Origin: Nocardia vinacea
Lineage (GTDB): Bacteria; Actinomycetota; Actinomycetes; Mycobacteriales; Mycobacteriaceae
NCBI RefSeq assembly: GCF_035920345.1
Contig: NZ_CP109149.1
Coordinates: 7,626,001 to 7,690,000 of the forward strand
Reading direction: 5' to 3'
DNA: 64,000 bases
The notes beneath the pieces were generated by a model. That model was not told the origin of the DNA. It saw only the letters and a list, made by a program, of their open reading frames with translations, and searched no databases. Position numbers and translations under genes: made by a program. This document shows, piece after piece, positions 1-64,000 of the stretch (positions are counted from its first letter, which is position 1; each line of letters starts with the position of its first letter).

Positions 1-705
1 CTGCGCACTCAGGCCGAGCCAGGCACGGGTCAGGATCCAGTCGAGGATCTCCGCGCCGGAGTCCACCGTCGCGACCAATTCGGCCGGGGTGTCATGGAAT
101 TCGACGCCGAACTCGGCGCTGAAGTCGACCACACGCTGCGCGGTCACGTTCACGGTCGCATCGGAGGGATCCACCAGGAACAGCGCGGTTGCTCCGGAAA
201 CCGTGGCGGGGACCAGGATTCGGGCCGCGCGGTCGGCATAAGGCACCGTGGTCTTCGCGCCGGTGAGCCGCCAAACGCCATCGGCCTCGTGCGCCACCGT
301 GGTCGGCTTGGTCGGCTCCCAGTTGTGCTCCTCGGCGAGCCCGGCGGTGAGGATGATGCTGCCCTCGCCCGCCTGGCGCGCCCAATCCTGTTGGGCGTCC
401 GGGCCGAAACGCGCAAGCGCACCCGCGCCCACCACGATCGACCACAGATACGGGACCGCGGCGACATGCTTGCCCAGCTCGCGCAGCACGGCGCTCTGTT
501 CGAGCGCGCCGAAATCGCCCCCGCCCACCGACTCCGGCAGTGCGGCAGCCAACACGCCGGTCTCGGCGAGCGACTGCCACAGCGGCCCGTCGAAGCGGCC
601 CTCGGCATCGAGTTCGCGGATCCGGTCGGCGGTGACCAACTTGGCGCAGACCTCGGCGGTCAGGCGGGTCAGATCGAGCTGAGCTTCAGTGGGTGTGAAA
701 TCCAT
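1..705 (-). CDS. fadE27: Acyl-CoA dehydrogenase, FadE27/ChsE5-like subunit (3' end off window)
   Basis: Minus-strand frame opens at ATG 705 and stays open to the left edge, giving 235 N-terminal residues. It begins MDFTPTEAQLDL and reads as the N-terminal helical and beta domains of an acyl-CoA dehydrogenase. The C-terminal domain is outside the window. In mycobacteria FadE27 (ChsE5) pairs with FadE26 (ChsE4) as a heteromeric dehydrogenase for the first oxidation of the cholesterol side-chain CoA ester. The next gene upstream on the same strand is a fadE26 homologue, followed by fdxD, hsd4A and mce4, which supports the assignment. The partner subunit comes from an adjacent gene about 95 bp away, so co-transcription is likely. 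The family call is firm; the exact symbol rests on synteny. Confidence 0.8.
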   Translation of the reverse strand, partial: MDFTPTEAQLDLTRLTAEVCAKLVTADRIRELDAEGRFDGPLWQSLAETGVLAAALPESVGGGDFGALEQSAVLRELGKHVAAVPYLWSIVVGAGALARFGPDAQQDWARQAGEGSIILTAGLAEEHNWEPTKPTTVAHEADGVWRLTGAKTTVPYADRAARILVPATVSGATALFLVDPSDATVNVTAQRVVDFSAEFGVEFHDTPAELVATVDSGAEILDWILTRAWLGLSAQ

Positions 706-801
706 GGTGTCTACCTGCTTTCTGCGGTGCGAGCGACGGGCCCGGAGGCGGTAGCTTGCGTGACCACGTAGGGCCCCGGGAGCACCGCGATTGAATACAG
801 C

Positions 802-1995
802 TCAGCGCGCCGCGGCGGGTTGCTTCAGTGCGGTCATGGCGATGATGTCGCGCTGGACCTCATTGGTGCCGCCTCCGAAGGTGAGGATCAGTGCGGCGCG
901 GTGGAACCGCTCCAACCGTCCGCGCAGCTCGGCACCGGGCGAATCCTGACGCAGATAGGCCTGTGGCCCGAGGATTTCCATCAGCAGCCGGTAGGCCTCG
1001 GTGGACAGTTCGGTGCCGTAGACCTTGCAGGTCGAGGCGTCCCACGGCCGCGGTGCGGCATCGCCGCCCGCATCGGCCCGGCTGGCGATCTCCCAGTTCA
1101 GCAGCTTCAGGTATTCGACCTTGGCCTGCACCCTGGCCAGATTGAGCCGCACCCATTCCTGATCGATGACCCGGGAACCGTCACCCGCCTTGGTGTTGCG
1201 TGCCCATTCGGTGGTCTGGTTCAGCGCGACCATGAGCGGTCCGGCCGAGGTGAGCGCGACGCGCTCGTGGTTGAGCTGATTGGTGATCAGCGCCCAGCCG
1301 CCGTTCTCCTGGCCGACCAGCGAACTGGCCGGCACCCGGACGTCCTGGTAGTAGGTGGCGCTGGTATCCGGTCCGGCCATCGTGTGCACCGGGGTCCAGG
1401 AGAAGCCTTCGGCGGTCGTCGGCACGATGAGCATGCTGATGCCCTTGTGCTTCTTGGCAGTCGGATCGGTGCGAACCGCGAGCCAGACATAGTCGGCGTA
1501 CGCGATCAGGCTGGTCCACATCTTTTGACCGTTGATCACATAGTCGTCGCCGTCGCGCACGGCGGTGGTGCGCAGGCTGGCCAGGTCGGTGCCCGCGCTC
1601 GGTTCCGAATAACCGATGGAGAAGTGCAGTTCACCCGCGGCGATCTTGGGCAGGAAGAACTTCTTCTGCTCCTCGCTGCCGTAGTGCATGATCGTCGGCG
1701 CCACCGAATTGATGGTGAGGAAGGGCACCGGCGCCCCCGCGATGGCCGCCTCATCGGTGAAGATCAGCTGGTCCATGGTCGGGCGGTCCTGGCCGCCGAA
1801 CTCCTCGGGCCAGGCCAGGGTGAGCCAGCCGTCGCGGCCCATTTCCTGGACCACCTCGCGGTAGACGTTGCCGTGGCCGTACTCGCCGGTGGTCGCGCTC
1901 AGCGCGGCTCGGCGCTCCGGGGTGATCAGCCGCGCGAAGTAGTCGCGCAGCTCCGCGCGGAGCTCTTCCTGCTGCGGCGTGTACGCAATGCGCAT
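802..1995 (-). CDS. fadE26: Acyl-CoA dehydrogenase, FadE26/ChsE4-like subunit
   Basis: A 397-residue acyl-CoA dehydrogenase with the usual N-terminal helices, a middle beta domain (SAGTDLASLRTTA near 133-145) and a C-terminal helical domain ending with GGTNEVQRD at 375-383. E244 in the HERV motif is the best candidate for the catalytic base, close to the position expected for ChsE4. Together with the downstream FadE27-like subunit it should form the FAD-dependent complex that desaturates cholesterol side-chain CoA thioesters. It is divergent from fdxD. A KstR-type palindrome at 2199-2212 lies in the shared intergenic region, and a 51-bp tandem repeat occupies most of the gene's leader. The ATG at 1995 matches the normal N-terminus (MRIAYTPQQEELR). 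Confidence 0.88.
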   Translation of the reverse strand: MRIAYTPQQEELRAELRDYFARLITPERRAALSATTGEYGHGNVYREVVQEMGRDGWLTLAWPEEFGGQDRPTMDQLIFTDEAAIAGAPVPFLTINSVAPTIMHYGSEEQKKFFLPKIAAGELHFSIGYSEPSAGTDLASLRTTAVRDGDDYVINGQKMWTSLIAYADYVWLAVRTDPTAKKHKGISMLIVPTTAEGFSWTPVHTMAGPDTSATYYQDVRVPASSLVGQENGGWALITNQLNHERVALTSAGPLMVALNQTTEWARNTKAGDGSRVIDQEWVRLNLARVQAKVEYLKLLNWEIASRADAGGDAAPRPWDASTCKVYGTELSTEAYRLLMEILGPQAYLRQDSPGAELRGRLERFHRAALILTFGGGTNEVQRDIIAMTALKQPAAAR

Positions 1996-2010
1996 GGCAG
2001 TACCTCTTGG

Positions 2011-2157
2011 GGATGGTCAGCCGACGGAGCTTGCGGAGTCGGCGGGGTGGGTAAGTGGAGCGGATGGTCAGCCGACGGAGCTTGCGGAGTCGGCGGGGTG
2101 GGTAAGTGGAGCGGATGGTCAGCCGACGGAGCTTGCGGAGTCGGCGGGGTGGGTAAG
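2011..2157. repeat. 51-bp tandem direct repeat, about 2.9 copies
   Basis: Units start at 2011, 2062 and 2113. The first two are identical 51-mers beginning GGATGGTCAGCCGACGGAGC; the third follows to 2157 and then diverges. Each unit contains the inverted arms GCCGAC and GTCGGC (2020-2025 and 2038-2043 in unit 1), so a transcript could form three successive small hairpins. The array starts 15 bp upstream of the fadE26 ATG and lies between that gene and the KstR-type box, so it would be part of the fadE26 5' leader. Because 51 is divisible by 3, reading frames stay open through it on both strands; I regard those frames as chance. Confidence 0.95.
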
Positions 2158-2198
2158 CAGAGCGTTCGATGTCGGTCAACCGATCATTGCATACGAAC

Positions 2199-2212
2199 TG
2201 AAACATGTTCCA
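2199..2212. promoter_or_regulatory. KstR-type operator (fadE26/fdxD)
   Basis: TGAAACATGTTCCA fits the KstR consensus TNNAACNNGTTNNA at every fixed position. KstR is the TetR-family repressor of upper cholesterol catabolism in mycobacteria and rhodococci and is released by steroid CoA thioesters. The box sits in the divergent intergenic region, about 88 bp upstream of fdxD and about 200 bp upstream of fadE26, so it could control both. kstR itself is not in the window. Confidence 0.8.
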
Positions 2213-2299
2213 GTATTGCTACCGAATCCGCACAATGGCGGTACCCGATATGACCTGGTGTTGTTAGGCTTCGACCAGAGTCGCGTTTAAGGAGTTTCT

Positions 2300-2488
2300 A
2301 TGAAGGTCACGGTCGATCTGGATCAATGCGAAGCCAACGGAATCTGTGTCGGAATCGCCCCCGACGTCTTCGAACTCGATGACGAGGACGTGTTGCACAT
2401 CGTAGAAGCCGACGTACCTGCGGATCGGCTCGCCGATGTCGAGGATGCGGTGGCCCAGTGTCCGAAGGCGGCGCTGAAGTTGCAGTAG
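2300..2488 (+). CDS. fdxD: Ferredoxin FdxD
   Basis: A 62-residue acidic ferredoxin of the small actinobacterial type. Cysteines are at 10, 16 and 54, in the pattern C-x5-C ... CP (DQCEANGIC and QCPKAAL). The residue at the position of the fourth ligand is Asn13, as in the CxxXxxC variants that hold a 3Fe-4S or atypical 4Fe-4S cluster. Such ferredoxins feed electrons to cytochromes P450 or dehydrogenases. In M. tuberculosis the equivalent gene (Rv3503c) lies between fadE26 and the hsd4A homologue, as here. An AAGGAG ribosome site sits just before the ATG. The redox partner cannot be told from sequence. Confidence 0.88.
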   Translation: MKVTVDLDQCEANGICVGIAPDVFELDDEDVLHIVEADVPADRLADVEDAVAQCPKAALKLQ

Positions 2489-2507
2489 CCGATGCTTGCC
2501 GTCAGAT

Positions 2508-2521
2508 AGGAACACGTTCTA
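2508..2521. promoter_or_regulatory. KstR-type operator upstream of hsd4A
   Basis: AGGAACACGTTCTA matches TNNAACNNGTTNNA except for the first base. It is 11 bp upstream of the likely GTG start of the short-chain dehydrogenase and just after the fdxD stop, so hsd4A probably has its own steroid-responsive promoter as well as any read-through from fdxD. Confidence 0.7.
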
Positions 2522-2532
2522 GAGTCGGCTCC

Positions 2533-3450
2533 GTGAGTGATGTGGACAACACGGATGTGAGCCTTGCGGGGCGGGTGGCCATCGTTACCGGTGGCGGCGC
2601 CGGACTGGGGCGCGCCGAGGCGCTGGCCTTGGCGGGGGCGGGCGCGTCGGTGGTGGTCAACGATCTGACGGAGTCGGATGCGGTGGCCGAAACCCTCGCC
2701 GATATCCGTGCGCTCGGCGCCAAGGCCGAGTTCGTCGCGGGCAGCATTGCCGAGCGGGCGACCGCCGATGCGCTCATCAGTACCGCCGAGGAAGCGTTCG
2801 GCAGTGTCGACATCGTGGTGAACAATGCGGGCATCACCCGCGACCGCATGCTGTTCAACATGTCCGACGAGGACTTCGATGCGGTGGTCGCGGTGCATCT
2901 GCGCGGCCATTTTCTATTGACCCGCAATGCGGGCGCCTACTGGCGGGCCAAGTCCAAGGCGGCGGGCGCGCCGATCTACGGCAGGCTCGTCAACACCTCC
3001 TCCGAAGCGGGCCTGCTCGGCCCGGAGGGGCAGGCCAACTACGGTGCGGCCAAGGCCGGTATCACCGCGCTGACGCTCTCCGCCGCACGCGGGCTGTCCC
3101 GATTCGGCGTGCGCGCCAATGCCATTGCGCCGCGGGCGCGCACCGCGATGACCGAAGCGGTCTTCAGCGCGGCGCCGGAGGGCGGCATCGATCCGCTCTC
3201 GCCGGATCATGTGGCGCGGTTGGTCGCGTATCTCGCTTCGCCCGCCGCCGATGCGGTCAACGGGCAACTGTTCGTGGTGTACGGGCCGATGGTCGCCTTG
3301 ATGGCCGCGCCGGTCGTAGAAGAGCGTTTCGACGCCGCCGATGATCGCTGGTCGGTAAATGATCTCGCCGCCACGCTCGGTGGTTACTTCGCGCAGCGGC
3401 CCGCGGGGCGTACGTTTTCAGCGTCCTCTTTGATCGATCTGGACAACTGA
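2533..3450 (+). CDS. hsd4A: Short-chain dehydrogenase, Hsd4A-like
   Basis: A 305-residue SDR-family oxidoreductase. From the GTG start, TGGGAGLG (19-26) is the NAD(P)-binding motif, NNAG is at 97-100, Ser156/157 with Tyr170 and Lys174 form the catalytic YxxxK centre. The open frame extends 25 codons upstream, but those overlap fdxD and the KstR-type box, so GTG 2533 (VSDVDNTDVSLAGR) is preferred. The syntenic mycobacterial gene is Rv3502c; the Hsd4A enzyme of M. neoaurum acts both on 17-beta-hydroxysteroids and as a beta-hydroxyacyl-CoA dehydrogenase in side-chain degradation. Family call is sure; the exact steroid substrate is inferred from context. Confidence 0.85.
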   Translation: MSDVDNTDVSLAGRVAIVTGGGAGLGRAEALALAGAGASVVVNDLTESDAVAETLADIRALGAKAEFVAGSIAERATADALISTAEEAFGSVDIVVNNAGITRDRMLFNMSDEDFDAVVAVHLRGHFLLTRNAGAYWRAKSKAAGAPIYGRLVNTSSEAGLLGPEGQANYGAAKAGITALTLSAARGLSRFGVRANAIAPRARTAMTEAVFSAAPEGGIDPLSPDHVARLVAYLASPAADAVNGQLFVVYGPMVALMAAPVVEERFDAADDRWSVNDLAATLGGYFAQRPAGRTFSASSLIDLDN

Positions 3451-3656
3451 CACTGTGATGGCAGGCGCCATCGGAAACCATCTGATCACTGGTCCAGTTG
3501 TTGATCACCGATGCGGCGCTTGGTAGACATGGGAGTCAACGGTGTGTGACGCCTCAAAAGGGTTAGGCCACCCTCAAATGACACCTGTTACAAATTCATG
3601 GGCCGAATTTGAGAAAAATGGCAGCTCAAATATGCCAAAAAGCTTCCTACAGCAAT
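3451..3656. other. Intergenic leader between hsd4A and yrbE4A
   Basis: About 300 bp lie between the hsd4A stop and the yrbE4A start. I see no gene. The stretch is more AT-rich than its surroundings (for example around 3590-3650), which fits a promoter region, and it ends in the KstR-type box at 3657-3670. Confidence 0.5.
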
Positions 3657-3670
3657 GTGAACATGTTCTA
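3657..3670. promoter_or_regulatory. KstR-type operator upstream of yrbE4A/mce4
   Basis: GTGAACATGTTCTA matches TNNAACNNGTTNNA except at the first base. It is 76 bp upstream of the yrbE4A ATG, a position suitable for repressing the mce4 operon promoter. M. tuberculosis mce4 is a known KstR target. Confidence 0.78.
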
Positions 3671-3746
3671 ATCGTTGCGGCGATGTGGCCAGGGCGGGGC
3701 ATCGTGCGATGAGCAGAATCAGCAGGATGAGCAAGGAGGATCGTGC

Positions 3747-4511
3747 ATGAACGAGGTCCTTGCTGTGCCATTGCGGGCAGTCGGCGGATTCTTCGAACTC
3801 GTTGCCGACGTCGCACGGGCCAGCATTCGACGTCCGTTCCAAGGGCGCGAGTTCATTGATCAGGCCTGGTTCATCGCACGCGTTTCGATCATTCCGACAC
3901 TACTGGTGGCGATTCCGTTCACCGTGCTGGTGAGCTTCACGCTCAACATTCTGCTGCGTGAAATCGGCGCCGCCGATCTCAGCGGCGCCGGTGCGGCATT
4001 CGGTGCGGTCACCCAGGTCGGACCGATTGTCACCGTATTGATCGTGGCGGGCGCGGGCGCTACCGCGATCTGCGCGGATCTCGGGGCGCGAACCATTCGC
4101 GAAGAGATCGATGCGATGCGCGTCCTCGGTATCGACCCGGTGCAGCGGCTGGTAGTGCCGCGGGTGCTGGCCTCGATGTTCGTGGCATTGATGTTGAACG
4201 GCCTGGTGTGCACCATCGGCATCGTCGGCGGGTTCCTGTTCTCGGTGCTGCTGCAGGATGTGAATCCGGGTGCTTTCGTCAATGGCATCACGCTGCTCAC
4301 CCATCTGCCCGAGCTGGTCATCTCCGAAGTGAAGGCCGGTTTGTTCGGGCTGATCGCCGGACTGGTGGCCTGTTATCTCGGCCTGAATGTCAAAGGTGGT
4401 CCCAAGAGTGTCGGTGATGCGGTGAATCAGACCGTTGTCTTCGCCTTTATGGCCCTGTTCGTGGTGAATGTCGTGGTCACCGCCGTCGGTATCAAGTTCG
4501 CGGTGCGGTGA
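3747..4511 (+). CDS. yrbE4A: YrbE4A, MlaE-family ABC permease of the Mce4 steroid importer
   Basis: A 254-residue permease of the YrbE/MlaE family with about five membrane segments and the conserved cytoplasmic loop containing EEIDAMRVLGIDP. The ATG at 3747 follows AAGGAGGA at the right distance; an in-frame GTG/ATG-rich extension to 3675 would read through that ribosome site and is rejected. With YrbE4B it should form the transmembrane core of the Mce4 complex, which moves cholesterol across the cell envelope together with Mce4A-F and the unlinked ATPase MceG. It is the first gene of the mce4 operon and sits 4 bp from yrbE4B. Confidence 0.93.
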   Translation: MNEVLAVPLRAVGGFFELVADVARASIRRPFQGREFIDQAWFIARVSIIPTLLVAIPFTVLVSFTLNILLREIGAADLSGAGAAFGAVTQVGPIVTVLIVAGAGATAICADLGARTIREEIDAMRVLGIDPVQRLVVPRVLASMFVALMLNGLVCTIGIVGGFLFSVLLQDVNPGAFVNGITLLTHLPELVISEVKAGLFGLIAGLVACYLGLNVKGGPKSVGDAVNQTVVFAFMALFVVNVVVTAVGIKFAVR

Positions 4512-4515
4512 GGCG

Positions 4516-5367
4516 ATGGCATTCGTAATCCAATCCCGCTTCCCGCGTACCGTGCGGCGAGTGCGTCGCTTTTCGAACTCGCTCGATTCGCTGGGTAAAC
4601 ATGCGGTGTTCTATGCGCAGACAATCGGTTCCATCCCACGCGCACTGATCTACTATCGCACCGAGACCATTCGTTTGATCGCCGAAATCAGCATGGGCAC
4701 AGGTGCTTTGGCGGTTATCGGCGGAACGGTGGTCATCGTCGGATTTCTAACGCTGTTCACCGGCGGCACCATCGCGGTACAGGGTTACAGTTCGCTCGGC
4801 AATATCGGCGTCGAGGCGCTGACGGGCTTCTTCGCGGCATTCATCAATGTGCGCATCGCGGCGCCGGTGATCTCCGGAATCGGTTTGGCCGCAACCATCG
4901 GCGCGGGTTCTACCGCGCAGCTCGGTGCCATGCGGGTGGCCGAGGAGATCGACGCACTGGAGTCCATGGCGATCCGGCCGGTGCCGTATCTGGTCGGCAC
5001 CCGGGTGCTCGCGGGCATGATCGCGATCGTGCCGCTGTACGCGCTCGCGGTGATCTGCTCGTTCATCGCCAGCCGATTCGCCACCGTGGTCATCTACGGG
5101 CAGTCGGCAGGCGTCTACGACCACTACTTCTCCACCTTCCTGATCCCCAGCGACATCCTCTGGTCCTTCGCCCAGGCGATCTTCATGGCCTTGGCGGTCA
5201 TGATGATTCACACCTACTACGGCTACAACGCCGCGGGCGGACCGGTCGGCGTCGGGATCGCGGTCGGCAATGCGGTGCGGGCCTCGCTGGTCGCGGTGGT
5301 CACGGTGACACTGCTGATCTCGCTGGCCATCTACGGCACCTCCGGCAACTTCCATCTCTCCGGGTAG
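4516..5367 (+). CDS. yrbE4B: YrbE4B, MlaE-family ABC permease of the Mce4 steroid importer
   Basis: A 283-residue MlaE-family permease. It carries the family loop AEEIDALESMAIRPVPYLVG and several long hydrophobic stretches. It starts at ATG 4516, 4 bp after the yrbE4A stop, and ends 6 bp before mce4A. Its role is the second half of the membrane channel of the Mce4 transporter. The N-terminal extension of about 45 residues before the first membrane segment is normal for actinobacterial YrbEB proteins. Confidence 0.93.
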   Translation: MAFVIQSRFPRTVRRVRRFSNSLDSLGKHAVFYAQTIGSIPRALIYYRTETIRLIAEISMGTGALAVIGGTVVIVGFLTLFTGGTIAVQGYSSLGNIGVEALTGFFAAFINVRIAAPVISGIGLAATIGAGSTAQLGAMRVAEEIDALESMAIRPVPYLVGTRVLAGMIAIVPLYALAVICSFIASRFATVVIYGQSAGVYDHYFSTFLIPSDILWSFAQAIFMALAVMMIHTYYGYNAAGGPVGVGIAVGNAVRASLVAVVTVTLLISLAIYGTSGNFHLSG

Positions 5368-5373
5368 AGCGGT

Positions 5374-6585
5374 ATGGCAACGAAGCAATCGGGAAGCGGC
5401 CTCGGCGCGGCACTGCGCGGCGGGCTCGGGCTCAAGCTCGCCGGGCTCGGCATGGTGATCGCGCTGGTCGCGGTCGTGTCCGTCGCGATGGTCATGTTCT
5501 TCGGCGGATTCACCAAGACGGTGACCGTCACGGTGGACGCACCGCGCAGCGGCCTGGTGCTCGATCCCGACGCCAAGGTGAAGATCCGCGGTGTGGAGAT
5601 CGGTCGGGTCTCGGAGATCAAGCAGACCGTCGACGGTGCGAAGCTGACGCTGGCGATGGATCCCGAACTGCTGAAAATGGTTCCGTCCAATGCGACCGTG
5701 GATATCAAGTCCACCACGGTATTCGGCGCCAAGTACATCAATTTCACTGCGCCGGAACAGGCTTCGTCGACCCCGCTGAAGCCGGGATCGACCGTGACGG
5801 CCGAATCGGTGACCGTCGAATTCAATACGCTGTTCCAGCATCTGACCGATGTGCTGCAGAAGATCGAGCCGGAAAAGCTCAATGCCACACTGTCGGCGCT
5901 GGGCACCGCGCTGCAGGGGCGCGGCGAGAAGCTCGGTGATCTGCTCGCCCGCAGCGATGCCTACCTGCGCGATATCAATCCGAGTCTGCCTGCACTGCAA
6001 AGGGATCTGGTCTCCTCGACCGGTGTCACCAATCTGTATGCCGACACCGTGCCGGATCTGCTGCGCACCACCGATAACTTGACCGTGACGGCCAGGACAC
6101 TCGTCGAGGAGCAGGAGAACGTCGATGCGATGCTGGCCAACCTCATCGGACTGGCAGATACCACCGGCTCAGTGCTGCGCGAGAACGAACAACCGCTGGT
6201 GACGGCGCTGGATCTGCTGCGTCCGACCACCCAGTTGCTCAACGACTACAAGCCCGCGCTGTACTGCCTGGTCGTCGGCCTGGCCAATGTGCTCCCGATC
6301 GGTGAGGACATCTTCGGCGGACGGTTCGACGCGGTGCCGCTCAATGCGAGTTTCATGCCGGGCGCCGATGCCTACCAGTACCCGGAGGATCTGCCGAAGG
6401 TGAATGCCACCGGCGGGCCGCACTGTGAGGGTGTGCTGGACCGGGTGCCGGACAGCCACGCGAACTTCGTGGTCACCGATACCTCCGAGGGTCACGTGTG
6501 GACGCCGTCGACGACGACACATCTGAACGGGCCCAAGGTGTTCCAGCTGCTGTTCGCCGGATTGCCGGGGGTGGGGCAGCTGTGA
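5374..6585 (+). CDS. mce4A: Mce4A, MCE-family steroid-uptake protein
   Basis: A 403-residue MCE protein. One N-terminal membrane anchor (about 21-43) is followed by the MlaD/MCE domain (about 48-125, including the GLVLDPDAKVKIRGVEIG segment) and a long helical region ending near GPKVFQLLFAGLPGVGQL. In the Mce1 structure the six Mce subunits make a hexameric tube spanning the periplasm; Mce4A-F is expected to do the same for cholesterol. It is the first of six consecutive mce genes, and its stop overlaps the mce4B start by GTGA. Confidence 0.94.
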   Translation: MATKQSGSGLGAALRGGLGLKLAGLGMVIALVAVVSVAMVMFFGGFTKTVTVTVDAPRSGLVLDPDAKVKIRGVEIGRVSEIKQTVDGAKLTLAMDPELLKMVPSNATVDIKSTTVFGAKYINFTAPEQASSTPLKPGSTVTAESVTVEFNTLFQHLTDVLQKIEPEKLNATLSALGTALQGRGEKLGDLLARSDAYLRDINPSLPALQRDLVSSTGVTNLYADTVPDLLRTTDNLTVTARTLVEEQENVDAMLANLIGLADTTGSVLRENEQPLVTALDLLRPTTQLLNDYKPALYCLVVGLANVLPIGEDIFGGRFDAVPLNASFMPGADAYQYPEDLPKVNATGGPHCEGVLDRVPDSHANFVVTDTSEGHVWTPSTTTHLNGPKVFQLLFAGLPGVGQL

Positions 6586-7610
6586 AACCACACGCGACAA
6601 CAGTCAAGCTGACGATCTTTACGCTGGTGATGGCGCTGGTATTGGCCGGACTGGTGGTGGTGTTCAGCCAGATGCGCTTCGCCAGGGAGACCGGCTATCA
6701 CGCGGTCTTCACCAACTCCTCCGGCATGCTGGACGGTGCGAAGGTGCGAATCGCCGGTGTGCCGGTGGGTTCGGTGACCGGGGTGCATGTCGGCAAGGAC
6801 AATCTCGCGCACGTCGATTTCGATGTGGAAAGCAGGTACCGGCTCTACACCAGCACCAAGGCGACCATCCGCTACGAAAACCTGGTCGGAGACCGGTATC
6901 TCGAACTGCTGGAGGGGCCGGGTACCGCGCAGGTGATATCCAAGGGCAGCACCATCGGCCTTGATCGCACCTCGCCCGCACTAGATCTCGATATGTTGCT
7001 CGGCGGCTTCAAACCGCTGCTGCGCGGCCTCGATCCGGCTCAGGTCAATGATCTGACCGAGGCGCTGCTCCAGGTTTTCCAGGGGCAGGGCGGCACGCTC
7101 GTCGCGCTGCTGAACAGTTCCGGATCGTTCGCCAAAACCCTCGCCGATCGAGATGCGTTGATCGGCAGTGTGATCGAGAATCTGAAGACCGTGCTCGCCA
7201 CGATCGATGACCGCGATCAGCAGTTCGCCACCACGCTCGAGGAATTGCAGCGGCTGGTCAGCGGTTTGGCCGCCGATAAGGATCCGATCGGCGCGGCCCT
7301 GCCGCGGATCGCCGGTGCGACAGGGGATCTGACCGATCTGCTGCAGCAGGCCCGGCCGGATCTGAAGACCACTATCGAGCAGACCGGCACCGTCGCCGCC
7401 ACCCTCGACGACGGCTCCGACACCGTCCAGTGGGTGCTGGACCGACTGCCCGAAACCTACAAGAAGCTGGTCCGGATCGGTTCCTACGGGTCGTTCCTGA
7501 ATATGTACGTGTGCGGCACGAACTTCATTGTCGACGGGCCGGACGGCAAGCCGATGCACATCACCCTGCCCGGTATGCAGACGACGGGAAGGTGTGCGAA
7601 GAGCCGATGA
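6582..7610 (+). CDS. mce4B: Mce4B, MCE-family steroid-uptake protein
   Basis: A 342-residue MCE protein starting at GTG 6582, which overlaps the mce4A stop (GTGA). An upstream start in the same frame at 6498 would overlap mce4A by 88 bp and is rejected. There is a membrane anchor at about 8-29, then the MCE domain with GMLDGAKVRIAGVPVGSV, then a helical domain with repeated LxDRDALIGSVIENL-type heptads. It ends with a small cysteine-containing tail (CGTNFIVDGPDGKPMH), typical of MceB. Confidence 0.93.
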   Translation: MKPHATTVKLTIFTLVMALVLAGLVVVFSQMRFARETGYHAVFTNSSGMLDGAKVRIAGVPVGSVTGVHVGKDNLAHVDFDVESRYRLYTSTKATIRYENLVGDRYLELLEGPGTAQVISKGSTIGLDRTSPALDLDMLLGGFKPLLRGLDPAQVNDLTEALLQVFQGQGGTLVALLNSSGSFAKTLADRDALIGSVIENLKTVLATIDDRDQQFATTLEELQRLVSGLAADKDPIGAALPRIAGATGDLTDLLQQARPDLKTTIEQTGTVAATLDDGSDTVQWVLDRLPETYKKLVRIGSYGSFLNMYVCGTNFIVDGPDGKPMHITLPGMQTTGRCAKSR

Positions 7611-8674
7611 AGGAAACCCGATCACGCGCAGTCTCGCTCGGCATCATCGGCATTGTCGTCGCGACCACGGTCTCGCTGTCCGCCCTCCAGGTCGACCGGC
7701 TGCCGTTCATCCGCTCCGGTGCGACCTACACCGCGTACTTCGCCGATGCGGGCGGACTGGTTCCCGGTGACAATGTGCAGGTCGCGGGTGTGCGCACGGG
7801 ACGCGTCGAGCAGGTGAAGCTGGACGGTGCGAAGGTCTACGTCCGATTCACGCTGGACGAGGGAATCGTGCTGGGCAATAAAACGAGCGCCGCCATCAAG
7901 ACCAATACGGTGCTCGGCCGCAAATCGCTCGAGGTGACCCCGGCGGGCAGCGGTTCGACCCGGACGAACGACACGATTCCGCTGGACCGCACCACCTCGC
8001 CGTATTCGCTTACCGACGCGCTCGGCGATCTGACGAATACCGTCAAGGGCCTGGACATGGACCAGGTCAACCGGACGCTGGACGCGCTGTCCACAACCTT
8101 CGCTGATACTCCCGCCCCGCTGCGGTCGGCACTCGACGGAGTCACCCAACTCTCGCGCAGCCTGAATACCAGGGACAAGGCGCTGACCGAGTTGCTCGGC
8201 CGGGCGCAGAACGTCACGAAGGTGCTCGCCGATCGCAGCAATCAGATCAATGCGCTGCTGGTCGACGGCAACGAGTTGCTCGGCGAATTGGATCGGCGGC
8301 GCGGCGCGCTCAGTCAGTTGATCGTGTACATCAACGGGCTGGCCCAACAGCTGACCGGCCTCGTCAACGACAACGAGGCGCAGCTGAAACCCACACTGGA
8401 CCGGCTGAATTCGGTGCTTGCACTGCTGCAATCCAATAAAGACAACCTGTCGAAGGCGCTGGATGGACTCGGTCCGTTCTCGGCCGCGCTCGGTGAGCAG
8501 GTCGGCAGCGGTCCGTACTTCCAGGCGTATGTCTCGAACGCGACCACGCGCGGCCTGCAGATCCTGGTCGACGCGCTGGTCTGGCCGCAGCATGTGCCGG
8601 ACTCCTTCCGCGCCTATCTGACCGACCCCGCGTTGCCGTCGATCGAGCCCGCGATTCAGGAGCCGCCGCGATGA
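7607..8674 (+). CDS. mce4C: Mce4C, MCE-family steroid-uptake protein
   Basis: A 355-residue MCE protein that starts at ATG 7607, overlapping the mce4B stop by ATGA. The membrane anchor is at about 8-27; the MCE domain contains ADAGGLVPGDNVQVAGVRTG. The rest is a long helical region with TRDKALTELLGRAQ-type heptads. Part of the hexameric Mce4 envelope tube. The overlap with both neighbours suggests tight translational coupling across the operon. Confidence 0.93.
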   Translation: MKETRSRAVSLGIIGIVVATTVSLSALQVDRLPFIRSGATYTAYFADAGGLVPGDNVQVAGVRTGRVEQVKLDGAKVYVRFTLDEGIVLGNKTSAAIKTNTVLGRKSLEVTPAGSGSTRTNDTIPLDRTTSPYSLTDALGDLTNTVKGLDMDQVNRTLDALSTTFADTPAPLRSALDGVTQLSRSLNTRDKALTELLGRAQNVTKVLADRSNQINALLVDGNELLGELDRRRGALSQLIVYINGLAQQLTGLVNDNEAQLKPTLDRLNSVLALLQSNKDNLSKALDGLGPFSAALGEQVGSGPYFQAYVSNATTRGLQILVDALVWPQHVPDSFRAYLTDPALPSIEPAIQEPPR

Positions 8675-9939
8675 ATGCATTGCGCACTGTTCGTTCGGCA
8701 CCGCCATGGGTGCGGGTGCTCGCGCTGGTCGTCATCGCCGCGCTGGTGATCGCCGGCGGGTGGTCATTGATATCGCGGATCGGAAAGACCTCGATCACCG
8801 CGTATTTCCCGTCCACGACCGGCCTGTACGCCGGTGACGAGGTGCGCGTGCTCGGAGTCAAGGTCGGCCGGATCGACTCCATCGATCCCGGTAAGGACCA
8901 GGTCCGGGTCGCGATGACGCTCGATCGTGGCATCGATGTTCCACAGGATGCCAAGGCGGTCATCATTTCGCCGTCGCTGGTGTCGGCGCGATTCATCCAA
9001 TTGGCCCCGGCCTACACCGGCGGGCCGAAAATGCACGACGGCAGCGTGATTCCGATCGAGCACACCGCGGTTCCGGTCGAATGGGATGACATCAAGGCCG
9101 AATTGTCCAAGCTGGCAACGACATTGGGTCCGGTCGGTGACGATAAGCAGGGCTCGTTCGGGCGGTTCGTGAATACCGCCGCCGACAATCTCGGCAACGG
9201 CAATGCGGAGGCGTTGCGCGATACCCTGCGCGAGCTGTCGCACACGCTGAGTACGTTGTCGGACGGGCGCACCGATCTGTTCGGCACCATCCGCAATCTG
9301 CAGCAGTTCGTGGATGTGCTGTCCAAGAGCAACGATCAGATCGTGCAGTTCGGCGGTCGGCTCGCCTCGGTCTCATCGGTGCTCGCGAATGTTTCCGGTG
9401 ATCTCGGTGCCGGACTGGACAATCTCGACATCGCCGTCGGTGATGTGCAGCGGTTCATCCAAGAGCGTGGCGGGGCGCTGACCGAGGGTGTGCAGCGGCT
9501 GGCCGAGGTCACCCAGATCCTCGCGGATAAGCGGCCCCAGCTCGAGCAGGTATTGCATTCCGGGCCGACGTCGCTGGCGAACTTCTATCAGATCTACGAT
9601 CCGGCGCAGGGCAGTCTCACCGGTGCAGTCGTCGCGCCGAACTTCGCCAATCCGTTCGCCTTCCTCTGCGGCGCGGTCGAGGCGAACGATGCGAACGGTT
9701 CCGATCAGAGCGCCGCCCTGTGCCGCCAGTATCTGGCACCGGTCATCCAGCAGCTCATGATGAATTACCCACCGCTGCTAGCCAATCCGGTCTCCAACCA
9801 GACCGCGTTCCCGCACCAGCTCGTCTACAGTCCGCCGAGTCTGGCCGCGCGCGGGCCGAGTGATTCGGTGCCGCAATCGGATCCGGTAGCGGTGCCGAAC
9901 GGTATTGCCGGGCTGGCCATTCCGGGAGGAGGGCGATGA
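8671..9939 (+). CDS. mce4D: Mce4D, MCE-family steroid-uptake protein
   Basis: A 422-residue MCE protein, starting at ATG 8671 with an ATGA overlap with mce4C. The anchor is at about 14-33, and the MCE domain follows (STTGLYAGDEVRVLGVKVG). The C-terminus carries the conserved MceD tail with two cysteines (AFLCGAVEAND, SAALCRQY) and a low-complexity Pro/Ser/Val end. A subunit of the steroid-transport tube. Confidence 0.93.
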   Translation: MNALRTVRSAPPWVRVLALVVIAALVIAGGWSLISRIGKTSITAYFPSTTGLYAGDEVRVLGVKVGRIDSIDPGKDQVRVAMTLDRGIDVPQDAKAVIISPSLVSARFIQLAPAYTGGPKMHDGSVIPIEHTAVPVEWDDIKAELSKLATTLGPVGDDKQGSFGRFVNTAADNLGNGNAEALRDTLRELSHTLSTLSDGRTDLFGTIRNLQQFVDVLSKSNDQIVQFGGRLASVSSVLANVSGDLGAGLDNLDIAVGDVQRFIQERGGALTEGVQRLAEVTQILADKRPQLEQVLHSGPTSLANFYQIYDPAQGSLTGAVVAPNFANPFAFLCGAVEANDANGSDQSAALCRQYLAPVIQQLMMNYPPLLANPVSNQTAFPHQLVYSPPSLAARGPSDSVPQSDPVAVPNGIAGLAIPGGGR

Positions 9940-11156
9940 TGCGCATGCGAATGGCCGGTGCGGCAATCGGATTGGCCGTCGTGCTCGGAGTCAGCGGCTG
10001 CGAATGGGACGGGCTCAATTCGCTGCCCATGCCCGGTACGGCCGGAAGTGATAACGCCTACGAAGTCAAGATCCAGATGCCCAATGTCACCACGCTGACC
10101 CGTAATTCGCCGGTCCGCGTGAACGACGTGACGGTCGGCACGGTGTCGAAGATCGAGGTCGAGGGCTGGCACGCGCTGGTCACCGTCTCGTTGAACAACG
10201 ATGTGAAGCTGCCCGCCAATGCGACCGCCCGAATCGGGCAGACCAGCCTGCTCGGCAGCAATCATCTAGAGCTCGCCGCGCCGAAAGATGTTCCGGCACA
10301 GGGGGAGCTGAAGAACGGCGATCTGATCCCGCTGGACCGGGCCGGTGTCTATCCGACCACCGAGCAGACCTTGTCATCGCTGTCGGTGGTGCTCAACGGC
10401 GGCGGCATCAGTCAGCTCGAAACCATTACCCACGAACTCAATGCCGCATTCAACGGTCGCGAGGATGCGATCCGGGATCTGCTGCCGCAGCTGACCGAGC
10501 TGACCACCACACTGGATTCCCAAACCAAGGACATCATCGATGCGATGGGTGGACTGGACCGGTTCGCAGGCACGCTGGCCAAGCAGAAGGATCGGGTGGC
10601 CGCGGCGATCGAACAGATCCATCCGGCGCTCACCGTGCTCGCCGATCGGCGCGAGGACATCACGCACACCCTTACCGCCCTTGGTGATCTGAGCGATGTG
10701 GTGCAGCGGATCATCGCGCAGGGTGGGGACAATCTGAAGGCGAATCTGGCGAATCTGGCACCCGTGCTGGAGACGCTGGCGAGCACCGGGAACAGCCTGG
10801 TCGAGGTCTTGAAGCTGATCTTCACCTTCCCGTTCCCGATGAAGAATCTCGATCACGCGGTCAAGGGCGACTACATGAACCTGATCATGACCGTCGATAT
10901 CACCGGCAAGCGATTGGATTCGAACTTCCTCACCGGCACTCCGCTCGGCGGTCGGTTCGGCGGGGTCGAGGGTGCACTCGGCGGGCTGGCCGGTACGGCG
11001 GAGGGCAATAGCAATCCGTCGACGGCACCGCTGCAGTCACCGGGCGCCACTCCGGCTCCGACGCCGAGTATCCCTGGGCTGCCGCCGATTCCGGGTCTGC
11101 CCGCGATTCCCGGCCTCACCGTTCCGCCCGCCGGGCAGGAAGGTGCGGGCCGATGA
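9936..11156 (+). CDS. mce4E: Mce4E lipoprotein (LprN-type), steroid-uptake subunit
   Basis: A 406-residue MCE lipoprotein. The signal peptide ends in the lipobox VSGC with the lipidated Cys22, followed by the MCE domain (MPNVTTLTRNSPVRVNDV). As in all actinobacterial mce operons, the fifth mce gene is the lipoprotein. The C-terminal ~45 residues are very rich in Pro, Gly and Ala (repeats of PGLPPIPGLPAIPGL type), which probably form an unfolded tail. It overlaps mce4D and mce4F by 4 bp each. Confidence 0.94.
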   Translation: MMRMRMAGAAIGLAVVLGVSGCEWDGLNSLPMPGTAGSDNAYEVKIQMPNVTTLTRNSPVRVNDVTVGTVSKIEVEGWHALVTVSLNNDVKLPANATARIGQTSLLGSNHLELAAPKDVPAQGELKNGDLIPLDRAGVYPTTEQTLSSLSVVLNGGGISQLETITHELNAAFNGREDAIRDLLPQLTELTTTLDSQTKDIIDAMGGLDRFAGTLAKQKDRVAAAIEQIHPALTVLADRREDITHTLTALGDLSDVVQRIIAQGGDNLKANLANLAPVLETLASTGNSLVEVLKLIFTFPFPMKNLDHAVKGDYMNLIMTVDITGKRLDSNFLTGTPLGGRFGGVEGALGGLAGTAEGNSNPSTAPLQSPGATPAPTPSIPGLPPIPGLPAIPGLTVPPAGQEGAGR

Positions 11157-12559
11157 AACTCACGCGATTCGTCCGGATCCAGTTGGCCATCTTCTCGGTG
11201 CTGACGGTGATCGGCTTGGTGGTCATGGGCGGTACCTATGTGGGACTGCCCGCCATGTTCGGTATCGGCCGCTATGAGGTGACGGTAAAGCTATTGGCCA
11301 CCGGCGGGCTGTATCCGACGGCCAATGTCGCCTACCGCGGCACGAATGTCGGCAAGGTGGAAGAGGTTCGGCTCACCCCGACGGGTGTGGACGCGAAGCT
11401 GTCTATCAATAGCGATTACAAGATTCCGTCCGATGTCGACGCGTGGGTGCGCAGTGTCTCGGCCATCGGTGAGCAGTACGTCGATCTGGTGCCCGTCGCG
11501 AATGTCAAGGGCGGCAACCTTTCCGACGGTTCGGTGATTCAGGTGGATCGCACCAGGCTGCCCGAGGATATCGGCACCGTGCTCGATCGATCCGATCGTC
11601 TGCTGTCCAGCATTGCCGATACCAAGCTCCGGCAGGTGATCGACGATGCGTTCAAGGCCTTCAACGGCGCCGGACCGGATCTGCAGAAGTTCATCGATTC
11701 CGCGTCGCTGCTGGTGCAGGAGGCTCAGGCGAATGCCGAGCCGACCAAAGATCTGCTGGAAAAGATCGGGCCGCTGCTGGATACGCAGAATCAGTCCGAT
11801 GCGGCGATCCGGTCGTGGACCCAGGACCTGGCGACGGTCACCGACCAACTGCGCGCCCATGATCCGGCACTGCGGAATGTCATCGAGAAGACGCCCGGCG
11901 CGGCACAGCAGGTGAGTTCGCTGTTCCAGGACCTGCGTCCGACCCTGCCGATCCTGCTGTCGAATTTGGTCAGCGTGGGGCAGGTCGCGGTGACCTATCA
12001 CTCGGGTCTGGAACAGATCCTCGTGATTTATCCGCCGCTGACCGCCGCGTTCCTGACGGTCATCCGCGGCCCCGTCGAATACGGTGCCGTGGTGGACTTC
12101 CACCTGGAACTCAACGATCCGCCCGGCTGCACCACCGGCTTCCTCACGCCGGAACAGCGCCGCTCGCCCGCCCAGCTCGACACCCCGGATACGCCGCCCG
12201 GGCTCTACTGCAAGGTGGCGCAGAACGCCAAGGAAGCCGTGCGCGGTATCCGCAATACGCCGTGCATGGAAGTGCCGGGTAAGCGGGCGCCATCGCCGGA
12301 GCTGTGCCGCGACCCGAACGGCTATGTGCCCGAAGGCAATAACCCGGCGTTCGGACCGCCGCAGCCGGTGACACCGTCGGGTGACCCGATCGGCGATCAG
12401 GGCTCCACCCACCCGGCCGCACACAGTACGACATTGGATCCCGGCAGTGGGACGTTCATGGGACCGGACGGACGCACGTACCGTCAGGGGGATATCGGAA
12501 AGGACGGATCCGGCACGATACCGTCGAGTTGGCAGGCGATGCTTCAGGAGCAGCAGTAG
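11153..12559 (+). CDS. mce4F: Mce4F, MCE-family steroid-uptake protein
   Basis: A 468-residue MCE protein, last of the six. The membrane anchor is at about 9-30, the MCE domain includes ATGGLYPTANVAYRGTNVG, and a long helical domain follows. The extracytoplasmic tail contains four cysteines (PPGCTTGF, LYCKVAQ, TPCMEVP, ELCRDPN), probably two disulfides. The TAG stop at 12557-12559 is joined directly to a family-A repeat: the G of TAG is the first base of the repeat's GTG. Confidence 0.93.
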   Translation: MKLTRFVRIQLAIFSVLTVIGLVVMGGTYVGLPAMFGIGRYEVTVKLLATGGLYPTANVAYRGTNVGKVEEVRLTPTGVDAKLSINSDYKIPSDVDAWVRSVSAIGEQYVDLVPVANVKGGNLSDGSVIQVDRTRLPEDIGTVLDRSDRLLSSIADTKLRQVIDDAFKAFNGAGPDLQKFIDSASLLVQEAQANAEPTKDLLEKIGPLLDTQNQSDAAIRSWTQDLATVTDQLRAHDPALRNVIEKTPGAAQQVSSLFQDLRPTLPILLSNLVSVGQVAVTYHSGLEQILVIYPPLTAAFLTVIRGPVEYGAVVDFHLELNDPPGCTTGFLTPEQRRSPAQLDTPDTPPGLYCKVAQNAKEAVRGIRNTPCMEVPGKRAPSPELCRDPNGYVPEGNNPAFGPPQPVTPSGDPIGDQGSTHPAAHSTTLDPGSGTFMGPDGRTYRQGDIGKDGSGTIPSSWQAMLQEQQ

Positions 12560-12639
12560 TGAGAGAGCGCAGCGAACGAACAATGTCACAGCGTGCTTCG
12601 CGCATGCCGGAACCGAGCGTCAGCGAGGTGCAGGCATGA
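12559..12639 (+). repeat. Family A element, copy 1: 26-codon mini-ORF coupled to mam4A
   Basis: An 81-nt element beginning GTGAGAGAGCGCAGCGAACG and ending GAGGTGCAGGCATGA. It is a complete 26-codon frame (VRERSERTMSQRASRMP, then EPSVSEVQA). Its TGA overlaps the ATG of mam4A as ATGA, and its GTG overlaps the mce4F stop. The GGAG in CAGGAGCAGCAG before it is a possible ribosome site. Two more copies, at 28400-28480 and at 52908-52988 on the minus strand, have the same length, open frame and overlap. Whether the peptide is made is unknown. Confidence 0.85.
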
Positions 12640-13364
12640 GTGAATCCAGTGTGGTCAAGGCCCGGCCCAGGCGACGGGCGGTGCGTTCGGCAGGTCCGCC
12701 GCCGGAGGACACCATCCCGCTCGAGACCGAAGGTGTCGAGCTGACCAAGGCCGTCGATGTCACCGTCAAGGTGACGAAGTCGGATTCGGACAGCCCGAGC
12801 GACGATGCCGAACCCGTGACCACGCTGGAGATACCCAGCGTCGCGGATGTCGTCGATGACGCTCCGAAGTCCGGCCCGCCGCGCTGGGTGTTCATCGCAG
12901 GTGCCGCCGCGGCCGTGGTCGTGGCGATCGCGCTGGTGATCGGCACCGGATTCTTCGCCTCCAACCTGCACACCGCATCCGACCGCGATGCGCGGCGCGC
13001 GGACTACGTGCAGACCGCCAAGCAGGCGATTCTCAATCTCACCACCATCAAGGACGACACTGCCAAGGCCGATATCGACCGCGTCCTCGCGGTGGCCTCC
13101 GGCGAACTCAAGGCCGAATACTCGCAGCGCAAGGACGCCTACGCGAGCGTGGTCGAACAGGCCAAGGTGAAGGCCACCGGTGAGATCATCGAATCCGCCA
13201 TCGAGAGCGAGGACGGGGATTCGGCACGCGTGCTGGTCGCCGCCAAACAGACCCTGACCAATGCGGGCATGGCGGATCCGCAGACGCGGTACTACCGATT
13301 CCGGGTCACCGTCACCCGCGGCGACAACGGGATCACCGCCTCACAAGTGGAGTTCGTAGCATGA
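12636..13364 (+). CDS. mam4A: Mam4A, Mce-associated membrane protein
   Basis: A 242-residue protein with an 83-residue charged cytoplasmic N-terminus, one membrane segment (about 84-107) and an extracytoplasmic domain of the Mce-associated (Mam) type with KQAILNLTTIKDD and a beta-rich end (YYRFRVTVTRGDNG). It corresponds in position to Rv3493c, downstream of mce4F. Mam proteins are thought to stabilise Mce complexes. The ATG start and the GAGGTGCAG stretch before it belong to the family-A repeat. Confidence 0.88.
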   Translation: MSESSVVKARPRRRAVRSAGPPPEDTIPLETEGVELTKAVDVTVKVTKSDSDSPSDDAEPVTTLEIPSVADVVDDAPKSGPPRWVFIAGAAAAVVVAIALVIGTGFFASNLHTASDRDARRADYVQTAKQAILNLTTIKDDTAKADIDRVLAVASGELKAEYSQRKDAYASVVEQAKVKATGEIIESAIESEDGDSARVLVAAKQTLTNAGMADPQTRYYRFRVTVTRGDNGITASQVEFVA

Positions 13365-13882
13365 GTACAGCATCGCGTATCGATTCGATGAGGGGTGGGC
13401 GCAGGCGTTTGATTCTGGTGGCGTCCGCGGTCGCCCTCGTCATCGTCGCGCTGGCGGCCATCTGCGGCGTCACCGGATACAAGTACTGGAACGACCGCAA
13501 GAGCGAACAGGCTCGCACCCAGGCGGTCCCCGCGGCGCAGCGCACCGTCGAGGCGATGTTCACCTACAACTTCAAAACGGTGGACGCCGAATTGCCAAAG
13601 GCCGCCGACAATCTCGGCGGCGGCTTCCGCGATGACTACCTGAAACTGATCAAGGAAGCCATCGCCCCCGGCGCCAAGGAAAAAGAACTCAACGTCCAGG
13701 CCACCACCCAGGCCACCGGCGTAGTCTCCGCCGAACCCACCCACGCAGTAGTCCTGCTCTACCTGAACCAGGTAAGCACCGGCAAGGACTCCCCCCAAGC
13801 GAATATCAGCACCAGCCGAGTCCGGGTAAGCCTCGACAAAGATGACGGCCGCTGGCTCGTCTCGGCGGTGACGCCGATCTAG
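13361..13882 (+). CDS. mam4B: Mam4B, Mce-associated membrane protein
   Basis: A 173-residue Mce-associated protein, overlapping mam4A by ATGA. One membrane segment (about 17-38) is followed by a NTF2-like extracytoplasmic domain. The position matches Rv3492c. It is probably the last gene of the mce4 operon: the next gene, at 14066, is on the opposite strand. The C-terminal domain ends with DDGRWLVSAVTPI, typical of the family. Confidence 0.87.
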   Translation: MSTASRIDSMRGGRRRLILVASAVALVIVALAAICGVTGYKYWNDRKSEQARTQAVPAAQRTVEAMFTYNFKTVDAELPKAADNLGGGFRDDYLKLIKEAIAPGAKEKELNVQATTQATGVVSAEPTHAVVLLYLNQVSTGKDSPQANISTSRVRVSLDKDDGRWLVSAVTPI

Positions 13883-14065
13883 CCGACGCAGGCGCTGTCA
13901 CTATCGCCTGAACGCCGCCGCGTGCGGTCCGAACCCGCCCCGGCCCACCGGACGACAACGACGGGAATGGTGAGCTGTGGCTACCGACCCGTGCAGCGGT
14001 CGCGGAGCTTCCGGAAGCGCGAGAGTCCGAGCTGGTCCCCCCGCGCAGCCGCCCTTCGTGGTCAC

Positions 14066-15562
14066 TCAGTGATTTTCGCGGGGCAGACGGACGGTGAAGG
14101 TGGTGCCTTCACCGTCGGCGCTTTCGACGCTCACTGTGCCGTTGTGTGCGTCGACCAGGGCCTGGACGATGGATAGGCCGAGGCCGGTGCCACCGCTGGC
14201 GCGGGTGCGGGAGGTGTCGGTGCGGTAGAAGCGTTCGAAGATCCGCTCGGCCTCCTCGGGCGGCAAGCCCTGACCCGTGTCGGCGACCTCCAGCAGGACC
14301 TCGTCGTCGGTGGGGGTCAGCCGGACCTTGACGTCGGCGTCCGGGGGTGTGTGCGTGAGTGCGTTGTTCAGCAGGTTGGCCAGTATCTGACGCAGCCGCG
14401 CCTCGTCACCTTTCACTTCCAATGTTCCTGTGCCCGAACGGATTTCCAGTTCGACCGAGCGGCGGGGACCCTCATCGCCATTGGCCGCTGTGACGGCGCG
14501 GGCATTATGCACGGCGTCGCTGGCGATGGCGAGCAGGTCGACCGGCCCCAGTTCCAGCGGGCGCTGTGCGTCCAACCGGGCCAGCATCAACAGGTCCTCG
14601 ACCAACAGCCCCATGCGCTGGGCCTCGTGTTCGATGCGGTCCATGAACATGGCCGGATCCGCGGTCGCGCCTTGTCGATACAGTTCGGCGAAGCCGCTGA
14701 TGGTGGTGAGCGGGGTGCGCAGTTCATGGCTCGCGTCGGCGACAAAGCGGCGCATCTTCGCCTCGGAGCGCCGGGCCGCCGATTCGGAGGCTTCCGTCGC
14801 GGCGAAGGCCCGTTGGATCTGGGCCAGCATGCCATTAAGCGATTGGGACAGCCGATCGACCTCGGTGTTGGTGCCGCGCACTGGAACTCGGCGATGCAGG
14901 TCACCAGCGGCGATGGCGGCGGCGGTCTTCTCGACCGCACGCAACGGCCGCAGACTGCGTCGGATCACGAAGTAGGCGAGCACCGCCAGCGCGGCGAGCA
15001 CCGCAGCACCGACCATGAGCTGCAACATGATCAGTCGATTGACCGTGTCGATGTTCTCGGTGAGCGGTATCGCGACCGTGGTCGTCGTATCGGGTGACAC
15101 CGCCGTCATGGTCCGCCATTTGACCGTCGAACCGTTCTTGGAGCCGACGGTTACCGGTCTGGTGAGTACCTTGCTGCCCGGCGGATCCGTGGTCGGCCGG
15201 ATCTCGGGCAGTCGCGGCAGCTCCGGCTCGGCTTCCTCATTGAACGGCCTGGTCTCGAAATAGACGGTGCCGTTGCCGCCCGGGGTCGGCTCGATGTGGA
15301 CAAAGAAGGTGCTGGACGGATGCGACGGATTCGAAGGAGTCGGCGGCCGCGGCCGCGACCATGCCATCACCGCATCGCGAAGCTGCTGATCGGTGCGGTG
15401 CAGCAGCGAATTCTCCAGCGCCGAGGTGACGACCATGCCGGATGCGAACAGTCCGAGCGCGGAAAGCAGCACGAGTGCAAGCACCAGCGTCACCCGCAAC
15501 GGAATCGCCGAAGAAGCGCGTGCCAGTTTGCGACGGTTCTGTGCGATCCGGGAGATGATCAT
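14066..15562 (-). CDS. phoR: PhoR-like sensor histidine kinase
   Basis: A 498-residue membrane histidine kinase. TM1 is at about 24-46, an extracytoplasmic sensor at 47-175, TM2 at 177-200, HAMP at 201-253. The phosphoacceptor is His279 in DASHELRTPLTT, the N-box is NLLNNALTH (397-405), and the ATP-lid motifs are DTGQGLP (428-434) and GGTGLGLS (457-464). The layout and several stretches (FAELYRQGA, SRTRASGGTGLGLSIV) resemble M. tuberculosis PhoR. Its start overlaps the response-regulator stop, so the pair is one transcript. Ortholog versus paralog of PhoR is not settled. Confidence 0.75.
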   Translation of the reverse strand: MIISRIAQNRRKLARASSAIPLRVTLVLALVLLSALGLFASGMVVTSALENSLLHRTDQQLRDAVMAWSRPRPPTPSNPSHPSSTFFVHIEPTPGGNGTVYFETRPFNEEAEPELPRLPEIRPTTDPPGSKVLTRPVTVGSKNGSTVKWRTMTAVSPDTTTTVAIPLTENIDTVNRLIMLQLMVGAAVLAALAVLAYFVIRRSLRPLRAVEKTAAAIAAGDLHRRVPVRGTNTEVDRLSQSLNGMLAQIQRAFAATEASESAARRSEAKMRRFVADASHELRTPLTTISGFAELYRQGATADPAMFMDRIEHEAQRMGLLVEDLLMLARLDAQRPLELGPVDLLAIASDAVHNARAVTAANGDEGPRRSVELEIRSGTGTLEVKGDEARLRQILANLLNNALTHTPPDADVKVRLTPTDDEVLLEVADTGQGLPPEEAERIFERFYRTDTSRTRASGGTGLGLSIVQALVDAHNGTVSVESADGEGTTFTVRLPRENH

Positions 15563-16296
15563 TTCTCGGACTGGCGCGTCCGATTCGGCGCGCGCATTAC
15601 GTATCCGACGCCGCGCAGAGTGTGAATCAAGCGCTGATCGCCCGTGTCGACCTTTTTACGCAGATACGAGACATACGTTTCGACCACACCAACCTCGCCC
15701 CCGAAGTCATAGCGCCACACATGATCCAAGATGCGCGGCTTGCTCAACACCGTTCCGGCATTGACCATGAAATACCGCAGCAAGGTGAATTCGGTGGGCG
15801 ACAACGCAACCGGCTCGCCCGCCTTCCATACCTCGTGCGTGTCGTCGTCGAGTTCGATGTCCTCGAACCGGATTCGCGAACTCTCGCGCTGCGGCGCGGC
15901 ATGACCGAAGCGGCGCAGCACAACTCGCAGCCGGGCCACCACTTCCTCCAGGCTGAACGGTTTGGTGATGTAGTCGTCGGCGCCGAGGGTGAGTCCAGCG
16001 ACCTTGTCCTGGACGTCGTCGCGTGCGGTCAGGAACAGCACCGGTGCGTCGATGCCGTCGGCGCGCAGTCGGCGCAGCAGCCCGAAGCCGTCCATACCCG
16101 GCATCATCACATCGACGATCAGCGCCTGCGGTCGGAAGGTGCGCGCCTTGTCCAGCGCCTGCGCCCCGTCGATAGCAGTATCGACCGCGAACCCCTGATA
16201 CCGCAGGCTCACCGACAGGAGCTCCACGATCATGGGTTCGTCGTCCACCACCAGCACCCGAGCCTCGGGCGTGGACTCCGCAGGCGCACCACTCAT
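15559..16296 (-). CDS. phoP: PhoP-like OmpR-family response regulator
   Basis: A 245-residue response regulator. The receiver domain has the acidic pocket D18/D19, phosphoacceptor D62 (DVMMPGMDG) and K112 (DDYITKPF). The winged-helix output domain contains LSPTEFTLLRYF and ends HTLRGVGYVMRAP. The sequence closely recalls M. tuberculosis PhoP. ATG 16296 (MSGAPAESTPEARVLVVDD) gives the normal N-terminus; the frame is open for 82 more codons upstream, but these run into the family-B repeat and are rejected. It is the first gene of a two-gene operon with the kinase. Confidence 0.78.
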   Translation of the reverse strand: MSGAPAESTPEARVLVVDDEPMIVELLSVSLRYQGFAVDTAIDGAQALDKARTFRPQALIVDVMMPGMDGFGLLRRLRADGIDAPVLFLTARDDVQDKVAGLTLGADDYITKPFSLEEVVARLRVVLRRFGHAAPQRESSRIRFEDIELDDDTHEVWKAGEPVALSPTEFTLLRYFMVNAGTVLSKPRILDHVWRYDFGGEVGVVETYVSYLRKKVDTGDQRLIHTLRGVGYVMRAPNRTRQSEK

Positions 16297-16371
16297 TGCT
16301 TCATAGTCCGGCAATCGACTGGGAACTGTCTGCACCTTTGCTGGGTGATTCCTGTGAGTGCTCTGTCTAAT

Positions 16372-16520
16372 GGCCGCGCCTTCGGCGCGGCGTGTTCGCG
16401 GCCCCCGGGTGTCTCGCGTCCGAGTCGTCGAGACTCGCGCCTGCGGCGCATGCGCTTCGACGACTCGGACGCGAGACGGGCCGCGAACGGTCGCTCGTAA
16501 GACTCGCTCCGTCGTGGTCA
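16372..16520. repeat. Family B element, copy 1, with ~93-nt palindromic insert
   Basis: Starts with the hairpin GCCGCGCC-TTC-GGCGCGGC. Next comes a nearly perfect long inverted repeat: arms 16394-16404 and 16478-16488 (GTTCGCGGCCC / GGGCCGCGAAC), enclosing 16411-16431 and 16457-16477, which are perfect 21-bp complements (GTCTCGCGTCCGAGTCGTCG...). The element ends with GGTCGCTCGTAAGACTCGCT. Copies lie at 25151-25293 and, without the insert, at 43514-43570. This copy lies downstream of otsA and upstream of the response regulator. Confidence 0.85.
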
Positions 16521-16555
16521 CTGACGGCACGGTGTCCGGCACCTGATGCGCGCAT

Positions 16556-16685
16556 CAGAGACTCACGCCAGCGGCACACGCGCTCCCACGACCCGGCTGC
16601 ATTCGATCACCGCACCATCGACACGGACACGAGACAGGCCACAAACAGACGCACGCAAAACTCGCCCCGCCGTAGTTGCGTCAGC
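16556..16685. repeat. Decayed family B copy next to copy 1
   Basis: Starting at GAGACTCACGCC, this stretch follows the right part of copy 1 (GAGACTCGCGCC, then GACGCGAGACGGGCCGCG, then the AAGACTCGCTCCG tail) with many substitutions: for example GACACGAGACAGGCCACA and AAAACTCGCCCCG. It reaches the otsA stop codon. It looks like an older tandem copy that has lost pairing and drifted. Confidence 0.55.
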
Positions 16686-18267
16686 GACGGGGAGCTCGCG
16701 ACTCCGGGTACACATCGTCGTCGGTGAGCAGCGCGCTGCCCGCGACCTGGTCCTGAGCCAGCGCCTCCAGGAACGCCCGCGCCCAGCGGTCCACATCGTG
16801 CGCGAGCACCTGACGGCGTAGGGAGCGCATTCGGCGGCGACGCGTGTCGCGGTCGTCCTCCAGTGCGGAGATGACGGCATCCTTCACACTGTTCAGGTCA
16901 TGCGGATTGCACAGATATGCCTGACGCAATTCGGCTGCGGCACCGGTGAATTCGCTCAACACCAACGCTCCGTTGAGACCACTGTGACTGGCGACGTACT
17001 CCTTGGCGACCAGGTTCATTCCGTCACGCAGCGGCGTCACCAGCATGACGTCGGCGGCCACGAAGAAGGCGACGAGTTCGTCGCGCGGGATCGGGCGGTG
17101 CAGATAGTGCACGACCGGATAGCCGACCCTGGCGAATTCACCGTTGATCCGGCCGACCTGGCGCTCGATATCGCCGCGCATCTGGATATAGCTCTCCACC
17201 CGTTCACGGCTCGGGGTGGCCAGCTGCACCATGACGGTGTCGGCCGGATCCAGCCTGTTCTCCAGCAGCAATTCCTCCAACGCGGCCAGGCGGATATCGA
17301 TGCCCTTGGTGTAGTCCAAGCGGTCGACGCCGAGCAGGATATTTTTCGGATTGCCGAGTTCGGCACGGATTTTCGCGGCCCGTTCGCGGACCGAGCGGCG
17401 GCGCGAATGCTCGTCGAGTTCGGCCGAGGCGATCGAAATCGGGAACGCGCCGACCCGGACCGTGCGGAAGCCGACCTGCACCACGCCGAGCTTGGACCGC
17501 ACACCGACGGTGCCGCGCGAGGTGGGCTGGCCTGCCAACCTGCGGGCCAGGTAGAGGAAGTTCTGCGCGCCGCCCGGCAGGTGGAAGCCGATGAGGTCGG
17601 CGCCGAGCAGACCCTCGATGATTTCGGTTCGCCACGGCATCTGCATGAACAGCTCGACCGGCGGGAACGGAATGTGCAGGAAGAATCCGATGGTGAGATC
17701 GGGCCGCAGCATCCGCAGCATCTTCGGCACCAACTGCAGTTGGTAGTCCTGCACCCAAACGGTCGCGCCCTCGGCGGCGACCTTCGCGGTGGCCTCGGCG
17801 AAGCGCCGGTTCACTGTGACATAGGCGGCCCACCAGGCCCGGTCGTAGACCGGGCGCACGATCACATCGTGGTACAGCGGCCACAGCGTGCCGTTGGAGA
17901 AGCCCTCGTAATACTCGGAGACTTCCTCCGCGGTCAGCGGCACCGGATGCAGTTCGAGGCCGTCCTCGATAATCGGATCGATATCGACATCGGGAACGCC
18001 GGCCCACCCGACCCACGCCCCCTTGTTATTGCGGAGCACCGGTTCCAGCGCGGTCACTAGACCGCCCGGACTGCGCTTCCAACGGGTGGAACCGTCGGGC
18101 AGTTTCTCCAGGTCGACCGGCAGCCGGTTGGCGACGACGACGAAGCCGGAACCAGCCCCGCTCATCTCGGCCAGGGCGGACGGGACCACCGTGGTGTCGG
18201 GTTCGGATGGGGGCTCTAGAAAGGCGTGTTCGGAGTCTTCGGACGGCTGTTGGATCATCTGGTCCAC
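16681..18267 (-). CDS. otsA: Trehalose-6-phosphate synthase OtsA
   Basis: A 528-residue GT20 glycosyltransferase that makes trehalose-6-phosphate from UDP-glucose and glucose-6-phosphate. Family landmarks are [13 protein letters not shown] near residue 42, [45 protein letters not shown] and [17 protein letters not shown]. An N-terminal acidic stretch of about 38 residues precedes the catalytic domain. In mycobacteria otsA also lies close to mce4. Trehalose is the carrier of mycolates in these bacteria, so the gene fits the envelope theme of the region. Confidence 0.95.
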
Positions 18268-18341
18268 TCACGCATCCTTTGCGCGTCGCTTTTCGGCTTT
18301 GAAGTTGTGAATAGTCGACGGCCCCGTTGACGTCGAGGTGG

Positions 18342-18512
18342 TTACTCGCCCCGAGAGTTAGGCCCGATGCCCAGCATGGACAGCAGCATCCGGCATTCGT
18401 CCGCGTCCTCCGCGTAGGCCGCGACAACTCGCTGCGCCTGACGGGCGGTCTCGTCGGCGAGTGGTTCCAGATCGTCGTCCGCGATGTCGTTCGCGCTGCT
18501 CTTCGCGGCCAT
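18342..18512 (-). CDS. Small conserved acidic protein (Rv3489-like position)
   Basis: A 56-residue protein beginning MAAKSSANDIADDDLEPLAD and ending LLSMLGIGPNSRGE, with no membrane segment or cysteine motif beyond one Cys. The ATG at 18512 has a strong GGGAGGA ribosome site; the frame extends 15 codons further but that would include this site. A small gene stands at the same place beside otsA in M. tuberculosis (Rv3489). Function unknown. It lies upstream of otsA on the same strand and may be co-transcribed. Confidence 0.65.
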   Translation of the reverse strand: MAAKSSANDIADDDLEPLADETARQAQRVVAAYAEDADECRMLLSMLGIGPNSRGE

Positions 18513-18699
18513 CTCTTGTCCTCCCGGCTCAGTACGCTCGTACGTGCGAATAGTCAATGGTATCTGGCCACCATGGCGGTATGCCGCACCTGGATCCGGG
18601 TGACCTCGGACACGTTCGGCGTCATACCCTTCGCCTGCTCGCCGAAAACCGAAGCCCTATACCGTGGGAAAGCAGCACCAACTCCACGAAAGGGTCGAT

Positions 18700-19533
18700 A
18701 TGCCGCTGGCCACGGTGAACGGAATTTCACTCAACTACCAGGTCAAGGGCGACCGCACCAAGGGCACGGAGGCCAAGGGCGCGGGTCCGCTGGTCGTCAT
18801 GATCATGGGTACCGGCAGCCCGGGCCGGGTCTGGGAGTTGCATCAGGTCCCGACGCTGGTCAAGGCCGGATATCGGGTCTGCACATTCGACAATCGCGGC
18901 ATCAAACCGTCCTATGAGGCGGCCGACGGTATGACCATCGATCAGCTGGTCGGCGATACCGCCGGACTCATCGAACTGCTCGATGAGGGTCCCGCACTGG
19001 TGGTCGGCACCTCGATGGGCGCGCGGGTGGCGCAGGAACTCGCGCTGGCGCGTCCGGAGCTGGTGCGCAAGGCCGTGTTCATGGCCGGGCACGGTCGTCT
19101 CGACCAGTTCCAGAAGACGCTCTCGCTCGGCGAACACGAACTCGACGCCAGCGGGGTCAGCTTGCCCGCGAAGTACGAGGCCGCCGTGACCGCGGTGATG
19201 AATATGTCGCCCGCGACCATGGCCGACCCGAACGCCGCCCGCGACTGGCTCGATCTGTTCGAGTTCACCGGTGGTGCGGTGACGCCCGGTATCCGCGCCC
19301 AGCGCCGGATGGACCATGATTTCGACCGGGTGCAGGCCTACCGCGGCATCAAGGTGCCGTGCCTGGCCATCGGATTCGCCGACGATCGGATGATTCCGCC
19401 GTATCTGTCCAGGGAGGTTGCCGAGGTCATCCCGGGCGCGCGCTACCTGGAAGTTCCTGATGCGGGGCACTACGGCTATCTCGAGCGTCCCGAAGCGGTG
19501 AACAAGATCCTGCTCGATTTCTTCGCGGCCTGA
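18700..19533 (+). CDS. Alpha/beta hydrolase
   Basis: A 277-residue alpha/beta-fold hydrolase. The nucleophile elbow is GTSMG with Ser105, the acid is Asp228 or Asp229 (FADDRMIPP), and the base is His257 (PDAGHYGYLE). MGTGSPGRVW near 36-45 is the oxyanion loop. ATG 18700 follows GAAAGG; an in-frame start 36 nt upstream is possible but has no better ribosome site. It is divergent from the small gene at 18342. The substrate cannot be read from sequence; esterases, lactonases and haloperoxidase-like enzymes share this arrangement. Confidence 0.85.
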   Translation: MPLATVNGISLNYQVKGDRTKGTEAKGAGPLVVMIMGTGSPGRVWELHQVPTLVKAGYRVCTFDNRGIKPSYEAADGMTIDQLVGDTAGLIELLDEGPALVVGTSMGARVAQELALARPELVRKAVFMAGHGRLDQFQKTLSLGEHELDASGVSLPAKYEAAVTAVMNMSPATMADPNAARDWLDLFEFTGGAVTPGIRAQRRMDHDFDRVQAYRGIKVPCLAIGFADDRMIPPYLSREVAEVIPGARYLEVPDAGHYGYLERPEAVNKILLDFFAA

Positions 19534-19662
19534 GGTAACTGCCTACGCGTAACGTCTGCCTTGCTAGGGTCGACACAACGCTCGGGGAGCTTCCGGCGCT
19601 CGAACAGCGTTGGACGAGCCAAGGGCGATCCCGTACATGCGCCAGTATCCAGTGAGGTGAAA

Positions 19663-19905
19663 TTGAGCACCAACCCCTTCGATGACGAAGACGGCCGCTT
19701 CTTCGTTCTGGTCAACGATGAGGAACAGCATTCGCTGTGGCCGGCCTTTGCGGAGGTCCCGGCCGGATGGCGAGTCGTTTTCGGCGAGGACAGCCGCGCC
19801 GCGTGCGTGGAATACGTCGAGAAGAACTGGACCGATATGCGTCCGAAGAGCCTGCGTGACGCGATGGCCGCCGACGACGCGGCCCGTCAGGGCGCCCAGT
19901 CCTGA
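19663..19905 (+). CDS. MbtH-like NRPS accessory protein
   Basis: An 80-residue MbtH-like protein ([47 protein letters not shown]). MbtH proteins bind and activate adenylation domains of nonribosomal peptide synthetases. The NxEQHSLWP and DxRPxSLR signatures are complete. The likely start is TTG 19663, preceded by GAGGTGA; no ATG fits. No NRPS gene is present within the window, so this is a free-standing copy. The last ~29 codons exist a second time at 20064. A strong hairpin follows at 19949-19980. Confidence 0.9.
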
Positions 19906-19948
19906 CCCGCGGTATCCGATACTGCGCCGGGCCCACGCTGAACCGTCA

Positions 19949-19980
19949 CTGCGTGACACCGCAAAGCCGGTGTCACGCAG
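19949..19980. terminator. Hairpin terminator after mbtH-like gene
   Basis: A perfect 13-bp inverted repeat, CTGCGTGACACCG (19949-19961) and CGGTGTCACGCAG (19968-19980), with a 6-nt loop. There is no clear T run, but the stem is very stable. A weaker relative with one mismatch (GGCACCGG ... CCGGTGTC, about 20710-20728) stands before the intact tRNA-Thr, so the hairpin is part of the duplicated module. Confidence 0.7.
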
Positions 19981-19994
19981 CTGGCGTGCCCGGT

Positions 19995-20000
19995 TATGAT
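19995..20000 (+). promoter_or_regulatory. -10 box of the truncated tRNA copy
   Basis: TATGAT within GGTTATGATTGGCACCGCT. The same box and flank stand before the intact tRNA-Thr (20749-20754), so this is the promoter part of the duplicated tRNA unit. Confidence 0.5.
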
Positions 20001-20030
20001 TGGCACCGCTTTTCGAGAAAGACGCCGTCC

Positions 20031-20063
20031 GCCTCCTTAGCTCAATGGTGGAGCACTCGCCTT
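20031..20063 (+). pseudogene. 5' half of a tRNA-Thr-like gene (truncated)
   Basis: The first 26 bases match the tRNA-Thr gene at 20771 with two differences, both in the D arm (GCCTCCTTAGCTCAATGGTG against GCCTCCTTAGCTCAGTGGTA). D-stem pairing is kept. In the anticodon arm the sequence changes to TCGCCTTA and joins a duplicated mbtH tail. No 3' anticodon stem, T arm or acceptor strand follows, so the tRNA cannot fold. Confidence 0.8.
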
Positions 20064-20172
20064 AAGAACTGGACGGATATGCGGCCCAAGAGCCTGCGTG
20101 ACGCGATGGCCGCCGACGACGCGGCGCGGCAGGCCGCCGCCCAGTCCTGACCCGCGGTACCCGACACTGCGC
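20064..20172 (+). pseudogene. Duplicated 3' end of the mbtH-like gene
   Basis: About 110 bp nearly repeating 19822-19927: the last ~29 codons of the mbtH-like gene ([20 protein letters not shown]), its stop codon and ~20 bp beyond. The copy has scattered substitutions and a three-base insertion near the end (RQAAAQS against RQGAQS). It has no start or N-terminal half of its own and is fused to the truncated tRNA. About 10% divergence suggests either an old duplication or import from a related strain. Confidence 0.85.
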
Positions 20173-20244
20173 CGATCTCTCACCGAGCTGCAGCAGCGTG
20201 GCGCCGTAACCTGGTCACCTTGCTGCAGCGCAGTAGTTCTCGGC

Positions 20245-20679
20245 CTAGTAAGACTGCCCGTTGGCGTATCTCCCACGCCGGGAGTGTCTACCGTTGCCCC
20301 GGTTCCGGCTCTTGTACGTCGGTAGCTGGGAGTCGCAGTTCGGGCAGATGAGCCGCAGGTTCTCCCGTCGATTGTGAGTGGGGTCGCCATCAATGTGGTC
20401 AAGGATGAACGCGAGTGGGCGCCCGCGCCATTCGCTCCGAATACCGCATATCGCGCATCTGTGGCTCTGGGCGTCGGTCAGGTAATCACGGAGATAATGC
20501 CCTTGGTGGCCGCGTACTCGGGCTTCGCCTGTATGCAACCACCGCTCGGTCAGGGCTTTGCGCTGGGTTGCCTGCTGGCATCCCAGACTGCAGTAGACCA
20601 GCTGACTCCGTTTGACCAGCGCAGCGGCGCACCCCTTGCATTGCCTCACGCTGTGGACGCTACCGCTACCCACCGACAA
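20245..20679 (-). CDS. HNH endonuclease with N-terminal zinc finger
   Basis: A 144-residue basic protein. Four cysteines (14, 17, 30, 34) form a zinc-ribbon-like knuckle. The HNH nuclease core follows: CAIC (75-78), LDHIDGD (93-99, His95), Asn107 in RRENLRL, and CPNC (112-115). The start is uncertain: TTG 20679 is the furthest, with GTG codons just inside. Free-standing HNH proteins of this type occur in phages and mobile elements. The gene is inserted between the duplicated mbtH tail and the tRNA-Thr promoter, on the opposite strand, which points to acquired DNA. Confidence 0.82.
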   Translation of the reverse strand: MSVGSGSVHSVRQCKGCAAALVKRSQLVYCSLGCQQATQRKALTERWLHTGEARVRGHQGHYLRDYLTDAQSHRCAICGIRSEWRGRPLAFILDHIDGDPTHNRRENLRLICPNCDSQLPTYKSRNRGNGRHSRRGRYANGQSY

Positions 20680-20748
20680 TGCCAGAGGATCGTTAAGAGA
20701 CGCCGCCGGGCACCGGAAACCCGGTGTCGCGCCGTCGGTGCGCCCCGT

Positions 20749-20754
20749 TATGAT
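20749..20754 (+). promoter_or_regulatory. -10 box of tRNA-Thr
   Basis: TATGAT, 17 bp before the tRNA 5' end, which would give a short leader of about 10 nt. The flank CGTTATGATGGCA resembles the flank of the truncated copy. No clear -35 box is visible. Confidence 0.55.
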
Positions 20755-20770
20755 GGCAACCGCTTCACCC

Positions 20771-20842
20771 GCCTCCTTAGCTCAGTGGTAGAGCACCGCT
20801 CTTGTAAAGCGAAGGTCGTCAGTTCAATCCTGACAGGGGGCT
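20771..20842 (+). tRNA. tRNA-Thr (anticodon TGT)
   Basis: Folds into a full cloverleaf: acceptor GCCTCCT with AGGGGGC, D stem GCTC/GAGC, anticodon loop CTTGTAA reading TGT, T stem GTCAG/CTGAC with loop TTCAATC, discriminator T. The CCA end is not encoded. There is one mismatch at the base of the anticodon stem (C-A). A truncated 5' copy lies at 20031. Confidence 0.95.
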
Positions 20843-20944
20843 CCGGTACGGGCGCGTCGCCAACGGCGCGCCCGTTTTCATCTCCCCATCGGCCTCGGCG
20901 GCGCACAGTTCGCTGGCGGCGGTCGCGGCACGTTCTTTCCCGCC

Positions 20945-21097
20945 CTACCCCAGGAGCAGGCGGGTTACTCGCTGCTCGATCTCGTCGACGGACCATCGTT
21001 TGGAGGTGGAGGACACCGGCCAGAAGATCACCATGACGACGACGGTCAAGGGCAGTCCGCTCACGACGACATACCCGAGCAAGATCCATCCGCTCAT
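20945..21097 (-). CDS. Tiny single-span membrane protein
   Basis: A 50-residue protein with one hydrophobic span (about 3-24, MSGWILLGYVVVSGLPLTVV) and a short cytoplasmic tail with charged residues (SVDEIEQRVTRLLLG). ATG 21097 overlaps the stop of the preceding gene by ATGA, which supports it being real and coupled. I do not recognise the family. It stands immediately downstream of tRNA-Thr on the opposite strand. Confidence 0.5.
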   Translation of the reverse strand: MSGWILLGYVVVSGLPLTVVVMVIFWPVSSTSKRWSVDEIEQRVTRLLLG

Positions 21098-21333
21098 CGA
21101 ATCTCGGTGTCTACGACGGACTCCGGCTCTACGTCGATCGGCGCGCGCATTGTCGCCGCGATCGCCGAAATCACGTCGGGGTCGGGTTCGGCGAACTCGA
21201 CTTCCCATCCGTCGTCATCGATCAATGACCATGAGCCATCGTCCCGTTGGAGATAGCAGTAGCCTTTCTCGTCATCCGCCGCTATCGCCAGCTTGCGGAG
21301 ATCTTCGTCATCGAATCGCATGGGGAGTGCCAT
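21094..21333 (-). CDS. Small acidic protein of unknown function
   Basis: A 79-residue acidic protein starting MALPMRFDDEDLRKLAIAAD, with YCYLQRDDGSWSLIDDDGWE in the middle. It looks like a small Imm- or regulator-type beta-rich protein but I cannot name the family. ATG 21333 is chosen because GGGAGGGGGCG-type purines precede it. It forms a two-gene unit with the tiny membrane protein at 20945, with an ATGA overlap. Confidence 0.55.
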   Translation of the reverse strand: MALPMRFDDEDLRKLAIAADDEKGYCYLQRDDGSWSLIDDDGWEVEFAEPDPDVISAIAATMRAPIDVEPESVVDTEIR

Positions 21334-21519
21334 CTCCCGCCCCCTTCGGCTGTCAGTGTTGGTGGGCACCCACCGCCGAGGTGCCGATCAGGACTCGGCA
21401 TCGACCCGGCGGCGGGGCTGAAAAACACGCTAGGCGTGCGACTTTCGGGAACGGACCAGTTCGGTGTCAACAAGCGTCCACAGCGTCTACCAGCGGACTG
21501 AGCACGTTAGGCTGGTCTT

Positions 21520-22455
21520 ATGGAACCCGGTGCGCTGATGCGCGCCGCTCGCGAGGCGGCGGGTATCTCGCTGCGCGCGATGGCCGAGCGGAGCTACTAC
21601 AGCAGGGCATACCTGTCGCTGATCGAGACCGGCCAACGCCCGGTACCTGCCGGTGTCGTCGCTGCCTACGAAAGGGTGCTGGGCGCGGACTTGGAGCGGC
21701 TGACGGCGGTGGCGCGAGCACCAGCCAGCGTGGACATCACCGCCTTGTCCGACGTGGCGGTGATGTTGGCGGCTATGCGCCGATTCGAGGACGCGGCAGG
21801 GGCTTTGACAGTTCTGCCCGCCGTCCGGGGCATGGCCGAGATGACCGAGACATTCGCCGGTGAGGCGCGTGTGGGATGGAATAGTGCGGCGTCCCTCGCG
21901 TCGGAGGTCACGCAGTATCGGGGGTGGCTGGAGCACGCGATCGGAGCTGATGCCGCTGCCCGGCGTAGCCTCGGCACGGCTGTGAGCCTGGCGGAGGAGT
22001 CTCGCGACCCGGACCGGCTTGCCCACAGCCTGGGCTTCCTCGGCTACGTGACTATGAGCGTGGGGAATTATGACGAAGTCGTCGCACTGTCGGACGCCGC
22101 GCTGGCGGTACGGGACGCGCACCCCGTCATCACGGCCTATGGGCGAATGCGGCGAGCCGAGCTATTGGCCGCGCACGGAGAGAAGGTCGAAGCACAACGT
22201 GCGCTGGCTCTGGCCGACGCGGCGGCGGAAGCGGCGGACGGCGCTGAGCCCCCCGCGTCGATGTATTGGTGGAGCACCGGATTCGGGGCTGTGCAGCGTG
22301 GCGGTGTGCTGGCGCTGCTGGGGCACACGGCCGAAGCAATCGGGGAGGCGACACACGGGCTGGCAGTGATGCCAGCCGAACATCGCCGGTCCGAATGGTT
22401 GGCATCAGCGCTGCGCCGCGTCGATCCAGACATGAGCGCGGGCGATTCGGTGTGA
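21520..22455 (+). CDS. XRE-family regulator with TPR-like domain (N-terminal part, frameshifted)
   Basis: A 311-residue product. An XRE helix-turn-helix covers about 5-58 (ISLRAMAERSYYSRAYLSLI, ETGQRPVP), followed by tetratricopeptide-like helical repeats (for example GNYDEVVALSDAALAVRD). Proteins of this kind in Nocardia and Streptomyces are usually about 390-400 residues. Here the frame ends early at RVDPDMSAGDSV, and the expected C-terminus continues in the next frame up to 22690. The start has no ATG competitor. It could be a true pseudogene or a sequencing error. Confidence 0.75.
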   Translation: MEPGALMRAAREAAGISLRAMAERSYYSRAYLSLIETGQRPVPAGVVAAYERVLGADLERLTAVARAPASVDITALSDVAVMLAAMRRFEDAAGALTVLPAVRGMAEMTETFAGEARVGWNSAASLASEVTQYRGWLEHAIGADAAARRSLGTAVSLAEESRDPDRLAHSLGFLGYVTMSVGNYDEVVALSDAALAVRDAHPVITAYGRMRRAELLAAHGEKVEAQRALALADAAAEAADGAEPPASMYWWSTGFGAVQRGGVLALLGHTAEAIGEATHGLAVMPAEHRRSEWLASALRRVDPDMSAGDSV

Positions 22456-22690
22456 CCGCGTCGACCGGCCGCGCCGAATCGCTACGGCGAATATGAACCT
22501 GGGCTTGGCCCTGGTAGCCGCCCACAAGCTGGATGAGGCGGCAGACGTCACGCTTACGGCCGTGACTTCCGGCCGACTGGTCCCGTCCAACTATTGGCGC
22601 GTCGCCGAGGTGGTCTCCGGAATCGAAGGCCGAGACGCGCCGGATGCGGCGACCGTCCGCGAGGCGTTCCGCGACACCTATACGGTCTAG
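22456..22690 (+). pseudogene. C-terminal fragment of the frameshifted XRE/TPR regulator
   Basis: In the +1-shifted frame the sequence reads RRIATANMNLGLALVAAHKL, DEAADVTLTAVTSGRLVPSN and ends FRDTYTV. This is the usual last TPR-like segment of the family, and adding it restores a total of about 390 residues. The shift must lie between about 22440 and 22475. A separate start (ATG 22493) exists but has no ribosome site. Confidence 0.7.
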
Positions 22691-22724
22691 GTCGACTCAC
22701 CCGGCGCATCGAAGTGACGCCTGA

Positions 22725-23150
22725 TCAGTCGGGAACGTTGGCTCCGTAGCCCAAGTCGCGCAGGGCGGTCTTGATTTTGGTTTGGGCTTCGTCGAGGGAT
22801 TCGGGGGTGGGGTGGGGGTTGGCGCCGGAGATGTCGAAGTTGCCCATGGTGAAGGCCGGGAAGACGTGGACGTGCAGGTGGGGGACTTCCAGGCCGGCGA
22901 TGAGCAGGCCGGCGCGAGGGGCGTCCCAGGCGTGGCGGACCGCCTGGCCGACCTTCTGCGCGACACCGTTGAGCCGCGCGAAGGTGTCGGCGTCGACGTC
23001 CTGCCACTGATCGATCTCCTTGCGGGGGACCACCAGCGTGTGCCCTTGCGTCACCGGGGCGATGGTGAGGAATGCGACGAATTCGTCGTCCTCCCAGACG
23101 AATCGGCCCGGCAGCTGGCCCTCGATGATCGCGCTGAAAACAGAAGCCAT
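22725..23150 (-). CDS. HIT-family nucleotide-binding protein
   Basis: A 141-residue histidine-triad protein. The triad PHLHVHVFP has His91, His93 and His95; [19 protein letters not shown] is the conserved N-terminal part. HIT proteins hydrolyse or transfer nucleoside monophosphates, for example AMP-lysine or adenosine phosphoramidates. The gene is upstream of purD in orientation opposite to it, with the PH-domain gene between. A second HIT protein lies at 29912. Confidence 0.9.
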
Positions 23151-23250
23151 GCACCGCAGGCTACGCCGGGAGCTTCCGATCGGTCGTTCGGGTTTGGTGT
23201 CGACACACCGAGGTCGGCGAAGAGGCCCGATATCGGCTCAGACCATGTGC

Positions 23251-23625
23251 TCAGGCGACGTAGTGCGAAAGGATGCCCTGCACTTCGTAGATGTCGACCT
23301 GTCGGTTGAACCGCTTCTGCACCGGTTCGTGGGTGCCGGAGATCCAGATGGAGAGTTCGGCATCCAGGTCGAAGGTGCCCGCGGTCTCCACCGAGAAGTG
23401 GGTGATGGCGCGGTAGGGGATGCTGTGATAGCTCACCTTGCGGCCGGTGACACCCTGCTTGTCGACCAGGATGAGACGCTTGTTGGTGAACAGAATCGCA
23501 TCGCGGACAAGTAGATACGCGGCGTAGACCTGTTCACCGCCGCCCATCAGTCTCGCGTATTCCTCTTGCGCCTTACCGGGATCGATCCGCCCGGCATTGC
23601 CCATCAGTCCGTCGATCAGACCCAT
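23251..23625 (-). CDS. Bacterial PH-domain protein
   Basis: A 124-residue protein. After a short N-terminus (MGLIDGLMGNAGRIDPGKAQ) comes a bacterial Pleckstrin-homology-like domain: YLLVRDAILFTNKRLILVDK, VTGRKVSYHSIPYRAITHFS, ETAGTFDLDAELSIWISG. The family (bPH type 1) forms oligomeric rings and its role is poorly known. ATG 23625 follows AAGGAC; the frame extends 18 codons further without a better site. It is divergent from purD. Confidence 0.85.
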   Translation of the reverse strand: MGLIDGLMGNAGRIDPGKAQEEYARLMGGGEQVYAAYLLVRDAILFTNKRLILVDKQGVTGRKVSYHSIPYRAITHFSVETAGTFDLDAELSIWISGTHEPVQKRFNRQVDIYEVQGILSHYVA

Positions 23626-23876
23626 AGTCAGCACGTCCTTTGCGCGATGGAGGTCGGCTGTCGCGCCCCCTCCCATCAATCATCCACACGACGACCGCTG
23701 GGGGCCGAGAACGTGACGACTGATTTCGTGAGTACATGGGTAACTCGTCGGGCACGCCCGAGAGTGGGCCAGCGACTCGACCGCCGGTCCACGGACGAAG
23801 TTAAGGTGTACCCAACGACCGGCAAAGTTCCGGGGAGGCGGGGGGCCATTATTGGCGACAACCTAAGCTGTTGCGC

Positions 23877-25148
23877 GTGCGCGTACTCGTCATCGGTTCT
23901 GGAGCCCGTGAACATGCCCTCGTCCTGGCCCTGCGCCGGGACCCCGCGGTGACCGCGCTGTTCGCGGCGCCGGGCAATGCAGGGATCGCCCAGTACGCGC
24001 AGGTCAGAGCCGTCGATCAGTCCTCCGCGGAGGCAGTTGTCGCCCTGGCTACCGACTTGGACGCGGACCTGGTGGTGATCGGCCCCGAGGTACCGCTGGT
24101 GCTCGGCGTCGCCGATGCGGTCCGGGCCGCGGGCATTGCGTGCTTCGGTCCGTCCGCTGCGGCCGCGCGCATCGAGGGTTCGAAGGCGTTCGCGAAGGAC
24201 GTCATGACGGCCGCCGGGGTCCGCACCGCGCACAGCGAGATTGTGGACAACCCCGCTGAACTCGATGCCGCGCTCGACCGCTTCGGCCCGACCTGGGTGG
24301 TCAAAGACGACGGGCTGGCTGCGGGCAAGGGTGTGGTGGTGACCGCCGACCGGCATGCGGCCCGCGATCACGGTGCCGAACTGCTCGAGCAGGGCCATCC
24401 GGTGCTGCTGGAATCCTTCCTGGACGGACCAGAGGTTTCGCTGTTCTGCCTGGTCGACGGCGAGACCGTGGTGCCGCTGCTGCCCGCACAGGATCACAAG
24501 CGCGTCGGCGACGGTGACACCGGGCCGAATACCGGAGGTATGGGTGCGTACACGCCGCTGCCGTGGTTGCCGGAGGAGACGGCCACCGCGATCGTCGATG
24601 ACGTCGTAAAGCCCGTTGCGGCGGAGTTGGTGCGGCGTGGCTGCGGCTTCTCCGGACTGCTCTACGCGGGTCTGGCGATCGGTGCGGACGGACCCGCCGT
24701 CGTCGAATTCAATTGTCGCTTCGGCGATCCGGAGACCCAGGCGGTGCTCGCGCTGCTGGAGAGTCCGCTCGGTGAATTGCTGAATGCCACGGCGACCGGC
24801 ACACTCGCCGAGGTCGCCGCGCCGCGTTGGCGGGATGGTTCGGCCGTCACGGTCGTGATCGCCGCCGAGAACTATCCGGGTCACCCCCGCGTCGGTGATG
24901 TGATCACCGGAGCGGGCGAGGGCAATACCGACGACTCGTCCGCCGTGCTGCATGCGGGAACCGCGTTGCGCGAGGACGGGGCCCTGGTCTCCGCGGGCGG
25001 TCGTGTACTGAGTGTCGTCGGCATCGGCGCGGATCTGGCCGAGGCGCGCGCACACGCCTATGACCGAATTGCCTCGATCAAGTTGCCGGGCAGCCACTTT
25101 CGCACCGATATCGGCCTCGCCGCCGCCGAGGACCGCATCAGTGTTTGA
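23877..25148 (+). CDS. purD: Phosphoribosylamine-glycine ligase PurD
   Basis: A 423-residue ATP-grasp enzyme that makes glycinamide ribonucleotide, step two of purine synthesis. Landmarks: [13 protein letters not shown] at the N-terminus, [66 protein letters not shown]. The GTG at 23877 gives the expected beginning; TTG 23871 is two codons earlier. Its stop is followed within 3 bp by a family-B repeat. In mycobacteria purD also lies upstream of purB. Confidence 0.95.
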
Positions 25149-25150
25149 TT

Positions 25151-25293
25151 TGCCGCGCCTGCGGCGCGGCGTGTTCGCGGCCCCTGGTGTCTCGCGTCCG
25201 AGCCGTCGAGACTCGCGACTGCGTCGCATGCGCTTCGACGACTCGGACGCGAGACGGGCCGCGAACGTCGCTCGTAAGACTCGCTCCGTGGTG
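25151..25293. repeat. Family B element, copy 2, with palindromic insert
   Basis: Starts 3 bp after the purD stop with the hairpin GCCGCGCC-TGC-GGCGCGGC (25152-25170), followed by the long inverted repeat: GTTCGCGGCCC at the left, GGGCCGCGAAC at the right, and inner arms with one mismatch (GAGCCGTC against GACGACTC). The right flank CGCTCGTAAGACTCGCTCCG is shared with copies 1 and 3. It lies between convergent genes (purD and the M23 peptidase), so it could end both transcripts. Confidence 0.85.
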
Positions 25294-25333
25294 GTCGCGT
25301 CGACAGACTCGCTCCGGTCGGAGCTTTCCGTGA

Positions 25334-26308
25334 TCACCCGAACGTGAGCCCGTGCACCGCCAACCACTGCTGCGGGTCGACGTGCTGTCCGTTGACAATC
25401 ACCTCGAAGTGCAGATGCGGCCCCGTGGAGTCACCGCGGTTACCCATGCGGGCAATCTGCATACCCGCCGGAACACGCTCGCCGACCGAGACGAAGAAGT
25501 CGTACATATGGCCGTAGACGGTGATGCTGCCGTCATCGTGCCGGATCCGCACCCATAGTCCGAACCCCTGCGCGGGTCCCGCATCGATGACGGTGCCGCT
25601 GGCGACGGCATAGATCGGTGTGCCGATCGGCCCCGCGATATCGATGCCGTTGTGGAAAGTGCCCCAGCGCGAACCGAATCCGGAGGTGAAGGTGCCGCGG
25701 GCCGGCAAAACCATGCCGATGATGCCGGGCAGCACCGTACCCGTCGTGACCGGCGCGCTGCCCGCCATCCACGGCTGATACTCACCGGACACGGCCGCGG
25801 CCGCCTCGGCCTTGGCGCGTTCCAGCGTTGCGCGGGCCGCCGCCGCGACCACCTCCTGCTCACGGATGCGCTCACCGTTGGCGATGGCATTCAGATAGCG
25901 CTTCACCGACGGCGGTGTCGACTGCATCTGCTGTGGATAGGCGAAGGCGACGCGTTGCGCTTCGTTCGGGCCGGGCGTGCGATCGGTGACGCCCCAGGTG
26001 GACGCGGAATCAGCGGCCGCGAATACGGCTGTGACGCAGACTCCCGCGATCAGGATCCGGTGCTTGCGCGATAACGCGCGATAGTCGGGTTTGGGCCGGT
26101 CCTCCCACAGCGCGTGCAGGTCGGGCGGTGGTTGCCGACGTAGCCAGAGCAGGCCGTCCTTGCACTCGCCGAGCACCTCGCGTGCCCGCCCACGCAACTC
26201 GGATTCGCGCCGTTCCCGCAACTTGGCACGCCAATCGGGGGGTATGACACCGATGCCACCCACCCCGGGTACTCGGTCCAGCCGCGCACGGCGAGCCTTG
26301 TCAAGCAT
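25334..26308 (-). CDS. M23 peptidase (LytM/NlpD-type), membrane-anchored
   Basis: A 324-residue protein: cytoplasmic N-terminus of about 82 residues, one membrane segment (84-101), a helical stretch rich in Ala/Glu (about 145-172), then the M23 domain. Metal and catalytic residues are His219 and Asp223 (FHNGID), His267 (VYGHMY) and His300 (GPHLHF). Such enzymes cleave cross-linking peptides of cell-wall peptidoglycan or act as regulators of other hydrolases. All motif residues are present, so it may be active. ATG 26308 was chosen; the frame is open upstream but crosses the divergent gene. Confidence 0.87.
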   Translation of the reverse strand: MLDKARRARLDRVPGVGGIGVIPPDWRAKLRERRESELRGRAREVLGECKDGLLWLRRQPPPDLHALWEDRPKPDYRALSRKHRILIAGVCVTAVFAAADSASTWGVTDRTPGPNEAQRVAFAYPQQMQSTPPSVKRYLNAIANGERIREQEVVAAAARATLERAKAEAAAAVSGEYQPWMAGSAPVTTGTVLPGIIGMVLPARGTFTSGFGSRWGTFHNGIDIAGPIGTPIYAVASGTVIDAGPAQGFGLWVRIRHDDGSITVYGHMYDFFVSVGERVPAGMQIARMGNRGDSTGPHLHFEVIVNGQHVDPQQWLAVHGLTFG

Positions 26309-26446
26309 TAACGCCGACCATAACCCGTGCCGCATGCCGCGCACATGCCGAACCGCACGGTCGGTCGCATTTCGGTACCCGTCGACTTCGACAAAAGCCG
26401 AGCATCGGCGCGCACCCGACGTGCGGCACGGTCTACCGTACGTCGA

Positions 26447-27613
26447 GTGTCCAGAGAATCTCGCCGGTCGACCATTCCACCTTTCTACGTGATGGATGTC
26501 TGGAAAGCTGCCGCGGAACGGGCCAGGACGCACGGCGATGTGCTGGTGCTGGCGGCCGGGCAGCCCTCGACGCCCGCACCCGCCCCGGTGCTGCGCGCGA
26601 CGAAGACGGCAATCGATTCCGAATTGCTCGGTTACACAGAGACATTCGGCATTCTGCCGCTGCGCGAGGCGATCGCCGAACACCACCTCGATACCTACGG
26701 ATACGCCGTCGAACCCGATGACGTCGTGGTGACGACCGGCTCCTCCGGCGCGTTCACCCTCATCTTCCTGGCCGCATTCGACGCCGGGGACACTGTCGTG
26801 GTGGCCAGGCCCGGATATCCGGCCTATCGCAACTCCCTCACCGCGCTGGGTTGTCGCGTCATCGAACTCGATTGTGGTGCGGAGACCCGATTCCAGCCGA
26901 CGGTCGCCATGCTGGAGGCGCTCCCGGAACCGCCCGCGGGCCTGATCGTGGCCAGTCCGGCCAACCCGACCGGCACCATGATCGATCCGGACGAGCTCGC
27001 CGCGCTGGCCCGCTGGTGCGATGCGCACGGCACCCTGCTGATCTCCGACGAGATCTACCACGGCATCACCTACCAGGGCGTCGGCGGCGGTCGGACGTCA
27101 TCGGCCTGGGAGACCTCGCGCGAATCCGTCGTCATCGGTTCGGTCTCGAAGTACTTCTCGATGACCGGCTGGCGGCTGGGCTGGATGCTGGCGCCGAGCG
27201 GATTGCGACCCGCACTGCAGCGGCTCGCGTCCAATATGACCGTGTGTCCGCCCGCGGTCTCGCAGTTCGCGGCGCTGCATGCGTTCGGCGCCGAGGCCAA
27301 GGAGGAACTCGACGGTCACGTCCGGCGCTACGCGGTGAATCGGCAACTGCTGCTGGAGGGGCTGCCGAAGCTCGGCATCACCGAGCTGGCCCCGGCCGAC
27401 GGCGCCTTCTACGCCTACGCCGATATCGGCCATCTCACCGACGATTCCCGGAAGTGGTGCACCGAGGTGCTCGACCACACCGGAGTCGCCTTGGCCCCCG
27501 GTATCGACTTCGATACCGCGGCGGGGTACCGGACGGTACGGTTCTCCTTCGCCGGAGCTACTGCGGACATCGAGGCGGCACTCGTTCGGCTGGGTCACTA
27601 TCTGCGTGGTTGA
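26447..27613 (+). CDS. Aminotransferase class I/II, AspB-like
   Basis: A 388-residue PLP enzyme of fold type I. PLP contacts: SGAFTL near 100-105, SPANPTGT (170-177), SDEIYHG (200-206), and the Schiff-base lysine K235 in SVSKYFSMTGWRLGW. GTG 26447 (VSRESRRSTIPPFYVMDVWK) matches the length of the M. tuberculosis homologue Rv3565 (388 residues). The frame continues 40 codons upstream without likely coding features. Substrate is probably an amino acid/oxoacid pair; aspartate is a guess. Divergent from the M23 peptidase. Confidence 0.82.
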   Translation: MSRESRRSTIPPFYVMDVWKAAAERARTHGDVLVLAAGQPSTPAPAPVLRATKTAIDSELLGYTETFGILPLREAIAEHHLDTYGYAVEPDDVVVTTGSSGAFTLIFLAAFDAGDTVVVARPGYPAYRNSLTALGCRVIELDCGAETRFQPTVAMLEALPEPPAGLIVASPANPTGTMIDPDELAALARWCDAHGTLLISDEIYHGITYQGVGGGRTSSAWETSRESVVIGSVSKYFSMTGWRLGWMLAPSGLRPALQRLASNMTVCPPAVSQFAALHAFGAEAKEELDGHVRRYAVNRQLLLEGLPKLGITELAPADGAFYAYADIGHLTDDSRKWCTEVLDHTGVALAPGIDFDTAAGYRTVRFSFAGATADIEAALVRLGHYLRG

Positions 27614-27754
27614 TCATGCTGTCCGACAACGAGTTTGCACAGTTCTGCACCATGAACGTGCAGATGCGGTAAAACAACGATGGCTGGGTTTTCACTCTCT
27701 GGGTTTCCTCTGATTTCGCACGGATGAACTGATGATGACTGGCACGATGGCACG

Positions 27755-28393
27755 GTGATAACCGCGACGACCCCGAAAGGCGAACGGCGTCGCCAGGCTT
27801 TGGTAGCGGCCGCCGCCGAGTTGTTACTCGAAGGCGGATTCGATGCGGTGCGGCATCGCTCGGTCGCAACGCGCGCCGACCTTCCGCTGGCGTCGACGAC
27901 GTACTACTTCGAGTCGCTCGATGATCTGATCGCGCGAGCGGTCGAATTCAGCGGCAATTCGGAGCTGGACGCGATGCGGCGTCGAGTCGGCGAGGTGAGC
28001 CACCGCAGACGCGGCGCGGAGGCGACCGTCGACCTGGTGTTGGACCTGCTGGTGGGGTCGGACGGAAACGACGAGGGCGCACGCGGGCAGCTCATCGCGC
28101 GCTATGAGCGTTCGGTGGCCTCGGCGCGGCATCCGGAACTGCGGGAAGTGCAGCTCCGACTAAGGGCGCAGCTGGACGAGTTGCTCGCCGATGTGCTGCG
28201 CCGCTCCGATCGGGCGGTTCGGGCGGAGCAGATGCGCAGGATGGTCGCGGTGGTCGACGGGGCCGTGGTGGCAGCGCTGAGCGAAATGGACCCGGAGCCA
28301 AGGCGAATGGCGCGCGGTGCGTTGCTCGAGGTCATCGATATCGTCGCGCCCGCGACGCCGCAGCAGGTCGACAGGTTCCGGACATTAGACTGA
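27755..28393 (+). CDS. TetR-family transcriptional regulator
   Basis: A 212-residue regulator. The DNA-binding domain spans about 9-55 (RRQALVAAAAELLLEGGFDA, VRHRSVATRADLPLASTTYY). The rest is an all-helical ligand domain rich in Arg and Glu. Start is GTG 27755. It is followed by a family-A repeat and purB in the same direction, so it could be in the purB transcript. The target and ligand are unknown; M. tuberculosis has a TetR gene (Rv0775) near purB too. Confidence 0.85.
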   Translation: MITATTPKGERRRQALVAAAAELLLEGGFDAVRHRSVATRADLPLASTTYYFESLDDLIARAVEFSGNSELDAMRRRVGEVSHRRRGAEATVDLVLDLLVGSDGNDEGARGQLIARYERSVASARHPELREVQLRLRAQLDELLADVLRRSDRAVRAEQMRRMVAVVDGAVVAALSEMDPEPRRMARGALLEVIDIVAPATPQQVDRFRTLD

Positions 28394-28399
28394 CAAGAC

Positions 28400-28480
28400 G
28401 TGAGAGAGCGCAGCGAGCGAACCAAAGGCACAGCGCCCCGGCGTACGACGGAGCCGAGCGCTAGCGAGGCGCAGTCGTGA
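28400..28480 (+). repeat. Family A element, copy 2: 26-codon mini-ORF coupled to purB
   Basis: An 81-nt element starting GTGAGAGAGCGCAGCGAGCG and ending GAGGCGCAGTCGTGA. The frame reads VRERSERTKGTAPRRT then TEPSASEAQS, 26 codons and a stop. The TGA overlaps the GTG start of purB as GTGA. The middle differs from copy 1 in most bases but remains open and of the same length; the ends are conserved. The purB start and the GCGAGGCGCAG before it are part of the repeat. Confidence 0.85.
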
Positions 28481-29898
28481 GCCTCGTCCCGAACGTCCTT
28501 GCCACCCGATACGCCAGCCCCGAGTTGGTGCATCTCTGGTCGCCCGAGAACAAGATCGTGCTCGAGCGGCGGCTGTGGCTGGAGGTGTTGCGGGCGCAGT
28601 CCGAACTCGGCATCGATCTGCCCGCAGGCGTCATCGACGATTACGAGCGGGTCATCGATCAGGTGGATCTCGCCTCGATCGCCGAGCGTGAGCGGGTCAC
28701 CCGCCACGACGTGAAGGCGCGCATCGAGGAATTCAATGGACTGGCCGGGCACGAGCATGTGCACAAGGGCATGACCAGCCGCGATCTCACCGAGAATGTG
28801 GAGCAGCTGCAGATCCGGCTCTCGCTCGTGCATGTGCACGCGCACGGTGTCGCGGTGGCGGCACGGTTGGCCGAGCGCGCCGCCGAGTACCACGCGCTGG
28901 TGATGGCGGGTCGTTCGCACAATGTCGCCGCCCAGGCCACCACGCTGGGCAAGCGGTTCGCCTCCGCCGCCGACGAACTGCTGATCGCGCTGACCCGCCT
29001 GCGGGAGCTCATCGACCGCTACCCGCTGCGCGGTATCAAGGGCCCGATGGGCACCGCGCAGGACATGCTCGATCTGCTCGGCGGCGATTCGGCCAAGCTT
29101 GCGACGCTGGAGCAGCAGGTCGCGCGGCATCTCGGCTTCGCGAATGTGCTGACCAGTGTCGGCCAGGTGTATCCGCGCTCGCTCGATCACGATGTGCTGT
29201 CGGCGCTCGTGCAGGTCGGTTCGGGTCCGTCGTCGTTCGCGCACACCATTCGGTTGATGGCGGGCCACGAACTGGTCACCGAGGGCTTCCAGCCCGGCCA
29301 GGTCGGCAGTTCCGCCATGCCGCACAAGATGAACACCCGCTCCTGCGAGCGCGTCAACGGGCTGCAGGTGGTGCTGCGCGGTTACGCCTCGATGGCCGCC
29401 GAACTCGCTGGCGCGCAATGGAATGAGGGCGATGTCTTCTGCTCGGTGGTGCGCCGTGTCGCGCTGCCGGACGCCTTCTTCGCCATCGACGGCATGATCG
29501 AAACCTTCCTCACGGTGCTCACCGAATTCGGCGCCTACCCCGCCGTCATCGCCCGCGAACTCGACCGCTACCTGCCCTTCCTGGCCACCACCCGCATGCT
29601 CATCGCGGCCGTGCGCGCCGGGGTGGGCCGCGAAACCGCCCACGAGGTAATCAAGGAACACGCGGTAGCCGTCGCCCTCGCCATGCGCGAACAAGGTCGC
29701 GAACCCGACCTGCTGGACCGCCTGGCCGCCGACTCCCGCTTCCCGTTGGACCGCGCCGAATTGGATGCCGCCCTGGCCGACAAGTCCGCCTTCATCGGCG
29801 CCGCCGAAGCCCAGGTTTCCGATGTGGTCGCCGCCGTCCAAAAGCTCGTGGACCAATACCCCGACGCCGCTCGCTACACCCCGTCGCCGATCCTCTAA
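28477..29898 (+). CDS. purB: Adenylosuccinate lyase PurB
   Basis: A 473-residue fumarase-superfamily enzyme that acts twice: cleaving SAICAR to AICAR in IMP synthesis and adenylosuccinate to AMP. The signature loop GSSAMPHKMNTRSCERV is intact; TSRDLTENVEQLQ and AGRSHNVAAQATTLGKR are the other active-site segments. The GTG at 28477 (VSLVPNVLATRYASPELV) is supplied by the family-A element, so translation may be coupled to the mini-ORF. In M. tuberculosis purC follows close by; it is not present here. Confidence 0.95.
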   Translation: MSLVPNVLATRYASPELVHLWSPENKIVLERRLWLEVLRAQSELGIDLPAGVIDDYERVIDQVDLASIAERERVTRHDVKARIEEFNGLAGHEHVHKGMTSRDLTENVEQLQIRLSLVHVHAHGVAVAARLAERAAEYHALVMAGRSHNVAAQATTLGKRFASAADELLIALTRLRELIDRYPLRGIKGPMGTAQDMLDLLGGDSAKLATLEQQVARHLGFANVLTSVGQVYPRSLDHDVLSALVQVGSGPSSFAHTIRLMAGHELVTEGFQPGQVGSSAMPHKMNTRSCERVNGLQVVLRGYASMAAELAGAQWNEGDVFCSVVRRVALPDAFFAIDGMIETFLTVLTEFGAYPAVIARELDRYLPFLATTRMLIAAVRAGVGRETAHEVIKEHAVAVALAMREQGREPDLLDRLAADSRFPLDRAELDAALADKSAFIGAAEAQVSDVVAAVQKLVDQYPDAARYTPSPIL

Positions 29899-29911
29899 CC
29901 GACCGGCCATA

Positions 29912-30343
29912 GTGATCGGCGTGAATCCGTACACGATCTTTGGGGACATTGTGGCTGGGCGGGCCGAGGCCAGCCGGGTGTATGAGGACGATGATGTGGT
30001 GGCGTTCATGGATATTCGGCCCATGACGCCGGGGCATTTGCTCGTGGTGCCGAAGGTGGCGGCGCGGAGTCTGGCGGAATTGGATCCGGCGGTCGGGGGG
30101 AAGTTGTTCCAGGTGGCGCAGAAATTGGCGGGGGCGCTGCGGGACAGCGAGGTGGGGTGTGATGGAGTTAACTTCTTCTTGGCCGACGGAGTGACCGCGG
30201 GTCAGGAAGTATTCCATGTGCACCTGCATGTCATTCCGCGGACGCCGGGTGACGGGTTCGGATTACGTGGGCGGCCGACCAGTCCGCACCGCGCTGATCT
30301 GAACTATCTGGCGAGTTCGATCCGCGGCGCACTCGATCGCTGA
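29912..30343 (+). CDS. HIT-family hydrolase
   Basis: A 143-residue histidine-triad protein. His102, His104 and His106 lie in FHVHLHVIPR; DDVVAFMDIRPMTPGHLLVV is the conserved front. GTG 29912 or GTG 29921 may be the start; the latter gives VNPYTIFGDIVAG. It follows purB by 13 bp in the same direction and may be in its transcript. Nucleotide hydrolases of this family remove AMP from amines or proteins; a link to AMP made by purB is only contextual. Confidence 0.88.
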   Translation: MIGVNPYTIFGDIVAGRAEASRVYEDDDVVAFMDIRPMTPGHLLVVPKVAARSLAELDPAVGGKLFQVAQKLAGALRDSEVGCDGVNFFLADGVTAGQEVFHVHLHVIPRTPGDGFGLRGRPTSPHRADLNYLASSIRGALDR

Positions 30344-30500
30344 GCGGTCGCCGGGCCGGGCTGTGACTGCCGGTGCCGGCGTGAATGCTGTTACCTGCCG
30401 GAAAGTTTGCCGCGGAAGCGCCGGATCTGGAATCTCTTCTCCAACGTCTCGACGTGAGTTACGTTGAAGGCCATTGTTATGCGGTGATGGAGGTAAGTTC

Positions 30501-31457
30501 GTGCGGCGAACGAAGATTGCTGTTGCGGTGCTGGCCTTTGCGATCGCGCTGATGGAGCCCATGCTTGTCGAGCCGGCCACGGCATCGGCCGCACAGATCG
30601 ATCGAATCGATGAACTGAGCTCGACGCGCTCGGCGCTGTTCATCGAATCGCCATCGATGGGACGGATCATCCAAGTCCAGGTTCTGCACCCGGCGGGCGG
30701 CGGCTCGCATCCGTCCTTCTACCTGTTGGACGGCCTCGATCCGGGGATCAACCAGAGCACCTGGACCAATGCCACCGACGCCGAATCCTTCTTCCGGAGC
30801 AAGAACGTCAATGTGGTGCTGCCGGTCGGCGGCCAGGCCAGCTACTACACCGACTGGCAGCGCGACGATCCCAAATTCGGCCGCTACCAGTGGGAAACCT
30901 TCCTGACCGAGGAACTGCCGCCGATCATCGACGCCCGATACGGCAATGGCGTCAATGCCATCGGCGGTCTCTCCATGGGCGGCAATGCGGCCTTCATTCT
31001 CGCCGCCCGCCATCCCGAGTTGTACCGGGCGATCGCGGGCTACAGCGCCTGTCCCGACACAACTCTCGCCATGGGGGCGGTGATGTTCTCCATCGCCAAC
31101 CGCGGCGGCGACCCGGTGAATATGTGGGGCGGTCCCGGCAGCCCAGCCTGGGCCGAACACGATGCGGCGGCGCTCGCGGATCGCTTGCGCGGCAAAACGA
31201 TCTACCTCTCCACCGGCACCGGCATGCCAGGTCCGCACGAGGCCGAGATCAAACCTCAACTGGGTGAAAACATCGTCCTCGGCGGTCCCGTCGAGGTCGG
31301 CGTCAACACCTGCGTCATCTCGTTCGAACAGCGGCTGCGTTCCCTCGGTATTCCCGCCGAGGTCGATTACAGCCCGACCGGAACCCATTCCTGGTCCTAC
31401 TGGCAGGACACCCTGCACGCCTCCTGGCCGACCATCGGTCCGGCGATCGGAGCCTGA
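30501..31457 (+). CDS. Secreted mycolyltransferase-like esterase (antigen 85 family)
   Basis: A 318-residue exported esterase. The signal peptide covers about 1-31 (cleavage near ATASAAQ). Catalytic Ser158 is in GGLSMGGNAAF and His296 in GTHSWSYW, both as in antigen 85/FbpA; the acid is probably in the PHEAEIKP segment. Ag85 proteins move mycolic acid between trehalose monomycolate and arabinogalactan or a second trehalose mycolate. GTG 30501 is preceded by GGAGGTAAG. It ends 2 bp from the convergent DUF2330 gene. Confidence 0.87.
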   Translation: MRRTKIAVAVLAFAIALMEPMLVEPATASAAQIDRIDELSSTRSALFIESPSMGRIIQVQVLHPAGGGSHPSFYLLDGLDPGINQSTWTNATDAESFFRSKNVNVVLPVGGQASYYTDWQRDDPKFGRYQWETFLTEELPPIIDARYGNGVNAIGGLSMGGNAAFILAARHPELYRAIAGYSACPDTTLAMGAVMFSIANRGGDPVNMWGGPGSPAWAEHDAAALADRLRGKTIYLSTGTGMPGPHEAEIKPQLGENIVLGGPVEVGVNTCVISFEQRLRSLGIPAEVDYSPTGTHSWSYWQDTLHASWPTIGPAIGA

Positions 31458-31459
31458 GG

Positions 31460-32494
31460 TCAGGCTCGCAGTACGCGGACTATGGCGAATACCACGACGA
31501 TCGCGGCCAGGAAGACCGTGCCGAGGATGACGATGCCCGCGGGAACGCCGAATAGTTCCACGTTCTCGGTTCGGTGGATCGTCTGGTAGACCTCCGCGTC
31601 GCTGGAATCGGCCTCGAAGGCGAAGTCGGAGCGGATATCCGCGGGGCTGTCGATCGAAATCCGCAGTTCGGTCAGATAATTGCGGCCATTCGTCGTCACC
31701 GGTGCGAGTTCTGGATCCGATGACGCAACCCGGCCCGCGAAATCGACGTGCACACTCTGGGCGGTGGCATCGGGATCGGAGCGTCGCACGCGATGCTCGC
31801 TCAGCGCGTAAAGGTGCACGTACTGGGCCTGTTTGGCAGCACTGGACATGCGCATCGGATACACGAACCGATCCGAATCGAAGGTCAGCCGCACCGGATC
31901 TATTGCGCCGTCGAGTGGTTGGACGCTGGTGAGGCGCATTGCGACGAAGGACCAGCCCTCGCGCAGATAAGGCTCCAGGGTGGTGACCACCTCGGGGCGC
32001 ATCTCGTAGCCGTTGTCGCTCAGCCACTTTCGAATGCCGTCCAGGTTGCCGCCGGACAGGGTGGTCGCCTCCAGCGGGCCGAGTTGCACGCGGTCGAGGA
32101 CGGTCGGGCCGCCACCGGCCGCGGCCATAGCGCCCTCGCTCGCGGTGTCGCCGAAACCGGAGCCGAACCATCGGTGCTGGGTGACGACCTTGGGTGCGGT
32201 CAAGTTCGCCAGTTCGGTAAAGGTCGCGGCGGAACCGCTCGCGACGGTCGCCGGTTTCGGCGTCGGCACGATCAGCGCCGCCTGGTCGGTACCGGATTTC
32301 AGCGCGAGTCGCATGAGCACCGTCTCCCGCTGACCGTCCCAGCTGACCAGCGCCGTCTCCTCGCGCACCGACGCCAGGTGACCCGGCGGATTGGCGACCC
32401 CGCCGCACGCGCATGCGGAAGCCGGTGCGAGCGTGCCGATTCCGGCTGTGGCGAACAGCATTCCGATGACGGCCAGCAGGTGAACAGCGCGCAT
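31460..32494 (-). CDS. Secreted DUF2330-family protein with C-terminal membrane anchor
   Basis: A 344-residue protein: signal peptide 1-27, two cysteines directly after it (SACACGG), a large beta-rich domain of the DUF2330 type (QTVLMRL-like strands, TALVSW, PTPKPATVASG), and a C-terminal membrane segment (GVPAGIVILGTVFLAAIVVV) with a short basic tail. ATG 32494 is preferred over one 10 codons upstream because it gives a normal signal peptide. Function unknown; envelope location is inferred from the two hydrophobic ends. Confidence 0.8.
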   Translation of the reverse strand: MRAVHLLAVIGMLFATAGIGTLAPASACACGGVANPPGHLASVREETALVSWDGQRETVLMRLALKSGTDQAALIVPTPKPATVASGSAATFTELANLTAPKVVTQHRWFGSGFGDTASEGAMAAAGGGPTVLDRVQLGPLEATTLSGGNLDGIRKWLSDNGYEMRPEVVTTLEPYLREGWSFVAMRLTSVQPLDGAIDPVRLTFDSDRFVYPMRMSSAAKQAQYVHLYALSEHRVRRSDPDATAQSVHVDFAGRVASSDPELAPVTTNGRNYLTELRISIDSPADIRSDFAFEADSSDAEVYQTIHRTENVELFGVPAGIVILGTVFLAAIVVVFAIVRVLRA

Positions 32495-32536
32495 GACCGC
32501 GAGCCTAATGGGCTGCGCGGCCATGCGGCCGGACCA

Positions 32537-33625
32537 TCAGGCGCACCGCGTTTCGCGCAACTCCCAGCTCGGATAGTCGCTGTACCCAGCCGCATCGCGC
32601 CCGTACAGCAGATCCTCGCGGATCGAGGCCAGCGGCAGATCGTGGGTAATCCGTGCCACCAGATCGGGATTGGCGATGAAAGCACGCCCGAACGACACCA
32701 GATCAGCGAGCCCTTGCTGGAGCACCGCCTCGGCCTCGATCGCACTGGTGGGCTTGCGGTTCTCACCGATATTCGCGATGAGCGTGCCGTGCCAGCGCGG
32801 CCGCAGATCGGCCAGGGCCGGATAGTCGTCGTTATCGGTCAGATGCAGGTAGGCCAGGTCGCGGCGATCCAACTCGGCGACCAGCGTGCGGTACAGCGGC
32901 GCCGGATCGGCCTCGTACATATTGAACTGCGGGTTGCCCGGCGACAGGCGAATAGCGGTCCGGTGCGATCCGATGGCCGCGACGACCGCGTCGACGATGG
33001 CAAGCGGCGCACGCATGCGGTTCTCGATCGAGCCGCCGAATTCATCGGTGCGCAGATTGGTGTTGTCGGCCAGGAACTGGTGCGGCAGATAGCTATTGGC
33101 GCCGTGGATCTCGACACCGTCGAAGCCCGCCGCGATCGCATTGGCCGCAGCGGCCGCGAAATGCTCGATTACGGCAGCGATTTCGGCACGGCTGTACGCA
33201 CCCGGTGTGATCGGATCGGCCTTGGTGCCGTCGAGCAGGTGCGGCTGATCGTCATCCAGCACGGACGACGGTCCGGTAGGCCACGAGCCGTCGACCCGCG
33301 CCAGCGGATGTCCCTTGCGACCTCCGTGCATCAGTTGTGCGACGATCCGTCCGCCCGCCGCGTGTACCGCATCGGTGACCCGCCGCCAGGCATCGACATG
33401 GCGACCCGTCTGCAGGCCCGGCACCCAGGCCTCGCTCTGGCCGGTGGAATGCGGCCAGATGCCCTCGGTCACGATCAGTCCGGCCGTGGCCCGCTGCGCG
33501 TAGTAATCGACCACATCGGCGGTCGGCGAACCGTCCGGATGCGAGCGCAACCGGGTCATCGGTGACATGACGATGCGATTGGGCAGGGCCAGAACGTGGT
33601 TGCGATATTCGCTCAATAGCTGCAT
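32537..33625 (-). CDS. Old yellow enzyme family ene-reductase
   Basis: A 362-residue FMN-dependent NADH:flavin oxidoreductase. Residues fitting the family: VMSPMTRLRS near the N-terminus, QLMHGGRKGH (97-106), substrate-binding His174 and Asn177 with Tyr179 nearby (IHGANSYL), EFGGSIENRMR, and SFGRAFIANPDLV. It reduces electrophilic alkenes, quinones or nitro compounds. It is divergent from a MerR-type regulator with a palindrome between them, so it is probably induced by reactive electrophiles. Confidence 0.92.
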   Translation of the reverse strand: MQLLSEYRNHVLALPNRIVMSPMTRLRSHPDGSPTADVVDYYAQRATAGLIVTEGIWPHSTGQSEAWVPGLQTGRHVDAWRRVTDAVHAAGGRIVAQLMHGGRKGHPLARVDGSWPTGPSSVLDDDQPHLLDGTKADPITPGAYSRAEIAAVIEHFAAAAANAIAAGFDGVEIHGANSYLPHQFLADNTNLRTDEFGGSIENRMRAPLAIVDAVVAAIGSHRTAIRLSPGNPQFNMYEADPAPLYRTLVAELDRRDLAYLHLTDNDDYPALADLRPRWHGTLIANIGENRKPTSAIEAEAVLQQGLADLVSFGRAFIANPDLVARITHDLPLASIREDLLYGRDAAGYSDYPSWELRETRCA

Positions 33626-33642
33626 GAGGGCACCATAAAAGC

Positions 33643-33661
33643 TGACATTGATGTGAGGTCA
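33643..33661. promoter_or_regulatory. Candidate MerR operator between OYE and merR
   Basis: TGACATTGATGTGAGGTCA is an imperfect palindrome with TGAC and GTCA ends, the form typical for MerR-family sites lying between -35 and -10 boxes. It stands in the 66-bp gap between the two divergent genes. Coordinates may be off by one base. Confidence 0.5.
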
Positions 33662-33691
33662 AGTAAGCTCGATGCTGGGAGGCGGAACGAT

Positions 33692-34063
33692 ATGCGCATC
33701 GGCGAGCTGGCCGAGCGGACCGGGGTGAGCGTCCGGTCGCTGCGGTACTACGAGGCCAAGGGCATGCTCGGATCCGAGCGCACCTCCGGTGGTCAGCGCG
33801 AATATCCGGAGTCGGCGGTCGCGCGGGTGCTGCGCATACGCGAAATGTTCGCCGCGGGCATCGGCAGCGACACCGTCAGCCAGCTGCTGCCGTGTATCCA
33901 CGACGAAGACGGCACGCCGAACGAACTGGCGACACCGTTCCTGGTGGACAAGCTGGCCGAGGAGCGCCGCCGCATCGACCAGGCCATGACCGATCTGCAC
34001 CGGGCGGGCGCGGTACTCGACGAGATCATCCGAGCGGCGGGCGGTGCGCAGCCCGAACAGTAG
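33692..34063 (+). CDS. MerR-family transcriptional regulator
   Basis: A 123-residue MerR regulator. The winged helix-turn-helix is at 1-70 (MRIGELAERTGVSVRSLRYY), followed by a coiled-coil dimer helix (LVDKLAEERRRIDQAM). It starts at ATG 33692 with GGGAGG before it. It carries only one cysteine (LLPCIHDEDG), so a metal site is not obvious; a redox or drug signal is possible. Divergent from the old yellow enzyme gene, which it probably controls. Confidence 0.87.
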   Translation: MRIGELAERTGVSVRSLRYYEAKGMLGSERTSGGQREYPESAVARVLRIREMFAAGIGSDTVSQLLPCIHDEDGTPNELATPFLVDKLAEERRRIDQAMTDLHRAGAVLDEIIRAAGGAQPEQ

Positions 34064-34073
34064 GGTGGAGCCC

Positions 34074-36305
34074 ATGGCTCTCGACAGTGGAATCGGAACG
34101 CTCGCCGGTCCGGGTGATGTAACGGCCCCGGTCGCCAAGACGGTGCGCACCGAGCGGGTGCACCACGGCGACGTCTTCATCGATGAGTACGAATGGCTCC
34201 GCGATAAAGAAAGCCCCGAGGTCATCGCCTACCTCGAGGCCGAGAACGCCTACACCGAGGCGCAGACCGCCCATCTCGGCGGACTGCGGAACAGGATCTT
34301 CGACGAGATCAAGGCGCGCACCCAGGAGACCGATCTGTCGGTGCCGACCCGGATGGGCGAGTACTGGTACTACTCGCGCAGCTTCGAGGGCAAGCAGTAC
34401 GGCGTGCACTGCCGCTGTCCGATCGTTGCCCCGGCGGGAGCGACGGGCGCGGAGGAGGCAGCTCGCGTAACCACGGAGCGCCCCGCGAGCGTCGCAATAG
34501 ATATCGATGCCTGGACCCCGCCGCAACTCGAGGTCGATACCGAGGTTGCCGGGGAGCAGGTGCTGCTCGACAGCAACGAGGTCGCCGAGGGTCACGACTT
34601 CTTCGCACTGGGCGCGTTCTCGGTCAGCCATGACGGCAACCTGCTCGCGTACTCGGTCGACACCAGCGGTGACGAGCGCTATCTGCTGCGCTTCAAGGAT
34701 CTGCGCACCGGCGAGGTGCTCGCCGACGAGATCGCGGGCACCGCACCCGGCGCGACCTGGTCGCTGGACGGCACACACGTCTTCTATCAGACGGTCGACG
34801 AATCCTGGCGACCCGACACCGTGTGGCGGCACCGGCTCGGTACGGGCAAGGATGACGACGTCAAGGTCTTCCACGAGCCCGATGAGCGCTACTGGGTGAG
34901 CATCGGCGCTACGCGCTCGGAGAAGTACCTGATGATCTGGGTCGGCTCCAAGATCACCACCGAGGGCTGGGTGCTCGAATCCGATAATCCGGAAGGTGAT
35001 TTCCGGGTCATCATGCCGCGCCGCGATGGCGTCGAGTACTCCGCGGAACATGCGGTGATCGGCGGCGAGGACCGTTTCCTGATTCTGCACAACGATGTCG
35101 TGGACGGGGTGAAGGCCGAGAACTTCGTGCTCGCCGAGGCCCCGGTTTCGGATCCGTCGAATATGACGCTGCTGATCGGCCACCGCGACGATGTGCGGCT
35201 CGAGGATATCGATCCGTTCGCAAGTCATCTGGTGCTGAGCTATCGGCGCGAAGCCCTTACCCGCGTTGCCATTTGGCCGCTGACCGAATCCGGCTACGGC
35301 GCGCGGCGCGAACTCGAATTCGATCTGGAACTCTTCTCTGTCGGTTCCGGCGCCAATCCGGAGTGGGAGCAGCCGACGCTGCGAATCGGGCTGACCTCGT
35401 TCATCACGCCGATGCAGGTCTTCGACTATGTGCCCGCCACCGGTGAGCTGCTGCTGCGCAAGGAGCAGCCGGTGCTCGGCGGCTATGACGCGAACGACTA
35501 TGAGCAGCACCGGGATTGGGCGATCGCCGCAGACGGCACCCGGATTCCGATCTCGCTGGTGCGGAAGAAGGGTCTGCCTGCGGGGCCGAGACCGCTGCTG
35601 CTGTACGGATACGGCTCTTATGAGGCCAGTATGGATCCGTCCTTCTCGGTATCGCGGCTTTCGCTGCTCGACCGCGGCATGGTGTTCGCGGTGGCGCATG
35701 TGCGCGGCGGCGGTGAAATGGGGCGGCTCTGGTACGAGAACGGCAAGACGCTCACCAAGAAGAACACCTTCACCGATTTCGTCTCCTGCGCAAGGCATCT
35801 CATCGATACCGATGTCACCTCGGCGGACCGGATGATTGCCGACGGCGGCAGTGCGGGCGGCCTGCTGGTGGGTGCGGTAGCGAACCTGGCACCCGAGTTG
35901 TTCAAGGGCATCCTGGCCAACGTGCCGTTCGTCGACCCGCTCACCTCGATCCTCGACCCGTCGTTGCCGCTCACCGTCATCGAATGGGACGAGTGGGGAA
36001 ATCCATTGGCGGACAAGGACGTCTACGCCTACATGAAGTCCTACGCGCCCTACGAGAACATCGAAGCCAAGGATTACCCGGCCATTCTGGCCATCACCAG
36101 TATCAACGACACCCGCGTGCTCTATGTCGAACCCGCCAAGTGGGTCGCCAAACTGCGCGCGACCAAGACCGGCGACACGCCGCTGCTGCTCAAGACCGAA
36201 ATGAGCGCGGGCCACGGCGGCGTCAGCGGCCGCTACGAGAAGTGGAAGGAAGTCGCCTTCGAATACGCGTGGGTGCTCGACACCCTCGGCCTGGCCGGCG
36301 CGTAG
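34074..36305 (+). CDS. ptrB: Oligopeptidase B (S9A prolyl-oligopeptidase family)
   Basis: A 743-residue serine peptidase. The N-terminal seven-bladed propeller (about 80-430) is followed by the hydrolase domain, with Ser593 in GGSAGGLLVG and His714 in SAGHGGVSGR; the acid should be in the TSINDTRVLYVEP segment. The family cuts short peptides after basic residues. ATG 34074 is 11 bp after the MerR stop, so the two may be co-transcribed. In M. tuberculosis ptrB is also between purB and purQ, but split into two genes; here it is intact. Confidence 0.9.
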   Translation: MALDSGIGTLAGPGDVTAPVAKTVRTERVHHGDVFIDEYEWLRDKESPEVIAYLEAENAYTEAQTAHLGGLRNRIFDEIKARTQETDLSVPTRMGEYWYYSRSFEGKQYGVHCRCPIVAPAGATGAEEAARVTTERPASVAIDIDAWTPPQLEVDTEVAGEQVLLDSNEVAEGHDFFALGAFSVSHDGNLLAYSVDTSGDERYLLRFKDLRTGEVLADEIAGTAPGATWSLDGTHVFYQTVDESWRPDTVWRHRLGTGKDDDVKVFHEPDERYWVSIGATRSEKYLMIWVGSKITTEGWVLESDNPEGDFRVIMPRRDGVEYSAEHAVIGGEDRFLILHNDVVDGVKAENFVLAEAPVSDPSNMTLLIGHRDDVRLEDIDPFASHLVLSYRREALTRVAIWPLTESGYGARRELEFDLELFSVGSGANPEWEQPTLRIGLTSFITPMQVFDYVPATGELLLRKEQPVLGGYDANDYEQHRDWAIAADGTRIPISLVRKKGLPAGPRPLLLYGYGSYEASMDPSFSVSRLSLLDRGMVFAVAHVRGGGEMGRLWYENGKTLTKKNTFTDFVSCARHLIDTDVTSADRMIADGGSAGGLLVGAVANLAPELFKGILANVPFVDPLTSILDPSLPLTVIEWDEWGNPLADKDVYAYMKSYAPYENIEAKDYPAILAITSINDTRVLYVEPAKWVAKLRATKTGDTPLLLKTEMSAGHGGVSGRYEKWKEVAFEYAWVLDTLGLAGA

Positions 36306-36310
36306 CTTCC

Positions 36311-36340
36311 GTGAGCGGCCGGTTCAGCCCGGCCGCTCAC
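36311..36340. terminator. Bidirectional terminator hairpin (ptrB / MarR)
   Basis: Perfect 12-bp stem GTGAGCGGCCGG (36311-36322) and CCGGCCGCTCAC (36329-36340) with a 6-nt loop, between convergent genes. The right arm includes the MarR stop codon. Confidence 0.75.
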
Positions 36341-36780
36341 TCGGCGGGTGCCAATAGTTTGCCGAGCAGCGTTGTGAGCTGCCGGCGCTCGGCGGCGGTC
36401 AGCGCTGCGAAGGTCTCGTCGAGGTAGGCCGGAATGGCCGCGTCCGCCTCGTGCAGCCGTTCGCGGCCCGCATCGGTGATGGTCACGGCGTAGGAGCGCC
36501 GGTCGCGCGGATTGCGTTCGCGCCGTACGTAATCCGACTTCTCCAGGTCATCGCAGACGCTGACCATGACGCTGCGATCGATCCGCAGTTCCTCGCTCAG
36601 CGTCTGCTGCGAGCACGCGCCGACGGCATCGAGCATCTTCAACACCAACTGCTGCCCAACGCCCAAACCCTGTGTCGCGGCGTGTATTTCGCCCGCTCTG
36701 GCAACCGCGGTCGATGCGCGGCACAGTGCTATGTCCGGCCGCTCGGCGGCGAGCTGTGGAAAGTAAGTCGGTTTGGTCAT
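36337..36780 (-). CDS. MarR-family transcriptional regulator
   Basis: A 147-residue winged-helix regulator. The recognition region is SQQTLSEELRIDRSVMVSVC, followed by the wing RRERNPRDRRSYAVTITDAG. It is divergent from a nitroreductase gene, with a 12-bp inverted repeat between them. Two cysteines (20 and 56) could serve as redox switches, but this is only a guess. Confidence 0.87.
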   Translation of the reverse strand: MTKPTYFPQLAAERPDIALCRASTAVARAGEIHAATQGLGVGQQLVLKMLDAVGACSQQTLSEELRIDRSVMVSVCDDLEKSDYVRRERNPRDRRSYAVTITDAGRERLHEADAAIPAYLDETFAALTAAERRQLTTLLGKLLAPAE

Positions 36781-36814
36781 GGTGCCTCACTGTCGGTGGC
36801 GTCAGCCTAGCATC

Positions 36815-36851
36815 AATCGTCTGCTGGCCAATCGTTTGACAGCAGATGATT
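36815..36851. promoter_or_regulatory. Candidate MarR operator, spaced inverted repeat
   Basis: AATCGTCTGCTG (36815-36826) and CAGCAGATGATT (36840-36851) are complementary at 11 of 12 positions with a 13-bp spacer. The site is 35 bp from the MarR start and 50 bp from the nitroreductase start, as expected for a shared operator. Confidence 0.65.
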
Positions 36852-36901
36852 TGTGGCAATACGGTCTGACGGTCTGCATGAATCGGCCCGAGGAGCACCC
36901 G

Positions 36902-37552
36902 ATGACAACGCTGGATCTGACCCCGGACGAGTTGCTGTCCACGACCCGTGCCGTGCGCAAACGCCTGGATTTCGACCGTCCGGTGCCGCGTGAGCTGATC
37001 GAGGAGTGCATCGATCTCGCAACCCAGGCGCCGACCGGACGCAATCGGCAGCGCTGGCATTTCATCGTCGTCACAGATCGGGCCAAGCGTCGAGTGGTCG
37101 GCGATATCTTCCGTCGCGCGCTCACCGTCGGGACCGGGCAGCCGCTGACTGCCGATGACGTGTGGCGCATGAACTATTCACCGCGTTCGACCGAGCGGGT
37201 CTTCGACGGTCTGCGCTATCTCGCCGAGAACATCCATCGTGTTCCGGCCATAGTGATCCCGGCCATCGAGGGCCGAACCGATCGCGCCTCCGTCGAGATC
37301 CAGTCGGGCGCTTGGGGTTCCATTCTGCCCGCGGTGTGGAGCTTCATGCTCGCCGCTCGCGCCCGCGGACTGGGCACCACCTGGACCAGCGCGCAGGGTC
37401 CGCTGGAGCGCGAACTCGCTGCGGCACTCGGTATTCCGTACGACCAGGTGATGCTCGCGGCATTCATTCCGCTGGCCTACACCCTCGGCACCGACTTCAA
37501 ACCCGCCGTCCAGGTGCCGAGGGCGCAGGTGCTGCACTGGGAGCGCTGGTAA
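36902..37552 (+). CDS. Nitroreductase-family FMN oxidoreductase
   Basis: A 216-residue nitroreductase-type flavoprotein. The FMN-binding front is TRAVRKRLDFDRPVP, with APTGRNRQRWHFIVV near 40-54 and the C-terminal MLAAFIPLAYTLGTDFKP. ATG 36902 gives MTTLDLTPDELL; ATG 36878 is possible too. Such enzymes reduce nitroaromatics, quinones or related electrophiles using NAD(P)H. Control by the divergent MarR gene is likely, so this forms a second electrophile-response pair next to the MerR/OYE pair. Confidence 0.87.
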   Translation: MTTLDLTPDELLSTTRAVRKRLDFDRPVPRELIEECIDLATQAPTGRNRQRWHFIVVTDRAKRRVVGDIFRRALTVGTGQPLTADDVWRMNYSPRSTERVFDGLRYLAENIHRVPAIVIPAIEGRTDRASVEIQSGAWGSILPAVWSFMLAARARGLGTTWTSAQGPLERELAAALGIPYDQVMLAAFIPLAYTLGTDFKPAVQVPRAQVLHWERW

Positions 37553-37553
37553 A

Positions 37554-37844
37554 TCAGAGGCCGCAGGTGCGCATGTTCTCCAGGAACGTCGCACGATCGC
37601 TGTCGCGGAATTGCTCGATCCCCTGGTACGCGCCGTTCGCATCCATGATCGCGATGTAGGCGTCGGCGATCTGATCCGGAGTCACGTCGGGGGTGCGGCT
37701 GCGCACCTGGTTGACGAAACCCTGTGTGGCCGTGCATGTTTCGTCTTGGCTTAAGATCTGCGGGTCGCCCGGATCGGCTAGGGCCGTAGCCGGTGCGATG
37801 AGGAGGAGTGGAACTGACAGAGCGCTGAGCAGGGCTGTCTTCAC
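37554..37844 (-). CDS. Small secreted protein, DUF732-like
   Basis: A 96-residue exported protein. Signal peptide about 1-25 (VKTALLSALSVPLLLIAPAT, then ALADPG), then a small helical domain with two cysteines (DETCTATQGF and MRTCGL) that probably form a disulfide. The pattern is that of DUF732 proteins of mycobacteria and nocardiae. GTG 37844 gives a proper signal peptide; the longer frame upstream does not. Confidence 0.72.
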   Translation of the reverse strand: MKTALLSALSVPLLLIAPATALADPGDPQILSQDETCTATQGFVNQVRSRTPDVTPDQIADAYIAIMDANGAYQGIEQFRDSDRATFLENMRTCGL

Positions 37845-37947
37845 GCCGGAGATCCTAGAGGAGATGTGCCGCGGGTGTGGCGCAGTGTTCGTCGGCGGGT
37901 CATCCGCCCTGCACGCTGAGTACATCTGCGGCTGGCACCGTGAGGCC

Positions 37948-38649
37948 ATGAACGCTGAGCTGATCGTGTCGATTTCCGGGATCCGGGACACCACGCGGGA
38001 CGCGGCTATCGAATTCGCGGCCGAAATGGATCGCCGCGATGTGCGGCTTTCGCTGCTGGTCGCGCCCCGGTTGAAGGGTGGCTACCGGCTGGTGGAAGAT
38101 CCGGCGACGCAGTCGTGGCTGCGCGGTCGGCGGGCCCGCGGCGATGCGATCGTGCTGCACGGCTACGACCAGGCGGCGACCAAGCGTCGCCGAGCCGAAT
38201 TCGCCACACTGCCCCGGCACGAGGCGCGTCTGCGGCTGACCGCGGCGGATCGGGTGCTCGAGCAGGTGGAACTGCGCACCCGACTGTTCGCGGCGCCGCG
38301 CTGGGATGCCTCGGCGGGCGCCATCGAGGCGCTGCCCGAGGCCGGTTTCCGGCTCGCGCTCGGGCTGACCTCGATTCTCGATCTCGAGCGCAATATCGCC
38401 CAGAAGGCGCGCGTCTACGGCATGGGCGAGGGATTCCGTGCCGAGCCCTGGTGGTGTCGCGCGCTGGTGCTCGGTGCGGCCAGGACCGCGCGTCGCGGCG
38501 GTGTGCTGCGGCTGGCCGTTTCCGCCGCTCAGCTCGGCCGTTCCGGTCCGCGGCAGGCGATGCTCGACGCGGTCGATCTCGCTTTGTTCCACGGCGCGGC
38601 CAGCGACGTGTACCGCTGGGAGCCCTTCGCCGCCGTCAAGGCGGCCTGA
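37948..38649 (+). CDS. DUF2334 / polysaccharide-deacetylase-like protein
   Basis: A 233-residue protein with a deacetylase-like barrel: ELIVSISGIRDTT at the start, MDRRDVRLSLLVAPRLKGGY and AIVLHGYDQ (the HGY motif of DUF2334). Compared with true deacetylases the first metal-binding aspartate motif is not clear (ISGIRD), so activity is uncertain. ATG 37948 is the best start. Related M. tuberculosis proteins are uncharacterised. Confidence 0.72.
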   Translation: MNAELIVSISGIRDTTRDAAIEFAAEMDRRDVRLSLLVAPRLKGGYRLVEDPATQSWLRGRRARGDAIVLHGYDQAATKRRRAEFATLPRHEARLRLTAADRVLEQVELRTRLFAAPRWDASAGAIEALPEAGFRLALGLTSILDLERNIAQKARVYGMGEGFRAEPWWCRALVLGAARTARRGGVLRLAVSAAQLGRSGPRQAMLDAVDLALFHGAASDVYRWEPFAAVKAA

Positions 38650-38700
38650 TCGGGTCCGCCGGAAGCCGTGCAGGGGTGTGGTCGGCACCGCCCGCACGAG

Positions 38701-38738
38701 GCGCCGCCGCCCGTAATGGCGTGACCGGGCGGCGGCGC
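38701..38738. terminator. Bidirectional terminator between DUF2334 gene and gadB
   Basis: Perfect 13-bp stem GCGCCGCCGCCCG (38701-38713) and CGGGCGGCGGCGC (38726-38738), 12-nt loop, between convergent genes. Confidence 0.8.
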
Positions 38739-38764
38739 GCGGTGTAATCGACTCTCGACCAGCG

Positions 38765-40177
38765 CTATTCGGCGCTGCGCCGGACTGGTTTCGCCCTTCC
38801 GCTCGGTACGGCCGCGGTCGCGTTATGCGTGAATCCGCCCGCTTCCTCCCGGGTGAGCGGTTTGGCTTGTGGATGCTTCTCCAGTTGCGCCATACCGCGC
38901 GCGATATCGGCGAGCAGTAGGTCGGCCATATCGATGCTGAACCCGTGCCGGACCAGTGCGCGCATGATCGTCTCGTTCTCGCGGTCGGCGGGCAACGGAT
39001 ACGCGGCGATCAGCCACCCCCTGGTCCGCAGCCGATCCGATAGTTCGTAGAGATTGAATCCGACATCCTCCGTCAGCCGCCACGACACCGCCGCGATGCC
39101 CCGATGCGGATTGCCGCCGTGGATCATCTCGAACGGACCCAGTTTCAGCAGGCCATCGGCCAGATGCTGGGCGACGTGGTAGAGCTGGGACTGCAGGCGG
39201 GTGTATCCGGTGCGGCCGAGCCGGATGAATTCGTAGTACGAGGTGATCACCTGCCCGCCGGGGCGGGAGAAGTTGAGATTGAAGGTGGCCATGCTGCCGC
39301 CGAGGTAATCCACATTGAAGATCAGCTCTTCGGGCAGATCGGCGGCCTCGCGCCAGATCGCCCAGCCCGAGCCGAGCGGCGCGAGCCCGGTCTTGTGGCC
39401 GGAGGCATTGATCGATTTGACCCGCGGCAGCCGGAAATCCCAGATCAGATCCGGCGCGGTGAACGGCGCGAGGAATCCGCCGCTGGCGGCGTCGACATGG
39501 ATGGGGATATCCAGGCCGCTGACCTCCTGCAGCCGGTCCAGCGCCTTGCTTATCCCGGCGACGTCCTCGAACAGGCCGGTGTAGGTCTGCCCGAAGGTCG
39601 GCACCACCATGATGGTGTTGGCATCGCAGTAAGCGGATACGTCGTCGGGATGCATGGTCAGCCGGTCCCCGCGCAGCGGAATCTGCCGTATTTCCACATC
39701 GAAATAGCGCGCGAACTTTTCCCAGCACACCTGCACCGGGCCGCAGACGAAATTCGGGGTTCCGGTGCCGCCACCCTTGCGCCAGCGGAATTTGGCGGCC
39801 AGACCGCCGAGCATCGCGGCCTCACTCGAGCCGGTGGTGGAGGTGCCGTGCGTGCCTGCTGGATCCGGCGCATGCCACAGATCGGCGACCATCCGCACAC
39901 ACCGCCGCTCCAATTCGGCGGTCTGCGGGTATTCGTCCTTGTCGACGATGTTCTTGTCCAGGGCTTCGTTCATCAGCCTGCGCGCCTGATCGTCCACCCA
40001 GGTGGTGCAGAACGTCGCCAGATTCATCCGGGAGACGCCGTCGAGCATCAGCTCGTCGTGCACGATCTCGTAGGCGACCTGCGAGAACAACTCGTTGATC
40101 GGAAATCCGGCCTTCGGCGCCGACCGGCGCAGGCCCGGCAGGGCGAATAGGTCGTCGGGCTCCAGTCCTTCTGTCAT
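38765..40177 (-). CDS. gadB: Glutamate decarboxylase
   Basis: A 470-residue PLP enzyme that converts glutamate to GABA and CO2, consuming a proton. The PLP lysine is K262 in INASGHKTGLAPLG; HVDAASGGF (227-235) and GTSTTGSSEA (111-120) are the cofactor loops. The C-terminus (HNATAAVPSGRAKPVRRSAE) is longer and more basic than in E. coli GadB, where the tail controls activity by pH. No glutamate/GABA antiporter gene is next to it in this window. It is divergent from the M20 peptidase. Confidence 0.93.
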   Translation of the reverse strand: MTEGLEPDDLFALPGLRRSAPKAGFPINELFSQVAYEIVHDELMLDGVSRMNLATFCTTWVDDQARRLMNEALDKNIVDKDEYPQTAELERRCVRMVADLWHAPDPAGTHGTSTTGSSEAAMLGGLAAKFRWRKGGGTGTPNFVCGPVQVCWEKFARYFDVEIRQIPLRGDRLTMHPDDVSAYCDANTIMVVPTFGQTYTGLFEDVAGISKALDRLQEVSGLDIPIHVDAASGGFLAPFTAPDLIWDFRLPRVKSINASGHKTGLAPLGSGWAIWREAADLPEELIFNVDYLGGSMATFNLNFSRPGGQVITSYYEFIRLGRTGYTRLQSQLYHVAQHLADGLLKLGPFEMIHGGNPHRGIAAVSWRLTEDVGFNLYELSDRLRTRGWLIAAYPLPADRENETIMRALVRHGFSIDMADLLLADIARGMAQLEKHPQAKPLTREEAGGFTHNATAAVPSGRAKPVRRSAE

Positions 40178-40261
40178 CGAACCGCCTCCGAATATGGATC
40201 GCGTGATGTTTGCGAAAACAGTGGCAACCAGCGTCGACGTTTCAGCATGTCACAGCGGCGA

Positions 40262-40306
40262 CCGGATTTTCGGTGTTCCGATCCGGACGACACAGACCGA
40301 TCGGTC
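40262..40306. promoter_or_regulatory. Palindromes in the gadB / M20 divergent region
   Basis: CCGGAT ... ATCCGG (6-bp arms, about 40262-40286) and the perfect palindrome GACCGATCGGTC (40295-40306) lie in the 233-bp gap between two divergent starts. They could be regulator binding sites; no regulator gene is adjacent. Confidence 0.4.
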
Positions 40307-40410
40307 GGCTGATTTCTCCGTATGCACCGAGCGGTTCTGCCAGAGTGGGCGGGCGGCGCGCGGTCGGCCGCTTCCGTGTGCTGGATCGGATCTGAAATGA
40401 GGTTTCGCAG

Positions 40411-41775
40411 ATGATCGACGACTCCCGCATCGCGGCGCTGCGCCAGCGGGTGGCCGCGCTGATGCCGCAGGCGAAAACCGATCTCACCCAACTGGTTTCG
40501 TTCAAGTCGGTGGCCGATTCGCGACAGTTTCCGCTGGAGGAGTGCGACCGGACCGCGCAGTGGGTGGCCGACGCGTTCGCCGGTGCGGGTCTGACGAAGG
40601 TGGGTCTGCACGAAACTCCCGATGGCAGTAAGGCCGTCATCGCCTCGCGTCCCGCACCGAACGGTGCGCCGACGGTATTGCTCTACTCCCACTATGACGT
40701 GCAGCCGCCGCTCGACGACGATGCCTGGCGCACCCCGGTCTGGGAGCTGACCGAGAAGGACGGCCGCTGGTACGGGCGCGGCAGCGCGGACTGCAAGGGC
40801 AATATCGTGATGCACCTGACCGCGCTGCGGGCCCTCGGCGCGGATCTGCCGCTCGGAGTGACGCTGGTCGCGGAGGGTTCCGAGGAGCAGGGCACCGGCG
40901 GACTCGAACAATTCGTCGAGGCCAATCCGGAGCTGTTGCGCGCGGATGCGATTCTGATCGGCGACTGCGGCAACTTCGCGATCGGTGTGCCGACCTTGAC
41001 CGAAACCCTGCGCGGCAGTGTGAACGTTGTCGTCACCATCGAAACACTCGCCGGGCCAATGCATTCCGGCATGTTCGGCGGTCCCGCACCCGATGCGCTC
41101 GCCGCGCTCGTTCACCTGCTCGCCTCCCTGCGCGACGAACACGGCAACACCACGGTGGCCGGACTGCCCAATGATCAGCGCTGGACCGGTGTGCAGTACT
41201 CGGAGGACCAATTCCGAGCGGACGCAGGCGTACTCGGCGGCGTCGAACTCATCGGTGACGGCACCGTCGCCGATATGCTCTGGGCGCGACCGGCTTTGAC
41301 GGTGATCGGCATCGACGCGCCGAAGGTGGTCGGCTCAGCGGTGGCCATCCAGCCCGCCGCGCGAGCCCGGCTCAACCTGCGCATTCCGCCGGGCACCGAT
41401 CCCGACCAGGCGCTGGAACTGCTGACCGCGCACCTGCGAGCGCATACGCCGTGGCGCGCAAAGATCACCGTGGAAACCGAGTCGACCGGCGCACCGTTCC
41501 GATCGGCCAGCGGCGGTCCCGCCCGCACCGCCATGGAGGCCGCGCTCACCGCCTCATACGGCCGCGCGACCACCACACAGGGCCAGGGCGGCTCGATCCC
41601 GCTGTGCAACGTCTTCGCAGACACCTACCCGCACGCCGAAATCATGCTGCTAGGCGTCGAAGAACCCAAATGCCTCATCCACGCCCCCAATGAAAGCGTC
41701 GACCCCTCCGAAATCGAACACATGGCCCTCGCCGAGGCCCTCTTCCTCAGCACCTACGCCGAACATGTCCGCTGA
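40411..41775 (+). CDS. M20-family metallopeptidase (dipeptidase)
   Basis: A 454-residue zinc peptidase. Metal ligands fit the family: His94 and catalytic Asp96 (YSHYDVQPP), bridging Asp127 (GSADCKGN), catalytic Glu158 and Glu159 (EGSEEQGT), and a later His (KCLIHAPNESVD). The lid domain (about 200-320) has GPMHSGMFGG. It most resembles actinobacterial dipeptidases of the CNDP type. Starts at ATG 40411. Likely role is cytoplasmic dipeptide breakdown. Confidence 0.88.
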   Translation: MIDDSRIAALRQRVAALMPQAKTDLTQLVSFKSVADSRQFPLEECDRTAQWVADAFAGAGLTKVGLHETPDGSKAVIASRPAPNGAPTVLLYSHYDVQPPLDDDAWRTPVWELTEKDGRWYGRGSADCKGNIVMHLTALRALGADLPLGVTLVAEGSEEQGTGGLEQFVEANPELLRADAILIGDCGNFAIGVPTLTETLRGSVNVVVTIETLAGPMHSGMFGGPAPDALAALVHLLASLRDEHGNTTVAGLPNDQRWTGVQYSEDQFRADAGVLGGVELIGDGTVADMLWARPALTVIGIDAPKVVGSAVAIQPAARARLNLRIPPGTDPDQALELLTAHLRAHTPWRAKITVETESTGAPFRSASGGPARTAMEAALTASYGRATTTQGQGGSIPLCNVFADTYPHAEIMLLGVEEPKCLIHAPNESVDPSEIEHMALAEALFLSTYAEHVR

Positions 41776-41859
41776 GAGGGTGTTGGACACCCGATCACCT
41801 TGTATCCGTGGCGGATTCCTCTCGCTCGAGTTCAAGGGGTGGATGCACCAGTCCAGGAG

Positions 41860-42504
41860 TTAGAGGTCGCGCTGGGTCTCGGCGGAGATGACGGTGAATT
41901 CTGTGGCGGCGGGGCCCATTTCGGCTAGGCGGCCGAAGTAGATGCCCTGCGCTTCGGGTTGGATGATGCCGAAGTGGATAGGGAAGGCGGTGCGGGGGGC
42001 GACCGCGCGCAGGTAGTCGACGGCCTCGCTGATGCGCATCCACGGTGCGGATGCCGGGATGGCGAGGACGCCGACCGGTACCGGTGGCACCCAGAGTGAG
42101 TCGCCGGGGTGCACGAGTTGGGCGGGGTCGTCCGGGGTGCCGAGTTGGAAGACGGTGTTGTCGATCACCGGGATCTCGGGGTGGATCACCGCATGCCTGC
42201 CGCCGCCTCCGGTGATCTGGAGATCGCCGAGGGTGATCACATTGCCCGCGTGCACCGGCTCCCACGGTTCGCCGCGCTGCTGCGCGGTCTGGGGGTCGCT
42301 GAACAGGCGCGCATTCGGGTTGTTGTCGAGTAGCACCTCGATCCGGCTCGGATCGATATGGTCGGGATGCTGGTGGGTGACGGCGATGGCGTCCAGGCCG
42401 GTAATGCCCTCGAATCCGTGCGAGAAGGTGCCCGGATCGAACAGCACCTTCTTGCCGTGCAATTCGACGAGGATGCAGGAGTGGCCGAAGTGGGCTATGC
42501 GCAT
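41860..42504 (-). CDS. Metallo-beta-lactamase-fold hydrolase (UlaG-like)
   Basis: A 214-residue protein. THQHPDHID (43-51) is the metal site, with His8 in HFGHSCILVE and a later His in FPIHFGIIQ. The short form resembles UlaG-type MBL proteins. The stop at 41860 lies 84 bp from the convergent M20 gene; GGGTGT-TGG-ACACCC at 41778-41793 is a small hairpin between them. It is divergent from purS. Substrate unknown. Confidence 0.85.
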   Translation of the reverse strand: MRIAHFGHSCILVELHGKKVLFDPGTFSHGFEGITGLDAIAVTHQHPDHIDPSRIEVLLDNNPNARLFSDPQTAQQRGEPWEPVHAGNVITLGDLQITGGGGRHAVIHPEIPVIDNTVFQLGTPDDPAQLVHPGDSLWVPPVPVGVLAIPASAPWMRISEAVDYLRAVAPRTAFPIHFGIIQPEAQGIYFGRLAEMGPAATEFTVISAETQRDL

Positions 42505-42599
42505 GGGGTCATGCTATTTGACTCGACCCCGACCGTAGCTCGGACAAGCTGGACAACTACGCTGCTCAGGTAACCCCAACACCACCTGAGGAGCAACGC

Positions 42600-42836
42600 G
42601 TGGCACGAGTCGTGGTCGAGGTGATGCCGAAGGCCGAGATCCTGGATCCACAGGGTCAGGCCATCGCCGGCGCGCTCCCGCGCCTGGGATTCGCCGGAGT
42701 GTCGGATGTGCGGCAGGGCAAGCGATTCGAGCTCGATGTCGACGACAGCGTCAGCGACGCGGAGCTCGAACAGATCGCCGAGGCGCTGCTTGCCAACACC
42801 GTGATCGAGGACTGGAAGGTCGTGCGCGTTTCATGA
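42600..42836 (+). CDS. purS: PurS subunit of FGAM synthase
   Basis: A 78-residue protein ([40 protein letters not shown]). PurS bridges PurQ and PurL in the three-part phosphoribosylformylglycinamidine synthase of Gram-positive bacteria. GTG 42600 is preceded by TGAGGAG. The stop overlaps the purQ start by ATGA. Confidence 0.95.
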
Positions 42837-43510
42837 CCGCGCGAATCGGGGTCGTTACTTTCCCTGGCACGCTCGATGATGTCGACGCGGCGCGGGCGGT
42901 CAAGCTTGCTGGTGCCGAGGCGGTCAGCCTCTGGCATGCCGACGCCGATCTGAAGCAGGTCGACGCGGTGGTGGTACCCGGCGGCTTCTCCTACGGTGAC
43001 TACCTGCGTGCAGGTGCCATCGCCCGGTTCGCCCCGGTGATGGGTGAGGTCGTCAAGGCCGCGGGTAAGGGTCTGCCGATCCTGGGCATCTGCAACGGTT
43101 TCCAGGTGCTGTGCGAGGCGGGTCTGCTGCCCGGCGCGCTGACCCGTAACGAGGGTTTGCACTTCGTCTGCCGTGACGAATGGCTGCGCGTCGAAACCGC
43201 GAATACCGCATGGACCTCGCGCTTCGAGCCCGGTGCCCAGATCCTCATCCCGGTCAAGAACGCCGAGGGTCGCTATCAGGCGTCCGAGCGCGTGCTCGAC
43301 GAACTCGAGGGCGAGGGCCGGGTGGTCTTCCGTTACGCGGGCGACAATCCGAACGGCTCCCAGCGCGAAATCGCGGGCATTTCCTCGGCCGATGGCCGGA
43401 TCGTCGGCCTGATGCCGCATCCCGAACACGCCACCGAGCCGCTGACCGGCCCGAGCGACGACGGCCTCGGCCTGTTCCTCTCGGTACTCGACACCCTGGT
43501 CGCTGTGTAA
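42833..43510 (+). CDS. purQ: PurQ, glutaminase subunit of FGAM synthase
   Basis: A 225-residue class I glutamine amidotransferase. The nucleophile is Cys87 in GICNGFQVL and the HPE of the triad is in [10 protein letters not shown]. It releases ammonia from glutamine for PurL, step four of purine synthesis. It overlaps purS by 4 bp; purL is about 5 kb away, with unrelated genes between. A short family-B element follows 3 bp after the stop. Confidence 0.95.
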
Positions 43511-43513
43511 TTT

Positions 43514-43570
43514 GGCCGCGCCTTCGGCGCGGCGAACGGTCGCTCGTAAGACTCGCTCCGTGTTGGTCAC
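43514..43570. repeat. Family B element, copy 3, without the palindromic insert
   Basis: GGCCGCGCCTTCGGCGCGGC is followed directly by GAACGGTCGCTCGTAAGACT and the CGCTCCGTGTTGGTCAC end. Compared with copy 1 exactly 93 nt are missing (16392-16484 there). It begins 3 bp after the purQ stop, between convergent genes, and its hairpin (8-bp stem, 3-nt loop) may act as a terminator. Confidence 0.85.
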
Positions 43571-43588
43571 CATGGTAGGTAAGTCGCC

Positions 43589-44665
43589 TCAAGTGATCCG
43601 GGTGATGATGTCGAAATCGACGCCGTCGGCCAGCGCGATATAGCCGTGCTGTTGCGCCTGGTTTCCGATGAATCTTCGGGAACCGCCAGGGGTTTCGAGT
43701 TGCACGCCCTGATCGAGGGCCGCGTGCACGTCGGGTACGTCCAGTGAGCCGACCGTCTCGCCGATCGCGCGCAGGGTGTGGATCGCCTCGTAGCTCATAT
43801 TGCTGAAGCTGGTCAGTGCGGGTGCGAAGGTGCCGTGCAGTCGGCGGTAGCGAGTCAGCCGGGCGCGGCCGTCGTCGCTGCGTGGGTCGACGAAGAAGCT
43901 CGATGCCACGTAGAAGTTGTGGTTGGCCTCGGGACCGCCGGTCAGCAGCACATTCTCGTCGGCGGCCGGGCTGATGCGCAGCAGTGTGTCGGCGCGTCCG
44001 GTCGCGGCGAACTGCCGATTGAAGCGGGAGACATCCGCGCCGACCATCAGGATGATGACGGCGTCGGCCTGGTCCAATGCGGGATGGTTGAGGAATTCCC
44101 CGAAGTCCGGTGCGCCGAGCGGTACGAATCGTTCCAGCACGATGGCGCTCGGATCGGTCAGGCTGCGGCGCACCGCCTTGGCCGATTCGCGCGGCCAGAT
44201 GTAGTCGTTGCCGATGATCGCCCAGCGGCGCACACCGTGTTCGCGTTCCAGCCAGTGCACGGCGGGCAGGGTCTGGCCTGCCGGATGTTCCCCGAGCATC
44301 AGCACTCCGGGTAGCTCATTGGTGAGGCCCTCGTGTCCGGTGGCGAAAAGGTAGGGCACTCGACTGGCATTGGCGCGCGCTACCGCTAGTCGCACCGCCG
44401 AGGTGTGCCAGCCGGTGATCGCGTGCACCATTCCGGTGGCGAGCAGCGCTGAAACCTCCTCGGCGACCTCGCGCGGATTCCGGCCACCATCGATATTCGT
44501 GGTACGAATTTCACGGCCGAGGAATCCGGCGCCGGCATTGATTTCGTTGACCGCAAGGGAAATCGCGGCATCGCACGATGCCGCGACGATACCGCCCGGT
44601 CCCTGCATCGGAACTATGTTCAGTATCTCGATCGTGCCGTCTGGGCTCTCGCCGAACGCTGACAT
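43589..44665 (-). CDS. AmiC-like amide-sensing substrate-binding protein
   Basis: A 358-residue type-I periplasmic-binding-fold protein without a signal peptide (MSAFGESPDGTIEILNIVPM). It has the amide/urea-binding family features IVAASCDAAISLAVNEINAG and NDYIWPRESAKAVRR. Cytoplasmic AmiC in Pseudomonas and mycobacteria senses short amides and controls amidase expression. The adjacent amidase remnant at 45372 supports this reading. An alternative is a cytoplasmic relative of the urea/short-chain amide transport proteins. Divergent from a MarR gene. Confidence 0.72.
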   Translation of the reverse strand: MSAFGESPDGTIEILNIVPMQGPGGIVAASCDAAISLAVNEINAGAGFLGREIRTTNIDGGRNPREVAEEVSALLATGMVHAITGWHTSAVRLAVARANASRVPYLFATGHEGLTNELPGVLMLGEHPAGQTLPAVHWLEREHGVRRWAIIGNDYIWPRESAKAVRRSLTDPSAIVLERFVPLGAPDFGEFLNHPALDQADAVIILMVGADVSRFNRQFAATGRADTLLRISPAADENVLLTGGPEANHNFYVASSFFVDPRSDDGRARLTRYRRLHGTFAPALTSFSNMSYEAIHTLRAIGETVGSLDVPDVHAALDQGVQLETPGGSRRFIGNQAQQHGYIALADGVDFDIITRIT

Positions 44666-44714
44666 TCGGTACTCTTCTTCTCGTTCGAGCGAAATTCATG
44701 GCAGGCAGGAAATA

Positions 44715-45140
44715 ATGACGACCATTGTAAGTGGATATTCCACGCTGCATGGTGCGCTGCGTGCCGCAGAACGGCGTTGGCTGGATCACCTCGACGCCGC
44801 CCTGTGCGCCAGGCAACTAACAGCCGATCAATGGTCGATGCTGTCGAATCTGTCCACCGAGTTCGGGATCACCATGAGTGAGCTCGCGGCCAGGTCACAG
44901 CTACCGCCGTCATCCGCGACCAGGCATGCCGATGCCCTCGCCGAACGCGGCCTGATCTTCCGGGTGGCCGCCGAGGACGACCGCCGCCGCATCCTGATCG
45001 GCCTGAGCAGGCTCGGTTCGGATCTGGTCGACGCGGTAAGCGCCGAGGAGGAGCGCGCCGAGCAGGAGTTGCGTTCGCGCATCGGTGCGCGGCGTTATGC
45101 CGAGCTCATGCGTTTGCTCGAACTCGTTTCCGCTGAGTAG
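44715..45140 (+). CDS. MarR-family transcriptional regulator
   Basis: A 141-residue winged-helix protein. DNA-binding segment MSELAARSQLPPSSATRHAD, wing RVAAEDDRRRILIGLS. ATG 44715 is preceded by CAGGAAATA. It is divergent from the AmiC-like gene and may regulate it, perhaps in place of the AmiR antiterminator used in Pseudomonas; that is only inferred. Confidence 0.82.
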   Translation: MTTIVSGYSTLHGALRAAERRWLDHLDAALCARQLTADQWSMLSNLSTEFGITMSELAARSQLPPSSATRHADALAERGLIFRVAAEDDRRRILIGLSRLGSDLVDAVSAEEERAEQELRSRIGARRYAELMRLLELVSAE

Positions 45141-45371
45141 TCCATATCGGCAAGGGTAACCTTAATCATCGGATGAATTAATCCGATAAACGTCCCGAAC
45201 GTTCGGTTCCGAAGGTGTGGGCGCGCGAATTACCATTCCTTGGGTTATGTTCAAAATTGAAGTATTTTGGCGAGCATGCGAGATGCCCCGATATCCGACA
45301 TCGGCGTTGTGACGACTAGACCGAGTTGTGCACAACCACAACCGTGATTCCCGGCGACGAAACCACGGTCG

Positions 45372-45548
45372 GCGTTCAACGAGCACGGCGAGATCGTGCA
45401 GCCCTACCGCAAGATCGCGCCCGCGGCCGATGCAACAGTGCCAAGGGAATTCGGCTCTCGCTGGTCATCGGAGAGGATGGCGACTGCCCGGAGGTGTGGC
45501 GCGATTGTGTGCTGAAGGGCGCGGAACTCGTTGTGCGCAGGTGCGGGC
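45372..45548 (+). pseudogene. Remnant of an aliphatic amidase (AmiE-like)
   Basis: Two short pieces match the middle of aliphatic amidase in different frames. At 45372 the frame reads [16 protein letters not shown]; from 45443 the next frame reads [19 protein letters not shown], then [16 protein letters not shown]. In AmiE these are joined by about 20 residues, shortened here. The catalytic cysteine would be in RDC (AmiE: WRDCAMKG). N- and C-terminal parts are missing. The neighbouring AmiC-like and MarR genes suggest a former amidase operon. Confidence 0.72.
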
Positions 45549-45611
45549 TTTGGTCGAGATCGAGCCGATCGGATCCTGAGGTCTGCTGGAGGTCTGCCTA
45601 GGATCGCAGGC

Positions 45612-46901
45612 ATGCCCGTTTCCTCTACCGCTGCCACGGCCGCCGGATTGTGCGCCTTCATCGACGATTCACCGTCGCCGTTCCACGTGTGTGGGACGGT
45701 CGCGCGGGAACTGGATGCTCACGGCTTCACCCCGCTCGCGGAGTCGGCGCCGTGGCCATCGGATGGGCCGAGCCGCCATTACGTCGTGCGTGGCGGTTCG
45801 CTGGTCGCGTGGGCGACAGCCGATTCCGCCGGTGTGACGCCGTTCCGGGTGGTCGGTGCACATACCGATAGTCCGAACCTGCGGGTGAAGCAGCATGCGG
45901 ATCTGGCCGCGGTTGGCTGGCAACTGGTCGGACTGGAACCTTACGGCGGTGCCTGGCTGAATTCGTGGCTGGACCGGGAACTCGGCATTTCCGGGCGACT
46001 CAGCGTGCGCGACGGAAATGTGGTGCGCAACCAGCTGGTTCGCATCGATGAACCGATTCTGCGGGTGCCGCAGTTGGCCATCCACCTGTCGGAGGACCGC
46101 CGGGGTGTCACCCTGGACCCGCAGCGGCACGTCAATGCGATCTGGGGTCTGGGTGCGCAGCCGCGATCGTTCCTCGAATTCGTCGCCGAATATGCCGAGG
46201 TCGATCCCCAGGCGGTGCTCGGCTGGGAGCTGATGACCCACGATCTGGCACCGAGCCGGTTGGTGGGCCGCGACCGCGATCTGGTGAGCGCGCCGCGCCT
46301 GGACAACCAGGGCACGTGCTACGCCGGATTGAACGCCTTCCTCGCGGCGATCGCGGAACCCGGTGCGGCAATTCCGGTTTTGGCGATGTTCGATCACGAG
46401 GAAGTCGGCAGCCAGTCCGATCGGGGCGCGCAGTCCGATCTGCTGCCGACGGTGCTCGAGCGCATCGTGCTCGCACGTGGCGGCGGCCGCGCCGAATACC
46501 TGGCCGCGCTGGCCGGATCCGTCTGCGCCTCCGGCGATATGGCGCACGCGACGCATCCCAACTACCCGGACCGGCACGAGCCCGCACACCGCATCGAGGT
46601 CAACGGCGGCCCGGTGCTCAAGGTCAACCAGAATCTCCGCTACGCAACGGATGCGGCAGGTGCGGGTGCCTTCGCCCTGGCCTGCGCCCAGGCCGACGTT
46701 CCGCTGCAACGCTATGTGCACCGCGCCGATCTCCCCTGCGGCTCCACCATCGGTCCCATGACCGCCGCCCGCACCGGCATGCCCACCGTCGACGTCGGCG
46801 CCGCGCAACTCGCAATGCACTCGGCCCGCGAAATCATGGGCGCAGAAGATGTTTCGTCCTACGCCGCCGCACTAGCCGCCTTCCTGACCCCCGCACCCTA
46901 G
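45612..46901 (+). CDS. pepC: M18-family aminopeptidase
   Basis: A 429-residue cocatalytic metallo-aminopeptidase. Metal-site motifs are [12 protein letters not shown] (with HTD), [21 protein letters not shown] and a terminal HSAREIMG. The family forms large dodecameric shells and removes acidic or neutral N-terminal residues. The ATG at 45612 gives the standard start; the frame is open upstream into the amidase remnant. In M. tuberculosis the homologue (Rv0800, pepC) is also close to purL. Confidence 0.9.
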
Positions 46902-46947
46902 CCCGCCCTCGCCGACGATATGACTACGCTCGGGGGCGCGCATGGCG

Positions 46948-48234
46948 TTACGCTGCTGCGGGTTTTGTGGTGGTCGGGTGGTAGGTGATTACGGCAACCA
47001 CGAATACCGCCAGGGTCGTGAGGACGTAACTGCTGCCGATGATCTGTTGCCACCAGGCCCAGCCGAGTTCCAGGTCCTTCGAATGCGGCAGGAGCCATTG
47101 GGGGCCGATCATGAACAGGACGGTGCAGGCGGCGACGGTGCCGATGAACCAGCGGTTGCGGGTGCCACGGGCGATGGCGTCGGCGGCGACCAGGATGGCG
47201 GGGGCGATCCAAACCCAGTGGTGTGACCAGGAAACTGGCGACACCAGCAACACCGCGGCAGCGTTGACCATCAGTGCGGCAACCTGCTGGCCCGCTTCGA
47301 GCAGCCGGCGCATCCATACCGCCGCGAGGGCAATCGCGATGAGCGACAGGGTGATCCAGATCAGGGTGGCCAGGGAATCGGAGACGCCGAGGCGGAAGGC
47401 CATGCCCTTGATCGACTGATTGCCCGCGAAATACGGCGGGCCGATGCGGCCGGTATCGGCCAGCGTATGGAACCAGTACTCGGCCGAATCGCTCGGGAAC
47501 AGTAGGAATCCGAGTCCGACCGCGACGATCGCGGAGACGATCAGCGTGCCCGCCGCCTTCCAATCCCGGCGCAGCAGGAAGTACAGCAGATATCCGGCCG
47601 GAATCAATTTCACCGAGACCGCGATGCCGATGAGCATGCCGCGCGGCCAGAACGGTTTGCGGACAAGGCAGTCCATGGCGATCGCGGCCATCAGGACCAG
47701 ATTGATCTGGCCGAAGCCGAAGGTCGCCCGGATCGGTTCGGACGTCTGCGCCACCGCGACCATACCGATGACCAGCGCCAGCATGGTCCGCCGCTCGAGG
47801 CTCGGGCGCAGCCGCGCGAGCACCAACCAGAGTGTGATGCCGAGGCTGAGCACCGAGGTGGCGGTCACCAGCACCTCGGCCAACGGTAACGGCATCAGCG
47901 CGAGCGGCGCGAAGAACAGGGCGGCCAGCGGGGGATAGGTGAACGGCAGTCCGATGCCCTCGACCGGGGGCATCGGTCCGTACAACTCGCCGTCGTCGAG
48001 CCACACGCGCGCACCGTTGCGATAGACCTGGAGATCGATATATCCGTTCCACCAGTGCACCACCAGCGAGACGATCGCCGACACGGCGAACATCGCCACG
48101 GCGATCAGCAGCCAGCGCACCTGCGGGTTCGACAATGAGAATCGCGGCGAGATGTCCGAGTCGGCTTCGAGCCGGATGTCCTGCGTGGTGACGGGCTGCT
48201 CGGCCGGATCCGCAACCCCCGATCGATCGTTCAC
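46948..48234 (-). CDS. GT87-family polyprenol-phosphate-mannose-type glycosyltransferase
   Basis: A 428-residue membrane protein with about ten hydrophobic segments and the DUF2029/GT87 loop ([33 protein letters not shown]). These GT-C enzymes use polyprenyl-phosphate mannose outside the membrane to extend lipomannan or arabinomannan-type glycans. The start is taken as GTG 48234 ([15 protein letters not shown]), leaving a ~38-residue cytoplasmic tail before the first segment. Convergent with pepC and divergent from purL. Confidence 0.85.
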
Positions 48235-48411
48235 CGCCAAAGAGTAGCGGTTGCGAACTCCCGCGATGTGTGCCGACCCGAGGCATCCGCGCCGGAAAAC
48301 CGGCGATCCGGACGACCGGTCGATGCGACCGGCCGCCCATCGAGGGCCACGGCTAAACTTCATGGCGAATCCCCAGCTTCGCGCTCCGGCCCGAAAGGAC
48401 CCTGGTACTCC

Positions 48412-50706
48412 GTGACTCCGCAGGTCGACACCGTAAGCGCAGCCGCAGCAACTCCCGACGCCCCGCAGCCGTACAAGGAGCTCGGTCTCAAGGACGACGA
48501 GTACGCGCGGATCAAGGAAATCCTCGGCCGTCGGCCGACCGATGCCGAACTGGCGATGTATTCGGTGATGTGGAGCGAGCACTGCTCCTACAAGTCCTCG
48601 AAGGTGCATCTGCGCTACTTCGGCGAGACCACCACCGACGAGATGAAGTCCGCGATGCTCGCGGGCATCGGTGAGAACGCGGGCGTCGTCGATATCGGCG
48701 AGGGCTGGGCGGTCACCTTCAAGGTGGAGAGCCACAACCACCCCTCCTATGTGGAGCCGTATCAGGGTGCGGCCACCGGTGTCGGCGGCATTGTGCGCGA
48801 CATCATGGCCATGGGTGCGCGGCCCATCGCGGTGATGGATCAGCTGCGCTTCGGTGCGGCGGACGCACCGGATACCCGTCGCGTTGTCGACGGTGTGGTG
48901 CGCGGTGTCGGCGGCTACGGCAACTCGCTCGGCCTGCCGAATGTCGGCGGAGAGACCGTCTTCGATGCCTCCTACCAAGGCAATCCGCTGGTCAACGCGC
49001 TGTGCGCCGGTGTCATGCGGGTCGAGGATCTGCATCTGGCCTTCGCCTCCGGCGCTGGCAACAAGATCATTCTGTTCGGCGCGCGCACCGGGCTCGACGG
49101 CATCGGCGGCGTTTCGGTGCTCGCCTCGGACACCTTCTCCGGTGACGAGTCCGGCACCGGCCGCAAGAAGCTGCCCAGCGTCCAGGTCGGCGACCCGTTC
49201 GCCGAGAAGGTGCTCATCGAGTGCTGTCTCGAGCTGTACGCGGCCAAGCTGGTGGTCGGCATCCAGGACCTCGGTGGCGCCGGATTATCCTGTGCCACTT
49301 CCGAACTCGCGGCCGCGGGCGACGGCGGCATGCATATCGACCTGACCAAGGTGCCGCTGCGCGCCAAGGGGATGACCCCGGCCGAGGTGCTCTCCAGCGA
49401 ATCGCAGGAACGCATGTGCGCGGTGGTTACGCCGGAGAATGTGGACGCATTCATGGCCGTCTGCCACAAGTGGGATGTGCTGGCCACGGTCATCGGTGAG
49501 GTCACCGAGGGCGACCGGCTGGTGATCAGCTGGCACGGCGAGACCGTTGTCGATGTGCCGCCGCGCACCGTCGCACATCAGGGTCCGGTATACGAACGTC
49601 CGGTCCAGCGACCGGACTTCCAGGACGCGCTCATCGCCGACACCCCGGACACGCTGCCTCGGCCGAAGACCCCGGAGGAACTGCGCGCCACCGTATTGCA
49701 GATGGTCGCCAGCCCGCAGCTGTGCAGCCGCCGGTGGATCACCGAGCAGTACGACCGCTACGTCCGCGGCAATACCGTGCTCGCCGAACATGCCGACGCG
49801 GGTGTCATCCGGATCGACGAGGAGACCGGCCGCGGCATTGCGCTGGCCACCGACGCGTCCGGCCGCTACACCAAGCTCGACCCCTACACCGGCGCACAGC
49901 TCGCGCTGGCCGAGGCCTACCGCAATGTGGCCACCACCGGCGCGACGCCGAAGGCCGTCACCAACTGCCTCAACTTCGGTTCTCCGGAGGATCCGGGCGT
50001 CATGTGGCAGTTCCAGCAGGCGGTGCGCGGTCTCGCGGACGGCTGTGTGGCCCTCGGCATTCCGGTCACCGGCGGCAATGTCAGCTTCTACAACCAGACC
50101 GGTCAGGACGCCATCCTGCCGACCCCGGTGGTCGGCGTGCTCGGCGTCATCGACGATGTGCACCGGCGGATCCCGACCGGACTCGGGCTGGAGCCGGGCG
50201 AGACGCTGATCCTGCTCGGCGAGACCGCCGACGAATTCGGCGGCTCGATCTGGTCGCAGGTAACCCACGATCATCTCGGCGGTGTGCCGCCCAAGGTCGA
50301 CTTCGCCCGCGAGCAGCTGCTCGCGGAGGTGCTGACATCGGGTTCGCGCGACGGCATGATCAGTGCGGCGCACGACCTTTCCGAGGGCGGTCTGATCCAG
50401 ACGGTGGTCGAGGCCGCGCTGGCCGGCGAAACCGGTTGCCGCATCCTGCTTCCCGAGGGTTCGGATCCGTTCGTGCAGCTGTTCTCCGAATCGGCGGGCC
50501 GGGTGCTCGTCGCGGTGCCGCGCTCGGAGGAGACCCGTTTCACCAAGATGTGCACCGCGCGCGAATTGCCGTGGGTGCGCATCGGTGTGGTCGATCAAGG
50601 GTCGGATTCCGTCGAGGTGCAGGGCCAGTTCTCGATCACCCTGGACGACCTGCGCGAGGCGCACGAGGGCACGCTGCCGAAGCTGTTCGGGGCCAGTGCC
50701 GTTTGA
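48412..50706 (+). CDS. purL: PurL, FGAM synthase catalytic subunit
   Basis: A 764-residue small-type PurL. It has the AIR-synthase-like double fold with [35 protein letters not shown] and [11 protein letters not shown]. With PurQ and PurS it converts FGAR to FGAM using ATP and glutamine. GTG 48412 follows AAAGGACC; the frame opens further upstream but that part has no PurL homology. The stop TGA overlaps a possible TTG of the next gene, though GTG 50778 is preferred for that gene. Confidence 0.95.
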
Positions 50707-50777
50707 GCGCGCCGGAGGCTGGTGAAGTCTCGGCAGTCCTACGCGGGGCTCGATTTGCGGCGTTCGCTGTCCCGTCC

Positions 50778-52559
50778 GTGGTTACGCTCCGCTACCGCCT
50801 GCGGGGCCTGAGCTCGCGCCGCGACGGCGTCGGCAAGCTTGTCGGCGCCGTCGAGCGTTTCTTCCACCCGAATTACGTCGGCCTCATCGTGGCCACGGTG
50901 TTCTTCGGCTGGTCACTGACACCCTCACTGCTGCCACGGGATTGGCTGTTCGAGGGGCTGGTCAGCGGGATCAATGCGGCCATCGGTTACGGCGTCGGCT
51001 GTCTGTTCGAATGGGTTTACCGCAAGTGGTTGCGGAAACCGTTGCGCCGCAAGCTCGCTCAGTTGCCGCCTGCGATCACGCGGGTGTGGGCGAAGCGGCC
51101 GAAGTGGCTGTCGGGTGCGGTCGAGACCACGATTGTGCTCGCCTGTCTCGGCGTCGCGGTTTTCCTGCTGGTCGAATCGGCCCGCTGGCAGCGCGAAATC
51201 ACCGCGCTGATGGGCATGGAACCCACGACGACTTCCGGGTTCCTGCGCACCGGCGCAATGAGCGCACTGGTCGGCGCGATCGTCATCGCGGTTTTCCGGA
51301 TACTGCGGCGGCTCGTGCGTTCGATCGCATTCGAGCTGATCAGGCGCGCCCACTTTCCGCGCCAATTGGCCGTCCCGACCGGAGTGCTTGTCGTGGTCGT
51401 CGCGGCGGTGCTGCTGTTCAACGGCGTGCTCACCAAAGTCTTTTTCGACGTGGCGAATTCGGCGTTCAGCGTGCGCAACGGCAACACCTCGCCGAATGCC
51501 GTACAGCCACAGTTGCCGGAGCGTTCCGGCAGTCCGAACTCATTGGCCGCCTGGGACACGCTCGGTTCCGAGGGCCGCTGGTTCGTCTCCTTCGTGCCGA
51601 CTGCCGCCGATATCAGCCAGGTCACCGGAAAGCCCGCGCGCGAACCTATTCGGGTCTACGCCGGATTGGAATCGGCCGACGGGCCGGAGGCGCAGGCCGA
51701 ATTGGTCGCGGCGGAGTTGGAGCGCACCAAGGCATTCGAGCGCAAGGTGCTGGTCGTCGTGACGACGACGGGCACCGGCTGGGTCGATTCGTCCAGCGCC
51801 GAATCCATCGAGCTGATGTACAACGGCGATACCGCGATTGCCGCGACCCAGTACTCCTATCTGCCGAGTGTGCTGTCGTTCCTGTCCGACAAGGACAAGG
51901 CCACCCAGATGGGAAAGCTGGTCTTCGACAAGGTTTATGAGCACTGGTCGGCCCGGCCGAAGGAAGCGCGGCCCAAGCTGCTCGTCTACGGCGAGAGCCT
52001 GGGATCCCAGGGCTCCGAAGGTGCTTTCACCGGCCTGGCCGACATCCGTTCGAAGACCGACGGCGTGCTGTGGGTCGGACCGCCGAATTCCAACCGGCTG
52101 TGGAGTGAATTCACCGCCCGCCGTGATCCGGGCACACCGGAGATCCTGCCGACCTATGCCGACGGACTGGTGGTGCGCTTCTCCGATAGCCGCGCCGACC
52201 TGTGGAAGCCTGGGGATAACTGGCTGCCGCCGCGCATCGCCTATCTGCAGCACGCCTCCGATCCCGTGGTCTGGTGGTCGGCGGATCTGCTGTTCAGCGA
52301 ACCGGATTGGCTGCGCGAACCGCGCGGTCCCGATGTGTCGTCGCGGATGGCGTGGTATCCGATCGTCACGTTCTGGCAGGTCGCCGCGGATCTGCCCAGA
52401 GCGCAGAGCGTCAGCGACGGGCATGGGCACAACTACGGCAACCTGGTATTGGATGCGTGGGCCGCGATCGCGCAGCCGCCGGATTGGTCGGCCGATCTGG
52501 CGGATCGGATCCGGGATTATCTGGCCATTTCCTCGGCCCGTGAGCACCAGCTGAAATAG
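50778..52559 (+). CDS. Membrane alpha/beta-hydrolase family protein, copy 1
   Basis: A 593-residue protein: four or five membrane segments in the first ~210 residues, then a cytoplasmic or extracytoplasmic alpha/beta-hydrolase domain. The serine elbow is YGESLGSQGS with Ser407; the acid and His are probably in QHASDP and DGHGHNYG. This matches the Abhydrolase_9 family with its N-terminal membrane domain. GTG 50778 gives the same N-terminal length as the paralogue at 53288; TTG 50703 (TTGA overlap with purL) is an alternative. Function unknown. Confidence 0.82.
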   Translation: MVTLRYRLRGLSSRRDGVGKLVGAVERFFHPNYVGLIVATVFFGWSLTPSLLPRDWLFEGLVSGINAAIGYGVGCLFEWVYRKWLRKPLRRKLAQLPPAITRVWAKRPKWLSGAVETTIVLACLGVAVFLLVESARWQREITALMGMEPTTTSGFLRTGAMSALVGAIVIAVFRILRRLVRSIAFELIRRAHFPRQLAVPTGVLVVVVAAVLLFNGVLTKVFFDVANSAFSVRNGNTSPNAVQPQLPERSGSPNSLAAWDTLGSEGRWFVSFVPTAADISQVTGKPAREPIRVYAGLESADGPEAQAELVAAELERTKAFERKVLVVVTTTGTGWVDSSSAESIELMYNGDTAIAATQYSYLPSVLSFLSDKDKATQMGKLVFDKVYEHWSARPKEARPKLLVYGESLGSQGSEGAFTGLADIRSKTDGVLWVGPPNSNRLWSEFTARRDPGTPEILPTYADGLVVRFSDSRADLWKPGDNWLPPRIAYLQHASDPVVWWSADLLFSEPDWLREPRGPDVSSRMAWYPIVTFWQVAADLPRAQSVSDGHGHNYGNLVLDAWAAIAQPPDWSADLADRIRDYLAISSAREHQLK

Positions 52560-52571
52560 AGCACACACACT

Positions 52572-52609
52572 TGGGCGGGCCCGAACCCCTCGTTGCCCGG
52601 ACTCGCCCA
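52572..52609. terminator. Possible bidirectional terminator hairpin
   Basis: TGGGCG (52572-52577) pairs with CGCCCA (52604-52609) between the convergent copy-1 hydrolase and YiaA-like genes; the 26-nt loop makes it weak. Confidence 0.4.
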
Positions 52610-52620
52610 GGTGCGCGCCA

Positions 52621-52911
52621 TCAGGCGACGGATTTGAACGGATCGTGCTCCGCCATCAGCTTTTCCATCCGCGCCTCGTCCAAGCGGCGGCTGATGGTCG
52701 CCGATTCCTGTTGGTCGCGAACGACCTTCGCCAGGGTGAAGGCGCTCGACACCAGGAACAGTACGGACATGCCGAGGAAGCCGCGCTGTGCGATATCGAG
52801 TGGCAGGTAGAAGATGCCGACGCCGGTTCCGAAGAAGCTGACGCCGAACGCGATCGCGGCTTGCGCGAGGAAGGCCGAAGAGGTTTTCGGGCGGGCGTTG
52901 GGATTGCTCAT
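52621..52911 (-). CDS. YiaA/YiaB-type two-helix membrane protein
   Basis: A 96-residue protein with two membrane segments (about 13-35 and 44-64) joined by YLPLDIAQRGFLG, typical of the YiaA/YiaB family, then a charged tail (DEARMEKLMAEHDPF). ATG 52911 is provided by a family-A repeat, whose mini-ORF stop overlaps it (ATGA). It lies between the two paralogous membrane hydrolases but on the opposite strand. Function unknown. Confidence 0.8.
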   Translation of the reverse strand: MSNPNARPKTSSAFLAQAAIAFGVSFFGTGVGIFYLPLDIAQRGFLGMSVLFLVSSAFTLAKVVRDQQESATISRRLDEARMEKLMAEHDPFKSVA

Positions 52912-52988
52912 GCCTGCGCCTCGCTGACGCTCGGCTCCGGCATGCGCAAGGCGCGCCGGCACATTATTCGTTCGCTTCGCTCACTCAT
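52908..52988 (-). repeat. Family A element, copy 3: 26-codon mini-ORF coupled to yiaA-like gene
   Basis: On the minus strand, 81 nt starting ATGAGTGAGCGAAGCGAACG and ending GAGGCGCAGGCATGA. The frame reads MSERSERIMCRRALRMPEPS then VSEAQA, 26 codons plus TGA, which overlaps the ATG of the YiaA-like gene. This copy is closest to copy 1 in its second half. The common peptide pattern of the three copies is xxERSERx(8)...EPSxSExQx. Confidence 0.85.
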
Positions 52989-53287
52989 GGATATGAAGTC
53001 TGCTGATTCGGCGCGCTGCGCAACCGCGTACAACTACTCGAGCGCGTTGGGTAGTTGCCGGACCACACGGTAGTGACACTGCCGCTGGATGATTCGCGAA
53101 TCGTGTCGGTCGAGTCGGCCGGGCGGCCCTGTGATCTGCGCCCGCAATATCGCATGGTGCTCCAGGCAACACCCCGTTGATCCGCGCGCACCCGCATACT
53201 GTTCGAGTGATGATCGCTACGGACCTGTCGACGCCCGTGCCTGATCCCTACCGCCACGATCCGGGCATCGCGCCGTCCCGCTGACCG
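52989..53287. other. Intergenic region upstream of the yiaA-like element and hydrolase 2
   Basis: About 300 bp, divergent promoter region for family-A copy 3/yiaA-like (minus) and hydrolase copy 2 (plus). Two short plus-strand frames of 25 and 36 codons end near 53181 and 53284, but neither has a ribosome site or a recognisable motif. No gene called. Confidence 0.4.
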
Positions 53288-55036
53288 ATGCTCGAAACCA
53301 CGACCACCCTGACGAAGCTGCGTGCGCGCGGCGTCGTGGTCGTGCGGCGTGCCGAGGACATCATCGATCTGAATTATGTCGGGCTGGTCTTCGCGACGAT
53401 CTTCTTCGCACTCTCGGTGACGCCGTCGCTGGTACCGCGCGACTGGCTGTTCCAGGGCCTGATCAGCGGCATCAATGCCGCGCTCGGCTACGGCCTCGGC
53501 TGCCTGTTGGAGTGGCTGTTCCGGCTCTGGGTCCGGCCGCGGCTGGCCAAGCTGCTGCGCGACCGGATTTCGCCGCCGACCTGGGTGCGCTATGCGGTGA
53601 AGTCCGCGATCCTGCTCACCGCCGCCGTCACCGCGGCCTTCATGCTGGTGCAGTCGGCCCGCTGGCAGCGCGAGATCACCGCGCTGATGGGCATGGAGGG
53701 CACCACTACCCCCGCGTATCTGCGCACGGGATTGCTCAGTATCGCGGTGGGGACCGGGGTGGTCGCGGTGTATCGAACGCTGCGCGAGATCATTCGATTC
53801 CTGGCCCGCCAGCTCAATCGCTGGGTGCGGGTGCCGCGCGAGCTGGCGCCATCGGCCGGATTCCTGGTTCTGGTGGTGCTGACCGTCACGCTGTTCAACG
53901 GCGTCGCTTCGCGCGCCTTCTTCGCGGTGGCCAACTCCGCGTTCAGTGTGCAGAACGATCACACTTCGCCGAATGCCGTCCAGCCGGTGCAGCCCGAGCG
54001 GTCGGGCAGTCCGGCCTCGCTGGCGAAATGGGATTCGCTCGGATTCGAGGGCCGCTGGTTCGTCTCGCACGGTCCCTCCGCGGCCCGGATCACCTCGATC
54101 ACCGGAAAGCCCGCGCGCGAGCCGATCCGGGCCTATGTGGGTCTGGAGTCTGCGCAGAGCGGTGCGGCGCGGGCCGAGCTCGCGGTCTCCGAACTGGAGC
54201 GCACCGGCGCCTTCGACCGGAAGGTGCTGGTGGTGGTCACCACGACCGGCACCGGATGGGTGAATTCCATGGCGGCCGGCGCCATCGAGTACATGTACGG
54301 CGGCGATTCCGCCACCGTGGCCTCGCAGTATTCGTATCTGCCCAGCGGGCTGTCCTTCCTCGCGGACCGCGGCAAGGCATCGGATGCGGGCAAGCAGCTG
54401 TTCGACGCGGTGTACCAGCATTGGTCGGCGCGGCCGGAGGGGGCGCGGCCGAAGCTGCTCGTGTACGGCGAGAGTCTGGGCTCACAAGGCTCGGAGGCGG
54501 CCTTCGACGGACTCGCCGATCTGCGCTCCAAGGTCGACGGTGCGCTGTGGGTCGGGCCGCCGAATTCGAATCGACTGTGGGAGCAGTTCGTTTCGCGACG
54601 CGATCCCGGATCGCGCGAGGTCGAACCGGTGTACGCCGACGGTCTGGTGGTCCGATTCGCCTCCGACAGTGCCGATCTCGCGCGTCCGACCACCGAATGG
54701 CGGGCCCCGCGCATCGCCTATCTGCAGCACGCCTCCGACCCGATCGTCTGGTGGTCCTCGGATCTGATCTTCTCCCAACCGGATTGGCTCTCCGAACCGC
54801 GCGGCTCCGATGTGTCATCGCAGATGCGCTGGTGGCCGTTCGTCACGTTCTGGCAGGTCACGTGTGACCTGTCCAATGCGCAGGGCGTCGCCGACGGGCA
54901 CGGGCACCGGTACGGCAGTCTGGTATTGGACGGCTGGATCGCCGTCGCGGCACCGCCGTATTGGACCGTGGAACAGTCCGACAAGATCCGGGCCGAGATC
55001 GAGGCCGCCGAGGACTACGAGCGTGAGATCAAATGA
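53288..55036 (+). CDS. Membrane alpha/beta-hydrolase family protein, copy 2
   Basis: A 582-residue paralogue of the protein at 50778, alike along the full length (for instance SARWQREITALMGME and LLVYGESLGSQGSE in both). Membrane segments occupy the first ~210 residues; the elbow serine is near 395. ATG 53288 opens the frame; its stop overlaps the CPBP gene start by ATGA. Differences lie mainly in the first 30 residues and in the linker. Possibly the two copies act as a heteromer or on different substrates. Confidence 0.85.
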   Translation: MLETTTTLTKLRARGVVVVRRAEDIIDLNYVGLVFATIFFALSVTPSLVPRDWLFQGLISGINAALGYGLGCLLEWLFRLWVRPRLAKLLRDRISPPTWVRYAVKSAILLTAAVTAAFMLVQSARWQREITALMGMEGTTTPAYLRTGLLSIAVGTGVVAVYRTLREIIRFLARQLNRWVRVPRELAPSAGFLVLVVLTVTLFNGVASRAFFAVANSAFSVQNDHTSPNAVQPVQPERSGSPASLAKWDSLGFEGRWFVSHGPSAARITSITGKPAREPIRAYVGLESAQSGAARAELAVSELERTGAFDRKVLVVVTTTGTGWVNSMAAGAIEYMYGGDSATVASQYSYLPSGLSFLADRGKASDAGKQLFDAVYQHWSARPEGARPKLLVYGESLGSQGSEAAFDGLADLRSKVDGALWVGPPNSNRLWEQFVSRRDPGSREVEPVYADGLVVRFASDSADLARPTTEWRAPRIAYLQHASDPIVWWSSDLIFSQPDWLSEPRGSDVSSQMRWWPFVTFWQVTCDLSNAQGVADGHGHRYGSLVLDGWIAVAAPPYWTVEQSDKIRAEIEAAEDYEREIK

Positions 55037-55674
55037 CGGTTATCGGGCGCGTTGCGAAAACCGCTGTCGCCGTTGGTGTTCCATTGGCATGGAGCAATTG
55101 GCTGTTGCCGCGCTCGAAGCTGGATCTGCGCGGCCGCACCGCAGCCAATGCCGGATTCGCGACTGGTTACGCACTGGCATTTCGCGGCCGACCGAACTGG
55201 TTGTCCGTGCGTGGGCTCGGTTACGGACTCGCCTCGGCGAGCGTGATCGCCGCCGGTTATGGTGCGGCTGTTGCTATTCCGGCGCTGCGTGATCGTCTCG
55301 GTGGGTTCGCAGACCGGGCTCCGGACGTCCCGCTCGGTGAGTGGGTCGGGGTACATATCCCGATCGGCACCGTCTACAGCGAGGAACTCATCTTCCGTGC
55401 AACACTGAATCCATTGCTGGACAACGGGTTCGGGTCACGCGGCGGTGCGTTGGCCGGAGCGATGGCCTTCGGCCTCTGGCACATCCATCCCGCCCGCGCC
55501 GCAGGCGACAACGTTCCCGCAACGATTGCCGCGACCGCAGCCGGTGGCCTCGTGTTCGACTTGCTGCGCCGCCGCACGGACAGTGCCATCGCCCCCGCGC
55601 TGCTGCACTTCGCCCTGAACGTCGGTGGTGCACTCGCGCCGCACCTCGCCGCGGCTCGTTCGCCGAGCAGCTGA
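55033..55674 (+). CDS. CPBP-family intramembrane metalloprotease
   Basis: A 213-residue membrane protein of the CPBP (Rce1/CAAX protease and bacteriocin-processing) family. Motif 1 is SEELIFRATL (EExxxR) and motif 2 is FGLWHIHPARA; motif 3 is LLHFALNVGG. It overlaps hydrolase copy 2 by ATGA. The M. tuberculosis gene next to purL (Rv0804) is also of this position. Substrates are unknown. Confidence 0.85.
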   Translation: MTVIGRVAKTAVAVGVPLAWSNWLLPRSKLDLRGRTAANAGFATGYALAFRGRPNWLSVRGLGYGLASASVIAAGYGAAVAIPALRDRLGGFADRAPDVPLGEWVGVHIPIGTVYSEELIFRATLNPLLDNGFGSRGGALAGAMAFGLWHIHPARAAGDNVPATIAATAAGGLVFDLLRRRTDSAIAPALLHFALNVGGALAPHLAAARSPSS

Positions 55675-55899
55675 CCGGCTGCAGCCGCTGCCACGTAGCG
55701 GCTCCCAGCTTGTGGCCGAACCACCCATGCCGGCGCCAACGAGTCCGGACAGGCATAACTGACTGTTACGACCGAACTTATTGCCGCCATTGACAATTGA
55801 AGGGCGTTATATCAGCATGGCTGCGGTACTCAGTGCTCGGGACACACTCACACAGGCGCGAGGTTTTCGTCAGCTACGGCAAAGGAGACCAGGCAAATC

Positions 55900-56601
55900 A
55901 TGGGGGACGACCAGCACGACGAGGACTCTCCGAACTCGAGCCGACCCCAGCAGGAAGTTCCCCCTGAGCGGCGCAGCTGGGTCAGTCGCCACCCCGTTCT
56001 CGCTGCGATGCTCTTGCCGGTCATTCCCGGTTTGATCGTCGGCTTGATCATCCTCGTACCGGACAAGGCCTTCGATGCCAAGCAGGACGGAATCTCCTCC
56101 GCACAGTCCCCAACACCGGCCCAGCAGGCATCCCGGACCGAGCCCGCCGACCGACCGACCACTGTCTCCGCGCCAGCTACTTCCCCGACATCGACCTCGT
56201 CGGAGGACGTTCGGTGGTCCGGCACGGTCAACCTGACCTACCTCGACCTGGACTCCGTCCCGCCCAGGGTGGTATCCGGGAACAATGGCGCCAGCACGTG
56301 GGCCAGCTACAACTACTCTTCGTCCAAGAAATTCTCCGAAGCCACGCTCTACGGTCTGCGAGGCGACTTCCTTACCGTGGAGCCCACCATCGCGTCCTGG
56401 ACCAATCCGACCAAGCCGACCCGGCAACAGTGCGCGGACCTCATCGTCACCCAGGGCGTCGAATCCCTACCCATCAGCAAGAACAGCAGCTACTGCGTCA
56501 AGACCGCGGCCAATCGCGTCGCCTTCATTACCGAACTTTCGCTCAGCGACGCCATCCACGCCTACACGGCAGTGGTGACCGTCTGGTCCGCCACCCGCTG
56601 A
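55900..56601 (+). CDS. Single-pass membrane protein of unknown function
   Basis: A 233-residue protein: acidic and proline-rich cytoplasmic N-terminus (1-33), one membrane segment (about 34-53, AAMLLPVIPGLIVGLIIL), a Ser/Thr/Pro-rich linker (about 65-100) and an extracytoplasmic domain with two cysteines (QQCADLIVTQG, SSYCVKTAANR). AAAGGAGACC stands 12 bp before the ATG. No family recognised. The layout suggests a surface sensor or anchor. Confidence 0.7.
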   Translation: MGDDQHDEDSPNSSRPQQEVPPERRSWVSRHPVLAAMLLPVIPGLIVGLIILVPDKAFDAKQDGISSAQSPTPAQQASRTEPADRPTTVSAPATSPTSTSSEDVRWSGTVNLTYLDLDSVPPRVVSGNNGASTWASYNYSSSKKFSEATLYGLRGDFLTVEPTIASWTNPTKPTRQQCADLIVTQGVESLPISKNSSYCVKTAANRVAFITELSLSDAIHAYTAVVTVWSATR

Positions 56602-56795
56602 TGGGCCTCGCCCACACGCCTTCACGACGAGCGTGCAAAACGGAGACTTCAACCGGCCCGAAGCGTAGACACCATCCGCTGAGCGACCGACCCACACTCG
56701 TCTAGCAGCAGCGCATTCTCGCCCGGCGGGAATCCCCCGGATTCGGGCAAGAGCACGGGCGCTGAGGCCAGTCGCCTCCCAGTATTCTCGGCATC

Positions 56796-57191
56796 GTGGC
56801 AGGACGAGCAAGGGTGGATCCAACGGAACTACGCGCGGCGGTCGCGGCGGTCAGTGCCTGGCTGCGCGACGATTCGACGCCCGCACCCGCCCGGCCCGAA
56901 CTCGCCGCCGCGGTCCGCACCACCGTTCGCACCCTCGCCGCCGCCGCACCCGGCCACTCCGTCGAGGTTCGCGTCCCACCTTTCGTGGCCGTGCAGTGCA
57001 TCGAGGGCCCACGGCACACCAGGGGCACGCCGCCGAATGTCGTCGAAACCGACCCGCGCACTTGGCTTTTGCTTGCCACCGGCCTCCTCGAATTCGACGT
57101 TGCGGTGGCATCGGGCGCGGTCAGCGCTTCCGGCGGCCGAGCTGGCGAAGTGGCCCACTGGCTGCCCGTCACGCGTGCCACCGCAGACTGA
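56796..57191 (+). CDS. Sterol-carrier-family-like small protein (Rv0807-like)
   Basis: A 131-residue protein (DPTELRAAVAAVSAWLRDDS, SVEVRVPPFVAVQCIEGP, ETDPRTWLLLATGLLEFDVA). In M. tuberculosis a protein of this kind and size (Rv0807) lies directly upstream of purF; it is annotated as a sterol-carrier-family member on weak similarity. GTG 56796 is the start. No ligand-binding residues can be named. Here purF is 4.8 kb further, with an insertion of other genes between. Confidence 0.7.
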   Translation: MAGRARVDPTELRAAVAAVSAWLRDDSTPAPARPELAAAVRTTVRTLAAAAPGHSVEVRVPPFVAVQCIEGPRHTRGTPPNVVETDPRTWLLLATGLLEFDVAVASGAVSASGGRAGEVAHWLPVTRATAD

Positions 57192-57380
57192 CGATCGTCC
57201 ACGCCAGTCGCACCGTCCACGTGCGGGCACCTCGGGTTTCGCCATCCGTCCACGGCGCCACACGGAGTGCGGTCTACTTGAATGCTGAAGTGGCACACCG
57301 ACGAGCAGCTTTTAGCGCGAGTTAATGTCGGGACAGTAAAGGGCGCGGGTGGCGCCCAGCGAAGGCAGGCAAGAAACGAC

Positions 57381-57407
57381 GAAACCCCCAGAGTCTCCGG
57401 GGGTTTC
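57381..57407. terminator. Terminator after the DUF397 gene
   Basis: GAAACCCCC (57381-57389) pairs with GGGGGTTTC (57399-57407), loop of 9 nt. It lies just past the DUF397 stop, on the minus-strand transcript; it ends with a short T run on the plus side. Confidence 0.75.
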
Positions 57408-57417
57408 AATGGCAGGG

Positions 57418-57627
57418 CTACGGCCGATCGAACTCGCCGTGGTTGGCACCGGCGAGGAAGGCGTCCCATTCGGCCGGGGTGAAGATCAGCGCGGGACCTG
57501 AGCGGTCTTTGGAGTCGCGTACGCCGATCATGCCTCCGTCGAGGTGTGCGACCTCAACGCAATGCTCACCCCCGCCGCTGCGGCTGCTCTTGAACCAGCG
57601 TGCCCCGGACAGATCAACGTTTTTCAC
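57418..57627 (-). CDS. DUF397 protein
   Basis: A 69-residue protein with the DUF397 pattern (WFKSSRSGGGEHCVEVAHLD, VRDSKDRSGPALIFTPAEWD, AFLAGANHGEF). In streptomycetes such proteins are encoded with an XRE/DUF5753 regulator and the pair controls development or antibiotic genes. GTG 57627 overlaps the regulator's stop. Pair partner is the gene at 57624. Confidence 0.92.
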   Translation of the reverse strand: MKNVDLSGARWFKSSRSGGGEHCVEVAHLDGGMIGVRDSKDRSGPALIFTPAEWDAFLAGANHGEFDRP

Positions 57628-58523
57628 GTTTCGAACTCCTTCGCTACCTGCCTCAGCAGCCGCTTGCTGTCTGCTTCGGACAATGCTACCCGGCCGATCG
57701 TTTCGTGCGTCTCCAGATATCGAGCCACGATGTTCGCGCGGTCGTAGTACAGCCGAGACCCGTAGGTCTCCACGTAAACCGTGGTCGGCTCTACAGGCTG
57801 TTCAGTGTTCGGGTCGGCGGGGAAGTGCAGGATCACGTACGGTCCGGTTGGGATGCCGAGCGGGAGGCCCGCCGAGTACGGAACGATCCGAACTCGGACG
57901 TTCGGCGGAGTGTCCGCCAGTTTGCGGAGCTGTGCGGCCATGACCCTTTTCCCGCCCACGATGCGCCGAAGGACGGACTCGTCCAGCAGAAGATCCACTT
58001 CCACGGGGGACATCCCGCGCGTGAGGGCGGCTTGCCGCCGCATCCGTACCTGGATTCGCTGGTCCAGCTCCATCGGCGTGTCGGACTCGAAGAACAACCG
58101 GTCCAGTGCCCGCGCGTAGTCGGCTGTCTGCACGATCCCCGGAACCACTTCGGCCAGATACATGATCACCTTGGCTGCTGCGGACTCCAGGCTCAGATAT
58201 GTTCCGAAGTCCTCCGGAATCAGGTCTTCGTAGCGCTGCCACCAGCATGAGTCATCAACGGGTCTGGTTCGTTCGTCTGCTTGTGCGGCAAGGGCTTTGA
58301 GAGCCTTCATGCGGTTGGTCGCACTGTAGATCTTGCACAGGGCTTCGATGTCGAGTTGGCGGATCCGGGGGCTCTCGCCTTTCTCCAGCCGCTGCAACGT
58401 TCCGGCCCCGCGCTCGATCAGACGTGCCGCGTCGGCTATGGACAGACCTGCCCCATGCCGAAGCTCGCGCAGCTCGCGTCCGAGCTGACGGCGCGGGATT
58501 GTGGTCGGGTTCTTGCCTGTCAT
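57624..58523 (-). CDS. XRE-family regulator with DUF5753 domain
   Basis: A 299-residue protein. The helix-turn-helix is at about 12-65 (LRELRHGAGLSIADAARLIE, RGAGTLQRLEKGE), then the DUF5753 ligand-like domain with YLSLESAAAKVIMYLAEVVP and VRVRIVPYSAGLPLG. ATG 58523 (MTGKNPTTIP) is preferred to one 10 codons upstream. It acts with the DUF397 protein, probably as regulator and antagonist. Confidence 0.9.
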   Translation of the reverse strand: MTGKNPTTIPRRQLGRELRELRHGAGLSIADAARLIERGAGTLQRLEKGESPRIRQLDIEALCKIYSATNRMKALKALAAQADERTRPVDDSCWWQRYEDLIPEDFGTYLSLESAAAKVIMYLAEVVPGIVQTADYARALDRLFFESDTPMELDQRIQVRMRRQAALTRGMSPVEVDLLLDESVLRRIVGGKRVMAAQLRKLADTPPNVRVRIVPYSAGLPLGIPTGPYVILHFPADPNTEQPVEPTTVYVETYGSRLYYDRANIVARYLETHETIGRVALSEADSKRLLRQVAKEFET

Positions 58524-58919
58524 TAGCGTTGCTCCCGAATCTTTGGATGGCATGCGCCTGGTTGATGGGTGTACGAATCGGAGTTGCCTGGATCAAGCTG
58601 TGCATCGTGTTCGGATGTCTTGCTGGACAAACGGATGAATCTGCCTGGACGGTCCATTTATGCTGTGAAACCGCGATTCCTGGTGATTTCCTGAATGCGC
58701 ACCTGGTGAACGGAAATCCGCACGAACCCCCAACGCTCTCCCGGCTCAAGGGTACTGCGGGACACCGGGAAACGGCACCGACCGCCGCTTCCTCCAGTGG
58801 CCGACCCCCTGCGGCCCGTCACCAGGTGCACCAACCGAACCGAGGGAAGTGCCGAGGTGGACCCCCTTCTCGATCACCGCGCAACCGAGATCGATAGCAG
58901 CACACACGCTCACACGATC
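58524..58919. other. Intergenic region upstream of the XRE/DUF397 pair
   Basis: About 400 bp that holds the promoter of the XRE gene on the minus strand. Overlapping frames on both strands have no recognisable motif or ribosome site; nothing called. Confidence 0.4.
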
Positions 58920-59042
58920 ATGCAAGACCACAAGGAGTGCCCGACAACCGTTTGCGCGGCCAAGCTTCAGGCCAAGCTCTACCTGGTGCATCACGGCCTT
59001 CTGCAGCCTCGAACCAACCCCCGCAACCGCTTCGGATTCTGA
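58920..59042 (+). CDS. Possible 40-residue ORF upstream of the 59045 gene
   Basis: ATG 58920 opens MQDHKECPTTVCAAKLQAKL and ends RNRFGF, 2 bp before the next start. Two cysteines and a basic end. No ribosome site seen; the tight spacing is the main reason to list it. Confidence 0.3.
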   Translation: MQDHKECPTTVCAAKLQAKLYLVHHGLLQPRTNPRNRFGF

Positions 59043-59044
59043 TC

Positions 59045-59329
59045 GTGGAGATCGCAGAGCAGGCGCAGGTCGAAGCGGCAGTGATCCGCGAAGTCATCGA
59101 CGCGGTGGACAAGCGGATCTTCGCGATGGCGGGCAAACGGAAACTCACCGTGTCCAAAGCCCGCATCTATGCTGCGGTTATTTATGAAGTCCTGGCCAGT
59201 GCCCGCGAGAACTCTATTGGCTCAATGTGTCTGCTCGACGCGCCCCTGCTGGACTCCATCCTGGACAGCGACGAGGACGAGGGAACCAATGTCTTCGATC
59301 GAATCCTGGAAGTCGTCATCACTAGTTGA
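59045..59329 (+). CDS. Small protein of unknown function
   Basis: A 94-residue protein starting at GTG 59045 (VEIAEQAQVEAAVIREVIDA), with a helical middle (FAMAGKRKLTVSKARIYAAV) and an acidic end (LDSDEDEGTNVFDRILEVVI). The charge pattern and codon use look coding. No family recognised. It is divergent from the XRE/DUF397 pair and may be its target, which is only an inference. Confidence 0.55.
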   Translation: MEIAEQAQVEAAVIREVIDAVDKRIFAMAGKRKLTVSKARIYAAVIYEVLASARENSIGSMCLLDAPLLDSILDSDEDEGTNVFDRILEVVITS

Positions 59330-59368
59330 AAGACTTCCTTCCCGCCCGAGTGTCCCCCACAGGGGTAA

Positions 59369-59421
59369 GAGGATGCCTGGGACAGCCATTGTCCCAACAG
59401 GTTTCGGAGCCGAGCATCCTC
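59369..59421. terminator. Nested double hairpin between convergent genes
   Basis: Outer arms GAGGATGC (59369-59376) and GCATCCTC (59414-59421) enclose a second hairpin TGGGACA (59378-59384) / TGTCCCA (59390-59396). It probably ends transcripts from both sides, the small gene at 59045 and the dehydrogenase-like gene at 59477. Confidence 0.6.
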
Positions 59422-59476
59422 GCTGTGCCCCCATAATTCCTAAGGTTGGCGTGAATCCCATTGAGGGATACGAGGA

Positions 59477-60538
59477 TTAAGGGAAGACGGTGTCGGCGGC
59501 CTGGGTCAGGCGGTCCAGCAGCGCGGTCCTGATGGCCGGGCGGGAACCGAAGACCAGCGTGAAGGTCGCCTCGCGTAGTGAGCGCTCGGCGACGTTGCCC
59601 CGCGTGACGGCCGCGCTACCGGTGGCCGTCGCCAGCGCCGACGCCGTGCGGACCGCGAGTTCGGACGCGCGGGCGCGAGCCAGGTAGACATCCGACTGGC
59701 CGGTGAGCGCATCGTCGAGTTCGGTTCGGATGCGGGCGGCTTCGGCGGCCAAAGGTGTGGTGTCGATGCCGAGCTGGGTGAGTTCGCCGAGGCAGCGCCG
59801 CACGATGCCGAGAGCGAGTGCGCCGTTGCGCCAGGCGGCCAGAATGAAGGAGGCGTTGAAGCTGCGCAGCGAAATCCGGTTGTCCACAGCGGAATCGGGC
59901 ACCTGGACGCCGTCGAAGGTGAGCGTCACGGTCTTGCTCGCGTCGGCGGCGATGAGCGGGAGCGGGGTGGCATGTACCGCGGGGCTCGGTTCGGCGGGCA
60001 CCAGCACGCTGATCAGCGATCCCTCGTCGTCCGCATCGCGCGCCATCACGCCGAGAATGTCCACCAGACCCCACCCGGTGACGAACGGCGCGGTGCCGTC
60101 GAGGACATACCCACCGTCGACGCGGCGCGCGATCAAGCCGGGTTGGTCGTTCGCGCCTGCGTAGCTCACACCCGCGCGTACCCGTCCGTGCCGCAGATCC
60201 TCGGTAAGTCGTTCGCGCAGTTCGATATTCGGTGAGGTGGCGATCCGTCGCGCGACCCCGAGATGCTGCGCCCAGACGAAGGTGGTCGTCAGACATCCGG
60301 CGACCAGGATCTCACCGGCCTGGGTGAACGTAGCGATATCCATATCGTCGGCCATCGTCGCGCCGTAGAACCCGTACTCGGCGAGCAGGTCGAAATGGGT
60401 GCCGGGAATTTCGCCGGTGCGGTCGACCGCGTCGGCCTGTGGTGCGAATATCTCATCGGCCAGATAGCGCGCGTGTTCGATCCACGAATTCACACGACCC
60501 ATCTTGGTGCATGCCGCGAATCCGGTCGCAGTCGCCAT
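59477..60538 (-). CDS. Acyl-CoA-dehydrogenase-fold flavoprotein, catalytic Glu not evident
   Basis: A 353-residue protein with the acyl-CoA dehydrogenase fold: N-terminal helical domain, a middle beta domain (SYAGANDQPGLIARRVDGGY, VLDGTAPFVTGWGLVDILGV) and C-terminal helices. It is shorter than usual and the region where the base normally lies reads FNASFILAAWRNGALALG, with no Glu. No GGTNE-type motif is present at the end. It may be a flavin monooxygenase or a non-catalytic relative. ATG 60538 was chosen. It lies 10 bp from the YhgE/Pip gene on the same strand. Confidence 0.75.
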   Translation of the reverse strand: MATATGFAACTKMGRVNSWIEHARYLADEIFAPQADAVDRTGEIPGTHFDLLAEYGFYGATMADDMDIATFTQAGEILVAGCLTTTFVWAQHLGVARRIATSPNIELRERLTEDLRHGRVRAGVSYAGANDQPGLIARRVDGGYVLDGTAPFVTGWGLVDILGVMARDADDEGSLISVLVPAEPSPAVHATPLPLIAADASKTVTLTFDGVQVPDSAVDNRISLRSFNASFILAAWRNGALALGIVRRCLGELTQLGIDTTPLAAEAARIRTELDDALTGQSDVYLARARASELAVRTASALATATGSAAVTRGNVAERSLREATFTLVFGSRPAIRTALLDRLTQAADTVFP

Positions 60539-60548
60539 GAGGCTCGCC

Positions 60549-61859
60549 TCAGCCGCGGGACAGATCGCGCCGATGTAGGCCCTTGTAGTCGTAGTACCGG
60601 GTGATGACGGTGCCGAGCACCAGCCCGATCGAGAGCCCGAGCACCGCCATCCACACCCCGCGGGACAACCCCGCCGGGAAGTTCGCGTCGAAGTAGAGAA
60701 TTGCGCGCACACCGACGAACACCTGGTGCATCGGCTCGAATTTCGCCAGCCAGCCCAGATATTTCGGCGTCGCCTCGATCGGCACGGTGCCGCCCGAGGA
60801 GGGCAGCCCGAGAATGATGAACAGGATCAGGTTGATCAGCAAACCCGCCGAACCGACCGCTGCGAGGATGGACAACCCGGTGATCCCGACCGCCATGATG
60901 GCCAGCGCGCTATAGAGAAACAGCGTGAGCGGATGGTCGATCGGCATATCGAGCAGCCCGGCCACACCGAGGAATACGCCCGCGACGATATTCGCGGTGA
61001 TCACCATCACACCCCATTTGATCAGCAGCGTATTGAACCGCGAGATCGGAGTGGCCGGAAAATGCACGTACCACGGCCCGTATTCGGTGGGCACGAATCC
61101 GAGTGCGGCATCGATCATGGTGTGGATGGTCATCGAGCCGACCAGTCCGGCGAGCAGAAGTAGCAGCGCGTAGAAGAACGCCGTCAAACCCTGTCCGGTG
61201 CCGGACGGCAGCGGACGGAACGGCGAGATGACGATATGCACCGGATCCGCGAGCGCCACCCGCGTCGCACCTGTCAACTCGGGCGCGGCCCCGCCGCTCG
61301 GCGGCGTCAACTGCGCATTCACCTGATCGGTCAGCTTCTTACCGACCTGCTCGTTCACCTGGGCCAGCGCCTGGGTGCCGATGGTCGTGACGATATTGGT
61401 GACGAACGCACCACTGCGCGGATTTGTCTGCAGGGTCAACGTCGGGCGCTGGATATCACCGGGCACCACACTGCCCACGCCGAGAATGCCGAGGCGCTTG
61501 CTGAAATCGCTGGGAATAAGGATCGTGCCGTACACCGCACCGGACTGCATCTTCAGCTCGGCGTCGTTGATACCGAGCACCTGCAGATCGACCTTGTCCG
61601 CCGGAATGCCGTGGCGCAGCGCATCGGTGATCTGTGTGCCGAAATTCACCTGCTGCCCGCCGACCGTATCGCCGACATCCTGGTTCACCAATGCGATCGG
61701 GAAGTCGTGCAGGTTCTGCTCCGGATCGACGACATAATCCAGATACATCGTGCCGAGCAGCGCCATGAACAGCGTCAGTACCGCGATCGGGACCAGCCAC
61801 ATGCGCGCGGTCAACCGTGTATCCGACCCGCGGGTGCGCGCACTGTCCGAAGTCGTCAC
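60549..61859 (-). CDS. YhgE/Pip-family (DUF3533) membrane protein
   Basis: A 436-residue membrane protein. A first segment (about 20-42) is followed by a large extracytoplasmic domain (IALVNQDVGDTVGGQQVNFG; GTILIPSDFSKRLG) and then five or six segments. The fold is that of the YhgE/Pip family and ABC-2-like permeases, linked to export, phage infection or ESX-type secretion in Gram-positives. GTG 61859 gives VTTSDSARTRGSD. It is followed 10 bp later by the dehydrogenase-like gene, so the two form an operon. Function unknown. Confidence 0.82.
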   Translation of the reverse strand: MTTSDSARTRGSDTRLTARMWLVPIAVLTLFMALLGTMYLDYVVDPEQNLHDFPIALVNQDVGDTVGGQQVNFGTQITDALRHGIPADKVDLQVLGINDAELKMQSGAVYGTILIPSDFSKRLGILGVGSVVPGDIQRPTLTLQTNPRSGAFVTNIVTTIGTQALAQVNEQVGKKLTDQVNAQLTPPSGGAAPELTGATRVALADPVHIVISPFRPLPSGTGQGLTAFFYALLLLLAGLVGSMTIHTMIDAALGFVPTEYGPWYVHFPATPISRFNTLLIKWGVMVITANIVAGVFLGVAGLLDMPIDHPLTLFLYSALAIMAVGITGLSILAAVGSAGLLINLILFIILGLPSSGGTVPIEATPKYLGWLAKFEPMHQVFVGVRAILYFDANFPAGLSRGVWMAVLGLSIGLVLGTVITRYYDYKGLHRRDLSRG

Positions 61860-62003
61860 GGCTGGGACGGTAACACCGTGCCGCGCGGAAAAACGGCAGC
61901 GTCGCTCCGCGATTGCTGTGCCTACCCGGTGGCGGTGATCGCGGCGCATCGTCCACCCGTAGAATGGCTATTGCCCCCAGCCCGCCCGAACAGGGAGCAA
62001 ACG

Positions 62004-63578
62004 GTGACCAACGCCGAAATGCCGGTCGAAACTACCCCCGATCAGGTCGAGAACGAACCACGCGAAGAGTGTGGTGTGTTCGGAGTCTGGGCGCCGAGCG
62101 AGGACGTGGCCAAGCTCACGTACTACGGCTTGTATGCGCTGCAACACCGCGGCCAGGAAGCCGCGGGCATCGCCGTCTCCGACGGCTCACAAATTCTGGT
62201 CTTCAAGGATCTGGGCCTGGTCAGCCAGGTATTCGATGAGCAGACCCTGGCCGCGATGCCGGGTCATATCGCCATCGGCCACTGTCGCTACTCCACCACC
62301 GGCTCCACCACCTGGGAGAATGCGCAGCCGATCTTCCGCACCACGTCGGTAGGTTCCGGACTTGCGTTGGGCCACAACGGAAATCTGGTCAACACCGCCG
62401 AATTGAGCGCACGCGCACGCGAACTCGGGCTGATCGGTATGCCGCCGGTCTCCGGTGGTCGTCCCACGCCGATCACCGCCACCTCTGACTCGGATGTGAT
62501 GACCGCGCTGCTCGCGCACGCCGCTGCGGATTCGAGCATCGAGCAGGCCGCGATGAAGCTGCTGCCGACGCTGAAGGGCGCGTTCTGTCTGACCTTCATG
62601 GACGAGCACACCCTCTACGCCGCGCGGGATCCGCATGGTGTTCGTCCGCTGTGCCTCGGTCGGCTCGAGCGTGGCTGGGTCGTAGCCAGTGAGACCGCCG
62701 CGCTGGATATCGTCGGCGCCGCCTTCGTCCGGGAGATCGAGCCGGGCGAACTGCTGGCGATCGACGCCGACGGTGTGCGGTCCATGCGCTTCGCCAATCC
62801 CGAACCCAAGGGCTGCGTCTTCGAATACGTCTACCTGGCCCGGCCCGACAGCACCATCTCCGGTCGCTCGGTGCACGCCACCCGGGTGGAGATCGGCCGT
62901 CGCCTGGCCAAGGAACATCCGGTCGAGGCCGATCTGGTGATTCCGGTGCCGGAGTCCGGTACCCCCGCCGCGGTCGGTTACGCGCAGGGCTCGGGTGTGC
63001 CATACGGGCAGGGCCTGATGAAGAACGCCTACGTCGGGCGCACCTTCATCCAGCCGAGTCAGACCATCCGCCAGCTCGGCATCCGACTCAAGCTGAATCC
63101 GCTGCGCGAGGTGATTCGCGGTAAGCGGCTCATCGTGGTGGACGACTCCATCGTGCGCGGCAATACTCAGCGCGCGTTGATCCGGATGCTGCGCGAGGCG
63201 GGGGCGCTGGAGATCCATGTGCGGATCGCCTCGCCGCCCGTGAAGTGGCCGTGCTTCTACGGCATCGATTTCGCCTCGCGCGCGGAGTTGATCGCCAATG
63301 GCGCGGGCGCCGATGACAGCTACGACGACATGGTGGAGGCGGTGCGACGTTCGATCGGCGCGGACACCCTCGGCTACATCTCCACCGAGGGCATGATCGC
63401 CGCCACCGAGCAGCCGCGCTCGCGGCTGTGCTGCGCCTGCTTCGACGGCGATTACCCGATCCCGCTGCCCACCGAGGCGGCCATCGGCAAGAACGTGCTC
63501 GAGGGCATGCTCACCGGCCAATCCGAGGCAATGTTGTTGAGCGAGAACGCGAATGCGAGTGCGCTGAGCCGCCCCTGA
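62004..63578 (+). CDS. purF: Amidophosphoribosyltransferase PurF
   Basis: A 524-residue enzyme catalysing the first committed step of purine synthesis. The N-terminal glutaminase nucleophile is Cys23 in EECGVFG, exposed after a propeptide is removed. The PRPP site is VVDDSIVRGNTQRALIR. C-terminal cysteines (RLCCACFDGDYP) suggest the Fe-S form. GTG 62004 is preceded by AGGGAGC. It ends before a strong terminator, so purM is not in the same transcript as it would be in M. tuberculosis. Confidence 0.95.
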   Translation: MTNAEMPVETTPDQVENEPREECGVFGVWAPSEDVAKLTYYGLYALQHRGQEAAGIAVSDGSQILVFKDLGLVSQVFDEQTLAAMPGHIAIGHCRYSTTGSTTWENAQPIFRTTSVGSGLALGHNGNLVNTAELSARARELGLIGMPPVSGGRPTPITATSDSDVMTALLAHAAADSSIEQAAMKLLPTLKGAFCLTFMDEHTLYAARDPHGVRPLCLGRLERGWVVASETAALDIVGAAFVREIEPGELLAIDADGVRSMRFANPEPKGCVFEYVYLARPDSTISGRSVHATRVEIGRRLAKEHPVEADLVIPVPESGTPAAVGYAQGSGVPYGQGLMKNAYVGRTFIQPSQTIRQLGIRLKLNPLREVIRGKRLIVVDDSIVRGNTQRALIRMLREAGALEIHVRIASPPVKWPCFYGIDFASRAELIANGAGADDSYDDMVEAVRRSIGADTLGYISTEGMIAATEQPRSRLCCACFDGDYPIPLPTEAAIGKNVLEGMLTGQSEAMLLSENANASALSRP

Positions 63579-63593
63579 CGAAAGACGATCGAC

Positions 63594-63621
63594 GAACCCC
63601 TCGGCAGCAGCCGAGGGGTTC
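63594..63621 (+). terminator. purF terminator
   Basis: GAACCCCTCGG (63594-63604) pairs with CCGAGGGGTTC (63611-63621), 6-nt loop, followed by GATCTTGTT. A perfect 11-bp stem. Confidence 0.85.
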
Positions 63622-63911
63622 GATCTTGTTCGGACCGAGTCTCGAGGCCCATCTGTCCGCGGGTGTGCCATGGCCTCCTCGAGACGGCTGCGGGCCGATT
63701 TCGGAGTGAACCTGGTCATTCGTCCGGTGATCCGGTGTTGCCCGCGCACTATGCGCAACGTCGGCTAACACCGTCGTGATTTTTTCTTTGAAAACGCAAC
63801 ATCCCAGAAATGGATCGTGGGTACGGTGCCCGACATATCGGAAGTTCACCGTGCCCACCGCGGTCCTGTGATCCAGCACACGCGGTGTGGCGCGCTCGAG
63901 AAGTGGGGCCT
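63622..63911. other. Intergenic region upstream of the last partial gene
   Basis: About 290 bp without a recognised gene. An AT-rich stretch (GTGATTTTTTCTTTGAAAAC, around 63776-63795) probably marks the promoter of the gene at 63912. Confidence 0.45.
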
Positions 63912-64000
63912 GATGATGAGGGTTTCGATGAAGCCTGGGCGAGGGAACCGGACGCGACGAATCGCGGCGGTCGGGATGGCGGCGCTGGCCGTCTCCGCGA
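63912..64000 (+). CDS. Start of a secreted protein (right edge, partial)
   Basis: ATG 63912 or 63915 opens a frame to the window end: a short basic stretch (MMRVSMKPGRGNRTRRI) then a hydrophobic core (AAVGMAALAVSA), a typical signal peptide. GAAGTGGGG precedes it as a possible ribosome site. Only 29 residues are visible, so the mature protein cannot be named. Confidence 0.5.

What the first reader, a model, noticed from the sequence alone, without database searches (positions are those of the whole stretch)
12559..12639. An 81-nt repeat family encoding a 26-codon leader fused by ATGA to the next gene
Three copies (here, 28400-28480, and 52908-52988 on the minus strand) have the same length and the same open frame of 26 codons. 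In each the stop overlaps the downstream start codon, and the purine-rich GCGAGG(T/C)GCAG before that start belongs to the repeat. The peptides share ERSER near the N-terminus and EPSxSExQ near the C-terminus, while the middle varies but never breaks the frame. A random repeat would not keep the frame. It may be a mobile translation-start cassette that couples its host gene to a leader peptide.
Basis: seen in the sequence. Interest (0 to 1): 0.85.

Follow-up and report, generated by a model that had tools for sequence, protein, structure and literature searches.

The report
Mobile start-codon cassette matching its target
A tiny repeated DNA cassette in Nocardia sits exactly on the start codons of many genes, puts a short reading frame in front of each, and usually carries a few letters complementary to the gene it sits in front of, which is not expected of a simple jumping repeat.

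Summary
The three 81-nt copies belong to a family of at least 145 whole or partial copies in this 10.4-Mb Nocardia-like genome. 112 carry DTGA at both ends; 93 of those keep an open leader frame whose TGA overlaps the next start codon. Empty orthologous sites show precise insertion at start codons. Mycobacterial MIRUs are described the same way (PMC12548453), so the mobile leader cassette is a known kind.

New here: the 3' half is a covarying hairpin enclosing the downstream start codon. It extends into the host gene: about five interior bases of each copy tend to be complementary to bases +1..+5 after that copy's own DTGA. Own genome (+2..+6): 279 pairs, maximum 236 in 20,000 permutations; replicated twice. 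The match needs neither an intact leader nor a downstream gene, does not grow with divergence, and near-identical siblings rarely share it. That points to something set at or soon after insertion; guided targeting, templated copying and selection all remain open. Translational coupling was not measured.

The parts
12559..12639 (+). Copy 1 of the element = 26-codon leader frame GTG...TGA, between an MCE gene and a small downstream gene
12597..12601 (+). Copy 1 guide (TTCGC), complementary to host bases 12640-12644 (GTGAA), one of the five pairs being G-U
12603..12638 (+). Copy 1 start-codon hairpin: CATGCC (12603-12608) pairs with GGCATG (12633-12638); apical stem between
12625..12628 (+). Copy 1 SD-like GAGG, 7 nt before the downstream ATG
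12636..13364 (+). Downstream gene of copy 1 (242 aa, no Pfam family), start overlaps the leader stop as ATGA
12640..12644 (+). Host bases +1..+5 paired by the copy 1 guide
11153..12559 (+). Upstream MCE-family gene (MlaD, Mce4_CUP1); its TAG stop shares one base with the element's GTG
28400..28480 (+). Copy 2 of the element = 26-codon leader frame
28438..28442 (+). Copy 2 guide; pairs with 3 of 5 host bases 28481-28485 (weak match)
28444..28479 (+). Copy 2 start-codon hairpin TACGAC...GTCGTG
28477..29898 (+). purB-like gene (Lyase_1, ADSL_C), GTGA overlap with the leader; several relatives have no element at this start, one (L189) has
27755..28393 (+). TetR-family gene upstream of copy 2
52908..52988 (-). 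Copy 3 of the element = 26-codon leader frame ATG...TGA
52946..52950 (-). Copy 3 guide (CTTGC), complementary to 4 of 5 host bases 52903-52907 (GCAAT)
52909..52944 (-). Copy 3 start-codon hairpin CATGCC...GGCATG
52621..52911 (-). YiaA/B two-helix protein gene, ATGA overlap with the leader

Best explanation
The repeat is a MIRU-like non-autonomous mobile cassette. It inserts exactly at a gene's start codon, so that DTGA stands at both ends (shown by empty sites). The leader of mostly 23-28 codons then lies where the host gene used to start, and the host gene starts at the overlapping DTG behind the element's GAGG (shown as anatomy). The 3' half forms a hairpin that encloses the host start codon and part of the SD-like sequence and continues for about five more pairs into codons 2-3 of the host gene, with a different, host-matched sequence in most copies (shown by covariation). 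Inferred: a ribosome translating the leader opens this hairpin, stops at the TGA and re-initiates on the overlapping start, so the host gene becomes dependent on the leader. My preferred origin of the match is that it is set at, or soon after, insertion by copying the target in reverse complement into the element (target-templated synthesis or template switching); I give that origin about 0.4 on its own.
For: Precise junctions against empty sites, e.g. hemA, msrA, dut and ppk. Frame kept in 93 of 112; lengths in threes. At six lysA loci of other species, scored empty by the profile, I read by eye a 30-nt remnant with leader frame and overlap intact. Start-codon stem covaries: the start-codon base pairs in 91 of 97 distinct copies, shuffle mean 69, maximum 77; position -33/-6 in 85 of 97, mean 45, maximum 58. 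Guide-host pairing: own genome, +2..+6, 279 against shuffle maximum 236 of 20,000; relatives, +1..+5 Watson-Crick, 161 against maximum 128; named genomes 162 against maximum 127. Folding with the own flank is lower than the mean with other flanks in 66 of 83 copies. Set early: 25 broken-leader copies 3.40/5 against permuted 2.40 and 25 copies without a downstream ORF of 60 aa or more 3.48 against 2.60, both p=0.0001 (9 copies are in both groups); least diverged copies match best; nearest siblings within 5 of 57 mismatches share the guide triplet in 4 of 31 cases.
Against: No expression or ribosome data. Single-sequence folds of the three window copies are not more stable than shuffles (z 0.13, -0.68, -0.33). 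The start codon is fully paired in the predicted fold of 68 of 83 copies, not all. Same-gene copies in other species show matched guide/host changes (sepF, argR), which fits selection or ongoing rewriting. The decline of match with core divergence is weak and not always significant: rho -0.19, p=0.006, n=201; own genome alone -0.15, p=0.19; main types -0.17, p=0.057; nearest-sibling distance -0.13, p=0.25; copies are not independent. Guides of close siblings are more alike than chance (p=0.0005). No transposase was sought or identified.
Confidence: 0.68

Rival explanations
1. Self-guided targeting: the five interior bases are an inherited guide that base-pairs with the target and decides where the copy inserts, as the guide sequences of IS200/IS605 transposons or the RNAs of IS110-type elements do (recalled comparisons).
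For: Guide matches its own site in three data sets, with the signal ending at about +5 (+6 in one subtype). Empty relatives' sites already match above chance: 3.23/5 against 2.82, p=0.011. The two closest siblings share a guide and hit near-identical targets (gcgtt, gcggt). Guides (p=0.0005) and host bases +1..+5 (p=0.016) of siblings are more alike than chance.
Against: Host bases +3..+5 of siblings are not more alike than chance (1.75 against 1.82, p=0.26) and nearest siblings share the guide triplet in only 4 of 31 cases, so the informative part of the guide is mostly not inherited.
Confidence: 0.25
2. Selection after insertion: the hairpin is a translational lock and each copy has evolved to pair with the first codons of its own host gene, like an attenuator.
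For: Matched guide/host changes between same-gene copies (sepF L256 versus L326 and L340; argR L373 versus L427). The own flank matches better than the empty relatives' flanks (3.81 against 3.23). RNA unfolding is an accepted model of coupling (PMC12548453 section 8, read whole).
Against: Copies with a broken leader or without a downstream ORF match about as well, and the match does not rise with divergence.
Confidence: 0.25
3. Ordinary interspersed DNA repeat (REP or MITE-like) whose frame and start-codon position are incidental.
For: Small, no protein gene inside beyond the leader, about 150 copies.
Against: 79 of 112 at 100-aa ORF starts against 31% background; frame kept in 93 of 112; exact start-codon junctions.
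Confidence: 0.03
4. A conserved functional leader peptide (ERSER...EPSxSExQ) is the reason for the repeat.
For: Third codon positions are the most variable in the 5' half (0.42 against 0.23 and 0.33).
Against: Third positions are the least variable in the 3' half. A subtype with a +1 insertion near the left end reads a different peptide there yet keeps an open frame (sequences; codons 5-7 CAG, CGA, GTG in 10, 14 and 10 of 69 copies). The lysA remnants keep 9 codons with variable ends (by eye).
Confidence: 0.04

Closest known systems
Mycobacterial interspersed repetitive units (MIRU; Supply et al. 1997, seen only as cited)
   Same: 46-101 bp elements at 41 loci, 12 of them variable in tandem copy number (PMC3914561, passage; PMC2734929, passages); said to be mobile, to insert at start codons and to couple an internal ORF to the host gene with -4 nt spacing (PMC12548453, passage).
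   Different: No sequence match found: the profile hit 0 of 39 genomes of 30 other genera in the same family (the genera are unnamed, so I cannot say Mycobacterium was among them). Here the element has a covarying start-codon hairpin and a host-matched guide; whether real MIRUs have these I could not test (a recalled M. tuberculosis marker primer gave 0 hits).
Translational coupling by RNA unfolding (phage f1 VII/IX, MS2 coat-lysis, E. coli rpmI-rplT)
   Same: Start site of the downstream gene enclosed in a hairpin that an upstream ribosome would open (PMC12548453 section 8).
   Different: Those are fixed gene pairs; here a mobile element brings leader, RBS-like sequence and hairpin, and part of the hairpin is host sequence.
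IS200/IS605 guide sequences and IS110-type RNA guides (recalled, no call)
   Same: Short internal sequence complementary to the target.
   Different: No transposase was sought; DTGA stands at both ends; the guide is mostly not shared between siblings.
Template-switch creation of RNA hairpins (PMC8794818, abstract and opening of the introduction seen)
   Same: Reverse-complement copies of neighbouring sequence create or repair stems in one event.
   Different: Described for replication errors in RNA genes, not for a mobile element at its insertion site.

Membership tests
MIRU | Dispersed repeat of about 46-101 bp at dozens of loci | tested here: met
   145 matches; of 112 with both ends, 105 are 72-87 nt long
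MIRU | Internal ORF in the direction of the host gene, overlapping its start with -4 spacing | tested here: met
   93 of 112 with intact frame and DTGA overlap; 79 of 112 followed by a 100-aa ORF
MIRU | Tandem copies at some loci | tested here: met
   Arrays with 77- or 80-nt units sharing DTGA, e.g. 5292754-5293065; 17 of 100 copies tandem-flanked by a simple test
MIRU | Sequence homology to M. tuberculosis MIRUs | tested here: inconclusive
   Profile hits 0 of 39 genomes of other genera of the family (strict filters, genera unnamed); MIRU sequences could not be fetched
MIRU | Insertion into DTGA already shared by a stop and a start (recalled from Supply 1997) | tested here: inconclusive
   Met in about a third: in 33 of 97 copies the left TGA ends a coding-like frame (0 and 4 for the other two frames); other counts are 28 of 112 and, laxer, 64 of 112 against 22 and 42 for the other frames
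Rfam families | Match to a described RNA family | tested here: not met
   Window: one tRNA only; four element loci: only sub-threshold mir-4018 matches outside the elements
IS200/IS605-type mobile element | Y1 transposase acting on the element | not tested
   No transposase search was made
Translational attenuator | Leader translation changes downstream expression | not testable with these tools
   No expression data

The most novel reading that the evidence does not exclude
Each insertion of this 81-nt element acquires, or is chosen by, a reverse-complement copy of about nine target bases (DTGA plus five host bases). The element therefore matches its target by base pairing, and in the target-templated version it rewrites its own interior at every jump, producing a host-specific start-codon lock in one step. 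That would be a mode of insertion that I have not seen described for MIRUs, MITEs or guided transposons.
Probability: 0.45. Interest if true: 0.92.

Novelty: new variant of a known kind. Interest (0 to 1): 0.72.

Why it matters
MIRUs are standard tuberculosis typing markers, yet none of the passages I read here gives a mechanism for how such elements move. A family of at least 145 copies in one genome, most with a readable complement to their own site, gives many natural experiments on targeting. It also offers a natural, portable RNA device that may tie a gene's translation to a leader. If the match is written at insertion it would be a new way for a mobile element to record its target; if it is a guide, it is a very small self-targeting system.

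Tried and rejected
Pure chance repeat: rejected. Peptide selection: not supported in the 3' half. A target-site duplication longer than DTGA: left and right positions agree in 97 of 112 (84.3 expected) at the first base after DTGA, 79 (74.9) at the second and 83 (83.4) at the third, so at most a subtype effect. Start-codon base always from the host on one fixed side: does not hold. At msrA, dut and ppk the empty start is GTG, the own left end GTG and the right end ATG; at ribH and rluD the empty start is ATG, the left end GTG and the right end ATG. Autonomous longer version: by eye no left-only and right-only pieces lie near each other in the list, apart from arrays and one nested copy; no systematic search was made. 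Stability of single folds: no excess over shuffles. A second hairpin between the bases before the guide and the guide itself: suggestive but unclear. M. tuberculosis MIRU comparison: failed. Literature: DTGA with MIRU 0 papers; MIRU name with translational coupling and senX3 0; a six-term search on repeats, start codon, Nocardia, guide, transposition and hairpin 2 unrelated papers. Supply 1997 itself was not seen, only as cited.

Full report
What is there. The three repeats stand at the stated coordinates, each 81 nt, each an open frame of 26 codons from DTG to a TGA that overlaps the next start codon. Copy 1 lies between an MCE-family gene (MlaD, Mce4_CUP1) and a 242-aa gene without Pfam family; copy 2 between a TetR gene and a purB-like gene (Lyase_1, ADSL_C); copy 3 in front of a YiaA/B gene. 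Rfam has no family for them. Gene names below that are not (hemA, msrA, dut, ppk, lysA, argR, sepF and others) are my recognition of the protein sequences, not a tool result.

Family size. A sequence-only profile built from 19 copies finds 145 matches at E up to 0.0015 in the 10.36-Mb single-contig genome, some of them pieces; only 150 of 18,474 candidates were scored, so this is a floor. I fetched all 145 with flanks. 112 of 145 have DTGA at both ends; 93 of these 112 have an intact leader frame; main lengths are 84 (37) and 81 (36), then 72 (9) and 75 (7). Lengths divisible by three: 95 of 112, and 22 of 39 outside the two main lengths, p=0.0025. An in-frame ORF of 100 aa or more follows the right DTG in 79 of 112, against 31% of background sites. 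SD-like 4-mers precede the left start in 52 of 112 (11% at random) and the right start in 110 of 112. In 33 of 97 copies whose left flank is not another copy, the left TGA also ends a coding-like frame, against 0 and 4 for the other two frames, so about a third sit at ready-made stop/start overlaps.

Mobility. I joined N-terminal pieces of ten downstream gene products into single queries, three times (30 genes), and searched relatives, then compared gene starts for the loci I had fetched. 24 of the 30 genes gave a usable comparison; 16 of 24 have at least one ortholog with a clean DTGA start and no element by the profile, 63 loci in all. At sites such as hemA (ggtggtcacacc|ATGAGC) the relative's sequence is the own left flank running straight into the own right flank with one DTGA. 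So insertion is exact at a start codon. A few 'empty' loci may hold decayed remnants. In one search, of 30 lysA loci fetched (44 genomes searched), five are scored as carrying the element; six scored empty (L477, L480, L482, L483, L484, L489) show by eye a 30-nt stretch with a frame of nine codons plus stop, most of them starting like the element's left end, overlapping the lysA start. Of 30 argR loci, five are scored as carrying an element, three of which (L510, L514, L517) look doubtful by eye.

Start-codon hairpin. RNAalifold on 19 copies gave a 3' stem with compensatory changes. Of 112 copies, 100 have the standard 37-nt spacing, 97 distinct; the 12 others were dropped from this count. The stem pairs interior positions -37..-32 with -7..-2, which include the start codon. 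The start-codon base pairs with its interior partner in 91 of 97 (T-A 48, C-G 42), shuffle mean 69, maximum 77; position -33/-6 pairs in 85 of 97, shuffle mean 45, maximum 58; the other four pairs of the stem vary little or on one side, so they say little. All three window copies fold this way, but no more stably than shuffled sequence.

Host-matched extension. Continuing the same stem outwards, positions -43..-39 of the element pair with host bases +1..+5 after DTGA, that is the end of codon 2 and codon 3 of the host gene. After removing tandem-flanked copies (17 of 100, by a simple test) and duplicate guides, 77 remained. Pairs including G-U at +2..+6: own total 279, permutation mean 205.8, maximum 236 in 20,000; by position, own against expected at +3, +4, +5 are 67 against 52.3, 62 against 32.6, 51 against 27.4, and no clear excess at +6 to +11 (largest 35 against 29.6 at +10). 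Replication 1, relatives G003, G005, G007, G008: 47 of 93 copies after removing tandem, shared-gene and duplicate ones; Watson-Crick total at +1..+5 161, permutation mean 103.2, maximum 128; +6 17 against 13.4. Replication 2, exact pattern in named genomes: from 77 of the 80 fetched loci (3 left out as the same genomes as G007 and G008), 46 of 86 right ends after removing tandem ones, ones without a recognised left end and duplicates; total 162, mean 102.6, maximum 127; +6 20 against 14.0. Orthologs of own copies were not removed there; at least two (dut in N. anaemiae, an enoyl-CoA hydratase-like gene in N. aobensis) are the same insertions. By subtype, GGT copies (43) pair at 0.91, 0.86, 0.88 for +3..+5 and 0.60 against 0.31 at +6; GCG copies (65) fall to 0.42 against 0.24 at +5; type C copies (6) do not match at +4 and +5; 49 copies of mixed type match less well.

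Origin of the match. (a) Empty sites: over 16 sites the guide scores 3.81/5 on the own flank (permuted 2.80, p=0.00005) and 3.23 on the empty flanks (permuted 2.82, p=0.011). All models allow this. (b) Function: the match is similar in 25 copies with a broken leader (3.40 against 2.40) and in 25 without a downstream ORF of 60 aa or more (3.48 against 2.60), both p=0.0001, 9 copies being in both groups, as in the 158 functional-looking copies (3.49). This speaks against selection on translation as the origin; small frames, mis-set starts and a heuristic leader test outside the own genome are caveats. (c) Inheritance: close siblings (59 pairs, up to 6 of 57 mismatches) have more similar guides than chance (1.93 against 2.60, p=0.0005) and slightly more similar host bases +1..+5 (p=0.016), but not +3..+5 (p=0.26), and nearest siblings within 5 mismatches share the guide triplet in 4 of 31 cases. 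This speaks against a stably inherited guide. (d) Age: match falls slightly with core divergence (rho -0.19, p=0.006, n=201), but not significantly in the own genome alone (p=0.19), in the main types (p=0.057, n=129) or with nearest-sibling distance (p=0.25); the least diverged class is best with 25 of 47 perfect. Divergence is only a proxy of age. It speaks against slow build-up. (e) But same-gene copies in different species show matched changes on both sides (sepF, argR, lysA) as well as unmatched ones (ppk, the 3314535 gene), so rewriting or selection after insertion also occurs, or insertion recurs. Template switching that creates reverse-complement stems in one event is a described process (PMC8794818, abstract).

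Distribution. The profile hits 5 of 40 other genomes of an order-wide sample (G003, G024, G029, G035, G045) and, in a family-wide sample, G003 of the window's genus but 0 of 39 genomes of 30 other genera; both runs used strict filters. Relatives G005, G008 and G007 hold 72, 40 and 13 matches. Contig lengths suggest G008 is N. vulneris and G007 N. exalbida.

Comparison with the known. A 2025 review states that MIRUs appear mobile, insert at start codons and couple an internal ORF to the host gene with -4 spacing, citing Supply 1997 (PMC12548453: passages, section 8 and half of the reference list seen). The present family works like that. Membership by sequence could not be shown or tested against M. 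tuberculosis. None of the listings I saw describes a host-matched hairpin; they cover titles and abstract starts in an open-licence library that lacks most subscription journals, and only asked for hairpin and guide.

Verdict. Observation confirmed; the mobile cassette idea is right but of a known kind; the host-specific complementarity is robust, replicated and to my knowledge new; its mechanism is open.

Noticed in passing
G000:C1:5637773-5637848 (-) and 6053582-6053641 (-): Left halves of the element run in frame into what look like host proteins (MSERSERTMNRAELGFSTRAVHAGYE..., VSERSERTINRAGPIVIIGAGLAG...), so the leader may have become a protein N-terminus (read by eye).
   Followed up: no
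L477, L480, L482, L483, L484, L489, upstream of lysA: 30-nt stretches that look like left end joined to right end, perhaps by recombination between the GAGCG(C)AGCGAG direct repeats, frame and overlap kept.
   Followed up: partly
G000:C1:5292754-5293065, 1699385-1699628, 5527757-5528000, 6523580-6523772: Tandem arrays of 77- or 80-nt units sharing DTGA; several tandem-flanked copies carry guides (CTCGC, CTCGG) that match the element's own left end GCGAG. They would be VNTR typing loci.
   Followed up: partly
L258, L263, L266, L269 (genome G045): A diverged element with the same left end but another 3' half, also with inverted arms around the start codon; L258 is followed by another copy.
   Followed up: no
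G000:C1:5967390-5967502: One copy appears nested inside another after its first 36 nt.
   Followed up: no
copies with GGG before CATG (e.g. G000:C1:6167531, 5803224): Guide pairing looks better if shifted by one base, as if one linker base is missing in this subtype (by eye).
   Followed up: partly
window 20771-20842 (+): tRNA gene, the only Rfam match of the window at gathering score.
   Followed up: no
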